This document shows, in pieces, positions 1 to 64,000 of a stretch of DNA of 64,000 bases (within the stretch, counting starts at the first letter, position 1; each line of letters starts with the position of its first letter). Under the pieces are notes generated by a model. The model was not told the DNA's origin, made no database searches, and saw only the letters and a program-made list of their open reading frames with translations. Both the position numbers and the translations under genes were made by a program. The DNA is taken from the NCBI RefSeq assembly GCF_005116455.1, contig NZ_SWBP01000001.1:1-64000 (forward strand), written 5' to 3'. The DNA comes from Pedobacter cryophilus (GTDB taxonomy: Bacteria > Bacteroidota > Bacteroidia > Sphingobacteriales > Sphingobacteriaceae).

Positions 1-607
1 TTTATTCCTCTTAGAATCGCTCCTTAAGGTTTTCCTTCCCGTTTGACCGGGGTGCAAAGATGTAACTTATTTTTGTTACTTCCTAATCTTTTTTTGCTTT
101 TTATTTCAAGTCGAAAATTATCTTTTTTCCTATCCTTATTAAGCTTCTCTCTCTTTTCAATCCCCCGCCTTCCTTGCGATTGCGGAGTGCAAAGGTGTAA
201 CTTTTTTATTTATCTCGCAACTATTATTATCTCCTTTTTATTACTCCTTACATAACTCCCTGTCAATCTGATTGAAAAAGTTTACTTTTCCTGATTTTTG
301 TGCTAAAAAGTACATAGAAACTGATGGTTAATGTGTGATTTATGCAATCGCTCTAATTATTGATAACTATTGATTTACTGTTTTATTATTGTTCTACTTT
401 ATAAGAAAGCTAATTTTTACACCTAATTGGCTATATAATTTAGTATTACGTTATATAGGGGAGACATTAATAGTAGTACAGGCCTTGAAGATTAAACTGG
501 ATAGCAGTGAAAAACCCGCATACCGCTTTTGGGCGGGAGAGGATTTGTAACGAATAGCCAGACTGTACTTATATATGTACTGTATTTGCTTTCTAAAAAA
601 TCTTCTC
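1..607. other. gene-poor left edge
   Basis: No convincing gene is visible in these 607 bases. Short frames here have low-complexity Ser/Leu/Phe composition and no family resemblance. What can be seen is a pair of leftward promoter-like repeats at 51-68 and 186-203, an A/T-rich stretch, and a small CCCGC/GCGGG stem-loop at 515-537 that could be the remnant of an interspersed repeat. The CoA-binding protein gene ends at 608, so the right part of the region lies downstream of that gene. Confidence 0.6.
49..203 (-). promoter_or_regulatory. tandem leftward promoter-like repeats
   Basis: Two near-identical motifs sit 135 bases apart. On the minus strand they read AAGTTACATCTTTGCACC (51-68) and AAGTTACACCTTTGCACT (186-203). 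Each contains a CAnnTTTG variant of the Bacteroidota -7 element TAnnTTTG, and the right copy has a TTG about 20 bases upstream. Paired strong promoters of this style often precede stable-RNA operons in this phylum, so an rRNA or tRNA operon may lie just left of the window. The motifs are visible; the role is inferred. Confidence 0.4.
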
Positions 608-967
608 TCAATATTGATTGGTCGATAATAAAACTAAAGTACAAGCTTCTTGAACTTCAATTCCATTTTGTACTGCAAGGGATTCAAGCTCGGCATTTTC
701 TGTACCTGGATTGAATATGATTCTTTTGGGATTGGTTTGTAAAATGTAATTGTAGTATTCTTTTTGATTTTGAGGGCCGAGATATAATGTAATTGTATCT
801 ATATGCTTATATATATGTATAGGCTTTTCTATAGGTTGACCTGCGACCTCTCCGGATTTTATGCCTACATTTATAATTTGATGACCATAAGTTACTAAAC
901 GGTTTGCTGCCAAATAGGCATATCTTGTTGGATTTGTGGTTGCGCCTAAGATTAATGTCTTTTTCAT
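608..967 (-). CDS. CoA-binding domain protein (YccU-like)
   Basis: A 119-residue Rossmann-type CoA-binding protein. The N-terminus KKTLILGATTNPTRYAYLA is the dinucleotide-binding strand-loop-helix, and the middle and end (YNYILQTNPKRIIFNPGTEN) match the CoA_binding_2 family that covers the whole of such short proteins. The frame is open further upstream, but the ATG at 967 gives the canonical family start and avoids an Arg/Cys-rich extension that overlaps the 3' end of the upstream FAD dehydrogenase gene. Only 23 bases separate the two genes, so co-transcription is likely. The biochemical role of single-domain members is not established. Confidence 0.8.
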   Translation of the reverse strand: MKKTLILGATTNPTRYAYLAANRLVTYGHQIINVGIKSGEVAGQPIEKPIHIYKHIDTITLYLGPQNQKEYYNYILQTNPKRIIFNPGTENAELESLAVQNGIEVQEACTLVLLSTNQY

Positions 968-990
968 TCTGTTAATTTTTGAATTGAAAC

Positions 991-2559
991 TTATACGATT
1001 AGTTTGTAAACAGCATTTGCACAGGACTGACCATCTATGGCAGCCGATATGATGCCTCCGGCGTAGCCTGCCCCTTCTGCACATGGAAATAGCCCTTTTA
1101 CTTGTGGATGTTGCAATGTTTCTTTATCACGAGGGATTCTGATTGGGGATGAAGTCCTAGATTCTACACCAACCAAAACAGCTTCGTTTGTGTAATAACC
1201 ATTATTACCAAATCTTGAAGGCATTTTCTTCCCAAAATTAGGTAAAGCGAGTTGCAATCTTTTTGAAATGAAAGGAGGTAATACCTCATAAAGGTTTGTT
1301 GAGGTTAAGCCTGGTAAGTAAGAATTCTCAGGCAAATCAAATGATATCTTTTGATTTACAAAATCGACCATTCTTTGTGCCGGAGCTTTTAATGCTCCTC
1401 CACCTGCTAGATAAGCTTTCTTTTCTATCTCGGCCTGAAAGTTTAATAATGCAAATGGATCAGCATTATAATTACCTGAAACATCATTTAAATTGACTTG
1501 GACCACTGTACCCGAATTAGCATAAGGATTATTCCTCTTAGAAGGACTCCATCCGTTAACAACAATTTCTTCTTGATTTGTTGAACATGGCGCAATTATC
1601 CCGCCTGGACACATACAAAATGAAAAAACGCCACGATCTTGAACTTGTTCTACCAAGCTATAATATGATGGTGGTAAATTTGGATGTCGAGTTGGACAAT
1701 GGTATTGGGCTTGGTCTATAATATATTGTGGGTGTTCTATTCTTACGCCCAAAGCAAATGGCTTGGCTTCTAATAAAATATTTTTTTTATTTAAAAGCTC
1801 ATAAATATCTCGGGCAGAATGACCAGTTGCTAAAATTAATGCTGATGCTTCTAAAACGCCGCTGTTTGTTACTATTGATTGAAATTTTTGATCGTTGATA
1901 TTTATATCAATAAGTTTGGTATTGAAATGAACTTCGCCACCGGCATTTAAAATAGTTTCTCTTATTGAGGTAATAATTTGAGGTAATTTATTGGTGCCAA
2001 TATGAGGGCGGGCATCAACTAAAATATCTTGAGTTGCTCCATGATCAACAAATATTTGAAGCATTTTATTGACATCGCCTCTTTTATCTGACCGAGTATA
2101 AAGCTTTCCATCAGAGTAAGTTCCTGCACCGCCTTCGCCAAAGCAATAATTAGATTCGGTATTAAGTATCCCTTCTTTATTTATAGCCGCTAAATCTCTT
2201 CTTCTTTCCTTTACTGCTTTACCACGTTCTATAATAATCGGCTTTAAGCCTAATTCTATTAATCTTAATGCAGCAAATAACCCAGCTGGACCAGCTCCCA
2301 CTATTATTACTGGCTTTGCTTTGCTAACATCAGGATATTTTATGCTGTGAATTTCTATCAATGGATTTTCTCCTATATATAGGACTGCCTTTAAACGATA
2401 AACCGGGTTTTTCCCTCTGGCGTCAATAGATCTTTTTCTGATGATGAAATGATTTAGTTGAACTGACGTTATTTTTTCTGCTAAAAGAATTGTGGTTCTG
2501 ATCTTTTCCAGATCTGTAATATCATCAGGACTGATGACAATTTCTATTTCTTTGACCAT
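991..2559 (-). CDS. NAD(P)/FAD-dependent dehydrogenase (COG2509-like)
   Basis: A flavoprotein of 522 residues. An N-terminal region of about 90 residues precedes the FAD-binding motif VGAGPAGLFAALRL. The motif GEGGAGTYSDGKLYTR and the C-terminal GVESRTSSPIRIPRD and GAGYAGGIISAAIDG are typical of the uncharacterised FAD-dependent dehydrogenases related to HI0933/glutathione-reductase-fold oxidoreductases. The substrate is unknown. The frame can be extended to a TTG at 2595, but that codon lies inside a perfect TACCTTTG -7 element (2593-2600), so the ATG at 2559 is the only start that would lie on the transcript. It probably forms an operon with the CoA-binding gene that follows. Confidence 0.8.
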   Translation of the reverse strand: MVKEIEIVISPDDITDLEKIRTTILLAEKITSVQLNHFIIRKRSIDARGKNPVYRLKAVLYIGENPLIEIHSIKYPDVSKAKPVIIVGAGPAGLFAALRLIELGLKPIIIERGKAVKERRRDLAAINKEGILNTESNYCFGEGGAGTYSDGKLYTRSDKRGDVNKMLQIFVDHGATQDILVDARPHIGTNKLPQIITSIRETILNAGGEVHFNTKLIDININDQKFQSIVTNSGVLEASALILATGHSARDIYELLNKKNILLEAKPFALGVRIEHPQYIIDQAQYHCPTRHPNLPPSYYSLVEQVQDRGVFSFCMCPGGIIAPCSTNQEEIVVNGWSPSKRNNPYANSGTVVQVNLNDVSGNYNADPFALLNFQAEIEKKAYLAGGGALKAPAQRMVDFVNQKISFDLPENSYLPGLTSTNLYEVLPPFISKRLQLALPNFGKKMPSRFGNNGYYTNEAVLVGVESRTSSPIRIPRDKETLQHPQVKGLFPCAEGAGYAGGIISAAIDGQSCANAVYKLIV

Positions 2560-2592
2560 GCTAATTTGTCGGGTATTTATCCCAAATTGTAA

Positions 2593-2600
2593 CAAAGGTA
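2593..2600 (-). promoter_or_regulatory. -7 promoter element (TACCTTTG)
   Basis: On the minus strand this reads TACCTTTG, an exact match to the Bacteroidota consensus TAnnTTTG. Transcription would begin roughly at 2585-2588 and give a leader of about 25-30 bases before the ATG at 2559. It decides the start codon of the FAD dehydrogenase. Confidence 0.65.
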
Positions 2601-2642
2601 TGAAAATTGAACTCTAAGTCTTATATTCAAAAAAAATAGAAA

Positions 2643-3227
2643 ATGAAAATGAAAAAATTATTATTTGGCATGATTGCCTTTTTTGCGGTAGCTTCTTTAA
2701 GCTCATGTGGATACAATAGTTCAATCAAATTAGATGAAAAAGTAAAAGCCCAGTGGGGAGAAGTAGAAAATCAATATCAAAGAAGAGCAGATTTGATTGA
2801 TAATTTAGTTGCAACTGTAAAAGGTGCTGCAAATTTTGAAAAAGAAACTTTAACTCAGGTTATTGAAGCCAGAGCAAAAGCAACATCCATACAGGTTGAC
2901 CCTAATAAACTTACGCCAGAAACTCTTCAAAAATTTCAGTCTTCACAAGGTGAGTTAAGTCAGGCTTTAGGTAGATTAATGATTGTTTCTGAAAGATACC
3001 CTGAATTAAAGGCCAACCAAAACTTTTTAGAATTACAAGCGCAAATAGAAGGAACTGAAAACAGAATTGCTGTTGCCAGAAGAGATTTTAACATGGCAGT
3101 GCAAGAATATAACACCAATATTAGAACTTTCCCTAATAATTTATTTGCTGGAATGTTTGGATTTGCTCAAAAAGGAAGCTTTGCTGCTGAAGCTGGAGCT
3201 AACAAGGCGCCTAAGGTAGAATTCTAA
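2643..3227 (+). CDS. lemA: LemA family lipoprotein
   Basis: A 194-residue LemA-family protein. The N-terminus is a lipoprotein signal (hydrophobic stretch, then LSSCGYNSS with the lipidated Cys). The LemA core follows: YQRRADLIDNLVATVKGAANFEKETLTQV, ARAKATSIQ, LSQALGRLMIVSERYPELKANQNF, ENRIAVARRDFNMAVQEYN and a C-terminal FPNN. LemA proteins are helical-bundle membrane-anchored proteins of unclear function, very often encoded beside TPM-domain proteins, as here. The next two genes on the same strand are TPM proteins, suggesting one envelope module. The divergent promoter of the FAD dehydrogenase lies immediately upstream. Confidence 0.92.
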   Translation: MKMKKLLFGMIAFFAVASLSSCGYNSSIKLDEKVKAQWGEVENQYQRRADLIDNLVATVKGAANFEKETLTQVIEARAKATSIQVDPNKLTPETLQKFQSSQGELSQALGRLMIVSERYPELKANQNFLELQAQIEGTENRIAVARRDFNMAVQEYNTNIRTFPNNLFAGMFGFAQKGSFAAEAGANKAPKVEF

Positions 3228-3239
3228 GCATTGATTTTC

Positions 3240-3350
3240 AGTGGATTATTTTTGACACGGATTACACAGATTAAGAGGATTTCACAGATTGATTTAGATT
3301 GAGGTTTGAATGCTGATTTTTTGGATTTGACAGGGATTTCACGAATAGCC
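3240..3350 (+). repeat. degenerate CACAGATT/ACGAAT intergenic repeat
   Basis: This contains GACACGGATTACACAGATT, GGATTTCACAGATT and GGGATTTCACGAAT-like units. Inverted versions of the same words recur at 61622-61661 and 61753-61793, and the ACGAAT words recur at 9240-9375. It looks like a dispersed, non-coding repeat family. It sits between lemA and the first TPM gene. Confidence 0.55.
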
Positions 3351-3425
3351 TTAATGTGTTTATAATAAAATGGTTAATAAATTCCTTGAGCTTTAAATAG
3401 TTCAAGGAATTAACATTAATAAAAT

Positions 3426-3854
3426 ATGAGTTTATTAAGCGATAAAGAACAAGAAAAGATTAAGCATTCTATTGAATGGGCAGAAAAAGCTACTTCTGGT
3501 GAGGTGCGGGTTTGCATAGAAAAAAAATGCAGTAAAGATGCTTACGAAAGAGCTATTGAATGTTTTTTTGATTTAAAAATGCAAGAAACCAAGCAAAGAA
3601 ACGGAGTGCTTGTTTATGTGGCTTTAGAAGATCATAAGTTTGCTATTATTGGAGACAGCGGAATTAATGAAGTAATACCTGATGGATTTTGGGATACCAC
3701 TAAAAATTTGATGTTAGAAAAGTTTAAACACCAAGAAGTTGCTGAAGGAATTAGTTTAGGAATTATTGAAGCTGGAAAACAGCTTAAAAAATATTTCCCT
3801 TATAACAGCGATGACATCAATGAATTACCAGATGATATCACTTTTTTACACTGA
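3426..3854 (+). CDS. TPM domain protein, cytosolic type
   Basis: A 142-residue protein with a single TPM (TLP18.3/Psb32/MOLO-1) domain and no signal peptide or membrane segment. Recognisable parts are IEWAEKATSGEVRVCIEKKC, the middle RNGVLVYVALEDHKFAIIGDSGINEVIP and the end EVAEGISLGIIEAGKQLKKYFP. TPM domains are alpha/beta domains linked to envelope or photosystem maintenance; the function in Bacteroidota is unknown. It lies between lemA and a larger secreted TPM protein, 18 bases ahead of the latter, and probably belongs to the same transcription unit. The 198-base gap from lemA contains dispersed repeats, so read-through from lemA is not certain. Confidence 0.85.
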   Translation: MSLLSDKEQEKIKHSIEWAEKATSGEVRVCIEKKCSKDAYERAIECFFDLKMQETKQRNGVLVYVALEDHKFAIIGDSGINEVIPDGFWDTTKNLMLEKFKHQEVAEGISLGIIEAGKQLKKYFPYNSDDINELPDDITFLH

Positions 3855-3872
3855 TGCTAGCTAAATAAATAC

Positions 3873-4643
3873 ATGAAGAATACTTTTTTAATTATAGTAA
3901 TAAGCCTTTTTAGTTTTTTTGGCTATTCCCAAAACTTTCCAGCAAAACCCAATCAATTAGTAAACGATTATACCAAAACTTTAAGTGCCGATCAAGTTGC
4001 TAGTTTAGAACAAAAATTGGTTGCTTTTAGCGACTCTACTTCTATACAGGTTGCTGTTGTAATGATCCAATCTTTAGATGGATATGATATTAATGATTAC
4101 GGATACCAATTAGGTAGAGCTTGGGGAATTGGCGGCAAAGAAAAAAACACAGGCGTTTTAGTGCTTGCTTCTATTGGTGATAGAAAAGTAACCATTCAAA
4201 CTGGTTACGGAATGGAAGGCGTTTTACCGGATGCCATTACCAAAAGAATTATAGAAAACGAAATTAAGCCAAATTTTAAAGCCGGTGATTATTACGCCGG
4301 AATGGATGCCGCAACTAATGCCATTATTAGTTACACAAAAGGCGAATATAAAAACGACAGTCCGCGAAAAAGTGGCAAAAAAGGTTTCCCAGCAGGTTTA
4401 ATTGTTTTAATTGTTGTTGGTGTTTTATTATTGATTAGCCGAGGTGGTAAAGGTGGCGGTGGTAGAAGTGTGATTGGTAGCCGAGGCGGTGCTGATATTG
4501 TTTGGTGGTCTTTACTATCCGGACTGGGCGGAAGAGGATCTGGCGGTGGCGGAGGTTTTGGAGGCGGCTCATCTGGTGGTGGAGGTTTTGGCGGCTTTGG
4601 CGGCGGAAGCTTTGGCGGTGGCGGATCTAGCGGAAGTTGGTAA
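3873..4643 (+). CDS. TPM domain protein with Gly-rich tail (YgcG-like)
   Basis: A 256-residue envelope protein. A cleavable-type signal peptide (about residues 1-19, ending FFGYSQ) is followed by the TPM domain (about 25-150; NDYTKTLSADQVASLEQKL, GYGMEGVLPDAITKRIIENEIKPNF), a basic linker, a membrane segment near residues 172-190, and a tail of Gly/Ser/Phe repeats ending in SGSW. This is the common YgcG/DUF-type architecture in which a periplasmic TPM domain is anchored by a C-terminal helix. The operon with lemA and a second TPM gene is a frequent arrangement. Function is unknown; a role in envelope homeostasis is inferred. Confidence 0.88.
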   Translation: MKNTFLIIVISLFSFFGYSQNFPAKPNQLVNDYTKTLSADQVASLEQKLVAFSDSTSIQVAVVMIQSLDGYDINDYGYQLGRAWGIGGKEKNTGVLVLASIGDRKVTIQTGYGMEGVLPDAITKRIIENEIKPNFKAGDYYAGMDAATNAIISYTKGEYKNDSPRKSGKKGFPAGLIVLIVVGVLLLISRGGKGGGGRSVIGSRGGADIVWWSLLSGLGGRGSGGGGGFGGGSSGGGGFGGFGGGSFGGGGSSGSW

Positions 4644-4703
4644 CCCCTAAATCCCCTGAAAGGGGACTTGCATTATTACCTATATAAATTAAAGAATTTT
4701 ATT

Positions 4704-4738
4704 AAAAAATCCTGCTTCTAATTGAGGTAGGATTTTTT
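4704..4738 (+). terminator. intrinsic terminator after the lemA-TPM operon
   Basis: The stem AAAAAATCCTGC pairs with GTAGGATTTTTT (12 pairs, one G-T), with an 11-base loop and a run of T at the end. It lies 60 bases after the last TPM gene and just before the Nudix gene, so it would separate the two transcription units. Confidence 0.75.
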
Positions 4739-4749
4739 ACTTTTAAGGC

Positions 4750-5301
4750 ATGAGCATTTTAAAATGGAGAACCGTTTCTTCTGAATACCTTGTTAAAAAA
4801 CCTTGGGCTACCTTACGTGTAGACGAATGTGAATTACCTGATGGCCGCTTAGCCAAAGAATATTATGTTTTAGAATACCCAAATTGGGTAAACGTGGTAG
4901 CCATCACCAAGGATGAAAAAGTGATTATGGTAAAACAGTATCGCCATAGCGGAGGTTTTGTTTCTATTGAAATTCCGGGTGGCGTAATTGATGGGGACGA
5001 ATACCCAATTGATGCCGCTAAAAGAGAATTACTAGAAGAAACCGGTTATTTGTTTGAAGATTTTGAACTGGTTTCTACCATTTACCCCAATCCTGCCACT
5101 TCAAATAATGTTACTTATTGCTATTTGGCAAAAGGTGGCATTAAAGTTCAAGAGCAAAATTTAGATGAACATGAAGATATTGATGTAGAGTTTTATTCTA
5201 TTGAAGAGGTAAAACACATGCTGCTAAAAAACGAAATTCCGCAAGCTTTACATGTAACGGGTTTGCTTTATGCTTTTTTAAAAATGGGAGTTTTGAGGTA
5301 A
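4750..5301 (+). CDS. Nudix hydrolase (ADP-ribose pyrophosphatase-like)
   Basis: A 183-residue Nudix enzyme. The signature GX5EX7REUXEEXGU is fully present (GGVIDGDEY...RELLEETGY at about residues 76-99), giving the Mg2+-binding Glu residues. Upstream, YVLEYPNWVNVVAITKDEKVIMVKQYRH and downstream FELVSTIYPNPATSNNVTYCYLAKGG resemble the ADP-ribose/NADH pyrophosphatase branch, which clears nucleotide-sugar derivatives. The substrate cannot be fixed from sequence. The gene starts 11 bases after a terminator hairpin and is followed by a 699-base repeat-rich gap. Confidence 0.88.
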   Translation: MSILKWRTVSSEYLVKKPWATLRVDECELPDGRLAKEYYVLEYPNWVNVVAITKDEKVIMVKQYRHSGGFVSIEIPGGVIDGDEYPIDAAKRELLEETGYLFEDFELVSTIYPNPATSNNVTYCYLAKGGIKVQEQNLDEHEDIDVEFYSIEEVKHMLLKNEIPQALHVTGLLYAFLKMGVLR

Positions 5302-5413
5302 GCTAAAAGAGTCTGAAGACCGCGGACCGCAGTTTGGGTGGAAAGCTTAGAGTGGGTAAAAGCTTAGCGTTAAATATTTGTAAAGCAAGTTTCTGTTTTC
5401 ATAGCTTCCGATA

Positions 5414-5519
5414 GTCTGGTTTTACGCTGTATTTTTTTGGGCTCTAACCCTTTCGACTCCGCTCAGGATGACCAAAAAAGATGCCGCTTCAACCCAGTTT
5501 ATTTTACGTGGGCTTTTGC
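5414..5519 (+). repeat. family 2 repeat, copy A
   Basis: The left flank is GTCTGGTTTTACGCTGTATT. The core carries CGACTCCGCTCAGGATGACC. The right flank is GATGCCGCTTCAACCC followed by GTTTATTTTACGTGGGCTTT. The flanks recur at 5823-5899, 12082-12140, 33801-33900 and 37721-37831, while the core differs between copies. Confidence 0.6.
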
Positions 5520-5548
5520 AAAGAATTTAAAGCTCTACTGAAAGACAT

Positions 5549-5620
5549 GTAGGGATAATCCTCGGATTATCCGTTTGTGAAAAGATGATGATAAAGGACA
5601 ACCCGAGGGTTATCCCTACG
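5549..5620. repeat. palindromic repeat family 1, copy A
   Basis: The element opens with GTAGGGATAA and ends with TTATCCCTAC, an outer inverted repeat. Inside are two perfect nested hairpins, GGATAATCC-TC-GGATTATCC and, in this copy with one change, GGACAACCC-GA-GGGTTATCC. The same unit recurs at 5701-5780, 30437-30499, 31210-31291 and 31870-31950. It resembles a REP/BIME-like non-autonomous element. Confidence 0.75.
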
Positions 5621-5700
5621 TATCTCAAAAAAATTGTAGGTCTTAAGATTGAATTAAATATGAAAGAGGTTGAGATACCCTCTTAACTACAGACAAAAAT

Positions 5701-5780
5701 GTAGGGATAATCCTCGGATTATCCGTTTGTGAAAAGGTTAATTTATGATTATACAGGATAACCCGAGGGTTATCCCTACG
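5701..5780. repeat. palindromic repeat family 1, copy B
   Basis: A full copy with intact outer arms GTAGGGATAA / TTATCCCTAC and both nested 9-bp hairpins. It lies 80 bases after copy A, in the same orientation. The linker between the hairpins is A/T-rich and differs from copy A. Confidence 0.75.
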
Positions 5781-5822
5781 TATTCCAAAAATAAATTAAC
5801 GAACATGTTTAGTTGGGAAATA

Positions 5823-5899
5823 GCAGCACAAGCCCAAGTAAAATAAACGGGATGGCAGCAAATACCGTAGCGCAGCGGAGTATTGCGAACAGCCCGACT
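5823..5899 (-). repeat. family 2 repeat, copy B
   Basis: In reverse orientation to copy A. It begins with a match to the right flank (AAGCCCAAGTAAAATAAACG, then GGATGGCAGC) and ends with the left flank GCGAACAGCCCGAC. The core is ATACCGTAGCGCAGCGGAGT, unlike any other copy. Together with copy A it could form a very large inverted repeat across the gap. Confidence 0.6.
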
Positions 5900-5949
5900 G
5901 GCTTTGCCGAAGAACTACTACAGTACCTTTTCAAAAAATCATCACACAA

Positions 5950-5984
5950 AAAAATCCCGTTAAGTTAGACCTAACGGGATTTTT
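5950..5984 (-). terminator. bidirectional intrinsic terminator after dnaA
   Basis: A perfect 13-bp stem, AAAAATCCCGTTA / TAACGGGATTTTT, with a 9-base loop. It is A-rich on one side and T-rich on the other, so it would work in both directions. It lies 16 bases beyond the dnaA stop codon. Confidence 0.8.
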
Positions 5985-6000
5985 GCTCAGAAAATTTATG

Positions 6001-7428
6001 TTAGCTCATTTTAAGCTTTTTCTGAATATCGTGAACGTAAGCCTTAAACTTTTTGTCGGTGTCAATTAAATCTTCTACGGTTTGGCAAGCGTAAATAACG
6101 GTGGAGTGATCTCTGCCGCCAAAGAAAGCGCCAATTGATTTAAGAGACGTTTTAGTATGGCTTTTTGCCAAGTACATAGAAATTTGACGAGCTTGAACAA
6201 TTTCTCTTTTACGAGTTTTAGATTTTACCATTTCTACTGGCACTTCAAAATACTCGCAAACTAATTTCTGGATGTATTCCATAGAAATCTCTTTGCTTGT
6301 GTTTTTGATAAAGTTCTTTAACATTTGCTTAGCTAACGCTAAATCTATCTCTTTCTTATTTAAAGTAGATTGTGCCAATAAAGAAACCATTGCACCTTCT
6401 AACTCTCTTACGTTATTATCAATATTGTTGGCAACGTATTCTATTACATCATTTGGTAATTCTATACCGTCTTGATACATTTTCTTTTTCAAAATTGCCA
6501 TTCTGGTTTCAATATCCGGAACAGAAAGATCAGCAGAAAGTCCCCATTTAAATCTAGACAACAATCTTTCTTCTAAACCGGCCAAATCTTTTGGTGGTTT
6601 ATCTGAAGTGATGATTAATTGCTTACCTGATTGGTGCAGGTGATTAAAAATATGGAAGAAAATATCTTGAGTTTTGTCTTTTCCGGCAAAGTTGTGTACA
6701 TCATCCATAATGATGATATCCATGGCTTGGTAGAAATTCACAAAATCATTAATGGTATTGTTTTTTAAAGAATCTACAAACTGTTGGCAAAACTTTTCGC
6801 AAGAAACATAGATGACCAATTTATCTGGCATGTTTCTTTTTACTTCGTTTCCAATGGCTTGTGCCAAGTGGGTTTTACCTAAACCAACACCTCCGTAAAT
6901 CATCAATGGATTAAAAGAAGTTCCACCTGGTTTTGCGGCAACGGCATAACCTGCAGAGCGAGCTAAACGGTTACAATCTCCTTCAATGAAGTTTTCGAAA
7001 GTGTAATTTGGATTGAGCTGTGGATCTACTTGTAATTTTTTAAGACCTGGTATTACAAACGGATTTTTGATGTCCTTATTGAGTGCAACTGGCATTGGGA
7101 TAGACTGTGTCTTTCCTTCGGCACCGTTACCGCTTGATGGTAAATTTGTAGTGTAAGGCTTTTGAGAGGAAGATTTTTCTACAACAATATTGTATTCTAA
7201 CCTTGCCGAATCTCCTAATTGTTTCTTGATGGTTTTTCTTAAAAGACCGACGTAATGTTCTTCAAGCCACTCATAAAAGAATAAACTTGGCACTTGTATG
7301 GTTAAAATGCTTTCCTCAAGCCTTAGTGGAATAATAGGTTCAAACCAAGTTTTAAAACTTTGGGTTGGTATATTATCCTTTATGATTTGAAGACAGTTCT
7401 CCCAAACATTGTTGCAAGTTTTTTCCAT
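6001..7428 (-). CDS. dnaA: chromosomal replication initiator DnaA
   Basis: A 475-residue DnaA. Domain I (about 1-80; FKTWFEPIIPLRLEES, FYEWLEEHYVGLLRKTI) mediates oligomerisation and helicase loading. A short linker leads to the AAA+ domain starting near NPNYTFENFIEGDCNRLA, with Walker A GGVGLGKTH (179-186), Walker B IIIMDDVH and the arginine-finger region LLSRFKWG. The C-terminal domain ends in the DnaA-box recognition signature GGRDHSTV (437-444). Length is normal for the family. It acts in the cytoplasm to open oriC. It is followed by a bidirectional terminator. The 97 bases upstream show no obvious TAnnTTTG promoter and no cluster of DnaA boxes. Confidence 0.98.
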   Translation of the reverse strand: MEKTCNNVWENCLQIIKDNIPTQSFKTWFEPIIPLRLEESILTIQVPSLFFYEWLEEHYVGLLRKTIKKQLGDSARLEYNIVVEKSSSQKPYTTNLPSSGNGAEGKTQSIPMPVALNKDIKNPFVIPGLKKLQVDPQLNPNYTFENFIEGDCNRLARSAGYAVAAKPGGTSFNPLMIYGGVGLGKTHLAQAIGNEVKRNMPDKLVIYVSCEKFCQQFVDSLKNNTINDFVNFYQAMDIIIMDDVHNFAGKDKTQDIFFHIFNHLHQSGKQLIITSDKPPKDLAGLEERLLSRFKWGLSADLSVPDIETRMAILKKKMYQDGIELPNDVIEYVANNIDNNVRELEGAMVSLLAQSTLNKKEIDLALAKQMLKNFIKNTSKEISMEYIQKLVCEYFEVPVEMVKSKTRKREIVQARQISMYLAKSHTKTSLKSIGAFFGGRDHSTVIYACQTVEDLIDTDKKFKAYVHDIQKKLKMS

Positions 7429-7525
7429 ATAATTTTCTAATCTGTTGTATTCTAATGCGATGGAAGATGTCTAGGGGCGACTACTTCCGAGCATCGAAGA
7501 TTCAAAAAAAAAACGGTTAAAAAAA

Positions 7526-8476
7526 CTAAAATTTGAAATTATTTTCAATCACCTCTATTGAAGAGTTATAGGTTATTTTTTTACTGCTATTTCTTGAAAA
7601 AGCAAAGTCGATGCGGCCTAAATTTAATCCCGCAAAACCTACCTGATTGACTAAAGTTTCCCTTCCTGCCTTATTTTTTACAATTTCTGGTGAATTTAAG
7701 AAGGTATGTGTATGCCCGCCAATAATTAAATCTGTATGATAAGTGCTTTGCGCCAGAACCAAATCAGAAACTTTATCCTCTTTGTATTTGAAGCCTAAAT
7801 GCGAAAGACAAATTACTAAATCACACTTCTGATCTAGCTTTAAAAATTTCTCCATTTCTAAAGCTTTTTTAATAGGATCGAGATATTTTGTGTTGCCATA
7901 TTGTTGAGGATTTACTAAACCTGTTAACTCTATTCCTAAACCATAAACTCCAATTTTGAGTCCCTCCTTTTTAAAAATTTGGTACGATTTAGATTTCCCT
8001 TCCATAGCAGTATCGGTAAAATCATAATTGGCATTTAAAATTGGAAACTTTGCATGTGGCAATTGCTTTACAAAACCTTCTACTCCGTTATCAAAATCAT
8101 GATTTCCCATAATTGAGGCATCATAACCCATCATACTCATCATCTTAATTTCTAATTCGCCGCCATAGAAGTTAAAATATGGTGTTCCTTGAAAAATATC
8201 TCCAGCATCTAAAAGCAAAACATTTCTTTCTTCGGCTCTTATTTTACTAATTAAGGCCGCTCTTGATGCTATGCCGCCTTTACCAGCATTTCTAGATCCA
8301 TCCATCGGGAAAGGATCAATTCTGCTGTGCACATCATTGGTATGCAAAATGGTAAGGTTAACAAAATCATCTTTTGCAAAAACACTATCGGCTTTAAAGC
8401 CTAAACCTAATAATGCGGCACCGGTAAGGGTGTTTCTTAAGAAGTTTCTTCTACTATTTGATTTTAATTCTTCCAT
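7526..8476 (-). CDS. metallophosphatase, 5'-nucleotidase N-terminal domain, Tat signal
   Basis: A 316-residue secreted calcineurin-like phosphoesterase. The N-terminus carries a Tat-type signal (NSRRNFLRNTLTGAALLGLG). Metal-ligand motifs of the 5'-nucleotidase/UshA catalytic domain follow: LTILHTNDVHSR, LLLDAGDIFQGTPY, MGNHDFDNG, VICLSHLG and IIGGHTHT. The UshA substrate-binding C-terminal domain is missing and is instead encoded by the gene directly upstream, which overlaps this one by 23 bases in another frame. The likely function is periplasmic hydrolysis of nucleotides or related phosphoesters, with the two products acting together. Confidence 0.88.
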   Translation of the reverse strand: MEELKSNSRRNFLRNTLTGAALLGLGFKADSVFAKDDFVNLTILHTNDVHSRIDPFPMDGSRNAGKGGIASRAALISKIRAEERNVLLLDAGDIFQGTPYFNFYGGELEIKMMSMMGYDASIMGNHDFDNGVEGFVKQLPHAKFPILNANYDFTDTAMEGKSKSYQIFKKEGLKIGVYGLGIELTGLVNPQQYGNTKYLDPIKKALEMEKFLKLDQKCDLVICLSHLGFKYKEDKVSDLVLAQSTYHTDLIIGGHTHTFLNSPEIVKNKAGRETLVNQVGFAGLNLGRIDFAFSRNSSKKITYNSSIEVIENNFKF

Positions 8477-9197
8477 CGTTCACAGGGTTTAAGGTTTTTC
8501 CAGCTTTTTTTAATTTCTCTAAGTATTGAAGAATGGCATCTCGCAATTTAAAATCTAAATTTTCTCGCTCAATTAATCGGGTAAAAATGGCGCCACCGTC
8601 TCCTCCGTTCGCCATATAATCTGATGTAAGTACGGTATATGTTTTACTAGCATCAAAGGGAATTCCGTTTATAGTAATATCAATAGCTTTTTTATTGCTG
8701 ATGGTAAATCTTGCTCCCGAAATTGGATCTCCTCCACCTTCGGCGATATAATCAAAGAAACGTTGAATGTCTTCTCCTTTAAATTTTACAGTTACCAAAG
8801 CATTCTCAAAAGGCATTAATTCAAAAATTTTATACCTGTAGATTTCTCCTTTTGGCAAGGGAATTCTTAAACCGCCGTAATTGGTGTAAGCAAAATCAAA
8901 AGCTATTCCTTTGTCTTTGGCGCTATCATACATGGCATCGGCAAAGAAATTATTTAAAGGCCCTTCTGGCTGTGCTTTTTGAATTTCCATTTCAGAAATG
9001 GCCACTACATCATTCATTAAAGAATCTAATTTGATTCTGTAAGGCTTGTAGAAGGCTAACATTGCCGAATCTTTTGGCAAGTTTTCTGTAATTGGAATGA
9101 GTTTTTTCTCGGTTTTTACGAGTTGTAGTTTGGGGCTACAAGCACCTAAAGCAACTAGGCCTAAAAAGGCTAAATTGCGTAAACTATTTTTTATCAT
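8454..9197 (-). CDS. 5'-nucleotidase C-terminal domain lipoprotein
   Basis: A 247-residue lipoprotein (signal ending VALGACSP) consisting of the 5_nucleotid_C domain. Recognisable motifs are NFFADAMYDSAKDKGIAFDFAYTNYGGLRIPLPKGEIYRYKIFELMPFENALV and VLTSDYMANGGDGG, the last being the substrate-stacking region of the UshA C-terminal domain. It lacks the phosphatase domain, which is supplied by the overlapping downstream gene. The end of this gene and the start of the next overlap by 23 bases, so translation is probably coupled. Different export routes (Sec lipoprotein here, Tat for the partner) argue for two genuine genes rather than a frameshift. Confidence 0.85.
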   Translation of the reverse strand: MIKNSLRNLAFLGLVALGACSPKLQLVKTEKKLIPITENLPKDSAMLAFYKPYRIKLDSLMNDVVAISEMEIQKAQPEGPLNNFFADAMYDSAKDKGIAFDFAYTNYGGLRIPLPKGEIYRYKIFELMPFENALVTVKFKGEDIQRFFDYIAEGGGDPISGARFTISNKKAIDITINGIPFDASKTYTVLTSDYMANGGDGGAIFTRLIERENLDFKLRDAILQYLEKLKKAGKTLNPVNDGRIKIK

Positions 9198-9234
9198 ATT
9201 GTTTGAATGAATTCCACTTATTATAACGTTATTT

Positions 9235-9375
9235 TTTTTTCACGAATGAACACGAATCTTAAATATCAGCTTAATCGCTTTTAAATACAAACGCAATTGA
9301 AACTAATACTCTGCAAAACGCTTTTTACTGTAACTCTATTTTTTTGCCACGAATACACGAATTAACACGAATGCT
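9235..9375. repeat. ACGAAT intergenic repeats
   Basis: Two short blocks, TTTTCACGAATGAACACGAA near 9238 and TTTTTTGCCACGAATACACG near 9341, the second continuing AATTAACACGAATGC. They belong to the same degenerate word family seen at 3240-3350 and 61555-61800. Apart from this, the gap 9198-9394 shows nothing. Confidence 0.45.
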
Positions 9376-9394
9376 TATTTGGCTTTGAACATTT

Positions 9395-10942
9395 TTAATA
9401 TTCTCCAAAAACACTTCTAAGTGTATCGGCAATTTCTCCTAAAGTTGCGTATTCTTCAACAGCTGCTAAAATAAAAGGCATTAAGTTTTCATTACCTTTT
9501 GCGGCTTCTTTAAGCTGGGCTAACTTTAAACTTACTGCATCGTTATTTCTCTCGGCTTTAAGCTGATTAATTTTATCTATTTGAGTTTGTCTGATGCTAT
9601 CATCTACTCTAAATACATCAGGATTTACTTTTTCTTCTGATTGATATTTATTTACACCCACAATAATTTGTCGGCCCGCTTCAATATCCATTTGATATTG
9701 ATAAGCAGCATCGGCAATTTCTTGCTGAATATATCCTTGCTCAATTGCATTTACAGAGCCTCCCATCAAATCTATTTTATCAATGTATTGGTATGCTGCG
9801 GCTTCCATTTCGTCTGTTAAAGACTCTACAAAAAATGAACCTGCCAAAGGATCTACCGTTTGGGTCACACCGCTTTCAAAAGCAATGAGTTGTTGCGTTC
9901 TTAAAGCAATTGATGCCGCTTCTTCTGTTGGTAAAGAAAGTGCTTCGTCAAAACCATTGGTGTGCAAAGATTGCGTTCCGCCTAGTACAGCAGCCATTGC
10001 CTGGTTGGTTACTCTTACAATATTATTAATAGGCTGCTGAGCTGTTAAAGTAGAACCACCTGTTTGCGTATGAAACCTTAATTGTTGTGCTCTTTCATCT
10101 GTTGCACCCAAATCTTTAGTGATGTTTGCCCACATTCTTCGGGCTGCTCTAAACTTGGCAATCTCTTCAAAGAAATTGTTATGGCAGTTGAAGAAAAAAG
10201 ATAATCGCTTTGCAAAAACATTAATATCTAAGCCTTTCTCTAAAGCGGCTTTTAAATAAGTTTTTCCGTTGGCTAGTGTAAAAGCTAATTCTTGTACCGC
10301 TGTTGAGCCGGCTTCTCTAATATGATAACCAGAAATAGAAATGGTATTCCATTTTGGAACTTCTTTACTACAATATTCAAAAACATCGGTAATTAACCGC
10401 ATGGATGGTTTTGGAGGGTAAATATAGGTTCCTCTTGCTGCGTATTCTTTTAAAATATCATTTTGGATAGTTCCTGAAATCTTTTTTAAATCTGCTCCTT
10501 GCTTTTTTGCTAACGCAATGTACATGGCCAAAAGCGTTGATGCGGTGGCGTTAATAGTCATAGAAGTTGTGATTTTTTCTAATTCTATTCCGCTAAAAAG
10601 CATTTCCATGTCTTTTAAAGAATCTATGGCCACACCTACTTTTCCTACTTCCCCTTCAGACATGGCATGAGTACTATCATAGCCAATTTGTGTAGGTAAA
10701 TCAAAAGCTACTGATAGCCCGGTTGTACCTTGTTGTAATAAATAATGGTAACGTTTGTTAGATTCTTGGGCAGTTGAAAAACCTGCGTACTGGCGCATTG
10801 TCCACAATCTCCCTCTATACATGTCCTTTTGAATTCCACGAGTGAACGGAAATTCGGCAGGCAACTCTTGCATAGGATTACAAGTGCTGTAAACTTCTTT
10901 AATTTCTATACCCGATGAGGTGAATACTTTTTGTGTTGACAT
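9395..10942 (-). CDS. methylmalonyl-CoA mutase family catalytic subunit, no B12 domain
   Basis: A 515-residue acyl-CoA mutase large subunit holding only the TIM-barrel substrate domain. Family motifs are [72 protein letters not shown] and [14 protein letters not shown]...NIVR. The Tyr of RQYAGFST and the Arg of [10 protein letters not shown] match the residues that in methylmalonyl-CoA mutase contact the substrate carboxylate, favouring methylmalonyl/succinyl-CoA over isobutyryl-CoA. The cobalamin-binding domain that ends full-length MutB is absent and no partner is in the window, so a small B12-binding subunit must be elsewhere. It lies 8 bases after a membrane-protein gene. Specificity is inferred. 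Confidence 0.85.
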
Positions 10943-10950
10943 GTATAATT

Positions 10951-11478
10951 TTATAATTCCTGAATATCTCTTTTTAGGACCAACAACGCTAAATCGAAAG
11001 GGTTTTCTTCTACCTCACTCAATCGGTTAAAAATAACTTTACTCAAATCAACCGCCGAAGCTTCGGGATGTAAATTGGCAATAGATTGATTTACTAAATT
11101 AATGGTATCTTCTTTTACTCTTTTAATGATGTTCCAAGCATCATTACTGATGTACAATTGCTGAGAAATATTGTGCTGATATTCGGCTCTTATTTCTGTT
11201 AAAATCAGATTTTGCATTTCTCTTGCATCCATACCAGATACATGCAGCCTTACCAATAAATTAGCAGGGTTAATACGTTCTACAAAAAGGGTCATCCTTT
11301 CATAAGCCTGTAATTTTAATGGCAATATATCTTTTACCACTATGGTTTTATATTCTAACTCTTTAAGGTTGTAATAAGTATCAAACTGATTCTTTATTAA
11401 AAAGTAAGCGGCAAAGAAAACGAACAAACCTGATAGTGTGTATTTTAAAACATCAAAAAAGAAAATACTAATGTCCAT
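10951..11478 (-). CDS. conserved membrane-anchored protein
   Basis: A 175-residue protein not assigned to a characterised family. It has one N-terminal membrane helix ([10 protein letters not shown], about residues 10-28) and a helical, charged cytoplasmic region containing [31 protein letters not shown] and ending in [24 protein letters not shown]. The tight link (8 bases) to the acyl-CoA mutase gene suggests one transcription unit, but the same arrangement could be incidental. The gene starts 89 bases from the divergent Fe-S carrier gene. No enzymatic motif is visible. Confidence 0.7.
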
Positions 11479-11539
11479 GTTGCTATTGTAAGTTATTGGT
11501 AAAAAAGGTGAATAAAAAACAAAAATCTACATTTTGCCT

Positions 11540-11547
11540 TATATTTG
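11540..11547 (+). promoter_or_regulatory. -7 promoter element of the Fe-S carrier gene
   Basis: TATATTTG is an exact TAnnTTTG match, 20 bases before the ATG at 11568. No clear -33 TTG is seen at the expected distance. Confidence 0.6.
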
Positions 11548-11567
11548 TGTAATTAATTTATTGATTT

Positions 11568-11918
11568 ATGAGCACAGCAGTAGAAACAGCAGCACCCGTA
11601 AGTTTAACCGAAGGTGCAAAAAAAGAAGTTAAAAAATTAATGTCGCAGCAAGAACTGGGAAGTGAGTTTGGTTTACGTTTAGGTGTAGAAGGAGGTGGTT
11701 GCTCTGGAATGAGTTATGTTTTAGGTTTTGACCAGATCAAAGAAGGCGACAGCGAGTATGAAATTGAGGGCATTCGTGTTTTTATGAACAAAGCACATGG
11801 ATTATATTTGGTGGGAATGCAAGTAGATTACCAACAAGGTTTAAACGCTAGAGGTTTTATTTTTAATAACCCTAATGCCGAAAAAACTTGTGGTTGCGGA
11901 ACCAGTTTTTCAGTTTAA
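11568..11918 (+). CDS. A-type iron-sulfur carrier (IscA/ErpA/SufA)
   Basis: A 116-residue A-type carrier that holds and delivers Fe-S clusters to apo-proteins. The domain SLTEGAKKEVKKLM...GLRLGVEGGGCSGMSYVLGF contains the first Cys (GGCSGMSY), and the C-terminus CGCGTSF contains the other two, so all three cluster-binding Cys are present. Length is typical. It has its own promoter and terminator, so it is monocistronic, which fits an ErpA-like stand-alone carrier rather than a suf-operon member. Which of IscA, ErpA or SufA it equals cannot be told from sequence alone. Confidence 0.93.
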   Translation: MSTAVETAAPVSLTEGAKKEVKKLMSQQELGSEFGLRLGVEGGGCSGMSYVLGFDQIKEGDSEYEIEGIRVFMNKAHGLYLVGMQVDYQQGLNARGFIFNNPNAEKTCGCGTSFSV

Positions 11919-11942
11919 TTCTTTTTAGTTTTTTATTAATAT

Positions 11943-11976
11943 AAATGCCAGCTTTGAGAGAAGGCTGGCATTTTTT
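11943..11976 (+). terminator. intrinsic terminator after the Fe-S carrier gene
   Basis: The stem AAATGCCAGC / GCTGGCATTT is a perfect 10 bp with an 11-base loop and a T-run. It starts 25 bases after the stop codon. Confidence 0.85.
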
Positions 11977-12387
11977 ATTTATAAGCTTATTTCCAGAAAT
12001 ATTCTACGTAACCCTTGCTCCCACATAAAGAAAATCAATACCATTTATTTAATTAATGTTTTGGGCGTTCCCCTGAAAAAGGGTCGGGCTTTTTCGCTAA
12101 ATCTTTTGGCAAAAAGGCCAAAAGGATGCCGCTTCAATCCCTTACGCAGAACTTATATGAGTTTGTAACTCATTTAGTTTTGGATTAATTGCAATGACCA
12201 AAATTAAATAAACCCAATTGAAGCGGAAGCTCCCCGCTCTTTTTGCTGGGACTACAACGGAAAGTGGATAAGCGAAACCTAAGAACACAGGAATTTGCTT
12301 TTCAAATTATTTTCATCTGTAACAATGCTTATGAATGTGCTGTCTAAACACTAATAATTTGTATTTTTAGCTAAAGCTGTTAAATAA
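11977..12387. other. intergenic gap with family 2 repeat
   Basis: No gene is seen in these 411 bases. The middle (12061-12230) is a copy of repeat family 2. The last 130 bases are A/T-rich leader sequence of the permease gene and contain only imperfect promoter-like words. Confidence 0.6.
12061..12230 (+). repeat. family 2 repeat, copy C
   Basis: The left flank GGGTCGGGCTTTTTCGCTAA and right flank AAAAGGATGCCGCTTCAATC match the other copies. The core is a small hairpin (CTTTTGGC, loop, GCCAAAAG). A 10-bp inverted repeat, CCGCTTCAAT (12129-12138) and ATTGAAGCGG (12217-12226), extends the element to the right. Confidence 0.6.
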
Positions 12388-13620
12388 ATGGATAACATAG
12401 AAAATGTAAAAGTTGCGCTTCAATCTATTAAAAGTAATAAGTTGAGGACTTTTTTAACAGCCCTAATTATTGCTATTGGCTTGATGGCTTTGGTGGGGAT
12501 TTTAACTTCTATTGATGCCATTAAAGGATCGTTAAACAACACTTTTGCGAGTATGGGCGCCAATTCTTTTACCATTAGAAACCGGGGTACCGGAATTAGA
12601 ATTGGTGGAAATGGCAGCAGACCTAAGCGCTGGCCTGTAATTACTTACCGTGAGGCGATGGATTTTAAAGAACGTTTTACGGTTCCTTCCACCATTTCTG
12701 TAAATACTTTTGCCTCATTTGCAGCAACTGTAAAATTTAAAAATGAAAAAACTAACCCAAATATTTCTGTTTTAGGTGCTGATGCTGGTTATGTTTTTAC
12801 CGGAGGATATAAAATTACTGAGGGCAGGAATTTCTCGGCTAGTGAAGAGGAGTTTGGGGCAAGCGTAGTTATTATTGGCGATGAACTTAAACAGAAGTTT
12901 TTTAAAAATGAAAGTGCTTTAGATAAAACGATTACCATTGGAAGTAATAAATTTAGAGTAATTGGGGTGTTTGCTCCCAAAGGATCGAGTGTTGGTTTTG
13001 GAGGTGATAAAGTATGCGTGATTCCGGTTTTTAAAGGCCGACAAATTATGACGAATCCGAACCCAACTTATACCATTTCTGTAATGGTGAATGACCCTAC
13101 AAAAATGGATTATGCTGTAGGTGAGGCAACTGCCTTGATGAGAAATATCAGAACATTAAGCATTCAGCAAGAAAGTAACTTTGAAACTACAAAAAGTGAT
13201 GCCATTGCCGAAACACTAATTAGCAATTTAAAATTTGTACAAATTGCGGGTATTGCTATTGGTTTAATTACTTTAATTGGAGCTGCCATTGCGTTAATGA
13301 ATATCATGATGGTTTCTGTAACGGAAAGAACCAGAGAAATTGGCATCAGAAAAGCGATTGGCGCCAACCCAACTTTAATTAGAAAACAGTTTTTATATGA
13401 GGCCATTGTAATTTGCTTAATTGGCGGTGGTTTTGGAATATTTTTAGGCATTGTAATGGGTAATTTATTAGCCATTGCTATGGGCGCTTCATTCTTAATT
13501 CCGTGGGGTTGGATATTGCTAGGCTTGTTGGCTTGTGTAACTACAGGTTTAGCTTCGGGAATTATACCGGCTTCTAAAGCTTCAAAATTAGACCCTGTTG
13601 AAGCTTTGAGGTATGAGTAG
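12388..13620 (+). CDS. ABC transporter permease (MacB/FtsX family)
   Basis: A 410-residue permease with the MacB architecture: a first membrane helix (about residues 21-43) after IENVKVALQSIKSNKLRTFLTALIIAIG, a long periplasmic MacB_PCD domain (about 45-275) and an FtsX domain with three more helices (about 285-400) containing SVTERTREIGIRKAIGA. Such permeases pair with a LolD/MacB-type ATPase to drive mechanotransmission across the envelope, exporting peptides, lipoproteins or toxins. No ATPase or membrane-fusion gene is adjacent, so its partner is encoded elsewhere. The gene is flanked by repeat-containing gaps and appears monocistronic. Confidence 0.9.
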   Translation: MDNIENVKVALQSIKSNKLRTFLTALIIAIGLMALVGILTSIDAIKGSLNNTFASMGANSFTIRNRGTGIRIGGNGSRPKRWPVITYREAMDFKERFTVPSTISVNTFASFAATVKFKNEKTNPNISVLGADAGYVFTGGYKITEGRNFSASEEEFGASVVIIGDELKQKFFKNESALDKTITIGSNKFRVIGVFAPKGSSVGFGGDKVCVIPVFKGRQIMTNPNPTYTISVMVNDPTKMDYAVGEATALMRNIRTLSIQQESNFETTKSDAIAETLISNLKFVQIAGIAIGLITLIGAAIALMNIMMVSVTERTREIGIRKAIGANPTLIRKQFLYEAIVICLIGGGFGIFLGIVMGNLLAIAMGASFLIPWGWILLGLLACVTTGLASGIIPASKASKLDPVEALRYE

Positions 13621-13632
13621 AAGCCTCATCCT

Positions 13633-13659
13633 AAGTCCTTCTCCAAAGGAGAAGGACTT
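13633..13659. terminator. hairpin after the permease gene
   Basis: AAGTCCTTCTCC / GGAGAAGGACTT is a perfect 12-bp stem with a 3-base loop. The T-run comes only about 10 bases later, so it may be a terminator or one of the CTCC-AAA-GGAG palindromes that are dispersed in Bacteroidota genomes. Confidence 0.45.
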
Positions 13660-13779
13660 TGACTTGCGTATTTTTTTTTTCAAACTGGCAACTTATAAAC
13701 TGACACATCAGAGCTGATCAAAACTGGTAAAGAAAATACTCATTTCATGACTGGCAACTGATAACTGGTAACCGAGAAA

Positions 13780-14520
13780 CTACTTCAACATTTCGTTTTG
13801 CAAACTCGATTCTTCTAACAAAATTTTGGTGTGGGGTAAAAATAAAGATTGGTGCAAAGCATCAGCATGTTTGGGGTGATGCATATCTGAGCCTATAAAA
13901 TCAACCATCATATTATCTACCAATTCTTCTGCTACTTTTTGTGTTTGTTTACCGTAGTAGCCACTTAAAGAAATAGTGTTGAGTTGAAAAAAGCATCCAT
14001 ACTCTCTTATTTTGTAGAAATTTTCTATTGAACCGTATAAATAGGGATAGCGTTCTGGGTGGGCTAAAATTGGTTTGTATCCTTTATCATTTAGTTTTTG
14101 AATAACTTCTTTAAGATTATTAGGAAAGTTGATGTACGAAAGCTCAAAAAGCAAATAGTTATTCCCCATGGTAAGGAGATTTCCTTTTTCGATTTTACTT
14201 TCAAAAGTTTCATCAAAATAATATTCGGCGGCAGCTTCAATAGGAATTTCAATTCCCTGCTTTTGCAACTCTAGCTGTAATTCTCCTAATGCTTTGTTAA
14301 TAGTTTCTGGCGTATTGCGGTAATAATCTGCCATGATATGAGGTGTGGCAATTAATTTATTAAACCCTAAATCAATTAATCTTTTCACCAACATTACAGA
14401 TTCTCTAACCGTTGGTGCGCCATCATCAATACCGGGAAGGATATGCGAGTGCATATCTATCCCAATACTTTTAAAATCAAATTCTGGTTTTTTACTCTTC
14501 TTTTTGAATAGATTAAACAT
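13780..14520 (-). CDS. CpsB/CapC-type tyrosine phosphatase (PHP family)
   Basis: A 246-residue cytosolic phosphatase of the PHP superfamily. Metal ligands are visible in IGIDMHSHILPGIDDGAPT, IATPHIM, ILAHPERYPYLY and IGSDMHHPKH. Members (CpsB, YwqE, Wzb-like) remove phosphate from tyrosine autokinases that control capsule and exopolysaccharide chain length. The start codon overlaps the stop of the rmlB-like gene by one base (TAATG), so it is translationally coupled to a sugar-nucleotide operon, supporting a role in polysaccharide synthesis. The cognate Wzc-type kinase is not in the window. Confidence 0.88.
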   Translation of the reverse strand: MFNLFKKKSKKPEFDFKSIGIDMHSHILPGIDDGAPTVRESVMLVKRLIDLGFNKLIATPHIMADYYRNTPETINKALGELQLELQKQGIEIPIEAAAEYYFDETFESKIEKGNLLTMGNNYLLFELSYINFPNNLKEVIQKLNDKGYKPILAHPERYPYLYGSIENFYKIREYGCFFQLNTISLSGYYGKQTQKVAEELVDNMMVDFIGSDMHHPKHADALHQSLFLPHTKILLEESSLQNEMLK

Positions 14521-15572
14521 TACCTGTTTTGATATTGCTCTTCATAATAATGCTGATAATTACCAGAAGTTACATTATTTAGCCATTTTTCGTTTTCTAA
14601 ATACCAATCAACTGTTTTTTCTAAGCCTTCTTCAAATTGCAAGCTTGGCTCCCAACCTAAATCGGTTTTTAATTTAGTAGCGTCTATGGCGTAACGTAAA
14701 TCATGTCCGGCTCTATCAGTTACGTAGGTAATTAATTTTTCAGATTCTCCTTCTGCCCTACCTAATTTTTTATCCATTACCTTACATAACGTTCTAATGA
14801 GATCAATATTAGTCCATTCATTATGGCCGCCAATATTATAAGTTGTACCGGTTTTAGCTTTATGAAAAATTACATCAATTGCTCTGGCATGATCTTCTAC
14901 CCAAAGCCAATCTCTAATATTTTCGCCTTTACCATAAATTGGGATGGCTTTATTTTGCTTGATGTTATGGATAGAAAGCGGAATCAATTTTTCGGGAAAG
15001 TGATATGATCCATAATTGTTTGAGCAATTAGAAATCACACAGTCCATTCCGTAAGTATCAAAATAAGCTCTAACAAAATGATCTGAACTTGCTTTTGAAG
15101 CCGAATATGGCGAGTGAGGATCGTAAGCTGTGGTTTCGGTAAACATTTCTGATCCTTCACCTAAACTTCCGTAAACTTCATCAGTAGAAACATGATAAAA
15201 GCGTTTTTTATCATAACTGCCTTTCCAAGAAGTTTTAGCAGCATTCAATAAATTCACAGTCCCAACAACGTTGGTCATCACAAATTCTATAGGATTAGAA
15301 ATTGATCTGTCTACATGAGATTCTGCTGCCAAATGTATCACTGCTTCAAATTGTTCTGCTTCAAATAAATCATGTATAAAAGCAGCATCAACTATATCTC
15401 CTTTTACAAACTTGTAATTAGGTGCTTGCTCAACATCTAATAAATTTTCTAAGTTACCTGCATAAGTCAACTTGTCTAAATTTACAATTTGGTAGTTTGG
15501 ATAAGTAGATACAAATCTTCTTACCACATGTGACCCTATAAATCCGGCTCCACCGGTGATGAGTATTTTCAT
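14520..15572 (-). CDS. rmlB: dTDP-glucose 4,6-dehydratase
   Basis: A 350-residue short-chain dehydrogenase/reductase that converts dTDP-glucose to dTDP-4-keto-6-deoxyglucose. Visible motifs are the NAD-binding TGGAGFIGSHVVRRF, HLAAESHVDRS, the catalytic VSTDEVYGSLG and YSASKASSDHFVRAY (Tyr/Lys pair), and NNYGSYHFPEKLIPL. The frame can be extended by 12 residues upstream, but ATG at 15572 (MKILITGGAGFIG) is the canonical start; the extension would lie in a hairpin-rich gap. It is followed by the CpsB-type phosphatase with a one-base overlap. rmlA, rmlC and rmlD are not present here, so the downstream deoxysugar is unknown. Confidence 0.93.
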   Translation of the reverse strand: MKILITGGAGFIGSHVVRRFVSTYPNYQIVNLDKLTYAGNLENLLDVEQAPNYKFVKGDIVDAAFIHDLFEAEQFEAVIHLAAESHVDRSISNPIEFVMTNVVGTVNLLNAAKTSWKGSYDKKRFYHVSTDEVYGSLGEGSEMFTETTAYDPHSPYSASKASSDHFVRAYFDTYGMDCVISNCSNNYGSYHFPEKLIPLSIHNIKQNKAIPIYGKGENIRDWLWVEDHARAIDVIFHKAKTGTTYNIGGHNEWTNIDLIRTLCKVMDKKLGRAEGESEKLITYVTDRAGHDLRYAIDATKLKTDLGWEPSLQFEEGLEKTVDWYLENEKWLNNVTSGNYQHYYEEQYQNR

Positions 15573-15594
15573 TGTTTTGAGTATCGAGTAGAAA

Positions 15595-15635
15595 GTATCA
15601 AGAATCAAGATTGCATATCTCTTGATTCTTGATAC
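15595..15635. repeat. perfect 16-bp inverted repeat between galE and rmlB
   Basis: GTATCAAGAATCAAGA (15595-15610) and its exact complement (15620-15635) surround a 9-base loop. It is followed by TACTCAAATCTTGTATC-type words. Similar words (AAGATTTGAGTATCAAG, ATCTTGATACT) fill 38871-39030. No T-run follows on the minus strand, so it is not a standard terminator. It could act as an mRNA processing or stability element between two genes of one operon. Confidence 0.65.
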
Positions 15636-15652
15636 TCAAATCTTGTATCTTT

Positions 15653-16681
15653 CTAAAAAGGATTATTTTTAATGTATTTTTCCCACTCCCAAGCAGATTT
15701 CATCATGTCATCTACATTTAACTCGGCTTTCCAACCTAATTCTTCTGTTGATTTGGTTACATCGCCATAAACTTTCTCCACGTCGCCTCCTCTCCTTGGG
15801 CCAATGCTATAATTTAGTTTTTCGCCGGTTGATTTTTCAAAAGCATTAATTACTTCTAAAACTGTTGTTCCTTTACCGGTACCAATATTAAAAACTTCAA
15901 AATTAGCTTTAGATTTCCCTTGCTCCATTCTTTTGATTGCAGCAACGTGGGCTTTAGCTAAATCTACCACATGAATGTAATCTCTTACACAGCTTCCGTC
16001 TGTGGTATCATAATCATCACCAAAAACAGTGATTTTTTCTCTTTTACCTATAGCCGTTTGTGTAATAAATGGTACTAAGTTTTGAGGAACTCCAATTGGT
16101 AATTCGCCAATTAAAGCAGTTTCATGTGCGCCAACTGGATTAAAATATCTTAGAGCAACTATGTTATAATTTTTATTTATAGCTGCAGTTTCACTCAAAA
16201 TCTCTTCGGCAATTTGCTTGGTATTTCCGTAAGGAGATTCTGCTTTTTTGATTGGAGCTTGCTCTGTGACAGGCAAAACATCTGGCTGACCATAAACTGT
16301 ACAACTTGAAGAAAAAACAAAATTTATAGGCTTCTCTTTGTATGCAAATAATAGATTTATTAGAGAATAAAAGTTGTTTCTATAATATTCTAAGGGTTTT
16401 TGTACCGATTCGCCAACAGCTTTAAATGCTGCAAAATGAATAATTCCTGATATATCTGGTTGAGATTGAATGAAAGCCTTAGTTTTAGCTTCATCGCATA
16501 AATCAAACTCATAAAATTCTGGTCGGTAATTGATTATTTTTTCAATTTGATCTAGAATTTTTACTGATGAATTAGAAAGATCATCAACAATTACAGGAAT
16601 ATAACCTGCTTTATATAATTCAACAACTGTATGTGAACCTATAAAACCGGTACCACCCGTAACTAAAATTTTGTTTGCCAT
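15653..16681 (-). CDS. galE: UDP-glucose 4-epimerase
   Basis: A 342-residue SDR epimerase interconverting UDP-glucose and UDP-galactose. The N-terminus ILVTGGTGFIGSHTVVELYKAGY binds NAD. Catalytic residues lie in FSSSCTVYGQP and YGNTKQIAEEIL (Tyr-Lys). RYFNPVGAHETALIGELPIG and DGSCVRDYIHVVDLAKAH are diagnostic of GalE. It sits three bases downstream of the UDP-xylose synthase gene and 80 bases ahead of the rmlB gene, within a leftward sugar-nucleotide operon starting at ugd. Confidence 0.95.
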   Translation of the reverse strand: MANKILVTGGTGFIGSHTVVELYKAGYIPVIVDDLSNSSVKILDQIEKIINYRPEFYEFDLCDEAKTKAFIQSQPDISGIIHFAAFKAVGESVQKPLEYYRNNFYSLINLLFAYKEKPINFVFSSSCTVYGQPDVLPVTEQAPIKKAESPYGNTKQIAEEILSETAAINKNYNIVALRYFNPVGAHETALIGELPIGVPQNLVPFITQTAIGKREKITVFGDDYDTTDGSCVRDYIHVVDLAKAHVAAIKRMEQGKSKANFEVFNIGTGKGTTVLEVINAFEKSTGEKLNYSIGPRRGGDVEKVYGDVTKSTEELGWKAELNVDDMMKSAWEWEKYIKNNPF

Positions 16682-16684
16682 TAT

Positions 16685-17671
16685 TTATCTATTGTAGTTG
16701 GTAAAGTCTTTGTGATCTATTTTTTCTAATGCTTCTTTAGATAAAGTTTTAAAATAATCATAAGTGATTTTTAAACCTTCGGCTCTATTTACTTTAGGCT
16801 CCCATTTTAAAATCTCTCTTGCTTTAGTAATTTCCGGACGTCTTTGTTTTGGATCATCCTGAGGAAGTGGCTTGTAAATCACTTTTTGATTAGTGCCCGT
16901 TAATTTGATAATTTCTTCTGCAAACTGACTGATAGTGATTTCATCTGGATTACCCACATTTACTGGTGATGAATAATCAGACAATAATAATCTGTAAATT
17001 CCTTCTACTAAATCATCTACATAGCAAAAAGAACGAGTTTGAGAACCATCACCAAAAACAGTTAAATCTTCTCCACGTAATGCCTGACCAATAAATGCTG
17101 GCAAAACTCTACCATCATTTAATCTCATTCTTGGACCATAAGTATTAAAAATTCTTACAATTCTTGTTTCTACTCCGTGGAAAGTATGATAAGCCATGGT
17201 GATGGCTTCTTGGAAACGTTTGGCTTCATCATAAACACCTCTTGGACCAACCGGATTTACATTTCCCCAGTATTCTTCTGGTTGAGGATTAACTGCTGGA
17301 TCGCCATAAACTTCTGAAGTAGATGCGATGATAATTCTAGCGCTTTTCACTCGGGCTAAACCCAAAAGATTATGAATACCCAATGACCCTACTTTTAAAG
17401 TTTGGATGGGAATTTTTAAATAATCTATAGGGCTTGCTGGTGAAGCAAAATGTAATATATAATCTAATTTACCGGGTACATGAACAAATTTAGATACATC
17501 ATGATGATAAAATTCGAAATTTTCTAGCTTAAAAAGATGTTCTATGTTGGTAAGATCTCCGGTAATCAAGTTGTCCATACCAATTACATGGTATCCTTCT
17601 TTAATAAATCTATCACAAAGATGTGAACCTAAAAATCCTGCAGCTCCTGTAATTAATACTCTTTTCTTCAT
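16685..17671 (-). CDS. UDP-glucuronate decarboxylase (UDP-xylose synthase)
   Basis: A 328-residue SDR enzyme matching bacterial [59 protein letters not shown], the catalytic [10 protein letters not shown] and [15 protein letters not shown], and [22 protein letters not shown]. It converts UDP-glucuronate to UDP-xylose with loss of CO2. The gene directly upstream encodes UDP-glucose dehydrogenase, which makes its substrate, so ugd-uxs forms a complete UDP-glucose to UDP-xylose route. Closely related SDRs include dTDP-glucose dehydratases, but the ASPASP motif favours UXS. Confidence 0.9.
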
Positions 17672-17686
17672 TATTTATTTTCTCTT

Positions 17687-19000
17687 TTAAGATTCAACTG
17701 TAGCTCTACCAATACTGTTGTAATAGTAACCCAAATCAATCATTTTATGTAAATCGTATAGATTTCTACCATCAAAAATCACTTTAGATTTTAGGTTTTT
17801 CTCCATCAAATCAAAATCTGGATTTCTGAATAATTGCCATTCTGTAGCAATAATTAATGCGTCAGCATCTTTTAAAGCATCATAAGGATTTTCAACAAAA
17901 GATAATACATCACCTTTCATTTTCTTCACATTCTCCATAGCCTCTGGGTCATAAGCAACAACCTCAGCTCCTGCTTTAGTTAACTCATCAATAATATACA
18001 AAGCTGGCGCTTCTCTAATATCATCAGTTTCTGGTTTAAATGCTAAACCCCATAAAGCAAATTTCTTTCCAGATAGATCACCATTATAATATTTGATCAT
18101 CTTCTCTACGATTTTTAATTTTTGGGTTTGATTTACATCCATTACGGCATCCAAAATCTTAAAGCTATAATCATATTCTTTTGATGACATAGCTAAAGCC
18201 TGCACATCTTTAGGAAAACAACTTCCGCCGTAACCAATACCTGGGAATAAAAATCTTTTTCCGATACGGGCATCAGAACCAATTCCTTTTCTTACCATAT
18301 CAACATCTGCACCCACCAATTCGCAAAGGTTAGCTACTTCATTCATAAAGGTTATTTTTGTTGCTAAAAAAGAATTTGCGGCATATTTGGTTAACTCTGA
18401 AGAACGCTCATCCATAAAAATAACAGGATTTCCTGATCTTACATAAGGACCGTATAATTCTTCCATCAATTTCCTTGCTTTTTCACTGCTTGACCCTACC
18501 ACCACTCTATCTGGCTTCATAAAATCTTCTACGGCAACGCCTTCTCTTAAAAACTCTGGATTAGAAACAACATCCACATCTATAAGCGTGTTTTCTTTAA
18601 AAACGGCTTTTACTTTATCAGCAGTACCAACAGGAACTGTAGATTTAGTAACAATCACTTTGTAATCTGTAATAAGATTCGCAATATCTTTTGCGGCACC
18701 TAAAACATAGCTTAAATCTGCTTTTCCATCGCCTCCGGGAGGAGTTGGCAAAGCTAAAAATATAATAACAGCATCTTTTATGGCATCAGCAAGGTTTGTT
18801 GTAAAATTTAACCTTCCTTGCTCTATATTTCTATGAAATAAAATATCTAAACCTGGTTCATAAATGGGTAAAATCCCACTTTTCATTTTATTAATCTTAT
18901 CTTCAACAATATCCACACAGATGACATTGTTTCCAGTTTCTGCTAAACATGTGCCGGTTACTAAGCCTACGTAACCAGTTCCTATAACTGCTATCTTCAT
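17687..19000 (-). CDS. ugd: UDP-glucose 6-dehydrogenase
   Basis: A 437-residue NAD-dependent dehydrogenase oxidising UDP-glucose to UDP-glucuronate. Motifs: N-terminal KIAVIGTGYVGLVTGTCLAE, FLALPTPPGGDGKADLSYV, TKSTVPVGTADKV, NPEFLREGVAVEDFMKPDRVVVG, and the active-site Cys in GIGYGGSCFPKDVQAL. The C-terminal domain has WGLAFKPETDDIREAPAL. Length is typical. It is the first gene of the leftward operon ugd-uxs-galE-rmlB-cpsB-type phosphatase; the 68-base gap upstream is shared with the divergent Kdo-transferase gene. Confidence 0.95.
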   Translation of the reverse strand: MKIAVIGTGYVGLVTGTCLAETGNNVICVDIVEDKINKMKSGILPIYEPGLDILFHRNIEQGRLNFTTNLADAIKDAVIIFLALPTPPGGDGKADLSYVLGAAKDIANLITDYKVIVTKSTVPVGTADKVKAVFKENTLIDVDVVSNPEFLREGVAVEDFMKPDRVVVGSSSEKARKLMEELYGPYVRSGNPVIFMDERSSELTKYAANSFLATKITFMNEVANLCELVGADVDMVRKGIGSDARIGKRFLFPGIGYGGSCFPKDVQALAMSSKEYDYSFKILDAVMDVNQTQKLKIVEKMIKYYNGDLSGKKFALWGLAFKPETDDIREAPALYIIDELTKAGAEVVAYDPEAMENVKKMKGDVLSFVENPYDALKDADALIIATEWQLFRNPDFDLMEKNLKSKVIFDGRNLYDLHKMIDLGYYYNSIGRATVES

Positions 19001-19068
19001 ATTTTTTATTAGTCGATGTTATCTATTTTATTTAAACTTGACGAAGTTAATCATTCAATTTTTTAAAT

Positions 19069-20304
19069 GTGTTTACAATTTACTTCTTTGGAATAAAATT
19101 TTATAACTTTTTAGTGTGGATTTTTTCTTTTTTCAACAAAAAAGCTGAAAAATGGATTTCTGGGCGTAAAAATTGGAAAAATAAATTTAATCCCGACCTC
19201 ACTAAAAAAAGAATTTGGTTTCATTTTGCTTCTTTGGGAGAGTTTGAACAAGGCAAACCATTATTGCAAGCTATTAAAAATCAATTCCCTGAGAAAGAAG
19301 TTTTGATTACTTTCTTTTCTCCTTCTGGTTATGAAGTGAGAAAGAATTCTCCTTTAGGGGATATGATTTTGTACCTACCATTAGACACTCCAAAAAATGC
19401 GAAAGATTTTATAGAAATATTTAGACCTGAAATGGCCATTTTTAATAAATATGAATACTGGTATTGTTTCTTTAAAGCTTTAAATCATCATCAAATTCCG
19501 CTTTACATTACCTCGTCAATATTTAGACCCCATCAAATTTTCTTTAAATGGTATGGAGGCTTTAATAGAAAGATACTAAGCTATGTCACTTATTTTTATG
19601 TTCAAAATGAAGAATCAGGAAAATTATTAGAAGGCATTGGATTAAAAAATTATACCCTTAGCGGAGACACCAGATTTGATAGCGTTCTAGATCTAGCAAA
19701 AAACAGAAAAGATTTTCCTTTGATCGAGAAATTTAAAGGCTCAAACAAATTATTAATAGCTGGAAGCACTTGGCCTCAGGATGAAGAATTATTGGTTAAA
19801 TACATTAAAGCATCTCATCACAATTGGAAATTTGTATTTGCACCACATGAAATTTCTGAAGCAAAATTAATAGACCTAGAAAAAATGATAGGAGGAGATT
19901 CTATTCGTTATTCGGTACTTAAAGAAAGAGATCCTTTAATCAAAATATCAGAAAAAGTTTTAATTATTAATAATATAGGAATGCTTTCTTCTTTATACCA
20001 TTATGGTGAAATAGCTTATATAGGGGGTGGATTTGGGTCAGGAATTCACAACACTTTAGAAGCAGCAGCTTGGGGTTTACCTATAATATTTGGCCCTAAA
20101 TACCATAAATTTCAAGAAGCGAAAGATTTGATAAAAAAAAATGCCGGCTTTAGTATTACTGATTTTGAACAGTTAAGTTCTGTTTTAGAGCAATTAGTTA
20201 ATGATACAGTTTACTTAACCCAATGTGGAAATAGTGCTAAAAATTATGTAGAGAGAAATACTGGAGCCACAGCAACTATTATGAACTCCATTTTTAATCC
20301 CTAA
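19069..20304 (+). CDS. waaA: 3-deoxy-D-manno-octulosonic acid transferase
   Basis: A 411-residue Kdo transferase, which adds Kdo to the lipid A precursor at the inner membrane. The N-terminal part shows WFHFASLGEFEQGKPLLQAI and VLITFFSPSGYEVRKN; the C-terminal GT-B domain shows LLIAGSTWPQDEELL, FAPHEISEAKL and YIGGGFGSGIHNTLEAAAWGLPIIFGPKYHKF. Length is normal. The frame begins with GTG at 19069; an out-of-frame ATG lies two bases upstream. The N-terminus is hydrophobic, as in other members. The gene converges with the RES toxin gene and the two stop codons overlap by four bases. Confidence 0.92.
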   Translation: MFTIYFFGIKFYNFLVWIFSFFNKKAEKWISGRKNWKNKFNPDLTKKRIWFHFASLGEFEQGKPLLQAIKNQFPEKEVLITFFSPSGYEVRKNSPLGDMILYLPLDTPKNAKDFIEIFRPEMAIFNKYEYWYCFFKALNHHQIPLYITSSIFRPHQIFFKWYGGFNRKILSYVTYFYVQNEESGKLLEGIGLKNYTLSGDTRFDSVLDLAKNRKDFPLIEKFKGSNKLLIAGSTWPQDEELLVKYIKASHHNWKFVFAPHEISEAKLIDLEKMIGGDSIRYSVLKERDPLIKISEKVLIINNIGMLSSLYHYGEIAYIGGGFGSGIHNTLEAAAWGLPIIFGPKYHKFQEAKDLIKKNAGFSITDFEQLSSVLEQLVNDTVYLTQCGNSAKNYVERNTGATATIMNSIFNP

Positions 20305-20750
20305 ATTTTAATCCGCTCATCAAATACAAAGGGATCAATACTGTTGATACTTATTTTATTAAAATCTTTGTGAGCAGGATTAATGAGGTAATTGTATTCT
20401 TGCTGAATAATAGACGAAGGAACTTTTAATACCGCAGATTTTTCTGATTGAATCCATTTATCTCCTAAACTTTGTGTTAAAGGCATTTGATGAAATAATT
20501 TCCAATCAAAAGGTAATTCATCTAAATTAAATTCACTTATAGAAACCTCCTTTGGAATTTGAATGGTCAATACTCGAAAAGATTGATTTAAGCCTAATAA
20601 ATTACGGTGAACCACATTCTCTAAACAAGCTAAAGATTGAGAAGAAGAAGTATAAATCATCTCTACTTCATTAGAATTCCACCTAGATGCTCTTCCTGAT
20701 GCCCTTAAACTGTCTGCGTATTTTGCGATGGTAATTCTAAAAACAAACAT
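20301..20750 (-). CDS. RES domain toxin
   Basis: A 149-residue RES-domain protein. Family signatures are an early Arg (VFRIT), GRASRWNS, the conserved Tyr and Glu in MIYTSSSQSLACLENVVH, and the Ser in KVPSSII followed by NYLINPAHKDF. RES toxins are ADP-ribosyltransferase-like enzymes that degrade or modify NAD+ to arrest growth. The antitoxin gene lies three bases upstream on the same strand, the standard antitoxin-first order. The 3' end overlaps the waaA stop codon by four bases, so the pair is inserted very compactly between waaA and hemH. Confidence 0.88.
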   Translation of the reverse strand: MFVFRITIAKYADSLRASGRASRWNSNEVEMIYTSSSQSLACLENVVHRNLLGLNQSFRVLTIQIPKEVSISEFNLDELPFDWKLFHQMPLTQSLGDKWIQSEKSAVLKVPSSIIQQEYNYLINPAHKDFNKISINSIDPFVFDERIKI

Positions 20751-20753
20751 TTT

Positions 20754-21209
20754 TTAGGCTAAATCACCGTATTCTATTCGAATGAGTTCTTCTTCAATGA
20801 GTGAAATACCCGTAATGGTATCCATTAAAGAAAAAGGGATTTGATTACCCAAACCATACGCAGAAGTATTTAACCAAGCATGAAAAGCTTGAGCTGAACC
20901 AAAAATTTCCATCCCTTTCTCATATAAAGCAAAAGATTTTAGCAATTTTTCACTTAGAGAAGCATCTAGGGTTAAATCTTGAGTAAAATAATTTTGTATT
21001 GTTTTTACAGTTGTTTTAAATGTGTCTTGAAACTCTTGGTAGGAAAAACCTGAAACATTAATAAAATCTAAAGCAGCCTTTGCATTTAAACCAGTTTTAG
21101 AGCTTGATAATAGCGCTATTGGATTAGCATACATTTTGTGATATGGCGCAATAATATCTGAAACTATTTGACTAGTAGATTCATTTATTGGATAAGCTTT
21201 ATTTTTCAT
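20754..21209 (-). CDS. Xre/MbcA/ParS-type antitoxin
   Basis: A 151-residue antitoxin of the type partnered with RES toxins. The N-terminal half is a helical DNA-binding region (LDFINVSGFSYQEFQDTFKTTVKTIQNYF resembles an Xre-like HTH). The C-terminal half is the MbcA/ParS toxin-binding domain, recognisable by SEKLLKSFALYEKGMEIFGSAQAFHAWLNTSAYGLGNQIPFSLMDTITGISLIEEELIRIEYG. It should neutralise the RES protein encoded three bases downstream and repress the promoter, where two identical palindromes are found. Confidence 0.9.
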   Translation of the reverse strand: MKNKAYPINESTSQIVSDIIAPYHKMYANPIALLSSSKTGLNAKAALDFINVSGFSYQEFQDTFKTTVKTIQNYFTQDLTLDASLSEKLLKSFALYEKGMEIFGSAQAFHAWLNTSAYGLGNQIPFSLMDTITGISLIEEELIRIEYGDLA

Positions 21210-21239
21210 AGCTTAAAATTTATCAGATTAATTAATAAT

Positions 21240-21268
21240 CAAATATAGAAAATTTTCTCTTATACAAA
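21240..21268 (-). promoter_or_regulatory. promoter of the RES-Xre operon
   Basis: On the minus strand, TTTG (21265-21268), 17 bases, then TATATTTG (21240-21247). Both match the Bacteroidota -33 and -7 elements, with close to the usual spacing. The antitoxin ATG is about 30 bases downstream of the -7 element. Confidence 0.75.
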
Positions 21269-21280
21269 GAAAATTTTCTT
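21247..21280. promoter_or_regulatory. twin operator palindromes of the RES-Xre operon
   Basis: Two identical 12-bp palindromes, AGAAAATTTTCT, at 21247-21258 and 21268-21279. Their centres are 21 bases apart, two helical turns. The first fills the promoter spacer and the second touches the -33 element, an ideal layout for autorepression by the antitoxin or the toxin-antitoxin complex. Confidence 0.7.
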
Positions 21281-21295
21281 AAATTAATTTTACGC

Positions 21296-22312
21296 TTATT
21301 TATTTAAAATAATATCTTCTAAAGCGTCTATCCAAGCAGGGTCATCATTTAAGCTCTCTACTAATTGCACTCTTTCTCCTCCAAGCGCCTCAAATTCTTC
21401 TGCATATTCTTCAGAAACTTCAATGGTGGTTTCTAAACAATCAGAAACAAAAGCTGGGCAAAAAACTAATAACTTCTTCACACCTTTTGCAGCTAAGTCT
21501 TTTAAAACCTCACTGGTATAGGGCTGCACCCAAGGATCGTTTCCTAATCTAGATTGATAGCAAATGGTATATTTATCTTCTGTAAGTTGAAGCTCTTCTG
21601 CAATCAATTGTGCTGTGCGGTTACATTGGGCGGTGTAACAAAATTTATTATTTTCTGTAATGGTTTTACAGCAATCTTTCACCTGCAAACAATGAACACC
21701 AGAAACATCTACTTTTCTCATTTGTCTTTGTGGCAAACCATGAAAACTAAAAAGAATATGATCCCAACCTTCGTTTAAATATTTTTGTCCGTGAGCTGCA
21801 AAAACTTTAATCATCCCAGGATGATCGTAAAAACTATTGATGAAACTAATATCAGGAATAGCCTGCCAAGTTCTTACAATTTCCATCACTCTATCATGAA
21901 CAGAACCTGTTGATGCTGAAGCATATTGAGGAAACAATGGAACTACTTTAATGCTATCAACTTTAGCCTGTTTTAATCTTTCTAAAGCATCAGGAATTGA
22001 TGGCGATTGATAACGCATAGCCAGCTCCACATGATAATCATCACCTAATTTTTCTTTAATTAATTGATGTACTCGTTTACCGTAGATTAATAACGGAGAG
22101 CCTTCTGGTGTCCATAATTTTTTATAGATTTTAGCTGATTTTGGACCACGAAAAGGAACAATTATTCCTTTTACTAAAATAGTACGGAGAATAGGGTTGA
22201 TATCTATCACCCTACCATCCATTAAAAATTCATCTAAATATTTTCTTACATCGGCAGTTGAAGGACTGTCTGGTGTGCCTAAGTTTACTATTAAAATACC
22301 TTTTTTACCCAT
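21296..22312 (-). CDS. hemH: ferrochelatase
   Basis: A 338-residue ferrochelatase, inserting Fe2+ into protoporphyrin IX as the last step of heme synthesis. Motifs: KGILIVNLGTPDSPSTADVRKYL, VELAMRYQSPSI, VPLFPQYASASTGS, the catalytic His in LFSFHGLPQRQ, and the C-terminal CPAFVSDCLETTIEVSEE with the conserved Glu. It is the last gene of a leftward cluster; the CrtW-like gene ends only one base upstream of its start. Shared use of iron- and isoprenoid-dependent redox enzymes may explain the company, but the link could be positional. Confidence 0.96.
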   Translation of the reverse strand: MGKKGILIVNLGTPDSPSTADVRKYLDEFLMDGRVIDINPILRTILVKGIIVPFRGPKSAKIYKKLWTPEGSPLLIYGKRVHQLIKEKLGDDYHVELAMRYQSPSIPDALERLKQAKVDSIKVVPLFPQYASASTGSVHDRVMEIVRTWQAIPDISFINSFYDHPGMIKVFAAHGQKYLNEGWDHILFSFHGLPQRQMRKVDVSGVHCLQVKDCCKTITENNKFCYTAQCNRTAQLIAEELQLTEDKYTICYQSRLGNDPWVQPYTSEVLKDLAAKGVKKLLVFCPAFVSDCLETTIEVSEEYAEEFEALGGERVQLVESLNDDPAWIDALEDIILNK

Positions 22313-22313
22313 T

Positions 22314-22997
22314 TTATATTTCTAAATTCTTTTCTTTTTGTTGCCAAAGTTTCCACCAAGGAGTAACAGGAGAGTCATGATGCTCATAGTGATAACCAAA
22401 AAAATAACAACTAAAGAATGCCCAAATATGATTTTTTGATTGTGATTTTGATTGATGCTTATTCTGGTGTTCGCCTTTATGAGGCAAATAAGTCCCAAAA
22501 TAAAACAACTGTAATGTGCTTAATAGTGAGGGAATCACCCAAAACATCAGTAAATTTTGTTCGATAATCCAAATCTTTAACACGTTATAAATAATGGCCA
22601 TTGCAACAATTTGCCACCAAGTAATATATTGCTTGATAAAGCTAAAATACCATATAAAAAAGTTCCCTTGATGATAATCTGGATCTTCTTTAGTATGTAC
22701 AAATTGATGGTGCTTGTGATGTTTTGTATTCAAATTACCAAATGGAAACAAGGCATATAAAGCGGTGGAAACTTGTCCAATTAATGAATTTAATTTTTGA
22801 TTATGAGGCGCTACTGTTCCATGCATCGCATCATGAGCTGTGATAAACAACCCTGTATATAGGTGCATTTGAATCAGCGTAAGCAAATAAATTAATGGAT
22901 TTGAAAAACTAAGATGAGTTGACATAAACAAGACAATGCATCCTAACCATAAAAAAATGATTATAAAAGCCATGTATATGCCTGTAGCTGATTTCAA
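22314..22997 (-). CDS. crtW: beta-carotene ketolase (CrtW-like)
   Basis: A 227-residue membrane di-iron oxygenase. The His clusters HDAMHG (55-60), HHKHH (93-97) and YHYEHH (202-207) are the iron ligands. FGTYLPHK (167-174) and the C-terminal PWWKL are typical of CrtW ketolases rather than fatty-acid desaturases, though the superfamily is shared. CrtW adds a 4-keto group to the beta-ring of carotenoids. It lies 9 bases downstream of ispH and one base upstream of hemH, at the end of a carotenoid-tailoring cluster. Substrate (beta-carotene or a monocyclic carotenoid) is not decided by sequence; the CruF and CrtD-like neighbours favour a monocyclic one. Confidence 0.8.
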   Translation of the reverse strand: MKSATGIYMAFIIIFLWLGCIVLFMSTHLSFSNPLIYLLTLIQMHLYTGLFITAHDAMHGTVAPHNQKLNSLIGQVSTALYALFPFGNLNTKHHKHHQFVHTKEDPDYHQGNFFIWYFSFIKQYITWWQIVAMAIIYNVLKIWIIEQNLLMFWVIPSLLSTLQLFYFGTYLPHKGEHQNKHQSKSQSKNHIWAFFSCYFFGYHYEHHDSPVTPWWKLWQQKEKNLEI

Positions 22998-23006
22998 TTT
23001 AAAGAA

Positions 23007-23855
23007 TTAATAAGTTTCTAATACTCCTTTTACTTGCTCCATCAACCACATTGGTGTTGAAGTAGCGCCACAAATTCCTATCTTATCTTCTGGATTAAAC
23101 ATTATTTTCTCTAAATCATCTGGCTTACTGATGAAATAGGTGGCTGGATTATTTTTGCGACAAACTTCGTAAAGTACTTTTCCGTTGGAAGATTTTTTAC
23201 CTGAAACAAATACAATTTTATCAAAATGCTTCACAAAAGCTGGCAAATCTTTATCTCTGTTGGAGACTTGGCGACAAATGGTATCATTTGCTTTCACATC
23301 ATATCCTCTTTCAATCAATTGATTTTTGATCTCGTAAAATTTATCAGTTGATTTTGTGGTTTGGCTATATAAAGTGAATGAAGAAGGTAAATCTACATTA
23401 TCTAACTCGGCAATGTCTTGAAAAACCAAAGCCTCATTATTGGTTTGCCCTTGTAAACCTATCACCTCTGCATGCCCATGTTTACCAAAAATAAGCACCT
23501 TTTCTTTGGCATCATGCGTTGTCTTAATTCTGTTTTGAAGCTTTAAAACCACAGGACATGAAGCGTCTATCAACATGATGTTGTTTTCTAAAGCTGTTCT
23601 ATAGGTTTCAGGAGCTTCCCCATGAGCTCTGATTAAGACTTTTTCATTGTGAAGATTTTTTAAATCCTCGTTTTCAATAATTCTTAGTCCTTTAAGTTTT
23701 AAGCGTTCTACTTCTTCATCATTATGAACAATATCTCCTAGACAATATAAATAACCATCTTCGGCTAAAATCTCTTCGGCCATATCGATTGCGTAAACAA
23801 CTCCAAAACAAAAGCCGGAATCCGAATCAATGGTTACTTTGAGATTGTATTTCAT
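23007..23855 (-). CDS. ispH: 4-hydroxy-3-methylbut-2-enyl diphosphate reductase
   Basis: A 282-residue IspH, the last enzyme of the MEP isoprenoid pathway, making IPP and DMAPP. The three cluster-binding Cys are visible in DSGFCFGVVYAID, DASCPVV and NDTICRQVSNR, with GHAEVIGLQGQ and SGKKSSNGKVLYEVC also conserved. Two in-frame ATGs exist, at 23870 and 23855. A TATTTTTG -7 element at 23872-23879 places the transcript start near 23866, so the ATG at 23855 is preferred. Its presence inside a carotenoid cluster fits precursor supply for pigment synthesis. Confidence 0.94.
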   Translation of the reverse strand: MKYNLKVTIDSDSGFCFGVVYAIDMAEEILAEDGYLYCLGDIVHNDEEVERLKLKGLRIIENEDLKNLHNEKVLIRAHGEAPETYRTALENNIMLIDASCPVVLKLQNRIKTTHDAKEKVLIFGKHGHAEVIGLQGQTNNEALVFQDIAELDNVDLPSSFTLYSQTTKSTDKFYEIKNQLIERGYDVKANDTICRQVSNRDKDLPAFVKHFDKIVFVSGKKSSNGKVLYEVCRKNNPATYFISKPDDLEKIMFNPEDKIGICGATSTPMWLMEQVKGVLETY

Positions 23856-23871
23856 GTGTTTATTTTTCATG

Positions 23872-23879
23872 CAAAAATA
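23872..23879 (-). promoter_or_regulatory. internal promoter ahead of ispH
   Basis: On the minus strand this reads TATTTTTG, an exact TAnnTTTG match, with GTTG 17 bases upstream as a -33. It lies in the 36-base gap between the CruF-like gene and the preferred ispH start, giving ispH-crtW-hemH their own promoter inside the cluster. Confidence 0.6.
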
Positions 23880-23891
23880 TGAAAAGTTAAG

Positions 23892-24533
23892 TCAGACAAC
23901 GGTAAGATTCAAAATTATAAAAAACAGTGTTTGACTGATTAACAACACACCAGCTACTTTGTTAGTTTTTCTGAAATCAATTTCATAATACGCTCTTAAA
24001 AAGAAGAAAGACACAATATACCATGCTACAAAATTTTGTAAAGGTATGATACTGTCTTGCCAGCTCCAGTAATCAAATTTTATGGCTACTGGCTCAATTA
24101 AAACATCCATCATCACTAAAATAAAAGCTCCAATTAATGATTTTAGATTACGCTGATGTTTAAAGTATTTTTTTAATACTGCTCCTACACAAAACACGAT
24201 GATAAACCAATTTACACCAATTAATAATGGCACATCTGCCACTTTGAAACCTAAAGTTTGACCATAAGTATAGTTCCCAAAAATTGCCCCAGTAGCAACT
24301 CCAATAATTTCTACGGTAATACCAGCCAAAATAATAGCCACAGTACACATCCAAAAATTCTTATTATATTCTTTTTGATTTGCAATTAAGATTCCCGCCA
24401 TTAAAAGCAAATGAAATGGCACAAACGATAAAAAGAAATCATGGTAGTTTGGCAATAAAAAACCAATAAGCCCAACCAAATGAAATATGATAATAAATAT
24501 TTTAGAAAGACCAGATTTGTCTAAATATCTCAT
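23892..24533 (-). CDS. cruF: carotenoid 1',2'-hydratase, CruF-like (DUF422)
   Basis: A 213-residue integral membrane protein with about seven helices. The stretch GATGAIFGNYTYGQTLGFKVADVPLLIGVNWFIIV, together with MMDVLIEPVAIKFDYWSWQDSIIPLQNFVAWYIVSFFFLRAYYE, is characteristic of the CruF/DUF422 carotenoid family. CruF adds water across the 1',2' double bond of a psi end to give a 1'-hydroxy group. The start at 24533 gives a four-base ATGA overlap with the upstream glycosyltransferase gene; an upstream in-frame codon at 24557 would give an unusual longer overlap. The neighbouring CrtD-like desaturase normally acts on CruF or CrtC products. Confidence 0.82.
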   Translation of the reverse strand: MRYLDKSGLSKIFIIIFHLVGLIGFLLPNYHDFFLSFVPFHLLLMAGILIANQKEYNKNFWMCTVAIILAGITVEIIGVATGAIFGNYTYGQTLGFKVADVPLLIGVNWFIIVFCVGAVLKKYFKHQRNLKSLIGAFILVMMDVLIEPVAIKFDYWSWQDSIIPLQNFVAWYIVSFFFLRAYYEIDFRKTNKVAGVLLISQTLFFIILNLTVV

Positions 24534-25627
24534 GTATGAATAGTTCTGCCTTTCCAAATTAACGACTTATTTAAAGATTTTTTGATGGATAACACCGCAA
24601 TGATTAATAAGTTTATCATTTGAAAGACGTGAAAAAATAGATTTGTAAGTACATTTTGGCCCGAAAGATAAGAAATCATAATTCGGCTAAAGATAATTAA
24701 GGTGACTGCAAAATAGAAAAGCTCAAAATTTAAAAAAATCAATATCATAATGGGACCAAACACAACCATCAATAAATAGATCATCAATCCAATAATGTTT
24801 CCGCCAAAGCCCGCTAACAAGTTTTTACTAAACCCATCTAAACCTTCTTTGTATCCTTTATACATTCGGCAATAAATAAAACCATTAGCCAATAAAGCTT
24901 CTCCGTTAAGCTTATTTTGCTTTACCTTTTTCATGATCTCCACATCTTCTACCACCATATTTTTAACCAATTGATGCCATTGAAATTTAAGATAATTCAC
25001 CTTATCAAATAACATAAACTGCCCACTTGCAGCCGAAAATGAGGGCATTTTACTCAGTTTCACCAACCTTAAAGGCAATAAATTAAGTAGTAAATAATGC
25101 ATTAAAGGTATAATTGCTTTTTCGCCGGCTGTTTCAGTAATTTGATTGGTAAACAAACTGAGTAAAGAAAGCTTACCAATTTGCATTCTGTAAATGGCGT
25201 TGTTAATCAATCCATCTTTCACTTGCTCATCAGCATCTAAAAACAATAAATACTTTCCTTTTGCCTGGTTTGCTAATTGATAGCAAGCGTAATTTTTACC
25301 CAACCATCCCTTTTTTAAAGGTTGCCCTTTAATTACTTTAAAACGCGTATCACTTTTTGAAAATTCTTCGCAAACAGTAAAAGTATGGTCTTCAGATTGA
25401 TCATCTAAAACTATCACTTCAATATTTTGATAATCTTGAACTTTTAAAGAATCTAATAAAGTTAAAATATCCTCTGCCTCGTTTCTGGCGGGGATAAGAA
25501 CAGACACCAAATCATTATAAAATTTAGGAGAACGGGTAAGTTTAGGATTAGATATAAAATTAAATAAGGTGACTGTAAACCTTAAAATCAAAAAAGAAAA
25601 TATGATGTAAAAAAAATAAATCATCAT
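24530..25627 (-). CDS. family 2 glycosyltransferase of the carotenoid cluster
   Basis: A 365-residue membrane glycosyltransferase. After an N-terminal hydrophobic segment comes the GT2 catalytic domain: VLIPARNEAEDILTLLDSL, VIVLDDQSEDHT, KKGWLGKNYACYQLA, and LLFLDADEQ (the DXD-type metal-binding site). The C-terminus holds two to three membrane helices. This layout resembles the GT2 enzymes of staphyloxanthin-type (CrtQ) and CruC-type carotenoid glycosylation. It overlaps the acyltransferase gene by one base (TAATG) and the CruF-like gene by four, so all three are translationally coupled. Glycosylation of a 1'-hydroxy carotenoid is inferred from context. Confidence 0.82.
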   Translation of the reverse strand: MMIYFFYIIFSFLILRFTVTLFNFISNPKLTRSPKFYNDLVSVLIPARNEAEDILTLLDSLKVQDYQNIEVIVLDDQSEDHTFTVCEEFSKSDTRFKVIKGQPLKKGWLGKNYACYQLANQAKGKYLLFLDADEQVKDGLINNAIYRMQIGKLSLLSLFTNQITETAGEKAIIPLMHYLLLNLLPLRLVKLSKMPSFSAASGQFMLFDKVNYLKFQWHQLVKNMVVEDVEIMKKVKQNKLNGEALLANGFIYCRMYKGYKEGLDGFSKNLLAGFGGNIIGLMIYLLMVVFGPIMILIFLNFELFYFAVTLIIFSRIMISYLSGQNVLTNLFFHVFQMINLLIIAVLSIKKSLNKSLIWKGRTIHT

Positions 25628-26250
25628 TATACTTTGGTATCAGTTTGTTGCTTTAAAGAACCTTCATAATGCTTATTGTAAGCACTTTTTATCACCTGTA
25701 AACTGGTATATTCTTGTGCTTCCCAATTTTCTAAATAAATAGTTATTGATGGTTTTCTATGGTCAAAATAATCTGTAACCATGGCAGCAAAAATGTATTG
25801 AAATTGTTTTTTAGAAGCTGCTACAATTTTACTCAATCCTTTTTCAAAATTAACGGCAGAAACATGAGAAGAGTGCAATTCGCCTTGAGGAAAAATTAAA
25901 ACTAAATTTTTAGGATCGTCTAATAGCTCTCCTGCATATTCTAATGATTGAATTAAACTCTTGGCATTTCTTTGAATTCCAAATGCACCTAAATATTTTA
26001 GGAATTTTACTTTTTGGGCGGTTTCTTCTAAAACCATCACATGAAATTTCTTTTTAAAATAGATTTTATTAAGGTGAAAAATTAAAAAACCGTCCCACCA
26101 GCTAAAATGATTTGCCAATAATAAAATCGCTTTATCATCTGAAAAAGGTTCTTCATTAAACTTAAATGAATGAAAATCTTTCCTGATAATTTTAGAAATA
26201 TACCATGAAAAAAAACTGAAAATGATTTTATTAGATTTTGGTTTAATCAT
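25627..26250 (-). CDS. PlsC-type acyltransferase of the carotenoid cluster
   Basis: A 207-residue glycerolipid-type acyltransferase. The NHX4D motif appears as LLANHFSWWDGFL, the substrate region as FLKYLGAFGIQRNAKSL, and the third block as LVLIFPQGELHSSH. Such enzymes transfer acyl chains to lysophosphatidate, but small members near carotenoid genes (CruD, CrtO of staphyloxanthin synthesis) acylate the sugar of carotenoid glycosides. The gene is 22 bases downstream of the CrtD-like desaturase and overlaps the glycosyltransferase gene. The carotenoid role is an inference from this arrangement. Confidence 0.82.
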   Translation of the reverse strand: MIKPKSNKIIFSFFSWYISKIIRKDFHSFKFNEEPFSDDKAILLLANHFSWWDGFLIFHLNKIYFKKKFHVMVLEETAQKVKFLKYLGAFGIQRNAKSLIQSLEYAGELLDDPKNLVLIFPQGELHSSHVSAVNFEKGLSKIVAASKKQFQYIFAAMVTDYFDHRKPSITIYLENWEAQEYTSLQVIKSAYNKHYEGSLKQQTDTKV

Positions 26251-26272
26251 GCTTTTTATTCCAAAGGCTAAT

Positions 26273-27742
26273 TTACAGTTTTGATGGTATCATTTCCGAA
26301 ACAATTTTAGCCGATAATAAAGCCAATGGAATTCCACCACCGGGATGCACACTCCCTCCAACAAAATATAAGTTCCCAATTTTTTTAGAGAAATTTGCAT
26401 GCCTCAAAAATGCTGAAAATTGATCATTAGAGCTTGTTCCATATAAAGAACCCTGATAGGAAGAAGTTTTTGATTCTATTAAAACCGGGTCTAAAACGGT
26501 TTCATTTTCTATTAAACTTTCTAAGTCTATTTTTAATCTTTGATTGATTTTTTTTATAATATTTTGCCTCGCTTCTAACTTAAAAGCTTCCCAGTTTTGC
26601 CCTACATTATTGGGTACATTTATCATGGTAAACCAATTTTCACATCCTTTTGGTGCATCATCTTCTTTATGCTTTGAGCTAATGTTGATATAAACCGTTG
26701 GATCGTCAAAAAGGGTTTTGGTTTTAAAAATATGATTAAATTCCTTTTGATAATTTTGAGTGAAAAAAATATTGTGTAAGCCTAATTCTGAAAATTCTTT
26801 TTTGATTCCCCAATAAAATATCAATGCCGAACTTGACCTTTCTTGCTTTAAAATCTTTTGAGGTTGAGTTTCATCTTTCAACAATTTCTTATAGGTAAAA
26901 TAAACATCCATATTTGAAATTACCAAATCACTTTCTTGTAGTTCTCCATTAACTCTTATACCTACTGCCTTTTTATTTTTGACAACAATTTCATCTACCA
27001 AATTTTGATATTGAAATTTCACCCCTAAATCTTCGGCTAACTTTACCAACGATTGTGTAATATCAAACATTCCTTTATCCGGAAAATAAGCGCCAAAATG
27101 CTGTTCTAAATGCGGAATTACATTTAAAGTTGCTGGTGCTTGATAAGGGTTGGAGCCATTATAAGTGGCAAATCGGTTAGCGTATTGAACCATCTTTTCA
27201 TCGGTAAAAAAAGACTCATTTGCTTTTGCCATAGTTCTAAAAGCATCAATTTCAAAAAACCTTAAAAAAGATTTAAAAGTTTGACGATTAAAAAATGTAG
27301 CCAAACGATGTAAAGATTTTTCTAAAAAAACCCGATGGGTGATATCGTAAATACGCTCACTCTTGTTTAAAAAGCTTTTAATTTCTTGTGAAGAAGATTT
27401 AGTTTTTTTTGCAATCTCTGCTCCAAACTGGTTAACATCTGAAGATGCTTTAAGCATAGTTCCATCATCCCAAAAATAACGGCAAACTTCTTCTAGCTTT
27501 TGATATTTAAAGAACTCTGTTGGATTTTTACCTGCTAATTCAAAAAGTTCATCAACATATTGGGGCATGGTAAATAAGCTAGGTCCTGCATCAAACCTAT
27601 AATTTCCTTGTTCAAATTCAGATAATTTTCCTCCGGGATAACTATTAGCTTCAAAAACCTGCACCTCATAACCTTTAACGGCTAATCTAATTGCTGAACC
27701 TATTCCAGCTATTCCGGCTCCTATTATTATGGCTTTTGGCAT
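26273..27742 (-). CDS. crtD: CrtI-family carotenoid desaturase, CrtD-like
   Basis: A 489-residue FAD-dependent desaturase of the CrtI family. The dinucleotide-binding motif IIGAGIAGIGSAIRLAVKGYEVQVFEAN is followed by YPGGKLSEF and FDAGPSLFTMPQYVDELF. The C-terminus shows the FAD-contact block LYFVGGSVHPGGGIPLALLSAKIVSEMI. Bacteroidota phytoene desaturases as I recall them carry GPSWYWMP-type sequence, whereas 1-hydroxycarotenoid 3,4-desaturases (CrtD) carry GPSLFTMP, so CrtD is preferred. The CruF-like hydratase three genes downstream makes the expected 1'-hydroxy substrate. Phytoene desaturase remains the alternative. It is the first gene of the cluster. Confidence 0.78.
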   Translation of the reverse strand: MPKAIIIGAGIAGIGSAIRLAVKGYEVQVFEANSYPGGKLSEFEQGNYRFDAGPSLFTMPQYVDELFELAGKNPTEFFKYQKLEEVCRYFWDDGTMLKASSDVNQFGAEIAKKTKSSSQEIKSFLNKSERIYDITHRVFLEKSLHRLATFFNRQTFKSFLRFFEIDAFRTMAKANESFFTDEKMVQYANRFATYNGSNPYQAPATLNVIPHLEQHFGAYFPDKGMFDITQSLVKLAEDLGVKFQYQNLVDEIVVKNKKAVGIRVNGELQESDLVISNMDVYFTYKKLLKDETQPQKILKQERSSSALIFYWGIKKEFSELGLHNIFFTQNYQKEFNHIFKTKTLFDDPTVYINISSKHKEDDAPKGCENWFTMINVPNNVGQNWEAFKLEARQNIIKKINQRLKIDLESLIENETVLDPVLIESKTSSYQGSLYGTSSNDQFSAFLRHANFSKKIGNLYFVGGSVHPGGGIPLALLSAKIVSEMIPSKL

Positions 27743-27858
27743 TCATACAATAATACAAGAAACCGCCCTATTTTGTTCACTAATTAATCTGTTGTTTGCG
27801 TTTAAACTTTTTATACTTTAGTTTCGTAAAAGTTAAAAATTAGAATTAATAAATTCCT

Positions 27859-28896
27859 ATGAATTTTATATACTACAATTTAAATAAAATCCGATTTTTA
27901 CAAAAAAGCTATAGCCTTAAATTTTTATTTATTGCCTTTTTAGGAATTCACATTCCCCTTATTGGAGTTATCATTTTTATTTTAAATAGCCCCAATCAAT
28001 CCTTTTCTAAAGGAACTATTATTAGTTTAACCCTTATTCTTACCCTTATAGCGGCATTAGCCACTTTAGCTATTTTAAAAAATTTACTCGCCCCTTTAAT
28101 CATCTCAAAAAAATCTTTAGAAGATTATCTTACTAAAAAGCAATTACCAAATCTTCCTTTAAATTATTTAGACGAGGCTGGGATATTAATGAGTTTAATT
28201 CAAAAAACAGTAAATTCTTTAGATTTACACATCAAAGAAAAACAAGAAATCACCACTTTGGTATCTCACAATTTAAGAACCCCTTTAAATCAAATTAAAG
28301 GATTGTGTGAATTAACTAAAATTGATGCCGCAAACTCAACTGAATATATTAATCAAATAAACTCAATAGCCAATTTACAACTTCAAGGACTCACTGAACT
28401 ATTAGACCAATTGATGCATAATAATTTAGAAGCTTCCACAAGGGTTGAAGCCTATGAAATTGGCAATTTAATTGACATAGAATTAAACAATGCTCAGCTC
28501 CAATTCAAGAAAAAGAATCTTACACTTGTTTATAAAAAATCAAACCGGTCACTATTAACCACCGCAAATGAGAAAAAAATTAGTCTGGTGTTTCAAAATT
28601 TAATTTCTAATGCCATAAAATTCTCTTTTAATGGTGGCAAAATTTATGTCGAAACAAAGAGTAAAGATCAAAAATTAGAAATATTGGTAAGGGATGAGGG
28701 AATGGGTTTTTCTGAAAATTATAAACCAAATCTATTTAAAGATGCCAGAAACTTAGGACGATTAGGGACAGAAAACGAGCCTTCAGTTGGCTTAGGCTTA
28801 CATCTTTCTAAAAGAACTGTTGAACAATTGGGAGGCCTGTTGGTGGGCCATAGTGATGGTGAAAATAAAGGCGCTACCTTTTCTATCATCATTTAA
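27859..28896 (+). CDS. membrane sensor histidine kinase (orphan)
   Basis: A 345-residue histidine kinase. Two membrane helices (about 21-44 and 53-73) are separated by only a few residues, so there is no periplasmic sensor domain. The H-box is LVSHNLRTPLNQIKG (His137). The ATPase domain shows the N-box LVFQNLISNAIKFS, G1 VRDEGMGFS and G2 GLGLHLSKRTVEQLGG. The signal may be sensed in or near the membrane. No response-regulator gene is adjacent. It starts 116 bases from the divergent carotenoid cluster, so it might share regulation with it, but nothing proves a link. Confidence 0.87.
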   Translation: MNFIYYNLNKIRFLQKSYSLKFLFIAFLGIHIPLIGVIIFILNSPNQSFSKGTIISLTLILTLIAALATLAILKNLLAPLIISKKSLEDYLTKKQLPNLPLNYLDEAGILMSLIQKTVNSLDLHIKEKQEITTLVSHNLRTPLNQIKGLCELTKIDAANSTEYINQINSIANLQLQGLTELLDQLMHNNLEASTRVEAYEIGNLIDIELNNAQLQFKKKNLTLVYKKSNRSLLTTANEKKISLVFQNLISNAIKFSFNGGKIYVETKSKDQKLEILVRDEGMGFSENYKPNLFKDARNLGRLGTENEPSVGLGLHLSKRTVEQLGGLLVGHSDGENKGATFSIII

Positions 28897-28900
28897 ACCA

Positions 28901-30301
28901 TCATTTTAACTGATTTAATAAATTGAATATTTTTTGTCTCATGGCTGTTGTACTTCCTTTGTAATTGTTGATAATAATTGAAAAACAAACTGGAGATTGC
29001 CCATCTACTTTTGAATATCCAGCGTAAGCTAAAACATCGGCTATGGTTCCGCTTTTCATTTTTAGGTTATTATTTAAAGGTAAACTCTCTAAATAAGTAG
29101 GGTACCAAGGTTGTTTTTGAGCAAAAGAAAGCACTTTTGCCATGGTTAAAGTAGTTACTCTATCCGCCGGAGATAAACCGCTTCCATCTCCAATATTTAA
29201 GGTCTCCTGGTCAATTCCTTTATCTTCCCAAAACTTCCGCAGCACTTTAATACCATCTACAGTAGAAGCACTTTTGCCAAACTTGCTCCCCAAAGTTCTA
29301 AGCAATTGTTCTCCATATAAATTGATACTTTTTTGGTTAAACCAATAAATAATTTCTTTTAAAGGAGGAGAGATAATAGTGGTTAACAGCGACTTTTTAT
29401 CTCCATTTTTTTGACCTAAAATTCTTGAAGTGGTAAAATCTAACACCTTAATATTACTTTTTTGCAGAAACGCTAGAACATCGTAAGCCATTGCCAAAGC
29501 CGGATCTGGTAGAGAAAGGCCAATCTTTTTCTTCAAATCTATTCCGTAAGTTCCTCTTAAGTAAATGGTAGAAGTATAAGGTGCCGAATAAGCATATACA
29601 TCATCTCCCGAACCTATTCCGCCTGCTGTAAGCTCATTTTTAATATCTAAAAAAGGATAAACTTCTCCGTTTGAGATTTTTACTGCCGAGCCAATAGTTT
29701 TACCCGGAGAAAAAATAAGCTCAAGCTGATTTTCTCCCCAGCTTAAAGCGGATGTACCAGCGCCGTAATAATTTCCAATATCTTGCCAAATCCAACCAAT
29801 GGGTAATGATTGTGTATCCCAAGCGCTATCATCGGCAATAATTTTTCCGTTAACAGATTGTATTCCGGCTTTTTGCAAAGCAAACAAAACTTGGTTAAGT
29901 ACAGATTCTTTGGTGCTTGTTTTCCACCTCGCACTCCCTAATGTAGGGTCGCCGCTTCCGCTGATGATGATATCTCCGTTTAAAATTCCATTTTCTATGG
30001 CTCCCGAATAAAAAATCTCTGTTTTGTAAGTAAAATCTTCTCCTAATAAGGCTAAGGCTGTTGCCGATGTAATTGTTTTAAGCGTAGATGCTGGTGCTAA
30101 TCCAGTATTTTGATTTCCGCCAAAAATTAGCTCTCCATTGCCTGAATTTAAAACGGTGAAAGATGCAGAGCCATATTTTAACTGCTCATCTGCAGAGAAT
30201 TTATTAAAAGCTACTTGTAATTTTGAAGAAAGTGTTTGGGCTTGCGCCGATGCAAAAGTGAAGAATATAAATAGAGATATGAGTAGTGTTAATTTTTTCA
30301 T
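28901..30301 (-). CDS. dacB: D-alanyl-D-alanine carboxypeptidase/endopeptidase PBP4
   Basis: A 466-residue low-molecular-mass penicillin-binding protein (peptidase S13). A signal peptide (MKKLTLLISLFIFFTFASAQAQ) precedes the domain. Active-site motifs are SxxK in APASTLKTITSAT, SxN in KSINLYGEQ and KSGT near the C-terminus (MKSGTIADVLAYAGY). The large insertion typical of PBP4 lies after the first motif. It trims peptidoglycan cross-bridges in the periplasm. The frame is open upstream by 16 codons, but the ATG at 30301 gives a proper signal peptide. It converges with the histidine kinase gene, stops four bases apart. Confidence 0.93.
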   Translation of the reverse strand: MKKLTLLISLFIFFTFASAQAQTLSSKLQVAFNKFSADEQLKYGSASFTVLNSGNGELIFGGNQNTGLAPASTLKTITSATALALLGEDFTYKTEIFYSGAIENGILNGDIIISGSGDPTLGSARWKTSTKESVLNQVLFALQKAGIQSVNGKIIADDSAWDTQSLPIGWIWQDIGNYYGAGTSALSWGENQLELIFSPGKTIGSAVKISNGEVYPFLDIKNELTAGGIGSGDDVYAYSAPYTSTIYLRGTYGIDLKKKIGLSLPDPALAMAYDVLAFLQKSNIKVLDFTTSRILGQKNGDKKSLLTTIISPPLKEIIYWFNQKSINLYGEQLLRTLGSKFGKSASTVDGIKVLRKFWEDKGIDQETLNIGDGSGLSPADRVTTLTMAKVLSFAQKQPWYPTYLESLPLNNNLKMKSGTIADVLAYAGYSKVDGQSPVCFSIIINNYKGSTTAMRQKIFNLLNQLK

Positions 30302-30365
30302 TGCTGCAAAATAAGGATAAGAGACAATAGAACGAATTTTAGAGCGCAAAAATTGGATAGATAAT

Positions 30366-30393
30366 AAAGGATAACCCGAGGGTCATGCCTACG
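30366..30393. repeat. palindromic repeat family 1, half copy C
   Basis: Only the right-hand half of the element is present (AAAGGATAACCCGAGGGT, then CATGCCTACG with two changes). It lies 44 bases left of a full copy, in the same orientation. Confidence 0.6.
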
Positions 30394-30436
30394 TATGCTG
30401 AAAATTAATTCCAAATTCGAAGACAGGATAGGTTTT

Positions 30437-30499
30437 GTAGGGATAATCCTCGGATTATCCGTTTAGAACAAGAAGGACAACCCGAGGGTTATCCTTACG
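30437..30499. repeat. palindromic repeat family 1, copy D
   Basis: A short full copy with left hairpin GGATAATCC-TC-GGATTATCC, a linker of about 13 bases, and a right hairpin carrying one change. The outer arm ends in TTATCCTTAC. Confidence 0.7.
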
Positions 30500-30656
30500 T
30501 ATTTCAAAAATAAAAACAAACTTTGGGGCTTTTAAAGATAAATTCGATATCTGCTGGATGATTAGTTTCAATACCCAAGCATTATCTAATTAAAATCTCT
30601 GAATTTATCACATCATAAATGTGTGATAATGGTTGATGAAAAAATAATATAAAACA

Positions 30657-30688
30657 CTTAGTGTAATGGAAAATTTCATTACACTAAG
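30657..30688 (-). terminator. hairpin beyond the twin-motif lipoprotein gene
   Basis: TTAGTGTAATG (30659-30669) pairs with CATTACACTAA (30678-30688), with an 8-base loop GAAAATTT. On the minus strand it follows the lipoprotein stop codon within a few bases and is followed by A/T-rich sequence. It is a likely weak intrinsic terminator. Confidence 0.55.
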
Positions 30689-30695
30689 TAAAAAT

Positions 30696-31067
30696 CTATG
30701 TTAAAGGAGCTCCAACAGGAAGCTCGCATTTATGTCCTGGTTGGCCATGTGCCGGGTTTAACTTTACAGATCCAGCAGCAGCAGATGGTTGCTGCATTTC
30801 TACTTTTGGCTGCGGTAATTCTACCGATTTAGGCTGTGAAGCGCCTCCATTTGCTGGAAATGGAGCACCTTCTGGTAAAGCACAATCATGAAACGGTTGT
30901 CCGTGTGGAGGATTATTTGTAGGTTTTTGTCCAGCCTGAGTTCCCTCTATAATATTTGTTGGTAAAGGATTTTTTGTAGGATCGCTAACTGTTTCAGTTT
31001 TGTTAGCATTAGATTGGCAAGCCGTTATTGCAAATGCTAAAGAGAAGATAACCAATAATTTTTTCAT
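30696..31067 (-). CDS. lipoprotein with two HGQPxHxCxLPxGAP motifs
   Basis: A 123-residue lipoprotein (signal ending AFAITACQS). After a Thr/Asn/Pro-rich linker it carries two copies of one short motif: NPPHGQPFHDCALPEGAPFP (about residues 52-71) and NPAHGQPGHKCELPVGAPLT (about 104-123), the second forming the exact C-terminus. Each copy has two His and one Cys, which could bind a metal such as copper or heme iron. Single copies of a similar motif are, as I recall, found at the ends of other Bacteroidota envelope proteins. No function is assigned. It sits in the repeat-rich stretch. Confidence 0.8.
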   Translation of the reverse strand: MKKLLVIFSLAFAITACQSNANKTETVSDPTKNPLPTNIIEGTQAGQKPTNNPPHGQPFHDCALPEGAPFPANGGASQPKSVELPQPKVEMQQPSAAAGSVKLNPAHGQPGHKCELPVGAPLT

Positions 31068-31209
31068 TAGAATATTTATTTCGTTGATGAATTAAACACG
31101 TTTATATTTTAATAGTAAATTACACTATAATTATTTAAAGTATGGGTGTTTAAAATGTAATATTAATGATTGGTATTCACAACCTGATCAAAAGAGCAGG
31201 ATGGGTTTT

Positions 31210-31291
31210 GTAGGGATAATCCTCGGATTATCCGTTTATGAAAAGTTAATCAATTTATAATTATACAGGATAACCCGAGGGTTATCCCTAC
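31210..31291. repeat. palindromic repeat family 1, copy E
   Basis: A full copy with intact outer arms GTAGGGATAA / TTATCCCTAC and both nested hairpins intact. The internal linker closely matches that of copy B at 5701-5780, so these two are the closest relatives in the window. The rest of the 272-base gap 31068-31339 shows nothing clear. Confidence 0.75.
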
Positions 31292-31339
31292 ATATTGCGT
31301 AGAAACGCTATACTAAACGTTACCAACAGAATTAAAACA

Positions 31340-31858
31340 TTAAACTATGCTTTTAACCAACACTTTTTCATAAGCTTTTCTAGCACTTCCTCTAAAATAT
31401 ACATCGCCACAATAAGTATAACCCGCTTTTTCAAAGCTTTTCATCATCGCTAAATTATCGAAATTAGTATCAGCTTTTACACTATAAATGTTATGACCGA
31501 GAGCAAAATCTTCAATAAATCTCATCATTTCTTTGGCCAAACCTTTGCCCAAATAATCCTCGGCAATAGCTACCCGATGAAACACCACAAAATCATCATT
31601 TGTTAGCCATTTACCCTCAATATTTGCATAAGCGGGTTCATCATTTATAAAAACTGCACAATAACCTATCACTTTTTCATTACCGGTTAATACAAAACCA
31701 GCCTCTTTCTCCATATCGTTTTTTATCACTTCTGGGTTGGGATAACCATCTTGCCATTGATTACTGCCGTCTTCTTTTCTGCGTTGTATGGCCTTTTGTA
31801 ATATCTCCCAAATTTGAGGGATTTCATTTAGAGTTGCTTTTCTAAATTTAATATTCAT
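31340..31858 (-). CDS. GNAT family N-acetyltransferase
   Basis: A 172-residue GNAT acetyltransferase. The N-terminus IKFRKATLNEIPQIWEILQKAI is a typical first strand and helix. The acetyl-CoA binding motif A is seen in VFHRVAIAEDYLGKGLAKEMMRFIEDFA, followed by NIYSVKADTNFDNLAMMKSFEKAGYTYCGDVYF. The substrate is unknown. It is flanked on both sides by copies of repeat family 1 (31210-31291 and 31870-31950), so it stands alone as a transcription unit. Confidence 0.87.
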   Translation of the reverse strand: MNIKFRKATLNEIPQIWEILQKAIQRRKEDGSNQWQDGYPNPEVIKNDMEKEAGFVLTGNEKVIGYCAVFINDEPAYANIEGKWLTNDDFVVFHRVAIAEDYLGKGLAKEMMRFIEDFALGHNIYSVKADTNFDNLAMMKSFEKAGYTYCGDVYFRGSARKAYEKVLVKSIV

Positions 31859-31869
31859 GATAATATATT

Positions 31870-31950
31870 GTAGGGATAATCCTCGGATTATCCGTTTGTG
31901 AAAAGGTTTAATTCTTAAAATTTGAAGGATAACCCGAGGGTTATCTCTAC
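31870..31950. repeat. palindromic repeat family 1, copy F
   Basis: A full copy starting GTAGGGATAA and ending TTATCTCTAC (one change in the outer arm). Both nested hairpins are intact. It starts 12 bases upstream of the GNAT start codon, so it lies in that gene's promoter region. Confidence 0.75.
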
Positions 31951-31976
31951 ATTTTTTGCAATAGCCAACAACTCGG

Positions 31977-32110
31977 TTAAGTGTTCCTTTTTCAGGATCA
32001 CTTAAATGTTTCTGGACTTCGTCCGTTATAAATTACCTTATCGCTTCGAATGCCGGATACAGTCCTCAGTTTTCATGTTTAGGTTTAAGTGATCCTTCGG
32101 AACACTTAAA
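31977..32110. repeat. 134-bp element with terminal inverted repeats
   Basis: The ends 31977-32006 (TTAAGTGTTCC...GGATCACTTAAA) and 32084-32110 (TTTAAGTGATCC...GGAACACTTAA) are reverse complements with a few mismatches. Each end is itself nearly palindromic. The interior is about 77 bases and non-coding. It looks like a MITE, ending 25 bases past the reverse transcriptase stop codon. It could alternatively be a structured RNA transcribed with that gene. Confidence 0.7.
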
Positions 32111-32134
32111 TCAGAATGGGGAAAATTAGACAAT

Positions 32135-33712
32135 TTACTTGTTTTTTAAAGCTATTACTATTAATGAATTGATATCACTATGACCTGCCCAGGCCTTATA
32201 ACAAGTATCTCTTTCTTGTGTAGAAAAATATTGAGCTGCAAATAAAATTGCTGATTGAACATATTCAGAATTCTCAGATTGATAATGAGTTTTTAATATT
32301 CTTCTAAAAGCAGAATTCCCATGTTTTCCTAATATAATAGCACAAATACCCCTTAATGTATTGTTCACATTCGATTTCAAGTCTTTTATTGCAAGGTTTA
32401 AAATCTCTGGACTGGCGTCATTAAGGTATAATATTAATGAATAGACCCATTTCTTTTGATAGTCAAATATCAAATTAGGTTTACTCAATAATCCTTCAAT
32501 ATCTATAACTGATACTTTATCATTAACTATCATTTTTCTTAAATAACCAAAATAAGTTTGAGCTAAACTTGGCTCATCAGCAAAGTTTTTCAGAACAGAT
32601 GATAAGGCGTAATCTGAATTGAAAGTTGCAAAGACAGACAAACAATATTTTTCGATTTTAAATCTGCTTGAGGGTTCTTTATTTGAGTCATAAAGCTTTT
32701 TAGTTGCCTCTAATTTTAAGTCTTCTTGATCGTATTCGTCATCATATTCAAAACCGGTCTCTAAATCCCAAAGTATACTAGCTGAACCATATTCTACATC
32801 AAATTCTATTGTTCTCTCTAAAATTTCTTTCTTAGCTTCTTCAAACAATTTATCTAATTCAGATTCCTCGTTTAGTAATTCATTTACTTCAAAAATTTTT
32901 GTTTTACTTTCATTGAGAGTTAGTCCATCAATTCGCAGCCAATTACCTAATCTAACTTTATGAATTCTTGCATCATTTAAATTTTCAAAGAAAATATACA
33001 TATCATCAACATATCTAGCGAATTCTAATCCCTCAACCGAATGAAGAGCATCAATACCACAAAGAGAAAAATTACCAAGTAAGTCCGAAGGGAATACTCC
33101 TTGTATAATACCATGGGAATCATTTTCACTTAACATTAACATAAATCTTTCTAAGAAACTAACTGCATTTCTATCTGCACCAGATGAATATAAAAGATTT
33201 CCTATGTTATGTTGATAAATTTTATCAAAATATGAGGCAATGTCCGCTTTAAGCACATATGAATATTTCCCGCAAATACATAATTCCTGTATTCTATTTT
33301 TAAAATTATCAAAACTTTCACTGGATTTTTCAAACATATACCCATCTTCATCATTTTCCAGTAGAACATTACTAAAAACTTGAGTTCTATCTATCTGCGT
33401 CTCTGCATAAGTTGAAATAGTATCAACAATTAATTGGTAAGCTAATCTATCAATCGGTTCTAAAATCGAACCTTTTCTACTAAATCCATTAGGCTTAATT
33501 ACATTCATAGAAATCGGTAATCTGGCAGAATAATTTCCGCTTAACAGCTTGGTTTTAAGTTGTTCAAATAGCTCTTGAGATGCTTTCTCAAATATTATAG
33601 AATAATGTGGCGCAAAAATAAAATCACTTGAAATATCTTTCTTTATCCGTTTTATACTTAAATCAAGATTGAAAATATCTAATATTTCTTTGTTAATTCC
33701 TATTCCTTTCAT
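32135..33712 (-). CDS. stand-alone reverse transcriptase (UG/Abi-like)
   Basis: A 525-residue RNA-directed DNA polymerase. Motif A is YVLKADIASYFDKI (Asp157), motif B-like GIIQGVFPSDLLGN (201-214), and motif C FARYVDDMYIFF with the catalytic YVDD (234-237); LTLNESKTKIF follows as the motif D/E region. All catalytic Asp residues are present. The N-terminus lacks the maturase features of group II introns, and there is no HNH domain. Residues about 290-525 form a long, all-helical, HEAT-like region (LRGICAIILGKHGNSAFRRIL, SEYVQSAILFAAQYF). This fits the unknown-group/Abi reverse transcriptases linked to phage defence; retrons usually have shorter C-termini. Repeats flank both sides and no effector gene is adjacent. 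Confidence 0.82.
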   Translation of the reverse strand: MKGIGINKEILDIFNLDLSIKRIKKDISSDFIFAPHYSIIFEKASQELFEQLKTKLLSGNYSARLPISMNVIKPNGFSRKGSILEPIDRLAYQLIVDTISTYAETQIDRTQVFSNVLLENDEDGYMFEKSSESFDNFKNRIQELCICGKYSYVLKADIASYFDKIYQHNIGNLLYSSGADRNAVSFLERFMLMLSENDSHGIIQGVFPSDLLGNFSLCGIDALHSVEGLEFARYVDDMYIFFENLNDARIHKVRLGNWLRIDGLTLNESKTKIFEVNELLNEESELDKLFEEAKKEILERTIEFDVEYGSASILWDLETGFEYDDEYDQEDLKLEATKKLYDSNKEPSSRFKIEKYCLSVFATFNSDYALSSVLKNFADEPSLAQTYFGYLRKMIVNDKVSVIDIEGLLSKPNLIFDYQKKWVYSLILYLNDASPEILNLAIKDLKSNVNNTLRGICAIILGKHGNSAFRRILKTHYQSENSEYVQSAILFAAQYFSTQERDTCYKAWAGHSDINSLIVIALKNK

Positions 33713-33800
33713 AATTGTATCATATTAAAAATTAGTCTTATTATATCACATTATTTTAATTTAAACGATATAAAACTAGTTAAAAACCAATCAAATAGTA

Positions 33801-33900
33801 GCAAAAGCCTAAATTAAATAAACGGGATGGAAGCATTTGTTTGAGCTCTTTTTTATGCTTTTTTGGAAGCATAAAAAAAGCGAGTGCGTACAGCCCGACT
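33801..33900 (-). repeat. family 2 repeat, copy D
   Basis: Reverse orientation. It begins GCAAAAGCCTAAATTAAATA, then AACGGGATGGAAGC, and ends GCGTACAGCCCGACT, matching the conserved flanks. The core is a perfect 12-bp hairpin, TTTTTTATGCTT (33849-33860) with AAGCATAAAAAA (33867-33878), different from every other copy. Confidence 0.65.
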
Positions 33901-33998
33901 AGCGGAACCTATAAATGACGAACCTTGCTTTTCTAAAAAAATCTAAATAAATTCGGAATAATAAGGCTTCGACTCCGCTCAGCCTGACAATTGGCAAA

Positions 33999-34034
33999 AC
34001 AAAAAAGCCTCCCGAAAAATCAGGAGGCTTTACA
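33999..34034 (-). terminator. intrinsic terminator of asd
   Basis: AAAGCCTCC (34004-34012) pairs with GGAGGCTTT (34023-34031). On the minus strand the stem is followed by TTTTTTGTTTT. It lies about 20 bases past the asd stop codon. Confidence 0.82.
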
Positions 34035-34053
34035 TTGTATTTAGGGGTTTGAA

Positions 34054-35049
34054 TTATCCAATTAATTTTTGACTCAGCAAATATTCGGCAATTTGCACTG
34101 CATTGGTAGCTGCGCCTTTACGTAAATTATCTGCCACACACCACATATTTAAAGTATTTGCCTGAGACTCGTCTCTGCGGATACGGCCTACAAAAACTTC
34201 GTCTTTTTCATGAGCATCTTTTGGCATGGGGTAAATTGCATTTGCAGGATCGTCTAATACAATTACGCCGCTGGTTGCTGCTAAAAGTTCACGTACTTTG
34301 GTTAAATCAAAATCGTTTTCAAATTGGATGTTTAATGCCTCAGAGTGGCCGCCCATTACAGGAATTCTAACGGTAGTTGCGGTTACTGCAATGCTATCGT
34401 CGCCCATAATTTTTTTGGTCTCTAAAATCATTTTCATCTCTTCTTTGGTGTATCCATTATCTAAGAAAATATCAATTTGAGGAATCACGTTTAAATCTAT
34501 TGGGTAAGCATAGGCCATTGGGCCGTCTGTAATGCCTTTACGCTCGTTCATTAACTGGTCAACCGCTTTTACGCCAGTTCCAGTTACAGATTGATAGGTA
34601 GAAACCACTACTCTTTTAATTTTATAAGCATCATGCAAAGGTTTTAAAGCCACTACCATTTGTATGGTAGAGCAATTTGGGTTTGCAATAATTTTATCAT
34701 CGGCGGTTAAAACGTTGGCATTCACCTCTGGTACTACTAATTTTTTGCTTGGGTCCATTCTCCATGCCGAAGAATTATCTATTACGGTTGTACCCACGGC
34801 AGCAAATTTTGGAGCTTGTTCTTTAGAGGTGTCTCCACCCGCAGAAAACAAAGCTACATCTGGTTTCATGGCTATGGCCTCATCAACAGTTACCACCTTG
34901 TACTTTTTTCCCTTGAATTCAATTTCCTTACCCTTGCTCTTTTCAGATGCGACTGGAATTAATTCTGTAACCGGGAAATTGCGCTCTGCTAATACCTTTA
35001 ACATTACCGTACCTACTAGGCCGGTTGCGCCTACAACTGCAACTTTCAT
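34054..35049 (-). CDS. asd: aspartate-semialdehyde dehydrogenase
   Basis: A 331-residue enzyme reducing aspartyl phosphate to aspartate semialdehyde, the branch point to lysine/diaminopimelate, threonine and methionine. Motifs: MKVAVVGATGLVGTVMLKVLAER (NADP binding), ALFSAGGDTSKEQAPKFA, DNSSAWRMD, the active-site Cys in ANPNCSTIQMVVAL, and VSTYQSVTGTG; VRIPVMGGHSEAL carries the conserved His. Length is normal. It has its own terminator downstream and faces a divergent lamin-tail-domain gene 64 bases upstream. Confidence 0.96.
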   Translation of the reverse strand: MKVAVVGATGLVGTVMLKVLAERNFPVTELIPVASEKSKGKEIEFKGKKYKVVTVDEAIAMKPDVALFSAGGDTSKEQAPKFAAVGTTVIDNSSAWRMDPSKKLVVPEVNANVLTADDKIIANPNCSTIQMVVALKPLHDAYKIKRVVVSTYQSVTGTGVKAVDQLMNERKGITDGPMAYAYPIDLNVIPQIDIFLDNGYTKEEMKMILETKKIMGDDSIAVTATTVRIPVMGGHSEALNIQFENDFDLTKVRELLAATSGVIVLDDPANAIYPMPKDAHEKDEVFVGRIRRDESQANTLNMWCVADNLRKGAATNAVQIAEYLLSQKLIG

Positions 35050-35095
35050 GTTTAAAATTTAATTTTTAAATAATTAATTATTAATATATTGGGTA

Positions 35096-35103
35096 TAATT
35101 TTG
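35096..35103 (+). promoter_or_regulatory. -7 promoter element very close to a start codon
   Basis: TAATTTTG is an exact TAnnTTTG match ending only 10 bases before the ATG at 35114. The transcript would have a leader of about 3-6 bases. The signal peptide starts exactly at this ATG, so a later start is unlikely. Confidence 0.5.
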
Positions 35104-35113
35104 TTGCGCAAAT

Positions 35114-37720
35114 ATGGGAAAGTTTTTACTGTTTTTAAGTCTATTTATAACTAAAATAGCGTTTTCACAAGTTAATGACACTTTTAACGATGGTGATTTT
35201 TCTCAAAACCCAGTTTGGACAGCCGATTTAAGCACCAACTACACTGTTATTAACCAACAATTACGTTCAAATTCTACCACAGCTAGTAGTAATTTTTATT
35301 TATCTACGCCTAATACCAAAGCTTTAAATTGTACTTGGGAGTTTGATGTTAACCTTCAATTTTCAACCTCTGGTGCTAACTATGTTGATGTTTATTTAAT
35401 AAGTAATACCGCAGATTTAAAAAGCACTAATATTAACGGATATTTTTTAAGAATGGGAAATACGGCCGACGAGGTGGCTTTGTATAAAAGATCAGGAGCT
35501 GTTGCCACTAGTGTAAAAATTATTGATGGGATAGATGGTGCGGTTGGTTCAGCAAACAACAACTTTAAATTTAGAATTACTAGAACCAGCGCTGCGGTTT
35601 TTAATTTAGAAAGAGACGATACAGGAACTGGTACTTCATTTATCTCAGAAGGCACAGTTACCGATAATACTTTTACTACTACCGTATCTTTTGGCTTTTT
35701 GGTACAGCAATCTACCACTACTTTTCATCAAAAGCATTTCTTTGATAATGTACTTATTAAAGATATTATAGTAGATACCACGCCCCCAACATTAAATACT
35801 TTGGTAGTAAACAGCGGTACTCAAATTACTTTAAATTTTAATGAGGCTGTTGATGCTGCAGATGCTGCTATTTTAAATCATTACGTATTAAATTCAGGAA
35901 ATATTCAGCCATCAAACGTTACTGTAAATGGCGCAAATGTGGTTTTAACTTTTGCAAACGAGTTTAACACCGGCAGTTTAAATTTAACTGTTAACACCAT
36001 TAAAGATTTAACCGGAAATGCAATTACAGCTCCAATTATTAGAAATTTCAATTACCGAAGACCTTATACAGCCCAGTTTAATGATATTGTGATTAATGAA
36101 ATTTTTGCCGATCCTAGTCCGCAAATAGATTTGCCTACCGTAGAATTTGTAGAAATTTGGAATAAAAGCACCGAGGATATTTCTTTAGCTGGTTTTAAAT
36201 TTAGCGACCCAACGGCTACTTATACTTTTGGTAACGATAGCATAAAAGCAAACCAGTATTTAATTTTATGTGCCCGGGCAGATACCGCAGAATATAAAAG
36301 ATTTGGAAAAGTGATTGGTTTATCACCGTGGCCTTCATTAAATAATTCCAGTGACCAACTCTCCCTAGTGAATCAAAATGGCACACTAATTTACAGCATC
36401 AATTACAGCGATACCTTTTATAAAGATGCTACAAAAAAAACAGGTGGTTATACCTTAGAATTGATAGATCCCTTATCAGGATGTAAGCCTTCGCAAAATT
36501 ATGCGGCCAGTAATGATGTTTCTGGCGGAACACCCGGCAGGCAAAATTCTATTTATTTAAGCAATAGAACTACCGTTCCTTTACAATTATTAAGCGTGGT
36601 TTTAAAGGATAGTTTAACCGTTAGCTTAACTTTTAACAGAGGTTTAGATAGCTTACAGGCAGCTTTACCCTCACATTACAGCATTAACAACGGTGTGGGC
36701 GTTCCTCAATTTTCAAATCCAATTGCACCCTCTTTTGCTACGGTAGAATTAAAATATAATCAGGCTTTAAGCCGAAATCAAACCTACACCGTTACCGTAA
36801 GCGGAGTAACAGATTGTGGCGCTAATACTTTAAACAACCAAACTTTAAGCTTTATTTACCCGGGTTTAATTTTAAATAACGATGTGTTAATAAACGAGAT
36901 TTTATTTAACCCCAAAACAGGTGGGGTAGATTTTGTAGAAGTTTATAACAATTCTAACAAAACGCTAGATTTTAAAGATTTATTTATAGCTACTGCTGAT
37001 GATCAAAATATAGTAAATAGTGTGAGGCCTGTAAGTGCAACTACCCTATTGTTTCAACCGCAAAGTTATTGGGTTATTACCGCCAATCCGGATACGGTAA
37101 AGTCTCAATATTCAACCACAAATCCTACAAATTTCATCAAAATAGCAAGTATGCCTTCTTATAATGATGATAGTGGAAGAGCAGTGATTTTAAATAAAGA
37201 CAATGCCCGCATAGATCAACTAAATTATACCAGTGAAATGCAATTTGGCTTATTAAGAGATTTAAATGGCGTTTCTTTAGAACGCAGCAGCTTTTCAAAA
37301 CCCACCAATGAAACGGGTAATTTTAGATCGGCAGCGGCAAGTGTGGGTTACGCTACTCCGGCATATAAAAACTCTCAATTTTTAGAAGACCTTACCGCCA
37401 ACGAAGAAATTTCTTTGGCATCGGCAACTTTTTCGCCAGATAATGATGGCTTTGAAGATGTATTGCGCATACTTTATAAATTTAATATGGCGGATAGAGC
37501 TGCCAATGTTACCATTTATAATGACCAAGGCCGATTGATTAGAAAACTTATTAAAAACGAAACTACAGCTGCACAAGGCGAATGGATTTGGGACGGCTTA
37601 GACGACAACAACTCAAAAGTAAAAATAGGTATTTACGTTATATACGCAGAACTTTTTGACCTTAACGGAAACGTTAAAAAGTATAAAAAAACTGCTGTAG
37701 CTGCATCAAGGTTTAATTAA
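35114..37720 (+). CDS. secreted lamin-tail domain protein
   Basis: An 868-residue secreted protein. A signal peptide (1-18, ending IAFSQ) is followed by a beta-rich region (about 20-220), a Big_5-like Ig domain (about 222-318; DTTPPTLNTLVVNSGTQITLNFNEAVD), a lamin-tail domain (about 325-430; IVINEIFADPSPQIDLPTVEFVEIWNKSTEDISLAGFKF), a second Ig-like domain (about 485-580), a second lamin-tail domain (about 590-720; VLINEILFNPKTGGVDFVEVYNNSNKTLDF) and a C-terminal FlgD-like Ig domain (SPDNDGFEDVLRILY...WDGLDDN). The end may serve as a sorting or anchoring domain. No enzymatic domain is seen; adhesion or surface roles are inferred. Confidence 0.85.
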   Translation: MGKFLLFLSLFITKIAFSQVNDTFNDGDFSQNPVWTADLSTNYTVINQQLRSNSTTASSNFYLSTPNTKALNCTWEFDVNLQFSTSGANYVDVYLISNTADLKSTNINGYFLRMGNTADEVALYKRSGAVATSVKIIDGIDGAVGSANNNFKFRITRTSAAVFNLERDDTGTGTSFISEGTVTDNTFTTTVSFGFLVQQSTTTFHQKHFFDNVLIKDIIVDTTPPTLNTLVVNSGTQITLNFNEAVDAADAAILNHYVLNSGNIQPSNVTVNGANVVLTFANEFNTGSLNLTVNTIKDLTGNAITAPIIRNFNYRRPYTAQFNDIVINEIFADPSPQIDLPTVEFVEIWNKSTEDISLAGFKFSDPTATYTFGNDSIKANQYLILCARADTAEYKRFGKVIGLSPWPSLNNSSDQLSLVNQNGTLIYSINYSDTFYKDATKKTGGYTLELIDPLSGCKPSQNYAASNDVSGGTPGRQNSIYLSNRTTVPLQLLSVVLKDSLTVSLTFNRGLDSLQAALPSHYSINNGVGVPQFSNPIAPSFATVELKYNQALSRNQTYTVTVSGVTDCGANTLNNQTLSFIYPGLILNNDVLINEILFNPKTGGVDFVEVYNNSNKTLDFKDLFIATADDQNIVNSVRPVSATTLLFQPQSYWVITANPDTVKSQYSTTNPTNFIKIASMPSYNDDSGRAVILNKDNARIDQLNYTSEMQFGLLRDLNGVSLERSSFSKPTNETGNFRSAAASVGYATPAYKNSQFLEDLTANEEISLASATFSPDNDGFEDVLRILYKFNMADRAANVTIYNDQGRLIRKLIKNETTAAQGEWIWDGLDDNNSKVKIGIYVIYAELFDLNGNVKKYKKTAVAASRFN

Positions 37721-37831
37721 GGATTGGGCGCTTTTACAGGCTTTACGCTATATCTTTTTATTTTCATCCTTCGACTCCGCTAAGGATGAAAATAAAAAGG
37801 ATGCCGCTTCAATCCTTAGCGCAAAGCTCAT
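37721..37831 (+). repeat. family 2 repeat, copy E
   Basis: It starts immediately after a stop codon. The left flank is GGATTGGGCGCTTTTACAGG then CTTTACGCTATATC; the right flank is AAAGGATGCCGCTTCAATCC. The core is a perfect 18-bp inverted repeat (37754-37771 with 37782-37799) around the loop CGACTCCGCT. It may also act as the terminator of the lamin-tail gene. Confidence 0.65.
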
Positions 37832-37915
37832 CAAATACATCAAAATCCTTACACCTAAAACCTTTTACCTTTAGCCTTTTAAAACTACCTTTACCTTTTA
37901 TAAATTTTTTAAATC

Positions 37916-38863
37916 ATGGCAGAAACGATATTAGTAATTGGTTCTAACGGCCAAATTGGAACCGAATTAGTTACTGAACTCAGAAGAATTCATAATGTAA
38001 ATCAAGTTGTGGCTTGTGATATCAGAAGACCAGATTATGACACTAAAAATGCCGGACCATTTGAGTTTGTAAACGTTTTAGATAAGGACAACCTTAAAGT
38101 CATTTTCAAAAAATATAAGCCTACACAAGTATATTTATTAGCGGCATTATTATCAGCCACTGGCGAGCAAAATCCAAAATTAGCTTGGGATTTAAACATG
38201 AACGGTTTGTTAAATGTACTAGATTTTGCTATTGATTTTGGGACTAAAAAAGTTTACTGGCCAAGTTCTATCGCTGTTTTTGGGCCAAATTCGCCAAAGC
38301 AACAAACCCCGCAATTTTGCACTATGGACCCCAACACCGTTTATGGCATTAGTAAATTAGCCGGCGAACGATGGTGCGAATATTATTTTCAAAAATATGG
38401 TTTAGATGTGAGGAGCATCAGATATCCAGGGTTAATTAGCTGGAAAGCAATGCCAGGCGGCGGAACTACAGATTATGCCATTCATATTTTTCATGAAGCC
38501 TTAAAAAAAGCGAGCTACTCGTCTTTTCTTTCGGCAGAAACAGAATTGCCTATGATGTACATTACGGATGCTATTCGTGGAACCATTCAGTTAATGGATG
38601 CTCCGGCTGAACAGATTCAAATTCGCTCGAGCTATAATTTTGCAGGTGTTAGCTTTAATCCCGAAGATTTAGCATCTGAAATAAGAAAACACATTCCTGA
38701 TTTTAAATTGGGCTATACTCAAAACGACCCTCGACAAAAAATTGCAGATAGCTGGCCAAAATCTATCAATGATGATTATGCTAAAAAAGACTGGAATTGG
38801 AACCCAGAATTTAACTTGGAAAAATTAACTTTGGAGATGCTTACTAATTTGAAGAAAAGTTAG
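37916..38863 (+). CDS. L-threonine 3-dehydrogenase, epimerase (SDR) type
   Basis: A 315-residue extended SDR. The N-terminus TILVIGSNGQIGTELVTELRR binds NAD; LLAALLSATGEQNPKLAWDLNMNGLLNVLDFA, the Ser in YWPSSIAVFGP and the YGISKLAGERWCEYY Tyr-Lys pair are catalytic. IRYPGLISWKAMPGGGTTDYAIHIFHEAL is diagnostic for the epimerase-type threonine dehydrogenases found in Bacteroidota. It oxidises L-threonine to 2-amino-3-ketobutyrate, which a CoA ligase cleaves to glycine. That ligase is not in the window. The gene is preceded by a repeat and stands alone. Confidence 0.88.
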   Translation: MAETILVIGSNGQIGTELVTELRRIHNVNQVVACDIRRPDYDTKNAGPFEFVNVLDKDNLKVIFKKYKPTQVYLLAALLSATGEQNPKLAWDLNMNGLLNVLDFAIDFGTKKVYWPSSIAVFGPNSPKQQTPQFCTMDPNTVYGISKLAGERWCEYYFQKYGLDVRSIRYPGLISWKAMPGGGTTDYAIHIFHEALKKASYSSFLSAETELPMMYITDAIRGTIQLMDAPAEQIQIRSSYNFAGVSFNPEDLASEIRKHIPDFKLGYTQNDPRQKIADSWPKSINDDYAKKDWNWNPEFNLEKLTLEMLTNLKKS

Positions 38864-38870
38864 AAAGACA

Positions 38871-39035
38871 CAAGATTTGAGTATCAAGTATCAAGACCTA
38901 AAAACCGACTTCAATGATTGTTATTTTGATTCTACATACTTGTTACTCGATACCAAACTTAAAAACTCACATAATATAATAGGTATCAAGATTAAAACGT
39001 AAACGCATCTTGATACTAAATACTTGATACTATAA
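38871..39035. repeat. ATCAAGA/TCTTGATAC-rich intergenic stretch
   Basis: It contains several direct and inverted copies of short words (AAGATTTGAGTATCAAG, GTATCAAGATT, CATCTTGATACT, TACTTGATACT). The same words build the 16-bp inverted repeat at 15595-15635. No gene is seen between the threonine dehydrogenase and YebC genes. Confidence 0.5.
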
Positions 39036-39044
39036 AAATAAATA

Positions 39045-39770
39045 ATGGGAAGAGCATTTGAATTCCGTAAAGAGAGAAAATTTAAGCGTTGGACCAAAAT
39101 GGCGGTTCAATTTACCCGTATAGGTAAAGATATTGTGATGGCGGTTAAAGAAAACGGTCCACATCCAGAAACAAATTCTAAATTAAAAACTGCCATTTTA
39201 AATGCAAAGGCAGTAAATATGCCAAAAGACCGAGTAGAAGCTGCTATAAAAAGAGCATCTGACAAAGACATGGCTGGTTATGAGGAATTTGTTTACGAAG
39301 GTTATGCCCCACACGGAGTAGCAATTTTAGTGGAAACCACCACAGATAATACCAACCGTACCGTTGCAAATGTGAGAAGTTATTTCACAAAAACTAATGG
39401 CTCTTTAGGCAAAACCGGATCTTTAGATTTCATCTTTAAAAGAGTTTCTACTTTTAGATTTGCCCCAGGTGAGCATGATTTAGACGAACTAGAATTTGAA
39501 TTAATTGATGCTGGTTTAGAAGAAATTTTTGTAGAAGAAAATGAAGAAGGCGAAGAAGTTGCGGTAATTCATGCAAGGTTCGAGGATTTTGGAAACATGC
39601 AAAAAGCATTGGAAGAAAAAGGAATTGAGTTAAAACAAGCAAAATTAGAGCGTATTCCTTTATCTTATGCTACAGTAACAGAAGAACAAGCTGCTGACGT
39701 AACTAAATTATTAGATAAACTGGAAGATGATGAAGATGTGCAGGCGGTTTATCATAATATGGCGGAATAG
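39045..39770 (+). CDS. YebC/PmpR family protein
   Basis: A 241-residue YebC-family protein. The N-terminal domain has MGRAFEFRKERKFKRW and FTRIGKDIVMAVKENGPHPETNSKLKTAILNAKAVNMPKDRVEAAIKRA; the middle has YEGYAPHGVAILVETTTDNTNRTVANVRSYFTKTNGSLGKTGSLDFIF; and the C-terminus holds the acidic alpha/beta domain. YebC proteins were described as transcription regulators, and more recent work ties some to helping ribosomes through proline-rich stretches. Length is typical. It precedes three small genes on the same strand but has a 59-base gap after it, so operon membership is uncertain. Confidence 0.94.
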   Translation: MGRAFEFRKERKFKRWTKMAVQFTRIGKDIVMAVKENGPHPETNSKLKTAILNAKAVNMPKDRVEAAIKRASDKDMAGYEEFVYEGYAPHGVAILVETTTDNTNRTVANVRSYFTKTNGSLGKTGSLDFIFKRVSTFRFAPGEHDLDELEFELIDAGLEEIFVEENEEGEEVAVIHARFEDFGNMQKALEEKGIELKQAKLERIPLSYATVTEEQAADVTKLLDKLEDDEDVQAVYHNMAE

Positions 39771-39829
39771 AAAGTTTTATGGTTTGATTATTTTAATATA
39801 ATGCCTAAATTGTTTATAAATTCAAAACA

Positions 39830-40144
39830 ATGAGCGATAAAGATCTATTAGTTGTGATTTCTGAAATGTTGAGGAAGCAAGACCAACATTCTGAATTGTT
39901 AAATAAACAATCAGAAATATTAGTTAAGCAAACAGAAATGATTAATCTTCAAACCCAATCATTAGAGAAAATTGGTTCTTCTTTAAATAACTTTATTGAT
40001 ATTTCGGTGAATCAGTTTGAGCAGCAGCAAAAATTTAACGAAAAATTTTTAGAGAAAATTGATGTATTTGGAAAAGCAATAGACAAAACAGCTGATTTAG
40101 AAGAACGATTAAAAAAATTAGAAACGGCTGTTTTTAAATCATAA
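39830..40144 (+). CDS. small coiled-coil protein
   Basis: A 104-residue, almost entirely helical protein without a signal peptide. Heptad-like patterns run through residues 3-100 (DQHSELLNKQSEILVKQTEMINLQTQSLEKIGSSL), rich in Gln, Glu, Lys and Leu, with the C-terminal helix DLEERLKKLETAVFKS. It belongs to no family I recognise. It is followed after three bases by a DUF2442-like gene and then by the GFKPRFKA-repeat gene, so the three probably form one operon. Coiled-coil proteins of this size often act as partners or scaffolds; that is speculation. Confidence 0.72.
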   Translation: MSDKDLLVVISEMLRKQDQHSELLNKQSEILVKQTEMINLQTQSLEKIGSSLNNFIDISVNQFEQQQKFNEKFLEKIDVFGKAIDKTADLEERLKKLETAVFKS

Positions 40145-40147
40145 CAA

Positions 40148-40366
40148 ATGGGAATAGTAAGCACTAGAAGGAAAGATCAGGAATTAAAAGTTGTTTTTAA
40201 CGATGATAGTTTAGTTTTAGATATGGATGGAAAAGAAACCGCTATTCCCCTGCTTTGGTACCAAACATTATTAAACGCATCTGAGGAAGACAAAGCCAAT
40301 TGGCATTTAAGTGATGATGGCACAAAACTGATTTGGAAAAATCTGAATGTAGAGATTTTGATATGA
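40148..40366 (+). CDS. DUF2442 domain protein
   Basis: A 72-residue protein matching the DUF2442 pattern: a beta-rich N-terminus (LKVVFNDDSLVLDMDGKETAIPLLWYQTLLNASEEDKANWHLSDDGTKLIWKNLNVEI) with the PLLWYQTLLNAS helix and the I-W-x-x-L-N-V-E-I end. DUF2442 proteins are small and often sit in toxin-antitoxin-like or regulatory pairs; no activity is established. The stop codon overlaps the start codon of the next gene (ATGATGA), indicating translational coupling. Confidence 0.75.
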   Translation: MGIVSTRRKDQELKVVFNDDSLVLDMDGKETAIPLLWYQTLLNASEEDKANWHLSDDGTKLIWKNLNVEILI

Positions 40367-41022
40367 TGAGTTTTGAAGAGTTTTTTTTCAAGAAAAAAAT
40401 TGATTTAATTGCCTTAGCGGCTACCAAACCTGATTTGTTTTTAGAGTTTAAAGAGCATTATGCCTTAATGGGCGAAAAAAGCTTTGATCACACTAAAAAA
40501 TATTGGTTTAATCAGTTGAGGTTGAGTCATAAACTTTCTGAGGAAGATGAGGTTCAATTAAAAGCAGCACTTTTTCCTGCAAAAGAAGTCATTGCTAACA
40601 AACAAGAGCAAACTGAAATTACTACGGTAACTAAAGCTCCAGGTTTTAAACCAAGATTTAAAGCTCCAACTACCTCCTCTCATCCTCCTGTAGAAAAAGC
40701 GTTAGAAGAACCATTTGAAACTACAGAAATACCGGTTACCGTTACCGGTTTTAAACCTCGTTTTAAAGCAACATCTACTCTGGTTAAACAAGAAGAACCT
40801 GAAACTTTAAAGGCAGAAGAGGAAATTAAAGATCAACCTAAAATACCAGTTACTGGCTTTAAACCTCGTTTTAAAGCAGCTTATGCTCCAGTTAAACAAG
40901 AAGAACCTGAGCTAACAATTTCTGTGGAAGAAATAAAAGAGGAAACAGTTAAGCCAATTGGTTTTAAGCCGCGTTTTAAAGCCGGAAGTACGCCTTCCAA
41001 ACAGGAAGACAAAGAAAATTAA
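40363..41022 (+). CDS. protein with four GFKPRFKA repeats
   Basis: A 219-residue protein. The N-terminal region (1-72; SFEEFFFKKKIDLIALAATKPDLFLEFKEHYALMGEKSFDHTKKYWFNQLR) looks like a compact helical domain. The rest is low-complexity linker with the octapeptide GFKPRFKA at residues 94-101, 129-136, 165-172 and 200-207, a spacing of 35-36 residues. The linkers are acidic (VKQEEPE repeated), while the octapeptides are basic. This looks like an array of short linear binding motifs. The ATG at 40363 overlaps the DUF2442 stop; an upstream in-frame start at 40333 would overlap that gene deeply. No family recognised. Confidence 0.72.
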   Translation: MMSFEEFFFKKKIDLIALAATKPDLFLEFKEHYALMGEKSFDHTKKYWFNQLRLSHKLSEEDEVQLKAALFPAKEVIANKQEQTEITTVTKAPGFKPRFKAPTTSSHPPVEKALEEPFETTEIPVTVTGFKPRFKATSTLVKQEEPETLKAEEEIKDQPKIPVTGFKPRFKAAYAPVKQEEPELTISVEEIKEETVKPIGFKPRFKAGSTPSKQEDKEN

Positions 41023-41023
41023 A

Positions 41024-42082
41024 TTATTCGGGTAATATAATCTTATAAACTGTGGCTGATTTAAATTCTTGATTTGCTGCTAAAAATGTGGAAGGAAATT
41101 GAGGCTGATTTGGAGAATCTGGATGGTGCTGAGTTTCAAAACAAAAACCTGTTCTGGCTTTATAAATTTTACCCATTTTCCCTTTATCTAAGTCATTCAA
41201 AAAATTACCAGTATAAAACTGCATAGCAGGTTCAGTAGTATACACTTCTAAGGTAATTGCTGTTAAATCGCCTTTTGCTGTAGCTGCAAAAGTAAAGTCG
41301 TTTTCGTTTTTATTGAGTACAAAAGAATGATCATAACCGTTACCCATCAAAAGTTGATCGTTTTCAATATTTATATCTTGCCCTATTGGCTTTGGCTTTC
41401 TAAAATCAAAAGCACCATCTGCAACTTTTAATAATTTACCAGTTGGGATACAAGTTTCATCAATTTCAACAAATTCATCTGCATCAATTTTTACTTGATG
41501 ATTCAATATATCACCATTCCCTGCACCGTTTAAATTAAAATAAGCATGGTTGGTTAAATTAATGACTGTATTTTGATCAGAAATGGCCGAATAATCCATC
41601 CTTAACTCATTTTCATTAGTTAAAGTAAAAGTAATTTGGCAAGCCAAGTTACCAGGAAAGCCACCTTCTCTATCGCTATTGGTCACTTTTAAGGTGATGG
41701 TATTTCTTTCTACTTCAAGGATGTCCCAAATTTTATTGTGAAAACCAGAACTTCCTCCATGTAAAGAATTCTTCCCATTATTAGCTTCTAATTGATGGGT
41801 AATGCCGTCTAAAATAAACTGAGCATCATTAATTCTATTGGCAAAAGGACCAACAGTAACGCCATGATAGCGCTCAGTAGCGTTTAAATAACCTTCTAAA
41901 TTATCAAAGCCTAAAACGATATCGGTATTGCCTTTATCAGGAACGAAAAAATGAGTAATTCTTGCTCCATAGTTACATATACCCACTTTTAAACCATTGT
42001 TATTCTCTAAAAAATGTAATTGAACAGATTGGGATTGAATAATTTTAGAAAATCCTTCCTTTAATTTTTGGAGCGCTAGCAT
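41024..42082 (-). CDS. galM: aldose 1-epimerase
   Basis: A 352-residue mutarotase interconverting alpha and beta anomers of glucose/galactose. Motifs: LKVGICNYGARITHFFVPDK, YLNATERYHGVTVGPFANRI, NNGKNSLHGGSSGFHNKIWDI with the active-site His, NLTNHAYFNLNGAGNGDIL with the second His, and FCFETQHHPDSPNQPQFPS with the catalytic Glu. No clear signal peptide, so it is cytoplasmic. It converges with the GFKPRFKA-repeat gene, one base between the two stop codons. It may feed on sugars released by the polysaccharide locus to its right, but it is not part of that operon. Confidence 0.94.
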   Translation of the reverse strand: MLALQKLKEGFSKIIQSQSVQLHFLENNNGLKVGICNYGARITHFFVPDKGNTDIVLGFDNLEGYLNATERYHGVTVGPFANRINDAQFILDGITHQLEANNGKNSLHGGSSGFHNKIWDILEVERNTITLKVTNSDREGGFPGNLACQITFTLTNENELRMDYSAISDQNTVINLTNHAYFNLNGAGNGDILNHQVKIDADEFVEIDETCIPTGKLLKVADGAFDFRKPKPIGQDINIENDQLLMGNGYDHSFVLNKNENDFTFAATAKGDLTAITLEVYTTEPAMQFYTGNFLNDLDKGKMGKIYKARTGFCFETQHHPDSPNQPQFPSTFLAANQEFKSATVYKIILPE

Positions 42083-42310
42083 GATTAATAATTTTAGATA
42101 GGTCTAAAATAGAAATAAGATTTAAACCGAGTATAAATTCTCTTTAAAAAGGGAGTCTATTGAGTATCATAATTCATGCTTTTAACATTTACAAAAGGTC
42201 TTTATACAGCCTCAGAAGCCAATCTTAATAAATCATAAAAATTATTTTCATTTCAATGTTAATTTAATATTAAATTTTAATTACATTTATATTAACCAAA
42301 TATAATCATC

Positions 42311-43246
42311 ATGAAAAGACTATATACCACCCTCGCCCTTTGTGTTTGTTTTACCTTCGCGGTAAATGCACAAGAAGTAACTCGCTATTACTTAAATAAC
42401 AACGTACCCACTCAATCTAAAGATAGCGCAACCTACTACATCAAATTTAACGCTGCCGAAAACGGTCTGCTAAATTTTGAACGTTTTTGTATGGATAACC
42501 AACTTAAAGAAAAAGGAACTGTACAAAGTATGCTTACTTTAATTAGAGAAGGAGAAATTACCACATTTTACACCAATGGCAATAAAAAAGATGTAATTAG
42601 CTACTCAGAAGGTTTGCCAAATGGCATGCAAACTCACTATTTTTCTAATGGAAAAGTGAACTATAAAATTTTAAATCACTCAGCAGGTTACGGTTATACT
42701 CTTCAAAAAGAAAGCACTTCTAAATATTTATTTTGCGCTAATGAAAATGATGAAATCACCTTACAAGACGGAAATGGCTATTTTAAAGCTTATGATGATC
42801 ATTTAAAAATAACACAAGAAGGAAATGTAAAAAACACAGTTGCCGATGGCATTTGGCAAGGTTATGAAGCCAATAAGCTTGTATTTACTGAAGTTTACAA
42901 AAACGGTATCTTAATTAAAGGTGAAAATTACGCTGCTGAAGGCAAAATTTATGCTTATCAACAACGCAGTAAAAGACCAGAACCAAAAGGAGGTATCAAT
43001 AACTTTTACAACCATATATCTGCATCAATGCAGGATATGAATTTTAATAATGAAAAATTAACCATGAAATTTATTGTTGATGTTACTGGCAACCTACAAA
43101 ACATAGTAGTAGTAAATTCATCAAACAAAAAAGTGAATGATTTTGCTGTTAATGCACTTAAAAATGCACCAAAATGGAATCCTGCTTTAGAGCAAGGAAA
43201 ACCCGTTGAAAGAGCTTATTTTATGCCTATCAGCATCAAATATTAA
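42311..43246 (+). CDS. TonB C-terminal domain protein with MORN-like repeats
   Basis: A 311-residue envelope protein. A signal peptide (1-20, ending FAVNAQE) is followed by a middle region with toxin_YwqK/MORN-like turns (TTFYTNGNKKDVISYSEGLPNGMQTHYFSNGKVNYKIL, ADGIWQGYEANKLVFTEVYKNG). The C-terminus is a TonB_C domain (TMKFIVDVTGNLQNIVVVNSSNKKVNDFAVNALKNAPKWNPALEQGKPVERAYFMPISIKY). There is no N-terminal membrane anchor of the classic TonB type, so it is more likely a periplasmic TonB-like protein than an energy transducer. It has its own strong terminator. Confidence 0.82.
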   Translation: MKRLYTTLALCVCFTFAVNAQEVTRYYLNNNVPTQSKDSATYYIKFNAAENGLLNFERFCMDNQLKEKGTVQSMLTLIREGEITTFYTNGNKKDVISYSEGLPNGMQTHYFSNGKVNYKILNHSAGYGYTLQKESTSKYLFCANENDEITLQDGNGYFKAYDDHLKITQEGNVKNTVADGIWQGYEANKLVFTEVYKNGILIKGENYAAEGKIYAYQQRSKRPEPKGGINNFYNHISASMQDMNFNNEKLTMKFIVDVTGNLQNIVVVNSSNKKVNDFAVNALKNAPKWNPALEQGKPVERAYFMPISIKY

Positions 43247-43266
43247 ATAGATTATCTTTTTTATTT

Positions 43267-43307
43267 ATAGCCTTCATCAAACTTATTTGATGAAGGCTAT
43301 TTTTTTA
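43267..43307 (+). terminator. intrinsic terminator of the TonB-C protein gene
   Basis: ATAGCCTTCATCAAA pairs perfectly with TTTGATGAAGGCTAT (15 bp) around a 4-base loop and is followed by seven T. It begins 20 bases after the stop codon. Confidence 0.92.
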
Positions 43308-43325
43308 AATCCTTTTTAAAAGAAA

Positions 43326-43355
43326 AAAACCCGCTGCAATTTGCAAACGGGTTTT
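43326..43355 (-). terminator. intrinsic terminator at the end of the PUL
   Basis: AAAACCCG / CGGGTTTT with an inner TGCAA/TTGCA stem. On the minus strand it is followed by T-rich sequence. It lies about 20 bases beyond the last gene of the polysaccharide locus and marks its 3' end. Confidence 0.8.
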
Positions 43356-43376
43356 ACAATCAACCTAAACCTATTT

Positions 43377-44162
43377 TTAATTTTTTGATTTCGAGAATAT
43401 CCAGGGGAGTAACTCTGGCTCTGCAAAAGCAGCATCCCAACTGTTATGATTTGCATTTGGATATAAATTAAGCTTATAATCAGCACCTAATCTTTTAAGT
43501 TCATTGGCTATATTAATGGTAAAATCTGGCTTTACCACATCGTCTTTTAAACCATGAAACAACCATAAAGGAAGTTTATTGGCGTATTTTTTCACGTTTG
43601 ATACATTACTTCCACCACAAATTGCAAATGCGGCAGCAAAGGTATTTCTTTCTCTTCTTAACAACTCATAGGTTCCCATTCCGCCCATGGAAAGGCCTCC
43701 AACATAAAAACGATTGTGATCTAAATAGGATAAATCTTCCAGCTCCTTTAAATAAGACCGCAAAAGTCTCATGGCTTGGGTAGGCTTTCCTCCTTTAAGA
43801 AATTCGAAATTTCTTTTTCCTTTTTCGTCTGTAGTAATTTTCACATTAGCCCAGTAACTATCATCACTACATTGAGGAAAAACGACAACCGCTGGATATT
43901 TAGCTCTAAAAGCTGGATCTAAAAACATCTTAGAACCATGTATCAGTTGCTTTTCATTATCATTACCAGACTCGCCTCTGCCATGCAAAAAAAGCATTAA
44001 TGGATATTTTTTTGTATGATCAAAATTCTCTGGATACAAAATTCTGACCGGCAAAGTATCTCCTTTTGAAACAAATATGGTTTTCACAAAAGCACTTTTA
44101 TCTTGCGCTTTAATGCTGATAAAACATAAACAAAAGGCAATTAATACACTAAATCTTTTCAT
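43377..44162 (-). CDS. secreted alpha/beta-hydrolase esterase of the PUL
   Basis: A 261-residue secreted esterase. A signal peptide (1-19, ending FISIKAQ) precedes an alpha/beta-hydrolase domain: PLMLFLHGRGESGNDN (oxyanion region), nucleophile elbow FYVGGLSMGGMGTYELL, acid in LFHGLKDDVVKPD and the His in NLYPNANHNSWDAAF. It resembles phospholipase/carboxylesterase and PHB-depolymerase-like enzymes used as carbohydrate esterases. As the last gene of the locus, five bases after the GH3 gene, it probably removes acyl groups from the glycan. Its substrate is inferred. Confidence 0.85.
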   Translation of the reverse strand: MKRFSVLIAFCLCFISIKAQDKSAFVKTIFVSKGDTLPVRILYPENFDHTKKYPLMLFLHGRGESGNDNEKQLIHGSKMFLDPAFRAKYPAVVVFPQCSDDSYWANVKITTDEKGKRNFEFLKGGKPTQAMRLLRSYLKELEDLSYLDHNRFYVGGLSMGGMGTYELLRRERNTFAAAFAICGGSNVSNVKKYANKLPLWLFHGLKDDVVKPDFTINIANELKRLGADYKLNLYPNANHNSWDAAFAEPELLPWIFSKSKN

Positions 44163-44167
44163 TTTTA

Positions 44168-46480
44168 TTACTTAACTAATTTGAACGATGCTTCTTTAAC
44201 GTTTGCGACACTATTTCCCACAAAAACCTTAAAATCACCTGGTTCTGAAACAAATTCTAAATTTGAATTATAAAACTTCAAGTGTTCCTCCGTCAGTTTA
44301 AAAGTTACCTCTTTGGTTTCTCCTGCTTTTAAAGCTATTTTTTGAAAACCTTTTAATTCTTTTACTGGTCTGGTGATAGAGCCTACTAAATCTCTAATGT
44401 AAAGTTGCACCACTTCTTCACCATCTCTATTTCCTGCATTCTTCACTTTTACCGTAACGCTGATGCTTCCGTTTGCGCCTAAAGTCGTCTGATTTAAAAC
44501 TGGAGCAGAAATTTCAAATGTGGTATAACTTAACCCAAAACCAAATGGATAAAGGGGATCGTTACTTACATCTAAATAATTGGATTTAAATTTAGTGAAC
44601 CATTTACCTTCTTCTAACGGGCGGCCTGTGTTTTTATGGTTATAATATAAAGGTACTTGACCTACGTTTTGAGGGAAAGTTGCACTCAGTTTTCCAGATG
44701 GATTAACATCGCCAAACAAAACATCAGCAATAGCATGACCGGTTTCTGTTCCGCCAAACCAAACATTTAAAATAGCAGGCACATTTTTGCTTTCATAAGT
44801 AAGATCTAATGGGCGACCATTAAACACCAAAAGAACCACTGGTTTACCCGTTTTCAATAAAGCTGCTAATAATCTTTTTTGAATAGCTGGAATTTGAATA
44901 TCAGATCTGCTTGAGCTCTCACCACTCATTTCAGAGCTTTCTCCTAAAGCTGCAACAACTATATCGGCTTTTAATGCGGCATCAACAGCTTCTTGAATGA
45001 TGGTTTCCTCGGCTCTATTATCCCTTATCATATCTCTACCAAACATGGTGGCTCGTTTCTGATATTCAATATCTTCTAATAAATTAGAACCTAAGGCATA
45101 AATTATTTGAGCTTTATTACCTACAGCTTCTTCCAAACCTTGCTTTACTGAAATGGCTTTACTTAGGTCTGTAGAAACACTCCACGTACCGGGCATATTC
45201 ACTTTACTATCTGCTAGAGGCCCTACTAAAGCTATTTTTGCCGTCTTTTTTAATGGCAATAAATTATTTTCATTTCTAAGAAGCACAAAGCTTTTGGTTG
45301 CCGCTTCTCTAGATGCTGCTATATTTTCTTTGGTAAATATTTTAGTTCTGGCTCTTTCATCATTGCAATATTTAAAAGGATCTTCAAATAGACCCAACTT
45401 ATATTTTGCTTCTAATACATATCTGCAAGCTCTATCAATTTCTTCTTTACTTACCTTGTTTTCATTCAACGATTTTTTTAGCGTAGTCAAAAAACCTTCG
45501 CCCACCATGTCCATATCTACTCCGGCATTTAATGATAATGCAGAAACCTGTTGTAAATTTCCAAAACCATGATCCACCATTTCGTTAATTCCAGTATAAT
45601 CTGTGACTACAAAGCCTTTAAATTGCCATTGATTTCTTAGTAAATCTGTTACCAACCACTTATTAGCAGTAGCTGGTACCCCATCAATTTCGTTAAAAGA
45701 AGTCATTACACTGCCTGCTCCGGCGTCAATTGCAGCTTTATATGGCGCTAAATACTCGTTATACATTCTCACCTTACTCATATCTACCGTATTATAATCT
45801 CTGCCACCTTCGCCAGCACCATACAAAGCAAAATGCTTTACACAGGCCATAATGGTATTTATTTTAGTTAAATCATCACCTTGATAACCTTTAACCATTG
45901 CTCTTGCAATTTCAGATCCTAAGAAAGGATCTTCTCCGCTACCTTCAGAAAAACGTCCCCATCTTGGGTCACGAGAGATATCTACCATGGGAGAAAATGT
46001 CCAATTAATTCCATCAGCGGCAGCTTCTTCTGCTGCTATTTGCGCCGTTTTCTTGATTAATTCCATATCCCAAGTTGCTGACATGGCAAGCGGGATTGGA
46101 AAGGTTGTTTTATAACCATGAATAACATCTAGACCAAAAATTAGAGGAATTTTTAAACGAGAATAGTTTACCGCTAAATCTTGTGCTTTTCTTACTCGCT
46201 CTGGTGTAGTTAAACTAAAAAAACCGCCAACTTCGCCTCTTTTTACCTTATTTTCCAAATCTGAATTTCCGGTAGAACCCGTAATGGCTTCTCCGCCAGT
46301 GAGTAAATTAAGCTGACCAATTTTTTCTTCAACTGTCATTTTAGACATTAAGTCTGCAATGAAAATATCCATTTTTGAAGTAGATGCTATAGCTGTTTTA
46401 CTAGCTATCTGTTTTTGTTGCACACATGCTGTAACAGCGGTTAATACACCAAAAGTTAAAATATATTTAAGTAGTTTCAT
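44168..46480 (-). CDS. GH3 beta-glucosidase
   Basis: A 770-residue periplasmic glycoside hydrolase family 3 enzyme of BglX length. A lipoprotein-like signal (ending TAVTACVQQ) precedes the TIM-barrel domain (FGLDVIHGYKTTFPIPLAMSATWD, SRDPRWGRFSEGSGEDPFLGSEIA, CVKHFALYGAGEGGRDYN) with the nucleophile Asp294 in GFVVTDYTGI. Then come the alpha/beta-sandwich domain (GESSEMSGESSSRSDI, VLLVFNGRPLDLTYE) and the C-terminal fibronectin-III-like domain (YPFGFGLSYTTFEIS). It removes glucose from the non-reducing end of beta-gluco-oligosaccharides. Here it would finish the products of the two GH144-like enzymes. Confidence 0.93.
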   Translation of the reverse strand: MKLLKYILTFGVLTAVTACVQQKQIASKTAIASTSKMDIFIADLMSKMTVEEKIGQLNLLTGGEAITGSTGNSDLENKVKRGEVGGFFSLTTPERVRKAQDLAVNYSRLKIPLIFGLDVIHGYKTTFPIPLAMSATWDMELIKKTAQIAAEEAAADGINWTFSPMVDISRDPRWGRFSEGSGEDPFLGSEIARAMVKGYQGDDLTKINTIMACVKHFALYGAGEGGRDYNTVDMSKVRMYNEYLAPYKAAIDAGAGSVMTSFNEIDGVPATANKWLVTDLLRNQWQFKGFVVTDYTGINEMVDHGFGNLQQVSALSLNAGVDMDMVGEGFLTTLKKSLNENKVSKEEIDRACRYVLEAKYKLGLFEDPFKYCNDERARTKIFTKENIAASREAATKSFVLLRNENNLLPLKKTAKIALVGPLADSKVNMPGTWSVSTDLSKAISVKQGLEEAVGNKAQIIYALGSNLLEDIEYQKRATMFGRDMIRDNRAEETIIQEAVDAALKADIVVAALGESSEMSGESSSRSDIQIPAIQKRLLAALLKTGKPVVLLVFNGRPLDLTYESKNVPAILNVWFGGTETGHAIADVLFGDVNPSGKLSATFPQNVGQVPLYYNHKNTGRPLEEGKWFTKFKSNYLDVSNDPLYPFGFGLSYTTFEISAPVLNQTTLGANGSISVTVKVKNAGNRDGEEVVQLYIRDLVGSITRPVKELKGFQKIALKAGETKEVTFKLTEEHLKFYNSNLEFVSEPGDFKVFVGNSVANVKEASFKLVK

Positions 46481-46495
46481 AATCTCTGTAATTAT

Positions 46496-47155
46496 TTATT
46501 GTTGAATAAGATAAGGAGTAATGGTTTTTGTCCATATATCATATCCTTTTTGATTCATGTGTAAATTATCTTTGATAAAAATATCACTCATAGGCTTCCC
46601 ATTTTCTTGCAACATCAAGTGGTAAACATCTATAAAAGACACGTTGGTTTGTGTCTGTAAATATGTTTTGATGAGCTCGTTTGCATAAAGCATTTGAGGC
46701 ATAAACTTTTCTCTACTCAAACTTGGTTTAATAGAAATAAAACTGATGGCCACATTTGGCATTTTCTTACGAATGAGGCTGAATAGTAGCTTAAACCTAT
46801 CAAAAGTAACATCAGGCGTAGCACCTTCTGCAATATCATTTTCGCCACTATAAATTACAATTTGGCGAGGCTGATAAGGGAAAATAATATCATCAGCATA
46901 ATAAATGGCATTTGCTAAATTAGAACCTCCAAAACCCCTGTTAATTGCCTGATACTTTTGGTAAGTCTTTTCCAAATCTTTCCACATGGTAAAAGAAGAA
47001 CTGCCAACAAATAAAATTCCGTTTTTTACAGGCATTCGTACACTATCGGCTTTTTTAAAAGCTTCAATTTCTTGATAAAAAGGTGGCCTTTGCTGTGCAA
47101 AAGCTAGGGTTGAGCACAAAAAAGCAATTAAAAACAATAAGTTTTTCAATCTCAT
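46496..47155 (-). CDS. SGNH/GDSL hydrolase of the PUL
   Basis: A 219-residue secreted SGNH hydrolase. After a signal peptide (1-20, ending LAFAQQ) block I is GILFVGSSSFTMW (catalytic Ser), block II NRGFGGSNLAN, block III IVIYSGENDIAEG (Asn) and block V IKDNLHMNQKGYDIW (Asp/His). Members in PULs act as acetyl or other acyl esterases. It is 15 bases upstream of the GH3 gene start and one base beyond the GH43-type gene end, inside the enzyme block. With the second esterase at the locus end, it suggests an acylated glycan. Confidence 0.88.
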   Translation of the reverse strand: MRLKNLLFLIAFLCSTLAFAQQRPPFYQEIEAFKKADSVRMPVKNGILFVGSSSFTMWKDLEKTYQKYQAINRGFGGSNLANAIYYADDIIFPYQPRQIVIYSGENDIAEGATPDVTFDRFKLLFSLIRKKMPNVAISFISIKPSLSREKFMPQMLYANELIKTYLQTQTNVSFIDVYHLMLQENGKPMSDIFIKDNLHMNQKGYDIWTKTITPYLIQQ

Positions 47156-47156
47156 A

Positions 47157-48875
47157 TTATTCTACTTTTAAAGGTCTTGTGATGGCAGAAATTCCGTTTT
47201 CATTAAATGCTTCAATACTAAAATAATAGCCTTGCCCTTTGGTTAGACTTTTCATCATCAACTCGTTGGTATCATAGACCAACCAAGAACTATATAACTT
47301 ATCAGGCGCAATACCCCATTTAATATTATAACCCTGGGCGTTGAGTTGTTTATCCCAAGTGAGTTTGGCATCCCTTTGATCATCCTGACGATCTACTTTA
47401 AAGTTTTTAACTGTTGAAACTGTTTTGCCATGCCCTTTTCCAAAAACTCTAAACCCAGAAATAGCCAAATTTGTGGTAGGTACTTTTTGATTGAGGTATC
47501 TGATATATCTTAACTCTACCGGATTTTCTAATTCTAAATAATCATTTGGAGTATCTTTAAAACTATTTTTCTTATTGGCCACTACAAACCAATTTTTACC
47601 ATCTAATGAGCCTTCTATGCTATAGCGATGATATAAATTTGGCATTCGGCCATATAAGTTTGATTTATAATCATGATAATTAATTTGAATGGCATAAACA
47701 GCAGATGGTTTCTCTAAATCTATTTGCAACAATTGTTTATCATCATTCTTTTGGGCTAACCAAAAAGATTTTACGTTCTCGTCATTTACATGATTGGCAG
47801 TAAACTCTCCTACTGTTGATGATGCAGTAACTGGTTTTTTATAAGATAGCAGCATCCAACCTGCAAAATCACCTTTTTTATTAGGTAAAGAAGCAGCATA
47901 ATGCGGATAATCTCCAAAAGAGGTATTGGTATACATTAAACCATCTTTATCAAAACCAGCGGGAAACATGGCTATTCTTCTTTCCCAATTTACATTTACA
48001 GAAACTGCCATAGAGGCGAAATGCCAAAACTCATTTCCAGGACCTAAAACCGTACTTCCATGTCCTGCTCCATTCATAAAACCACCTGGTTTATAAGAAA
48101 CAGGGTTATTTGGTGCATAAGTGTAAGGTCCAAGCGGATGGTCACTGGTGTAAACGCCATCGCCATAAACATTAAACTCTGTACCGGGAGCGGCATATTG
48201 CAAATAATATTTCCCGTTATGCTTAGTTAGCCAGGGACCTTCCATATAACCTTCCATGGTTGACGTATGATTTTCGCCAAAACGTTCCCAACCGTGGTTT
48301 GCTTCGTCTAAATTAAATAGCTCTTTAGTTTGCTCTGATGGCGTAAATCTTTTGTTCTTATTTAACTCTTTTGCCCTTATAGGATATAAATTAGACGAGC
48401 CCCAAAAAATATAAGCTTTATCATCATCATCAATAAAAAGCGCTGGATCTTGTATATCACTAATGATGGATGGAGTAGCTTTCCAATCTCCTTTTTTAGG
48501 ATTATCGGTATATAAAATACTCATAGAACCAGATGGATCTCCGGTTACATACAAAACAGAATCTTTATAATTATGAGCTGCCGGTGCATTAGAGCCTTGG
48601 AAATACCATTTTTCTGGCGTAATAAAATCCCAATTGGTTAAATCTGTTGAATGCCAATAACCCATAGAACGGGTCACAAACATATAATATTCTCCTCTAA
48701 ATTGAACCACCGCAGGATCTGCTCCAGAACGATAGGATATATCATTATTAGAGTTATAAATCATGTAGGTATAATCTAAATTAATTGGATTACAATACGT
48801 TTGTTGCGCTACTGATAAGCTGCTATTTAAAAACAACAGACTTATAAAAAGAAGTTTAATTTTTTTACCCTTCAT
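47157..48875 (-). CDS. GH43-type glycosidase with discoidin and FN3 domains
   Basis: A 572-residue secreted enzyme. A signal peptide (1-24) is followed by a five-bladed propeller with the GH43 catalytic triad: Asp53 in YRSGADPAVVQF, Asp143 in SDIQDPALFIDDD and Glu212 in TMEGYMEGPWLTK. A discoidin/F5-8C-type carbohydrate-binding domain follows (about 345-480; KPVTASSTVGEFTANHVNDENVKSFWLAQ), then an FN3-like domain (about 490-572). GH43 covers arabinofuranosidases, xylosidases and galactosidases; the exact activity cannot be read. Its presence suggests side-chain decoration on the target or a broader target than plain glucan. Confidence 0.82.
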   Translation of the reverse strand: MKGKKIKLLFISLLFLNSSLSVAQQTYCNPINLDYTYMIYNSNNDISYRSGADPAVVQFRGEYYMFVTRSMGYWHSTDLTNWDFITPEKWYFQGSNAPAAHNYKDSVLYVTGDPSGSMSILYTDNPKKGDWKATPSIISDIQDPALFIDDDDKAYIFWGSSNLYPIRAKELNKNKRFTPSEQTKELFNLDEANHGWERFGENHTSTMEGYMEGPWLTKHNGKYYLQYAAPGTEFNVYGDGVYTSDHPLGPYTYAPNNPVSYKPGGFMNGAGHGSTVLGPGNEFWHFASMAVSVNVNWERRIAMFPAGFDKDGLMYTNTSFGDYPHYAASLPNKKGDFAGWMLLSYKKPVTASSTVGEFTANHVNDENVKSFWLAQKNDDKQLLQIDLEKPSAVYAIQINYHDYKSNLYGRMPNLYHRYSIEGSLDGKNWFVVANKKNSFKDTPNDYLELENPVELRYIRYLNQKVPTTNLAISGFRVFGKGHGKTVSTVKNFKVDRQDDQRDAKLTWDKQLNAQGYNIKWGIAPDKLYSSWLVYDTNELMMKSLTKGQGYYFSIEAFNENGISAITRPLKVE

Positions 48876-48877
48876 CT

Positions 48878-50224
48878 TTATTTTTTTAAATAAGGGCTCT
48901 CAAAATCTAACTTCTTTAATCCCTTTTGCACATCTTCATCACTCATAAAAAGTTTCCATAATAAGCCAGATCGGTAGTTTTCCATCATCACCACAATTGG
49001 GCCTTGGTCTATGCCTAAATATCTTTTAGGATACCAGTTATCTGTTTCGCTAAAAGCATCATAAAAACCATATTTACCCCACATTTTGTCTTTTTTATTT
49101 TCGTACCAATAACGCATGGCGGCAATAGATTCTTTAGGAGTATAAACGATAGATGAAAGTGCAGCAGTTGGTGCAATTACCCCTAAATCATTTTTCTCAC
49201 TTGGTGCATGCCCAGCATAACCTTTTACAGAATAACTAGCCGTTAAACCCCAACTATTAGCGCCATAACCTTTAAAATTATTGGGATTATCAACACACCA
49301 TTGATAATTAATTAATGCCTGATTTTTAGTTTCCATACCAAAATCACCATAATTATCTTTTAAACCATTAGGATCTAAACCTAAAAAAGAGTAATGCGAC
49401 CAAAACATGGGGCCACCATGTTTAGCATCTCCCTGATGGAAGAATTGCAGATTAATGTTTTTATAATTTCTTGGTGATTTAATTTTCCCATTCATTGCCC
49501 AACCTTCATCATAAACTTGTTTAGAAATGCCGTGAGTAGGCGAAGAAGCACCCAAAACGTACATAATTAAACACTCATTAAAACCCTTTACAGGGAAATT
49601 CATTTGCCATTGATTTTTTGGGCTCCAATGCCAATACAAAACATTTTGACCGTTTCTATACCAATTAAAATCAATTCCTTTCCATAAATTATCGGCTAAA
49701 GCCGATAATTGCTTTTCTTGTTGATTACCGTTTTTAAAGTATTGCTTCACGCAGATTAAACCCTGAGCAATAAATGAAGTTTCTACCAAATCGCCACCAT
49801 CATCTTTGGCTGAAAAAGGTTTTACTTTGCCTGTTTCGCCAATCATCCAATGCGGCCAAGCGCCATGAAAACGTTCGGCAGTTTTTAAATAATTAAGAAT
49901 TTTATTTAGTCGGGCAACGCCTTCTTTTTTAGAAACGTAACCACGATCTATAGCACTTATAATGGCCATAATACCAAAACCTGTGGCTCCGGTGGCTACG
50001 GTATTTTTATCGTTTTGTGGATAGATATTGTCTTCATGAAAACGTTCTCTTCCAGCACCAGAAACGGGTTCGGCACCATCCCAAAAATATTGAAAAGTAT
50101 GGTATTGTACGGTATCTAAGAGTTGTTCATCAGTTAGTTTTGTTGATTTTTCATTCAGTTTTTGTGTACTTCCGCAAGCAGAAATAAATAATACACAAAG
50201 AATATATAGGTTACGGCTTATCAT
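48878..50224 (-). CDS. GH144-like beta-1,2-glucanase
   Basis: A 448-residue lipoprotein (signal ending LFISACGST) matching the glucoamylase-like family now classed as GH144: LLDTVQYHTFQYFWDGAEPVSGAGRERF, ATGATGFGIMAIISAIDRG, FHGAWPHWMIGETGKVKPFSAKDDGGDLVETSFIAQGL, and the C-terminal YGFYDAFSETDNWYPKRYLGIDQGPIVVMMENYRSGLLWK. Characterised GH144 enzymes are endo-beta-1,2-glucanases that release sophorose and short oligomers. It is a paralogue of the next upstream gene, three bases away. Outer-membrane location is inferred from the lipobox. Confidence 0.85.
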   Translation of the reverse strand: MISRNLYILCVLFISACGSTQKLNEKSTKLTDEQLLDTVQYHTFQYFWDGAEPVSGAGRERFHEDNIYPQNDKNTVATGATGFGIMAIISAIDRGYVSKKEGVARLNKILNYLKTAERFHGAWPHWMIGETGKVKPFSAKDDGGDLVETSFIAQGLICVKQYFKNGNQQEKQLSALADNLWKGIDFNWYRNGQNVLYWHWSPKNQWQMNFPVKGFNECLIMYVLGASSPTHGISKQVYDEGWAMNGKIKSPRNYKNINLQFFHQGDAKHGGPMFWSHYSFLGLDPNGLKDNYGDFGMETKNQALINYQWCVDNPNNFKGYGANSWGLTASYSVKGYAGHAPSEKNDLGVIAPTAALSSIVYTPKESIAAMRYWYENKKDKMWGKYGFYDAFSETDNWYPKRYLGIDQGPIVVMMENYRSGLLWKLFMSDEDVQKGLKKLDFESPYLKK

Positions 50225-50227
50225 TTT

Positions 50228-51889
50228 CTAAATTTTTGGGCTTTGAAAGCCAAGTTTTGTTAATCCGGTTTTTACTTCAGGACAACTCATAAATAAATTC
50301 CAAATTAAACCCGTTCTGTAGTTTTCTATCATTACAATTTGCGGACCTTGATCTATAGCTAAATAAGAGCTTGCAAACCACGGATCATTTAAAGAAAAAG
50401 CATCTTTAAAACCATACTCGCCCCACATTTTATCGCCAAGCTTATAATAAAAAAACCTGATGGCCCTTAGAGATTCTTCTGGAGTAAAAGGAATGGAAGA
50501 AATAGCTGCCGTTGGCGCTATATAACCTCTATCATTATTTGGAGAACTAGCCGTATACCCACCGTTTATATCGCTAGCCGTAAGCCCCCAACTTTCAGTT
50601 GAATAGCCAGAATAGCCTTGCGGATTTGCTACGCAATAATTATAATTGATTTTGCTGTGTGCTTTAGCTTGAGTTTCATAATTAGCATAAGCATCAGTTA
50701 AACCAGTTGGGTTTAAAGCCATTAAAGAATAATGCTCAAAGAAAAGTGGGCCACCATTTGCCGGACCAAGCGGTAAGTTTACGCCATAAAAGCTGTTGCC
50801 ATTTTTTATAGATCCATTACCTGCCCAACCGTTATCATAAACAGATTTTGGAATGCTGTAATTAGTTGAAGAAGCTGCTAAAACATAAACCATTAAAGAT
50901 TCGTTCCATCCTTTTACTTGAAGATTAATATCCCAAGTAAACTCTGGACTCCAATGCCAAAGCAATCTTTCCTCATTATTCTTCCTAAACCAACTCCATT
51001 CTACATTTTGGTAAAGTTGATTGATATCATTTCTTAAAGTTACCTCGGCAGCATCAGTACCATTAAAATACTGGCGGGCAACTAATAAACCTTCCATTAA
51101 AAAGGAAGTTTCCACCAAATCTGCACCGTTATCTTTTGCGCTAAATGGTTGTACTTTCCCTGTGTTTCCGTTTATCCAGTGAGGAAAAGCACCATGAAAT
51201 TTATCGGCAGTTTTTAAGAACGAAACTATTTTTTGTGTTCGAAGCAGTCCATCAGCTTTACTTATAAAATTTCTACTTACGGCAGTAACTATGCTCATGA
51301 TCCCAAAACCTGTTCCTCCGGTAGTCACAATATCTGCAGAGGTGTTTCTTTCTCTAGCCATTCCACTGTTTGGATGCCCAAAATCCCAAAAATATTTAAA
51401 GGTTTGTTTTTGTATCAGCGTAAGCAAATCTTCATCTGAAATTCTTGGAAACTTATCTGCATCATCAAACCCTGTTTGCAAATTGATGGTTAAAGGATTG
51501 ATAATTCTCCCTCCTGATTCTGTAGCAAGTGTTGTAGGAATAATAAGCTGATAATTTGTAAAAGAAGTTAATGGATTTGATGGGCTTATCTCTACAGCTT
51601 TATTTTGATTTGATAAGCTGGAAGTAACCGTCAAATTTATCCCGTTTTCAATTTTGAGAATGATATTATTTACTTCACTCGCTTTAATAGCTTCTGAAAA
51701 AGTAATGATGATTTTAGGATTTAAATTTAATCCTTTATAAGAAAGTGTGCCATTATAAGCGCCATTTACGGTAAAAGAAATGGTGGCATCTTTTGGGCTT
51801 TGTTGTTCTGACTCATCTTTCTTACATCCTAATAGGGATAGCAAAAAAATTATAGCAAAAAAAACAGTTCTAAGATAAGTGCTTAACAT
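50228..51889 (-). CDS. GH144-like beta-1,2-glucanase with N-terminal Ig domain
   Basis: A 553-residue lipoprotein (signal ending LSLLGCKKDE). Residues about 30-140 form a Big_5-type Ig domain (NGTLSYKGLNLNPKIIITFSEAIKASEVNN), absent from the shorter paralogue. The rest is a GH144-like domain: LIQKQTFKYFWDFGHPNSGMARER, TGGTGFGIMSIVTAVSRN, FHGAFPHWINGNTGKVQPFSAKDNGADLVETSFLMEGL, DPWFASSYLAIDQGPQIVMIENYRTGLIW. Two paralogues in one locus may split surface attack and periplasmic trimming. It is the first enzyme gene after an internal terminator-like hairpin. Confidence 0.85.
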   Translation of the reverse strand: MLSTYLRTVFFAIIFLLSLLGCKKDESEQQSPKDATISFTVNGAYNGTLSYKGLNLNPKIIITFSEAIKASEVNNIILKIENGINLTVTSSLSNQNKAVEISPSNPLTSFTNYQLIIPTTLATESGGRIINPLTINLQTGFDDADKFPRISDEDLLTLIQKQTFKYFWDFGHPNSGMARERNTSADIVTTGGTGFGIMSIVTAVSRNFISKADGLLRTQKIVSFLKTADKFHGAFPHWINGNTGKVQPFSAKDNGADLVETSFLMEGLLVARQYFNGTDAAEVTLRNDINQLYQNVEWSWFRKNNEERLLWHWSPEFTWDINLQVKGWNESLMVYVLAASSTNYSIPKSVYDNGWAGNGSIKNGNSFYGVNLPLGPANGGPLFFEHYSLMALNPTGLTDAYANYETQAKAHSKINYNYCVANPQGYSGYSTESWGLTASDINGGYTASSPNNDRGYIAPTAAISSIPFTPEESLRAIRFFYYKLGDKMWGEYGFKDAFSLNDPWFASSYLAIDQGPQIVMIENYRTGLIWNLFMSCPEVKTGLTKLGFQSPKI

Positions 51890-51910
51890 ACCAAAAGGGA
51901 GATTTTAATT

Positions 51911-51943
51911 AAAAAAAAGCTCTGGCTATAAAGCCAGAGCTTT
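51911..51943 (-). terminator. terminator-like hairpin inside the PUL
   Basis: AAAGCTCTGGCT (51916-51927) pairs perfectly with AGCCAGAGCTTT (51932-51943), a 12-bp stem with a 4-base loop. On the minus strand it is followed by eight T. It lies 4 bases beyond the LamG gene and 21 bases before the next gene, where it would limit read-through from susCD into the enzymes. Confidence 0.82.
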
Positions 51944-51947
51944 GTAA

Positions 51948-52850
51948 TTATTTACCTGCTTTACCTAAGTTAAATAAAGCTTTGATATGTGCATCTGGCA
52001 ATACCTTATTGAATATTCTGATTTCATCTATGTTTCCTGTCATAGCGGCATAAGAAACATCGGCATTCACAGTCTTGCCTGGTATAGTATTGTAATTTCC
52101 TCCAATAATTACCTCGCTTGGCTCATAAGATTTAAACAAGTTATTTCCTGTTCCACGCCCTGGATAATTACCAATTCTTACCCCATCGCCATAGATGTGA
52201 AAAAACCCAGTTGTTCCATCATAAGTTAGCACCAAGTTTACCCATACATTACTACCTATTGCAGGAGAAACATTAACTGCACCAAATGCATTTACATTAT
52301 CTTGTCTCCCTCCTCCTACTGTAGCAAAAGTTGGGTTTATTCTTAAATAATTGGTTACCGATGCTGGATTGTTATTGGTATTTAAATTAAAATCTAGATT
52401 TCCGTTTAACATCCCTGGTCTGGCTAACTGCATTAACATGGTTCTTTTAGATCCATTATTTAAGATTTGCACCCAGGTACTTACTGTAAAACTTTTGAAA
52501 GCATCAGTTTTAAAAGCGTTAAGTTGAGTTGCGTAATACAAGAACCCAGCGTTTAAGCTTAAAGCTTGTCCTTTTACCCCACCGGGGATAAAAGATGCTC
52601 CTGAAGTGGTAGTTGGCGCAGTACCAGTTTTAGTTTCATTATTTGTACCATCAAAAGACCAATAAGCGACCAAGTTATCTGGATAAATTTCGTCTGAACT
52701 GCTATAGCCATCAATTTTACCTTCGTATTGTGCCGAAGAAACAGCGGGTAAATTATTTGGATTACCATCTTTTTTACATGATGATAGGGCTGCTAATGTA
52801 ACAACTGCGATCATCAAACTACTGATGTTAAATATTTTCTTTTTCATCAT
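51948..52850 (-). CDS. LamG-fold lipoprotein of the PUL
   Basis: A 300-residue lipoprotein (signal ending LAALSSCKKDG). Residues about 55-295 form a concanavalin A/LamG-type jelly roll: DNLVAYWSFDGTNNETKTGTAPTTTSGASFIPGGVKGQALSLN, TVSTWVQI, WVNLVLTYDGTTGFFHIYGDGVRIG, MTGNIDEIRIFNKVLPDAHIKALF. No catalytic residues are evident, so it is likely a glycan-binding surface protein in the SusE position. The start at 52850 lies 5 bases past the susD stop; an in-frame start at 52868 would overlap susD and give a poor signal. Confidence 0.85.
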   Translation of the reverse strand: MMKKKIFNISSLMIAVVTLAALSSCKKDGNPNNLPAVSSAQYEGKIDGYSSSDEIYPDNLVAYWSFDGTNNETKTGTAPTTTSGASFIPGGVKGQALSLNAGFLYYATQLNAFKTDAFKSFTVSTWVQILNNGSKRTMLMQLARPGMLNGNLDFNLNTNNNPASVTNYLRINPTFATVGGGRQDNVNAFGAVNVSPAIGSNVWVNLVLTYDGTTGFFHIYGDGVRIGNYPGRGTGNNLFKSYEPSEVIIGGNYNTIPGKTVNADVSYAAMTGNIDEIRIFNKVLPDAHIKALFNLGKAGK

Positions 52851-52854
52851 GATA

Positions 52855-54384
52855 TTAATTATAACCAAAATTTTGAGTTAATACACCTTTACTTAAATCT
52901 ATTTGAGTTTGAGGAATAGGCAATATTTCATGTTTACCTACAACAAATGTTTTTCCTTGTGCTTGCAAAACATCGGCAGCAATTCCCCATCTTACAATAT
53001 CAAAGAAACGCTCATGCTCCATACCTAGTTCTACTCTTCTCTCCTGTCTGATTGCGTTACTCAATACTAATTGATCTGTAGTTACTACATTAGGTAAGAT
53101 TGCATTGTTACCCCCTCTTGCTCTTGCTCTCACACTGTTTAAAGCCGATAAAGCACTGGTTGTATTTGCTACACCACCTAATTCATTAGCAGCTTCTGCG
53201 TACATTAAAACTACATCAGCATAACGTAATAATCTAACGTTCATCCACCAGGCAGAGCGGCTATTGATAGCTGTTTGTTTGGCTCTTGGAGTACTCACTT
53301 TGTTGTTATACCTTGGATTTGGTAAACCAGCTGGTACAGCCTCTCCATATAAAGAAGTGCCACCAGAGTATAAAATGGTACGGGCTTTTCTTGGGTCGCC
53401 AGTTTCATACGCCGCTTCTAAAGCTGTACTAGGCACATTAAATCCCCATCCTAAATTCCAATCGCCAGAGCCTCTTACACCTTGAACTTGTGCATATTGA
53501 GAACCAAACTGTTCTGGCACTGCTGCTGTAGCTGTAGCTTGAACTTCAAAAATAGATTCTTTTGAATTTTCTCCTGCTTCGTCAAAAACTTTAGAATAAG
53601 GCACTGATAAATCATACTGACCAGAAGTCATCACGAGATTAGCGGTTGCCATTGCCTGCGCCCATTTTCTTTGTGTCAAATAAACTTTAGCTAATAAGCC
53701 GTTAGCTGCACCAACTGTGATTCTTCCAATAAATTTAGGATCATAACTTGGTGCCAAATTAGCCGCCGCAAATTGTAGATCTTTCTCTATAAAAGCATAA
53801 ACTTGGGCAGGTGTACTTTGTGGGATATTTGCTGCGCCTGCTGAAGAAGTGGTAATAGAATCAATAATTGGAACACGACCATATAAACGCACCATCATAA
53901 AATAGGCATAGCCTCTTAAAAACTTAGCTTGTGCTTCTGCATCAATCTTCAGATTTGCAGCAGTATTAGGATTTGGGTCGTTTTTTATCCTATCTAAAAT
54001 ATAATTACAATCTGCTATTAAAGAAATGTGCCCGCTCCATAACGCATTTACTAAACCGTTCGCTGGTGTAATGTTAAAATTGTCTAATTGTAAGGCATCT
54101 GCACCATCAGAAGGAGTACTTCCTTTATCAGCATCATCACTTCTAATACTTACCGCAGCTATAAAAGGCATTACAGTAGCGTTATAGTTTCTTAAACTAG
54201 AATATGCTGCATTTATAAATTGATCATACGGACCAGAACCTCCTGGATAAGGATAATTATCTTGGTTGTACTCTCCTTGTGCCTGGCGATCTAAAAAATC
54301 TTTATCACAGGCCACAAAAGTTGTCGCAATCATTAATATGAGCAACGCAAAATGCCTTTTTTTGAATTTTAAAATATTTTTCAT
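52855..54384 (-). CDS. SusD/RagB family glycan-binding lipoprotein
   Basis: A 509-residue SusD-like outer-membrane lipoprotein. The signal ends TTFVACDKDFLDRQAQGE, a standard SusD start. The TPR-like helical scaffold appears as EAQAKFLRGYAYFMMVRLYGRVPIIDS, and the C-terminus shows LLRYADVVLMYAEAANELGG, ALNSVRARAR, IRQERRVELGMEHERFFDIVRWG and HEILPIPQTQIDLSKGVLTQNFGY, all typical. It forms the lid of the SusC transporter and binds the target oligosaccharide. It lies 18 bases downstream of susC. Confidence 0.95.
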   Translation of the reverse strand: MKNILKFKKRHFALLILMIATTFVACDKDFLDRQAQGEYNQDNYPYPGGSGPYDQFINAAYSSLRNYNATVMPFIAAVSIRSDDADKGSTPSDGADALQLDNFNITPANGLVNALWSGHISLIADCNYILDRIKNDPNPNTAANLKIDAEAQAKFLRGYAYFMMVRLYGRVPIIDSITTSSAGAANIPQSTPAQVYAFIEKDLQFAAANLAPSYDPKFIGRITVGAANGLLAKVYLTQRKWAQAMATANLVMTSGQYDLSVPYSKVFDEAGENSKESIFEVQATATAAVPEQFGSQYAQVQGVRGSGDWNLGWGFNVPSTALEAAYETGDPRKARTILYSGGTSLYGEAVPAGLPNPRYNNKVSTPRAKQTAINSRSAWWMNVRLLRYADVVLMYAEAANELGGVANTTSALSALNSVRARARGGNNAILPNVVTTDQLVLSNAIRQERRVELGMEHERFFDIVRWGIAADVLQAQGKTFVVGKHEILPIPQTQIDLSKGVLTQNFGYN

Positions 54385-54402
54385 TTTCTATTCTGTTAAT
54401 GA

Positions 54403-57400
54403 TTAAAAAGTTACGTTAACGCCTACAGTATAAATTGCTGGTATTGGATAAATTCCGTTATCAGCACCTGCACCTAAAATATTGCTGATTGGTGCTTCTG
54501 GAGTATAACCAGTGGTTTTGCTCCAAGTTTTAATATTTTGGCCACTCATGTAAAGTCTAAAAGTCTTAAGACCTAGCGCCGTAAGTGGCTGTTTACCAAA
54601 AGTGTAACCTAATTGTGCGGTTCTTAAACGGAAGTAATCACCTGGCTCTAGAAAATAATTACTAAAGAAATAATTGTTCCCTCTGGAGTTATCTAAAATT
54701 GGCTCTATATTACTACTACCTGGTGTGGTATAAGCATTTAAACGATTGCTTTCATAGTTTAAAACTGCAAAGTTTGAAGTTCTTCTTTGCGTATAAACCA
54801 AATTACCAGCTACTCCTTGTCCTTCAAGTAAAACGTCAAATTGCTTGTATCCAAAAGAGACGTTAATACCATAATTGAAGTTAGGAAAAGGAGAACCTAA
54901 GTTTGTTCTATCTGCTGTAGTAATTACACCGTCTCCATTCACATCTTCGTAAGCAATGTCTCCGGGTAGTGAATTACTAAACGCTGGCATTTTGTCTAAA
55001 TCTGCTGTAGATTGATAAATTCCCACTTGCTTATATCCATAAAAATAACCTATAGATTCACCAGATCTGGTTCTGTTAGCCCCATTATTACCTAACAATT
55101 CAAAATTGAAGTTATTACCTATAGATTCTACTTTGTTTTTGTTGTAACTCATATTTGGGCTTATGTTGTACGTAAAATCGCTTCCAATTTTATCATTCCA
55201 ACTTAAGGCAATTTCAATTCCTTTATTGCTAATGGTTCCTAAATTAGTTCTGTAAGGTAAAGGTTGATTTGGCAAAATAACTGATGTAATAATATCTTTG
55301 GTTGTTCTATCATATAACGCAATATCAGCACTCAATCTGTAATCAAAAGCTTTAGCTTCTAAACCAATATCAAAACCTCTTATCACTTCCCAACGCAAAT
55401 TAGGATCGGGAAAATATGCTGGAGAAACTGATGGATAAACGTTATCCCCAAAAACTCCTACATCTGATATTTGTAAACCTGGTAAATAAAGATTTTCTCC
55501 AAAACCATTGGCATTTCCTAATGTACCCCAAGAAGTTCTAAGCTTTAAGAAATCAATTTTTTTAACATTTTTGAAAAAAGATTCTTCACTCACAACCCAA
55601 CCTAAGCCTATACTCCCAAAAGTTCCCCATCTGTTGGCTGGAGCAAATTTGGAAATACCATCTCGTCTGACAGATGCATTAGCTAAATATTTGTTGTTAA
55701 ATGCATAATTAACCCTTCCAAAGTAAGAAAGTTGAGCAGATTCTGATCCATTGCCTCCTACAGCTGCCGCTGGATTTGAATTATTAATGATGTTTAAATA
55801 CCAATAATCAGGATTATTTGGAATGTTTAATGTAGTATCTCTTCTAGATCCTTCTAAGTTTGAGCTACCCGTGTATATAGAACTAAATCCTGCTAAAGCA
55901 GTTATTTTATGTTTTTTATTAAAGGTAGAATCATAAGTAATGGTATGATCTTGTTGATATTTTCTAAATTCTGCTTGATTTTGATTTACAGAAGTTTTAA
56001 CATTTCTATCAAAAGTTGTTTCGGTTGGGTTTGTACCTTCTCCTAAATTTATGAATGAGAAAGGTAAAGCGTTGTAACCTCTTGAGCCATTAAAACTTAA
56101 ATCGGTATAGAATGACGATCTGGCTTTAAACTGTTTTAAGAAAGTTACTTCGGCAAATATATTTCCAACTGCTCGGTAACCTTTATTAACAGAAGTTTTA
56201 TCATTTCTATTTAATGTTGCTATTGGGTTTCCAACTTGTGCTCTTTGAAAAGACGGCATACTGTAATAAGTATTAGCATCTAACTGTACTGGAACAATTG
56301 GAGCTGCCCATAAGGCATTGTTTAGCGAAACATCCGCAGGATCACTGATGTAATGTGACCCTACTATATCCGCACCTACTCTAATCTTACTGTTTACTCT
56401 AATTTCTTGGTTTAAACGAAGATTATAGCGCTGGAAATTACTATTCTTAACCACACCTTCTTGGTTATTATACCCTAAACTTACTAAAGTGGTTGTTTTT
56501 TCGGTACTATTAGAAATACTTAAGCTACTGTTGGTAATGGCCGCAGTTTTTAAAACTAAATCTTGCCAATCTGTATTTGCAGTATAATTTGTAAAATCAA
56601 AGGGTGCCGCATTTAAATTGGATAGCTGTGCCGCATATAATCTTTTAAATCCCGAAGCATCTACTACATCAATTTGATTAGGGACCGTTTGAATACCTGC
56701 TGAACTTTGAAAAGAAACCCTAGTCTCTCCCTTTACTGCTCTTTTGGTAGTCACAACAATTACACCGTTACCTCCTTGCACACCAAAAATTGCGGTAGAA
56801 GATGGATCTTTCAAAACCTCAATACTTTCAATATCATTTTGGTTTACATAATCTATATTGGTTTGGATAACTCCATCTACCACATAAATTGGATTAGAAG
56901 AACCGGTACTATTTACCCCTCTGATACGAACAGTTGGGGCGGCGCCTGGTGTTCCACTATTTACAATAGTTAAACCTGCTACTTTACCTTGTAAAGAAGA
57001 AATTGGGTTAATATTTGGAGATTTCTCAATATCTCCTCCTTTAACAGAGGTGATAGAGCCCGTTAAATCTCTTTTCCTTTGCGTTCCGTAACCTATAACT
57101 ACCACTTGTTCTAATTGCTGGGCAGAAGCAGATAGTTTAACATCAATACTTTCTCGTCCGTTAACAGGAATTTCTTGGGTAACAAATCCTAGGTAGGTAA
57201 ATACCAATAAACCATTTGCTGGTACATTAATAACATAATTACCATTCACATCTGTTTGTGTGGCAACTGTAGAACCTTTAAGGCTTACGCTTACTCCTAT
57301 TAGTGTTTCACTGCTCACAGCATCAGAAACCTTACCAGTCACTTTGATGTTCTGCGCAAAAACTGTAAAATAAGAGAAAAGACATAGTAATACTAGTAGA

Positions 57401-57414
57401 GCTTTTCGTTTCAT
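54403..57414 (-). CDS. SusC/RagA family TonB-dependent transporter
   Basis: A 1003-residue outer-membrane transporter. Signal peptide (1-20) is followed by a carboxypeptidase-like regulatory domain (about 24-105; KVTGKVSDAVSSETLIGVSVSLKGSTVATQTDVNGNYVINVP), the TonB-box/plug region (QLEQVVVIGYGTQRKRDLTGSITSVKG; PTVRIRGVNSTGSSNPIYVVDGV; DIESIEVLKDPSSTAIFGVQGGNGVIVVTTK) and a 22-strand barrel ending in VGVNVTF. It has no N-terminal signalling (FecR-type) extension, so control comes from the regulator upstream rather than an anti-sigma pair. It starts 251 bases downstream of the regulator gene. Confidence 0.95.
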   Translation of the reverse strand: MKRKALLVLLCLFSYFTVFAQNIKVTGKVSDAVSSETLIGVSVSLKGSTVATQTDVNGNYVINVPANGLLVFTYLGFVTQEIPVNGRESIDVKLSASAQQLEQVVVIGYGTQRKRDLTGSITSVKGGDIEKSPNINPISSLQGKVAGLTIVNSGTPGAAPTVRIRGVNSTGSSNPIYVVDGVIQTNIDYVNQNDIESIEVLKDPSSTAIFGVQGGNGVIVVTTKRAVKGETRVSFQSSAGIQTVPNQIDVVDASGFKRLYAAQLSNLNAAPFDFTNYTANTDWQDLVLKTAAITNSSLSISNSTEKTTTLVSLGYNNQEGVVKNSNFQRYNLRLNQEIRVNSKIRVGADIVGSHYISDPADVSLNNALWAAPIVPVQLDANTYYSMPSFQRAQVGNPIATLNRNDKTSVNKGYRAVGNIFAEVTFLKQFKARSSFYTDLSFNGSRGYNALPFSFINLGEGTNPTETTFDRNVKTSVNQNQAEFRKYQQDHTITYDSTFNKKHKITALAGFSSIYTGSSNLEGSRRDTTLNIPNNPDYWYLNIINNSNPAAAVGGNGSESAQLSYFGRVNYAFNNKYLANASVRRDGISKFAPANRWGTFGSIGLGWVVSEESFFKNVKKIDFLKLRTSWGTLGNANGFGENLYLPGLQISDVGVFGDNVYPSVSPAYFPDPNLRWEVIRGFDIGLEAKAFDYRLSADIALYDRTTKDIITSVILPNQPLPYRTNLGTISNKGIEIALSWNDKIGSDFTYNISPNMSYNKNKVESIGNNFNFELLGNNGANRTRSGESIGYFYGYKQVGIYQSTADLDKMPAFSNSLPGDIAYEDVNGDGVITTADRTNLGSPFPNFNYGINVSFGYKQFDVLLEGQGVAGNLVYTQRRTSNFAVLNYESNRLNAYTTPGSSNIEPILDNSRGNNYFFSNYFLEPGDYFRLRTAQLGYTFGKQPLTALGLKTFRLYMSGQNIKTWSKTTGYTPEAPISNILGAGADNGIYPIPAIYTVGVNVTF

Positions 57415-57665
57415 ATTTAATTGATTTTTTAAAATTGGTACGGTAAAGATGGATGGTTTTTACATCGAATAAAAAAAAAAACGCCTCTACATCACTACAT
57501 CATCATCAAAAAAGATGATCATCAACTCTTGTTAAAATGTTTAATTACGAATCAAAAAGACAGTTTTAAGTAATTCAAATGCAATTTAGCACTACATCAA
57601 ACTGAAATAAAACCAGTTAATAAATTATGATGAAATTATACACTATGTGTAGTAATGAAGTAGTG
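57415..57665 (-). promoter_or_regulatory. susC upstream region with CACTACWTCA repeats
   Basis: The 251-base gap holds CACTACATCA at 57493-57502 and 57590-57599 in the same orientation, and the reverse form TGAAGTAGTG at 57656-57665. A near-consensus -7, TGCATTTG on the minus strand, lies at 57575-57583. The repeats are candidate sites for the LuxR-type HTH of the neighbouring regulator. No gene is seen. Confidence 0.5.
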
Positions 57666-60548
57666 CTACAACTCTATTAAAAACTCCACAAGATTTTTAT
57701 CATGAGAAATATCTAATTTCTTTCTTAGCCTATACCTTCTTATTTCTACACCTCTAAGGCTGATGTTAAGAAGTGAGGCCATTTCTTTACTGCTCATATT
57801 CATTCTTAAGTAGGCACAAAGTTTTAAATCATTAGGAACCAAATCTGGATGACCGGCTTTTAATTTCTTAAAGAAGTTTTCGTGAGTTTCGTTAAAACTG
57901 CTTTCAAACAAATTCCAATCACGCTCATCATTCATGCCTTCGTCTATAATTTTTTGAATGCGCTTGAGCTGATCTTCTGTTAATTTTTTACCTTGAGCAT
58001 CTTTAAGGTTAACAATCTCGTCTTTAATTTTTTGCAACAACTCGTTTTTGTAAACAATATTCATGGCTGAGTTAGTGACTTCTCTACTTTTACTCTCTAA
58101 CTCGGCTTGTAATTTCTCGGTCTTTAGCTTAATCAGTTTTTGCTCATTAATGGCTGATTCTTCTTTTAAATGATCATCTCTTTCTTGTTGTAATTGATAT
58201 TGTATTTTTTCTTGATGTTTCTGTAATTTCTTGAAATACCATTCTCTAATGATGTAAACAGCAATTGAGAACAACATCAAATACACCATAATTGCCCAAA
58301 CCGTAGCATAAAATGGCGGTGAAACCTCAAAACTAAAGGTGCTTATTTCAGAAACTTCGGTATCATTTACTTTTGCTCTTACCTTAAATTCATAATCTCC
58401 GTAAGGCAAATTGGTAAAATCTTTTTGTGGAATAGTTGACCATGACGACCAACTTTTTGAATAGCCTTTTAAATAATATTGATAAACAATTTTACCTTGC
58501 CTGTAATAAGGCAAACCATAGTTAATTCTTAAACTGTTTTGGTTATAATCTATCTTAACATCTTTGCTTAACAAACCGCTTTCTGTTATTGTAAAATTAT
58601 TAGCGGCAATGTTTTCAATTTTACCTATAAATACGGCAGGTATTTTTTGCTTCACTAGCTTTAGTTTTTTGTTAAAAAGCACAAAACCATCATCAACACT
58701 AATAAGGTATAAATCTTCGCTTATTTTAGAGATGTTTTCATAATCCTGAACCATTCTGCCGTTTAAAATGCTGAATAAATTGGCATTCACTTTTATTTTA
58801 CCTGCTAGTGTAAAATCAACCAAAGAAACTTTTCCATGCTCTATAAACCAATAATTTTTTTCATCAGCTTTTATTACCTTATTAGAAGTATTAAATGACC
58901 CTAAACCCTTGTTTAGTTCTTCGTACTTTTTAAATCTATCGCTAATATCATCGTAAACATAAAATCCAGAATCGGATGAGAATATAATTTTCCCGTCTAA
59001 ATTAAAAACGTTAATGCCATAGTTAGATGGCAATCCGGCTTTATCATCATAACTTTTAATTGGCCCTTTTATAGCTGTTAGATCTTTATTAAGGTTGATT
59101 TTAAATAAGCCTTTATATGCATGACTTACCCAAATATTACCTTTTGCGTCTTGCTCCACATATCTGGATGGCGCTGTAAAACCATTAATTTTATGGGAAA
59201 AAGTAAAGGCTCCGTTAGCTAATTTATTATAAATAACCAAGCCATTATAAGTTCCTTGGATTAACTTGTTGGGCTGTAAATTCATTTTTTTGAGAATCCA
59301 GCCTCCGTTTACAGAAGATATTTTCTCAATAGTTGCACCTTTTACTTTAAAAGTTCCATTGTTATGACCGCAAAAAAGCACTCCATCAATCACAGATAAA
59401 TCCCACACCTGCCCTTGCGAACCCGGAATCAATTTAAAATCAAAAAATTGTGTTTTATTAGTTGCATCCCAGCCACTATAAAATAAACCCTGATTAGTGC
59501 CTAAATAAATTTTATCTCCATAAATAATACTGGAATATACCGTACCAAAAGCACCTGTTTTATCAAAAAAGAAAGACAAAGGCGAATTTAACTCAATTCG
59601 GTCTATTCCATTATCTAAACCAGCCCATAAATTTTGGGCATTATCTGCAAATAAACTTAAAACGGTATTGTTTTGTAATCCGCTAGACTTATTAATTCTT
59701 TGGATGATATTACCCGCTTTATCAATAATAATTACTCCGTTTAAGATGGTTCCAAAAGCAAAGTATTTATCATATAACGCTACGCCATTGTTTAATTGAT
59801 AGGTTTTTAAAAACTGGTTAGCTGGTATTTCCCAAGGTATGATCTTATTATCTTTAAATAAGTACAAGCCATTATTAGAAGTCCCTATTACAAAGCTGTT
59901 TAGATCAAATGGTAGTATGCTTAGTACGCTGGTATTGCTAATAATTTCACTTCCTTTTATAAATTGAAGCTGATTCCCCTTTAACTCAAACAAGCCTTTT
60001 CTAATTACTTCTACAAAGAACCTATTGTTAGCTTTCATTAAAAAAAGATACGGCCCTTGCTCTATTATCTTTATTTTACCATTTTGATAGATAAATATGG
60101 CACCAAAAGATTGAAAAATTATTCGGTCTCCGTCTGCATATATCTTCCATATTTCATCATTTAGTTTATAGTTTTTAGGAATTAGGTGCGTAAGCGAATG
60201 GTATTTTAAAACTGCTCTAGCATCATAAGACCAATAACCCATTTCGCCAAAGCCGCCAGTGTATATTTTACCTTTTAAATCTGCAGCTACAGATCGCACA
60301 ATTAAATGATGTGGTATTTTATGCAATTGCCAAGCATTTCCGTTAAAAGAAAGTAACCCTTCTGAATTACCAAAATACATGATTTGGTTTTCATCTACCG
60401 TAACCGACCAGTTTTGGTTGCCTGCTAAATGAGAAGATTTGGTATAATTTTGAACGTAAGGCACTCCAATACTTTGAAAATAATCCCCAAAAGCAGAGGA
60501 ATTGAATATTAAAAATCCAAAAACAAACAATGTTATTGATTTACGCAT
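57666..60548 (-). CDS. one-piece membrane sensor-regulator of the PUL
   Basis: A 960-residue protein combining sensor and DNA-binding domain without a kinase. Signal peptide (1-21), a long beta-propeller region with Reg_prop-type repeats (about 30-640; WAGLDNGIDRIELNSPLSFFFDK), a Y_Y_Y domain (about 680-745; INYGLPYYRQGKIVYQYYLKGYSKSWSSW...LPYGDYEFKVRA), one membrane helix (about 752-772), a long coiled coil (about 775-850) and a C-terminal LuxR-like HTH (LKLCAYLRMNMSSKEMASLLNISLRGVEIRRYRLRKKL). It would sense an oligosaccharide in the periplasm and act directly on DNA, like SusR-type regulators. It is transcribed toward susC. Confidence 0.9.
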   Translation of the reverse strand: MRKSITLFVFGFLIFNSSAFGDYFQSIGVPYVQNYTKSSHLAGNQNWSVTVDENQIMYFGNSEGLLSFNGNAWQLHKIPHHLIVRSVAADLKGKIYTGGFGEMGYWSYDARAVLKYHSLTHLIPKNYKLNDEIWKIYADGDRIIFQSFGAIFIYQNGKIKIIEQGPYLFLMKANNRFFVEVIRKGLFELKGNQLQFIKGSEIISNTSVLSILPFDLNSFVIGTSNNGLYLFKDNKIIPWEIPANQFLKTYQLNNGVALYDKYFAFGTILNGVIIIDKAGNIIQRINKSSGLQNNTVLSLFADNAQNLWAGLDNGIDRIELNSPLSFFFDKTGAFGTVYSSIIYGDKIYLGTNQGLFYSGWDATNKTQFFDFKLIPGSQGQVWDLSVIDGVLFCGHNNGTFKVKGATIEKISSVNGGWILKKMNLQPNKLIQGTYNGLVIYNKLANGAFTFSHKINGFTAPSRYVEQDAKGNIWVSHAYKGLFKINLNKDLTAIKGPIKSYDDKAGLPSNYGINVFNLDGKIIFSSDSGFYVYDDISDRFKKYEELNKGLGSFNTSNKVIKADEKNYWFIEHGKVSLVDFTLAGKIKVNANLFSILNGRMVQDYENISKISEDLYLISVDDGFVLFNKKLKLVKQKIPAVFIGKIENIAANNFTITESGLLSKDVKIDYNQNSLRINYGLPYYRQGKIVYQYYLKGYSKSWSSWSTIPQKDFTNLPYGDYEFKVRAKVNDTEVSEISTFSFEVSPPFYATVWAIMVYLMLFSIAVYIIREWYFKKLQKHQEKIQYQLQQERDDHLKEESAINEQKLIKLKTEKLQAELESKSREVTNSAMNIVYKNELLQKIKDEIVNLKDAQGKKLTEDQLKRIQKIIDEGMNDERDWNLFESSFNETHENFFKKLKAGHPDLVPNDLKLCAYLRMNMSSKEMASLLNISLRGVEIRRYRLRKKLDISHDKNLVEFLIEL

Positions 60549-60678
60549 TTATTAAGCCTAGTTACCAAAAGCAACAAATTAACAATTTATTAGCCTAATT
60601 AAAATTAACAAAGCTTAATTTTGAAATACATTAACAAACGCCCCGTTTTAAAGGTGTGTTTTTAAAATATTTTAATTT

Positions 60679-61548
60679 ATGGGTAATTTTCAGTTTAAAG
60701 CTTTTACAATAAAAACTATACTGTTCTTTAATTTTTTACTCCTTACTAGTATACAAATACAAGCTCAAAGTTTGGTAATGGGCTCTTACAATTTAAGATT
60801 TGATGATCTTAACGATAAAAAAAATGCATGGAGAGATAGATCTGTAGCCATAAAAGCGCTTATTCGTTTTCATAATTTTGATATCATTGGTACACAAGAA
60901 GCTTTTGATTCCCAATTGCAAGATTTAGTAACTGCATTGCCACAATACAGCGTTTACGGAAAAGGCCGAGATGATGGAACAAAAAAAGGAGAACACTCTG
61001 CCATTCTTTATAAAAAAGATCGTTTTACACTTTTAAATCAAGGTGATTTTTGGTTATCAGCTACTCCAAACCAACCCTCTTTAGGCTGGGATGCTACTTG
61101 TTGCAACAGACTTTGTACTTGGGTTTATTTAAAAGATAAGAAAACGAAAAAATCATTCTATGTATTTAATGCTCACTATGATCATATTGGAAAGCAAGCC
61201 CGCATTGAAAGCAGTAAACTAATATTAACAAAAGTGACAGAAATTGCAGGAAATAAACCTGTTATTTTTACCGGAGATTTAAATGGCGACCATAACAGCG
61301 AGCCTTATCAAATTATTAAGAACAGCTCTGTTTTTGAAGATAGCTTTAAGCTGGTTGATTATCCTTATGCTACCACTAATTCTTATAACGGTTTTGGGGC
61401 AAACTTAATTGGGAATGCCATTATAGATCATGTTTTTGTAAGTAAACACTTTGAGGTAAAAAGATGGGGAGTTTTAACCGATAGCTATAACGGGAGATAT
61501 CCATCAGATCATTTTCCTATTTTATCTGAAGTTCTTTTGAAGAAGTAA
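60679..61548 (+). CDS. secreted endonuclease/exonuclease/phosphatase family protein
   Basis: A 289-residue secreted EEP-superfamily hydrolase. A signal peptide (about 1-30, ending IQIQAQ) precedes the domain. Metal and catalytic motifs are SYNLRFDD, IIGTQEAFDSQLQDL, YVFNAHYDHIG, VIFTGDLNGDHNSEP and the C-terminal IDHVFVS...YPSDHFPIL. Such secreted members include nucleases and phosphodiesterases or inositol-phosphate-type phosphatases. It starts 130 bases from the divergent PUL regulator, so it may be co-regulated, but no functional tie to the glycan is evident. Confidence 0.88.
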   Translation: MGNFQFKAFTIKTILFFNFLLLTSIQIQAQSLVMGSYNLRFDDLNDKKNAWRDRSVAIKALIRFHNFDIIGTQEAFDSQLQDLVTALPQYSVYGKGRDDGTKKGEHSAILYKKDRFTLLNQGDFWLSATPNQPSLGWDATCCNRLCTWVYLKDKKTKKSFYVFNAHYDHIGKQARIESSKLILTKVTEIAGNKPVIFTGDLNGDHNSEPYQIIKNSSVFEDSFKLVDYPYATTNSYNGFGANLIGNAIIDHVFVSKHFEVKRWGVLTDSYNGRYPSDHFPILSEVLLKK

Positions 61549-61817
61549 GTTGGAGTTGAAATTTTATAACCACAGAGCATACAGAGAGTTTCGCATAGAA
61601 AGCATAGAAATTAAAAATTCTAAATCTGTGAAATCCTTATAATCCGTGTTAAAAATTCATGGCATTAGTGAAATTCATAGCAAAAAAATTATAACCACAG
61701 AGAGCACAAAGTACACAGAGAAAACACAAAGCTTGAGAAAGAGTAACAATAAAAATCTGTGAAATCCCTTTTAATCTGTGTTAGAAATTCGTGACAAAAA
61801 ATTATAATTCTATCTTT
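61549..61817. repeat. tandem copies of the CACAGA/CTGTGAAATCC repeat
   Basis: Two diverged copies of a unit of about 125 bases. Each begins TTATAACCACAGAG (about 61566 and 61690) and later carries AAATCTGTGAAATCC, AATCYGTGTTARAAATTC (61622-61661 and 61753-61793). The second half is the inverse of the repeat at 3240-3350. No gene is seen in this gap. Confidence 0.55.
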
Positions 61818-62498
61818 TTAAAGTTCGTTTTCTAAAACCACCCAAACATTTTTAGCTAATATTTGATGTCCTTCTGCGGTTGGGTGTATGCCATCATTTT
61901 GATTCAATTTTGGTACACCGCCCACGCCTTCCAGTAAAAAATCAACGTAAACCATTTTGTTCTTATTCGCTAATTTTTTAAACATTGCTTTAAAGTCTGT
62001 AGCATACTTTTCACCCATGTTTGGAGGCAATTGCATGCCTTCCATTACCAGTTTTGCATCAGGGTATTTCTCTTTTACTTTATCTATAATAGCTTGTAAA
62101 TTGGCGGTAGTTTCTTCAATTGCAATTCCTCTTAAGCCATCATTTGCACCCAATTCTAAAACAAAAATGCTTACTGGCTGCTTTAAAAGCCAATCTATTC
62201 TACTTTTTCCTGCGGCAGATGTTTCGCCACTTAAGCCGCCATTAATTACTTTATAAGGAAGTTTTAAAGAATCTATTTTTTGCTGAATTAAAGCAGGATA
62301 AGCTTCTGTTGGGTCTAAACCATAACCTGCGGTAAGGCTAGTTCCAAAAAAAAGGATGTTCTTTTTGGTTGCCACCGATGCGGTTTCATTTGATTTTGCT
62401 TCTGCTTGTTTTTCCTCATTTTTTGGAGAAGTTTGGTTGGTACAAGCGGCAATTAAAACCATTAAAAATAAAAAGCTTACAAAAATAGGACGTAACAT
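61818..62498 (-). CDS. TesA-like arylesterase/lysophospholipase lipoprotein
   Basis: A 226-residue SGNH hydrolase with a lipoprotein signal (ending LIAACTNQ). Block I ILFFGTSLTAGYGLDPTEAYPALIQ carries the catalytic Ser; block II NGGLSGETSAAG, block III FVLELGANDGLRG and block V NDGIHPTAEGHQILA complete the family pattern. E. coli TesA is a thioesterase, protease and lysophospholipase. It is divergent from a YbbA-like ATPase and YbbP-like permease, reproducing the tesA-ybbA-ybbP neighbourhood known from other bacteria, which supports the assignment. Confidence 0.9.
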   Translation of the reverse strand: MLRPIFVSFLFLMVLIAACTNQTSPKNEEKQAEAKSNETASVATKKNILFFGTSLTAGYGLDPTEAYPALIQQKIDSLKLPYKVINGGLSGETSAAGKSRIDWLLKQPVSIFVLELGANDGLRGIAIEETTANLQAIIDKVKEKYPDAKLVMEGMQLPPNMGEKYATDFKAMFKKLANKNKMVYVDFLLEGVGGVPKLNQNDGIHPTAEGHQILAKNVWVVLENEL

Positions 62499-62611
62499 AT
62501 ACAGGAGTTATAAATCTAAAATAGCGATATCTTGTTAAACATATCAATAACGTTAAACAATGCGTTATTTTATCAGCAAATTGCATTAATATTTTAATAA
62601 AAATCACCTTC

Positions 62612-63328
62612 ATGCATAAAAATCCTATTCTCGATATTCAAAACATTAACAAAATATACAAAAGTGCTGGCAAATCGCTTACCGTTTTACATCAAATAAA
62701 TTTCTCTATTTCAAAAGGTTCAACCGTAGCCATTACAGGTCCATCCGGAAGTGGGAAAACTACTTTATTAGGTTTGTGTGCTGGTTTAGATCAACCAACA
62801 TCTGGCGAAATTATACTCAACAGCCATCCATTAAGTGGTCGATCTGAGGATGAATTAGCTGCTATTCGTAACCAAAATATAGGCTTTATCTTTCAAAATT
62901 TTCAGTTAATGCCCACGCTTACTGCTTTAGAAAATGTAATGGTCCCCATGGAATTAAGAGGCGAAAAAAATATCAGAAATTACGCCTTAGATTTATTAGA
63001 CAAAGTAGGATTAGCAGATAGAGCAGATCATTATCCTGTGCAACTATCTGGTGGCGAGCAGCAAAGAGTTTCTTTAGCCCGAGCTTTTTCTAATAAACCC
63101 GCCATTTTATTTGCCGATGAGCCTACCGGAAATTTAGATGGCGAAACCAGTGATAAAATTGAAAAATTACTTTTTGAACTCAACACCCAAGCTGGCACTA
63201 CCTTAGTTATAGTGACTCACGATATGGAATTGGCGGCCAAGACAGGCAGAATCATCAGGTTAAAAAGCGGAGAAATTTTATCTGATGAAGTTCAATCATC
63301 TGCAAAAGCAAGTCTATTAAATTCTTAG
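62612..63328 (+). CDS. ABC transporter ATPase (YbbA/LolD family)
   Basis: A 238-residue MacB/LolD-type ATPase. Walker A is GPSGSGKTT, the Q-loop FIFQNFQLMPTLTALENVMVP, the signature LSGGEQQRVSLARAF, Walker B ILFADEPTGNLD and the H-loop VIVTHDMELA. It pairs with the permease gene 14 bases downstream. YbbA-YbbP-like transporters are linked to envelope lipid or hydrophobic-compound handling, matching the divergent TesA-like lipase. The export substrate is unknown. Confidence 0.93.
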   Translation: MHKNPILDIQNINKIYKSAGKSLTVLHQINFSISKGSTVAITGPSGSGKTTLLGLCAGLDQPTSGEIILNSHPLSGRSEDELAAIRNQNIGFIFQNFQLMPTLTALENVMVPMELRGEKNIRNYALDLLDKVGLADRADHYPVQLSGGEQQRVSLARAFSNKPAILFADEPTGNLDGETSDKIEKLLFELNTQAGTTLVIVTHDMELAAKTGRIIRLKSGEILSDEVQSSAKASLLNS

Positions 63329-63342
63329 CCCATACTTTGTTT

Positions 63343-64000
63343 ATGCCCCAAGAAAATCAATTGTTAAAGCAAAGTTCTGTATCATTTGGCTGGTTAGTAA
63401 AAATGGCTTGGCGAGATAGCCGAAAAAACCGTTCTCGCTTATTTCTCTTTATTTCTTCTATCATTTTAGGAATTGCGGCTTTGGTTGCGGTGTATTCTTT
63501 TAGAGATAATTTAACCCGAGATATTGATGACCAGGCTAAGATTTTGGCTGGTGCCGATTTAACTTTAGAGAGCAGAAAACCTGCCGATCAGAAAATGATT
63601 GACACCATGGGGATAGAACAATCTGCCGAAAGGAATTTTGCTTCTATGCTTTATTTTGTAAAAAGCGAAGCCAGCAGATTGGTTCAAATTAGAGCTTTAG
63701 AAGGCAATTATCCCTATTATGGAAACATAGAAACTACACCAACACAAGCAGCTAAAGATTTTAAAAAAGGCAGAAAAGCTTTAGTAGATAAAACCTTAAT
63801 GCTTCAATTTAATGCTAAAGTTGGAGATTCTATAAAAGTAGGCGCACTCAAATTTAAGATTGAAGGCATCTTAGATAAAGCCCCAAATCAAACTGGAATT
63901 TCGGCTTCTGTGGCTCCCATCGTTTACATTCCGCTACAATATTTACCACAAACAGGTTTAACTAAAATTGGCAGTCGTATTCAGTATAAATACTATATCA
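63343..64000 (+). CDS. ABC transporter permease (YbbP-like), partial
   Basis: An open frame starts at ATG 63343, 14 bases after the ATPase stop, and runs without interruption to the window end (219 codons seen). The N-terminus reads MPQENQLLKQSSVSFGWLVK then MAWRDSRKNRSRLFLFISSI with a membrane helix (about 35-58), and continues with a periplasmic domain (AKILAGADLTLESRKPADQK). The short soluble segment before MAWRDSR, one early helix and the early MacB_PCD-like region match YbbP-type permeases, which are about 800 residues with FtsX domains. The rest lies outside the window. Confidence 0.88.
   Translation, partial: MPQENQLLKQSSVSFGWLVKMAWRDSRKNRSRLFLFISSIILGIAALVAVYSFRDNLTRDIDDQAKILAGADLTLESRKPADQKMIDTMGIEQSAERNFASMLYFVKSEASRLVQIRALEGNYPYYGNIETTPTQAAKDFKKGRKALVDKTLMLQFNAKVGDSIKVGALKFKIEGILDKAPNQTGISASVAPIVYIPLQYLPQTGLTKIGSRIQYKYYI

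Follow-up and report, generated by a model that had tools for sequence, protein, structure and literature searches.

The reverse transcriptase (RT) gene on the minus strand at positions 32,135 to 33,712 of a 64,000-nucleotide stretch of Pedobacter cryophilus DNA (hereafter ‘the window’, meaning the whole stretch analysed) almost certainly encodes a member of UG20, a rare RT class already catalogued in the 2023 PADLOC library. The window RT is an intact, diverged addition to this catalogued class, not a new kind of system. A preliminary description had presented the gene as a candidate undescribed defence system of a subfamily that could not be decided by eye and might be new; the subfamily can now be named, and the suggestion of novelty falls because the protein matches, over its full length and with 624 bits, a class held in that library. 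As an overall explanation we favour, with somewhat better than even confidence, a single-gene, DNA-making defence RT of UG20 and Class 1.

Identity and architecture of the window RT

The open reading frame (ORF) starts with ATG and runs for 525 codons with no internal stop, far beyond the longest ORF expected by chance (154 codons among 200 first-order Markov randomisations of this 4-kb region), and is therefore not a chance product. RVT_1 is the sole Pfam family above its cut-off in the protein (44.4 bits against a curated 29.6), covering residues 123-275 (positions 32,888 to 33,346, minus strand), and no maturase or endonuclease domain rises above the Pfam cut-off. The YVDD motif occupies residues 234-237, and Asp157, Asp236 and Asp237 are invariant in all 12 rows of the wider alignment A2. 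Within its own genome, the gene is the single RVT_1 match at E ≤ 0.001.

Class assignment comes from profile searches. RT_UG20 is the best match in PADLOC-DB (623.7 bits, E 7.6e-188), aligning protein residues 4-522 of 525 with profile positions 2-511 of 511, and the runners-up among the best 25 of 61 matching families are RT_UG21, Drt8 and RT_UG19 at 218, 177 and 154 bits, respectively. Eight NCBIfam families match at E ≤ 1 with none above its own cut-off; for example, Drt5 scores 91 bits against a cut-off of 550.

An RT tree, which the preliminary description had called for together with the profile searches, points the same way. It draws on 68 gathered RT proteins, including the window protein and some duplicate contigs, of which 40 were placed using 235 retained columns of the palm; typed rows bear PADLOC labels, and 23 rows have no group. 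UG20 proteins form a single clade (SH-aLRT 98 in this quick tree) of three rows, the frame-broken copy at locus L043 being omitted. Drt8 and Drt3b share the UG20 side of a split with an SH-aLRT of 94, and UG17 (DRT10), UG9 and the single UG19 row fall on the opposite side. Since the tree was built by a quick method, with SH-aLRT support alone, a midpoint root and one row (L106) on a long branch, we regard the apparent placement of UG20 on the Drt8/Drt3b side as moderate evidence.

Downstream of the palm, residues 290-525 (positions 32,138 to 32,845, minus strand) are predicted to form an all-helical, alphaRep/HEAT-like domain. Two AlphaFold2 models, for which the window protein was aligned with viral relatives alone, have a mean pLDDT of 62.6 (first) and 64.3 (second), and both contain about 12 helices at residues 329-523, a prediction of low to moderate confidence. 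Confidence is good for the palm of the first model (block means 71-95, residues 141-280); in the second, the helices have block means of 48-84 over residues 331-500 and 30-51 beyond, with pLDDT below 50 at residues 296-334. Foldseek searches of the PDB rank DRT4, UG15 and DRT6 structures first to fourth for the first model, followed by group II intron RTs (ranks 5-6) and AbiK; for the second, the first seven places go to DRT6, DRT4, UG15, AbiA and AbiK, with a group II intron RT eighth. TM-scores against the DRT4, UG15 and DRT6 structures are low (0.35-0.47); RT-only structures of group II score higher, at 0.66-0.71, if normalisation is by the short length of those structures themselves.

Profile comparisons of the two halves of the protein add to this. 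At E ≤ 0.001, the UG20 profile A1 finds 24 PDB sequences, each by way of the palm and drawn from a mixture of group II, retron, AbiK, DRT4/UG15, DRT6 and DRT9 chains. Profile A5, built from the C-termini of four UG20 proteins, has four distinct PDB matches at E ≤ 1, every one an alphaRep protein (E 0.002, 0.0026, 0.0076 and 0.058); these matches are borderline, and in one of the four a single stretch passes alone. Moreover, hhalign of A5 against seven Drt8 C-termini gives a 74% probability (E 2.8e-5, 101 columns). The accessible parts of two papers describe Class 1 UG/Abi RTs as an RT joined to an alphaRep domain (PMC13174585, PMC12489045). Taken together, the predicted helices, the alphaRep matches and the similarity to Drt8 amount to moderate evidence, each test being weak alone, that the window protein has this Class 1 architecture, in which the palm and fingers of the RT precede the helical domain. 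The earlier view of an intact UG/Abi-type RT with a YVDD core and a HEAT-like helical C-terminus, neither retron nor group II, is upheld.

Relatives, distribution and genomic setting

Five UG20 loci are in hand (the window, L002, L043, L044 and L045), and three UG20 proteins are intact. The two intact plasmid proteins come from Candidatus Manganitrophus (Nitrospirota) and Sinorhizobium medicae, scoring 744 and 742 bits, respectively, against RT_UG20. Two of the three plasmid loci adjoin defence systems recognised by PADLOC, and the third lies among annotated toxin-antitoxin genes. On the Sinorhizobium medicae plasmid (L045), LmuA, LmuB and LmuC (473, 570 and 237 bits) and a CHAT-domain gene surround the RT; on a Rhizobium acidisoli plasmid, the RT (L043, 8,001 to 9,558) is split into two pieces and has HerA (558 bits), SIR2 (272), DarG (195) and, more weakly, DarT (45) around it; and at L044 VapC, PIN and RES-type toxin genes are annotated nearby. 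In finer layout, the L045 RT sits between a gene for a 1281-aa CHAT-domain protein and the Lamassu LmuABC set (3,905 to 15,066), and the split L043 RT follows the DarG/DarT-like pair, near SIR2-HerA. The fifth locus, in a Cytophagales metagenome-assembled genome (L002, 7,017 to 7,420), is a UG20 remnant of which two ends are left, 71 N-terminal residues with 48% and 63 C-terminal residues with 76% identity to the window protein. No other sequence seen in this analysis resembles the window protein as closely as this C-terminal piece.

Given these neighbours of the plasmid relatives and membership of a UG/Abi class, an anti-phage role for the window RT appears quite likely. At the window locus itself, inspection by eye of 53 non-overlapping ORFs recognised no defence neighbour; the ORFs resemble housekeeping, envelope and metabolic genes. 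An ORF at 6,001 to 7,428, whose start we take by eye to resemble DnaA, is some 26 kb away from the RT. On the viral side, searches with the protein and with A1 confirmed no UG20 member in the viral collection. The wider alignments A2 and A3 reach 13 and 18 loci there (two of the A3 contigs had been found before), and the six typed A2 loci are two each of Drt8, Drt3b and UG17; phage records contain two weak partial matches. Separately, one genus relative has three RT-like matches within 8 kb (G002:C3:350847-358677), two of them equal in score.

The class is patchily distributed around the window genome. The UG20 profile matches 7 of 18 genus genomes at E ≤ 0.001, with a UG20-level match solely in the own genome (623 bits; next 63), and 153 of 395 phylum genomes, the second-best of which (141 bits, after 623 for the own genome) is typed as Drt8 by PADLOC. 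Alignment A1 has its sole match in the own genome, both among 301 family genomes (E ≤ 1e-30) and, at E ≤ 1e-40, among 400 genomes of the order and 395 of the class, sets that overlap and that cover Bacteroidota-side genomes. Furthermore, the GC content of the gene is 29.3%, against 34.2% for the window, and is third lowest among the 53 ORFs. Patchy distribution combined with a GC content below that of the surroundings is the pattern of horizontal acquisition, and on these sequence features the gene was probably acquired in this way. The acquisition that had been proposed earlier fits this distribution, in which a UG20-level match occurs in a single genome out of 18 in the genus and out of 301 in the family.

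The RT gene lies, as first described, between what we take to be asd upstream and a GNAT-like ORF downstream, both names stemming from that initial reading of the sequence. In the genus, asd is found in 17 of 18 genomes, the own included, and we inspected the flanks of 16 asd loci of relatives and of one GNAT contig. Four of the 16 (G001, G003, G004 and G007) have dacB about 160 bp after asd, G016 and G017 have other cargo flanked by asd and GNAT (rhodanese together with Fic, and a transporter of the AI-2E family), an esterase-like gene occurs in G014 along with a remnant of GNAT, and in G006 a DUF4365 gene adjoins asd. Because the cargo behind asd differs among relatives, we regard this interval as a variable spot, with the RT as one among several cargoes. 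The variable spot of G006 also holds a gene whose product carries an IS200-like Y1 transposase domain (L072, 7,733 to 8,287, behind asd) and may have to do with how palindromic repeats move. GNAT itself is rejected as an RT partner, since it occurs without the RT in relatives: it is present in 6 of 18 genus genomes, and in G016 and G017 it follows asd with no RT there.

Repeats, partner RNA and alternative readings

Repeats flank the RT gene on both sides. Directly after its stop codon lies a paired-palindrome element (31,960 to 32,134, no strand assigned) with 27 matches in the own genome, including one long copy with 81% identity at C1:560707-560857, and beyond it an 85-bp palindrome (31,868 to 31,952, likewise unstranded) with 54; both counts include the element itself and count some places on both strands. 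Between the RT and asd is a Flavo-1-like element (33,816 to 33,904, plus strand). It was rejected as an RT-linked RNA, scoring 37.7 bits against a gathering score of 42 and resembling a dispersed family; it is absent among the genome-wide Flavo-1 matches listed. Flavo-1 has at least 107 matches in the own genome, 86 of them above the gathering score (150 of 1041 candidates scored), and it behaves, for example at 37,730 to 37,825 of the window, as a dispersed repeat, unlike a single sRNA gene. The bracketing repeats noted earlier are therefore real, but their reading as the mark of an island does not hold, because they are mostly dispersed through the genome. They neither prove nor exclude transfer of the RT gene, and the converse, ‘anti-island’ reading has been dropped as well.

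A different reading of the locus would make the RT a counterpart of DRT2, DRT9 or DRT10, copying a structured RNA encoded alongside it. The element after the stop codon, about 180 nt long, does fold well (z -2.97, with 0 of 200 shuffles as good), but we reject it as a 3′ non-coding RNA of the RT, since a sequence with 27 genome matches against one RVT_1 match is repeated away from any RT and makes poor evidence for a partner RNA. On the 5′ side, positions 33,713 to 33,990 fold no better than shuffled sequence (z -0.90, 36 of 200 as good) and were likewise rejected. Comparison of the locus with known families fares no better for an RNA partner, as the six Rfam matches at E ≤ 1 between 28,000 and 38,000 include neither a retron RNA nor one of a group II intron. 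An all-vs-all comparison of the 500-bp flanks of the five UG20 loci gives nothing in common at E ≤ 0.01, which is a weak test with few and diverged loci; the window against the other four yields, apart from stray matches of 17-20 bases, just two coding pieces of L002, each of 138 bp (77 and 83%). Flank comparison, Rfam and folding at the locus have thus found no RT-linked RNA, and the tree sets UG20 apart from UG17/DRT10. An RNA encoded elsewhere, or one too diverged for alignment, would be compatible with these results, and overall we consider an RNA-templated enzyme unlikely.

Only slightly less probable is that the gene is inert acquired cargo heading for decay, as the two broken loci among the five (the two ends of L002 and the two pieces of L043) might suggest; against this, all 525 codons of the window copy are uninterrupted and its catalytic residues are present. 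A role in DNA repair or another host function, in place of defence, has a precedent in the G2L4 RT, which acts in end joining according to the accessible part of PMC13015716. The palm of the model matches G2L4 and group II-like structures in Foldseek, and the window copy sits among apparent housekeeping genes as judged by eye; UG20 identity, the patchy distribution and the defence neighbours of the relatives suit such a function poorly, and it seems very improbable to us. That the protein is a retron or group II intron RT whose RNA has been lost is already refuted by the profile scores, and we give it next to no weight. Its matches to group_II_RT_mat (TIGR04416) and retron St85 are weak, at 76 and 26 bits, and lie far under the curated cut-offs of 300 and 235, compared with 624 bits for UG20. 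The PDB profile matches of the palm do include group II and retron chains, headed by chain 8bgj, an RT of retron/intron type, and by a group II RT, but RVT_1 is unaccompanied by any maturase or endonuclease domain.

Proposed activity and known systems

For the favoured reading, a single-gene Class 1 defence RT, the model is taken from relatives. In the accessible parts of the literature, the Class 1 enzymes studied are template-independent and some are protein-primed (PMC13174585, PMC9508834, PMC11077055, PMC13213688), synthesising DNA without a nucleic acid template (PMC13213688, PMC13314766). By analogy with AbiK, AbiA and DRT4, the UG20 RT would act from one gene, making DNA without a template from a protein primer, and for the window RT we consider such synthesis fairly likely. 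As in its relatives, the enzyme may oligomerise and be triggered by phage infection, whereupon the protein-linked DNA would become toxic or would sequester replication proteins. Our literature search, thin on subscription papers, found no functional study of UG20 RTs.

A candidate primer can be named. AbiA is described, in the part of PMC11077055 available, as priming from linker tyrosines Tyr298 and Tyr303, between palm and helices. The corresponding linker of the window protein (about residues 296-335; positions 32,708 to 32,827, minus strand) is acidic, predicted with low confidence and otherwise variable, and it keeps Tyr308, Gly309 and Trp315 in all four UG20 rows; Glu296, Ile297, Asp328 and Leu332 at its ends are also kept in 4/4. 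Tyr308 is one of seven tyrosines invariant in the four rows over residues 175-525, the others being Tyr234 and Tyr239 (in or beside YVDD), Tyr387, Tyr390, Tyr477 and Tyr484; the N-terminal part was compared in three rows. As its position matches that of the AbiA tyrosines, our guess is that Tyr308 could be the priming residue. We claim no homology of Tyr308 beyond UG20, as its alignment to a tyrosine of Drt8 or Drt8-like proteins varies with the MAFFT setting (1, 2 and 8 of 13 rows in three settings).

A bolder proposal, which we hold to be doubtful, is that UG20 is a further defence RT with its own primer, Tyr308 within the invariant YG...W of the acidic linker, and makes template-free, possibly base-patterned DNA. 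Among enzymes with a known priming residue in the papers cited here, as far as their accessible parts go, AbiA alone primes from the linker (PMC11077055); if linker priming holds, UG20 would be a second class with this arrangement, and the chemistry of its product might also be distinct. Very odd ways of making DNA have lately come to light among UG RTs, and each further class may add one. The window contributes an intact UG20 from a Bacteroidota-side genome, diverged from the plasmid ones and offering a specific candidate residue. Its importance depends on UG20 being an active single-gene system; at present it extends a catalogued class.

Several known systems resemble the window RT. DRT3b (UG8) is a Class 1 RT with an alphaRep domain in the accessible part of PMC13174585 and falls on the UG20 side of the tree; it differs in that Drt3b is absent among the best 25 of 61 PADLOC matches and scores 27 bits against an NCBIfam cut-off of 350, and the window genome has no second RVT_1 match at E ≤ 0.001. 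DRT8 supplies the nearest rows after UG20 in the tree and shares C-terminal profile similarity, but its 177 bits compare with 624 for UG20, and it has been reported with a PNP-type partner (PMC10952713, accessible part). AbiK, AbiA and Abi-P2 have an RT and a helical domain in common with the window protein, together with fold matches, yet are other UG/Abi classes, and AbiA carries a further HEPN domain, for which the window protein has no Pfam match. DRT4 (UG15) and DRT6, both single-gene and template-free, are the top fold matches over most of the window protein, which likewise is one gene with no RNA seen; membership of either is contradicted by best profiles of 77 (Drt4) and 64 bits (Drt6) against 624. 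The system to which the window RT belongs is PADLOC RT_UG20, described there as a DRT. Compared with its intact plasmid members, the window protein is 35-37% identical, scores 624 against 742-744 bits and has no recognised defence neighbour at its locus; it shares with RT_UG20 the full-length profile, the YVDD motif and the helical C-terminus.
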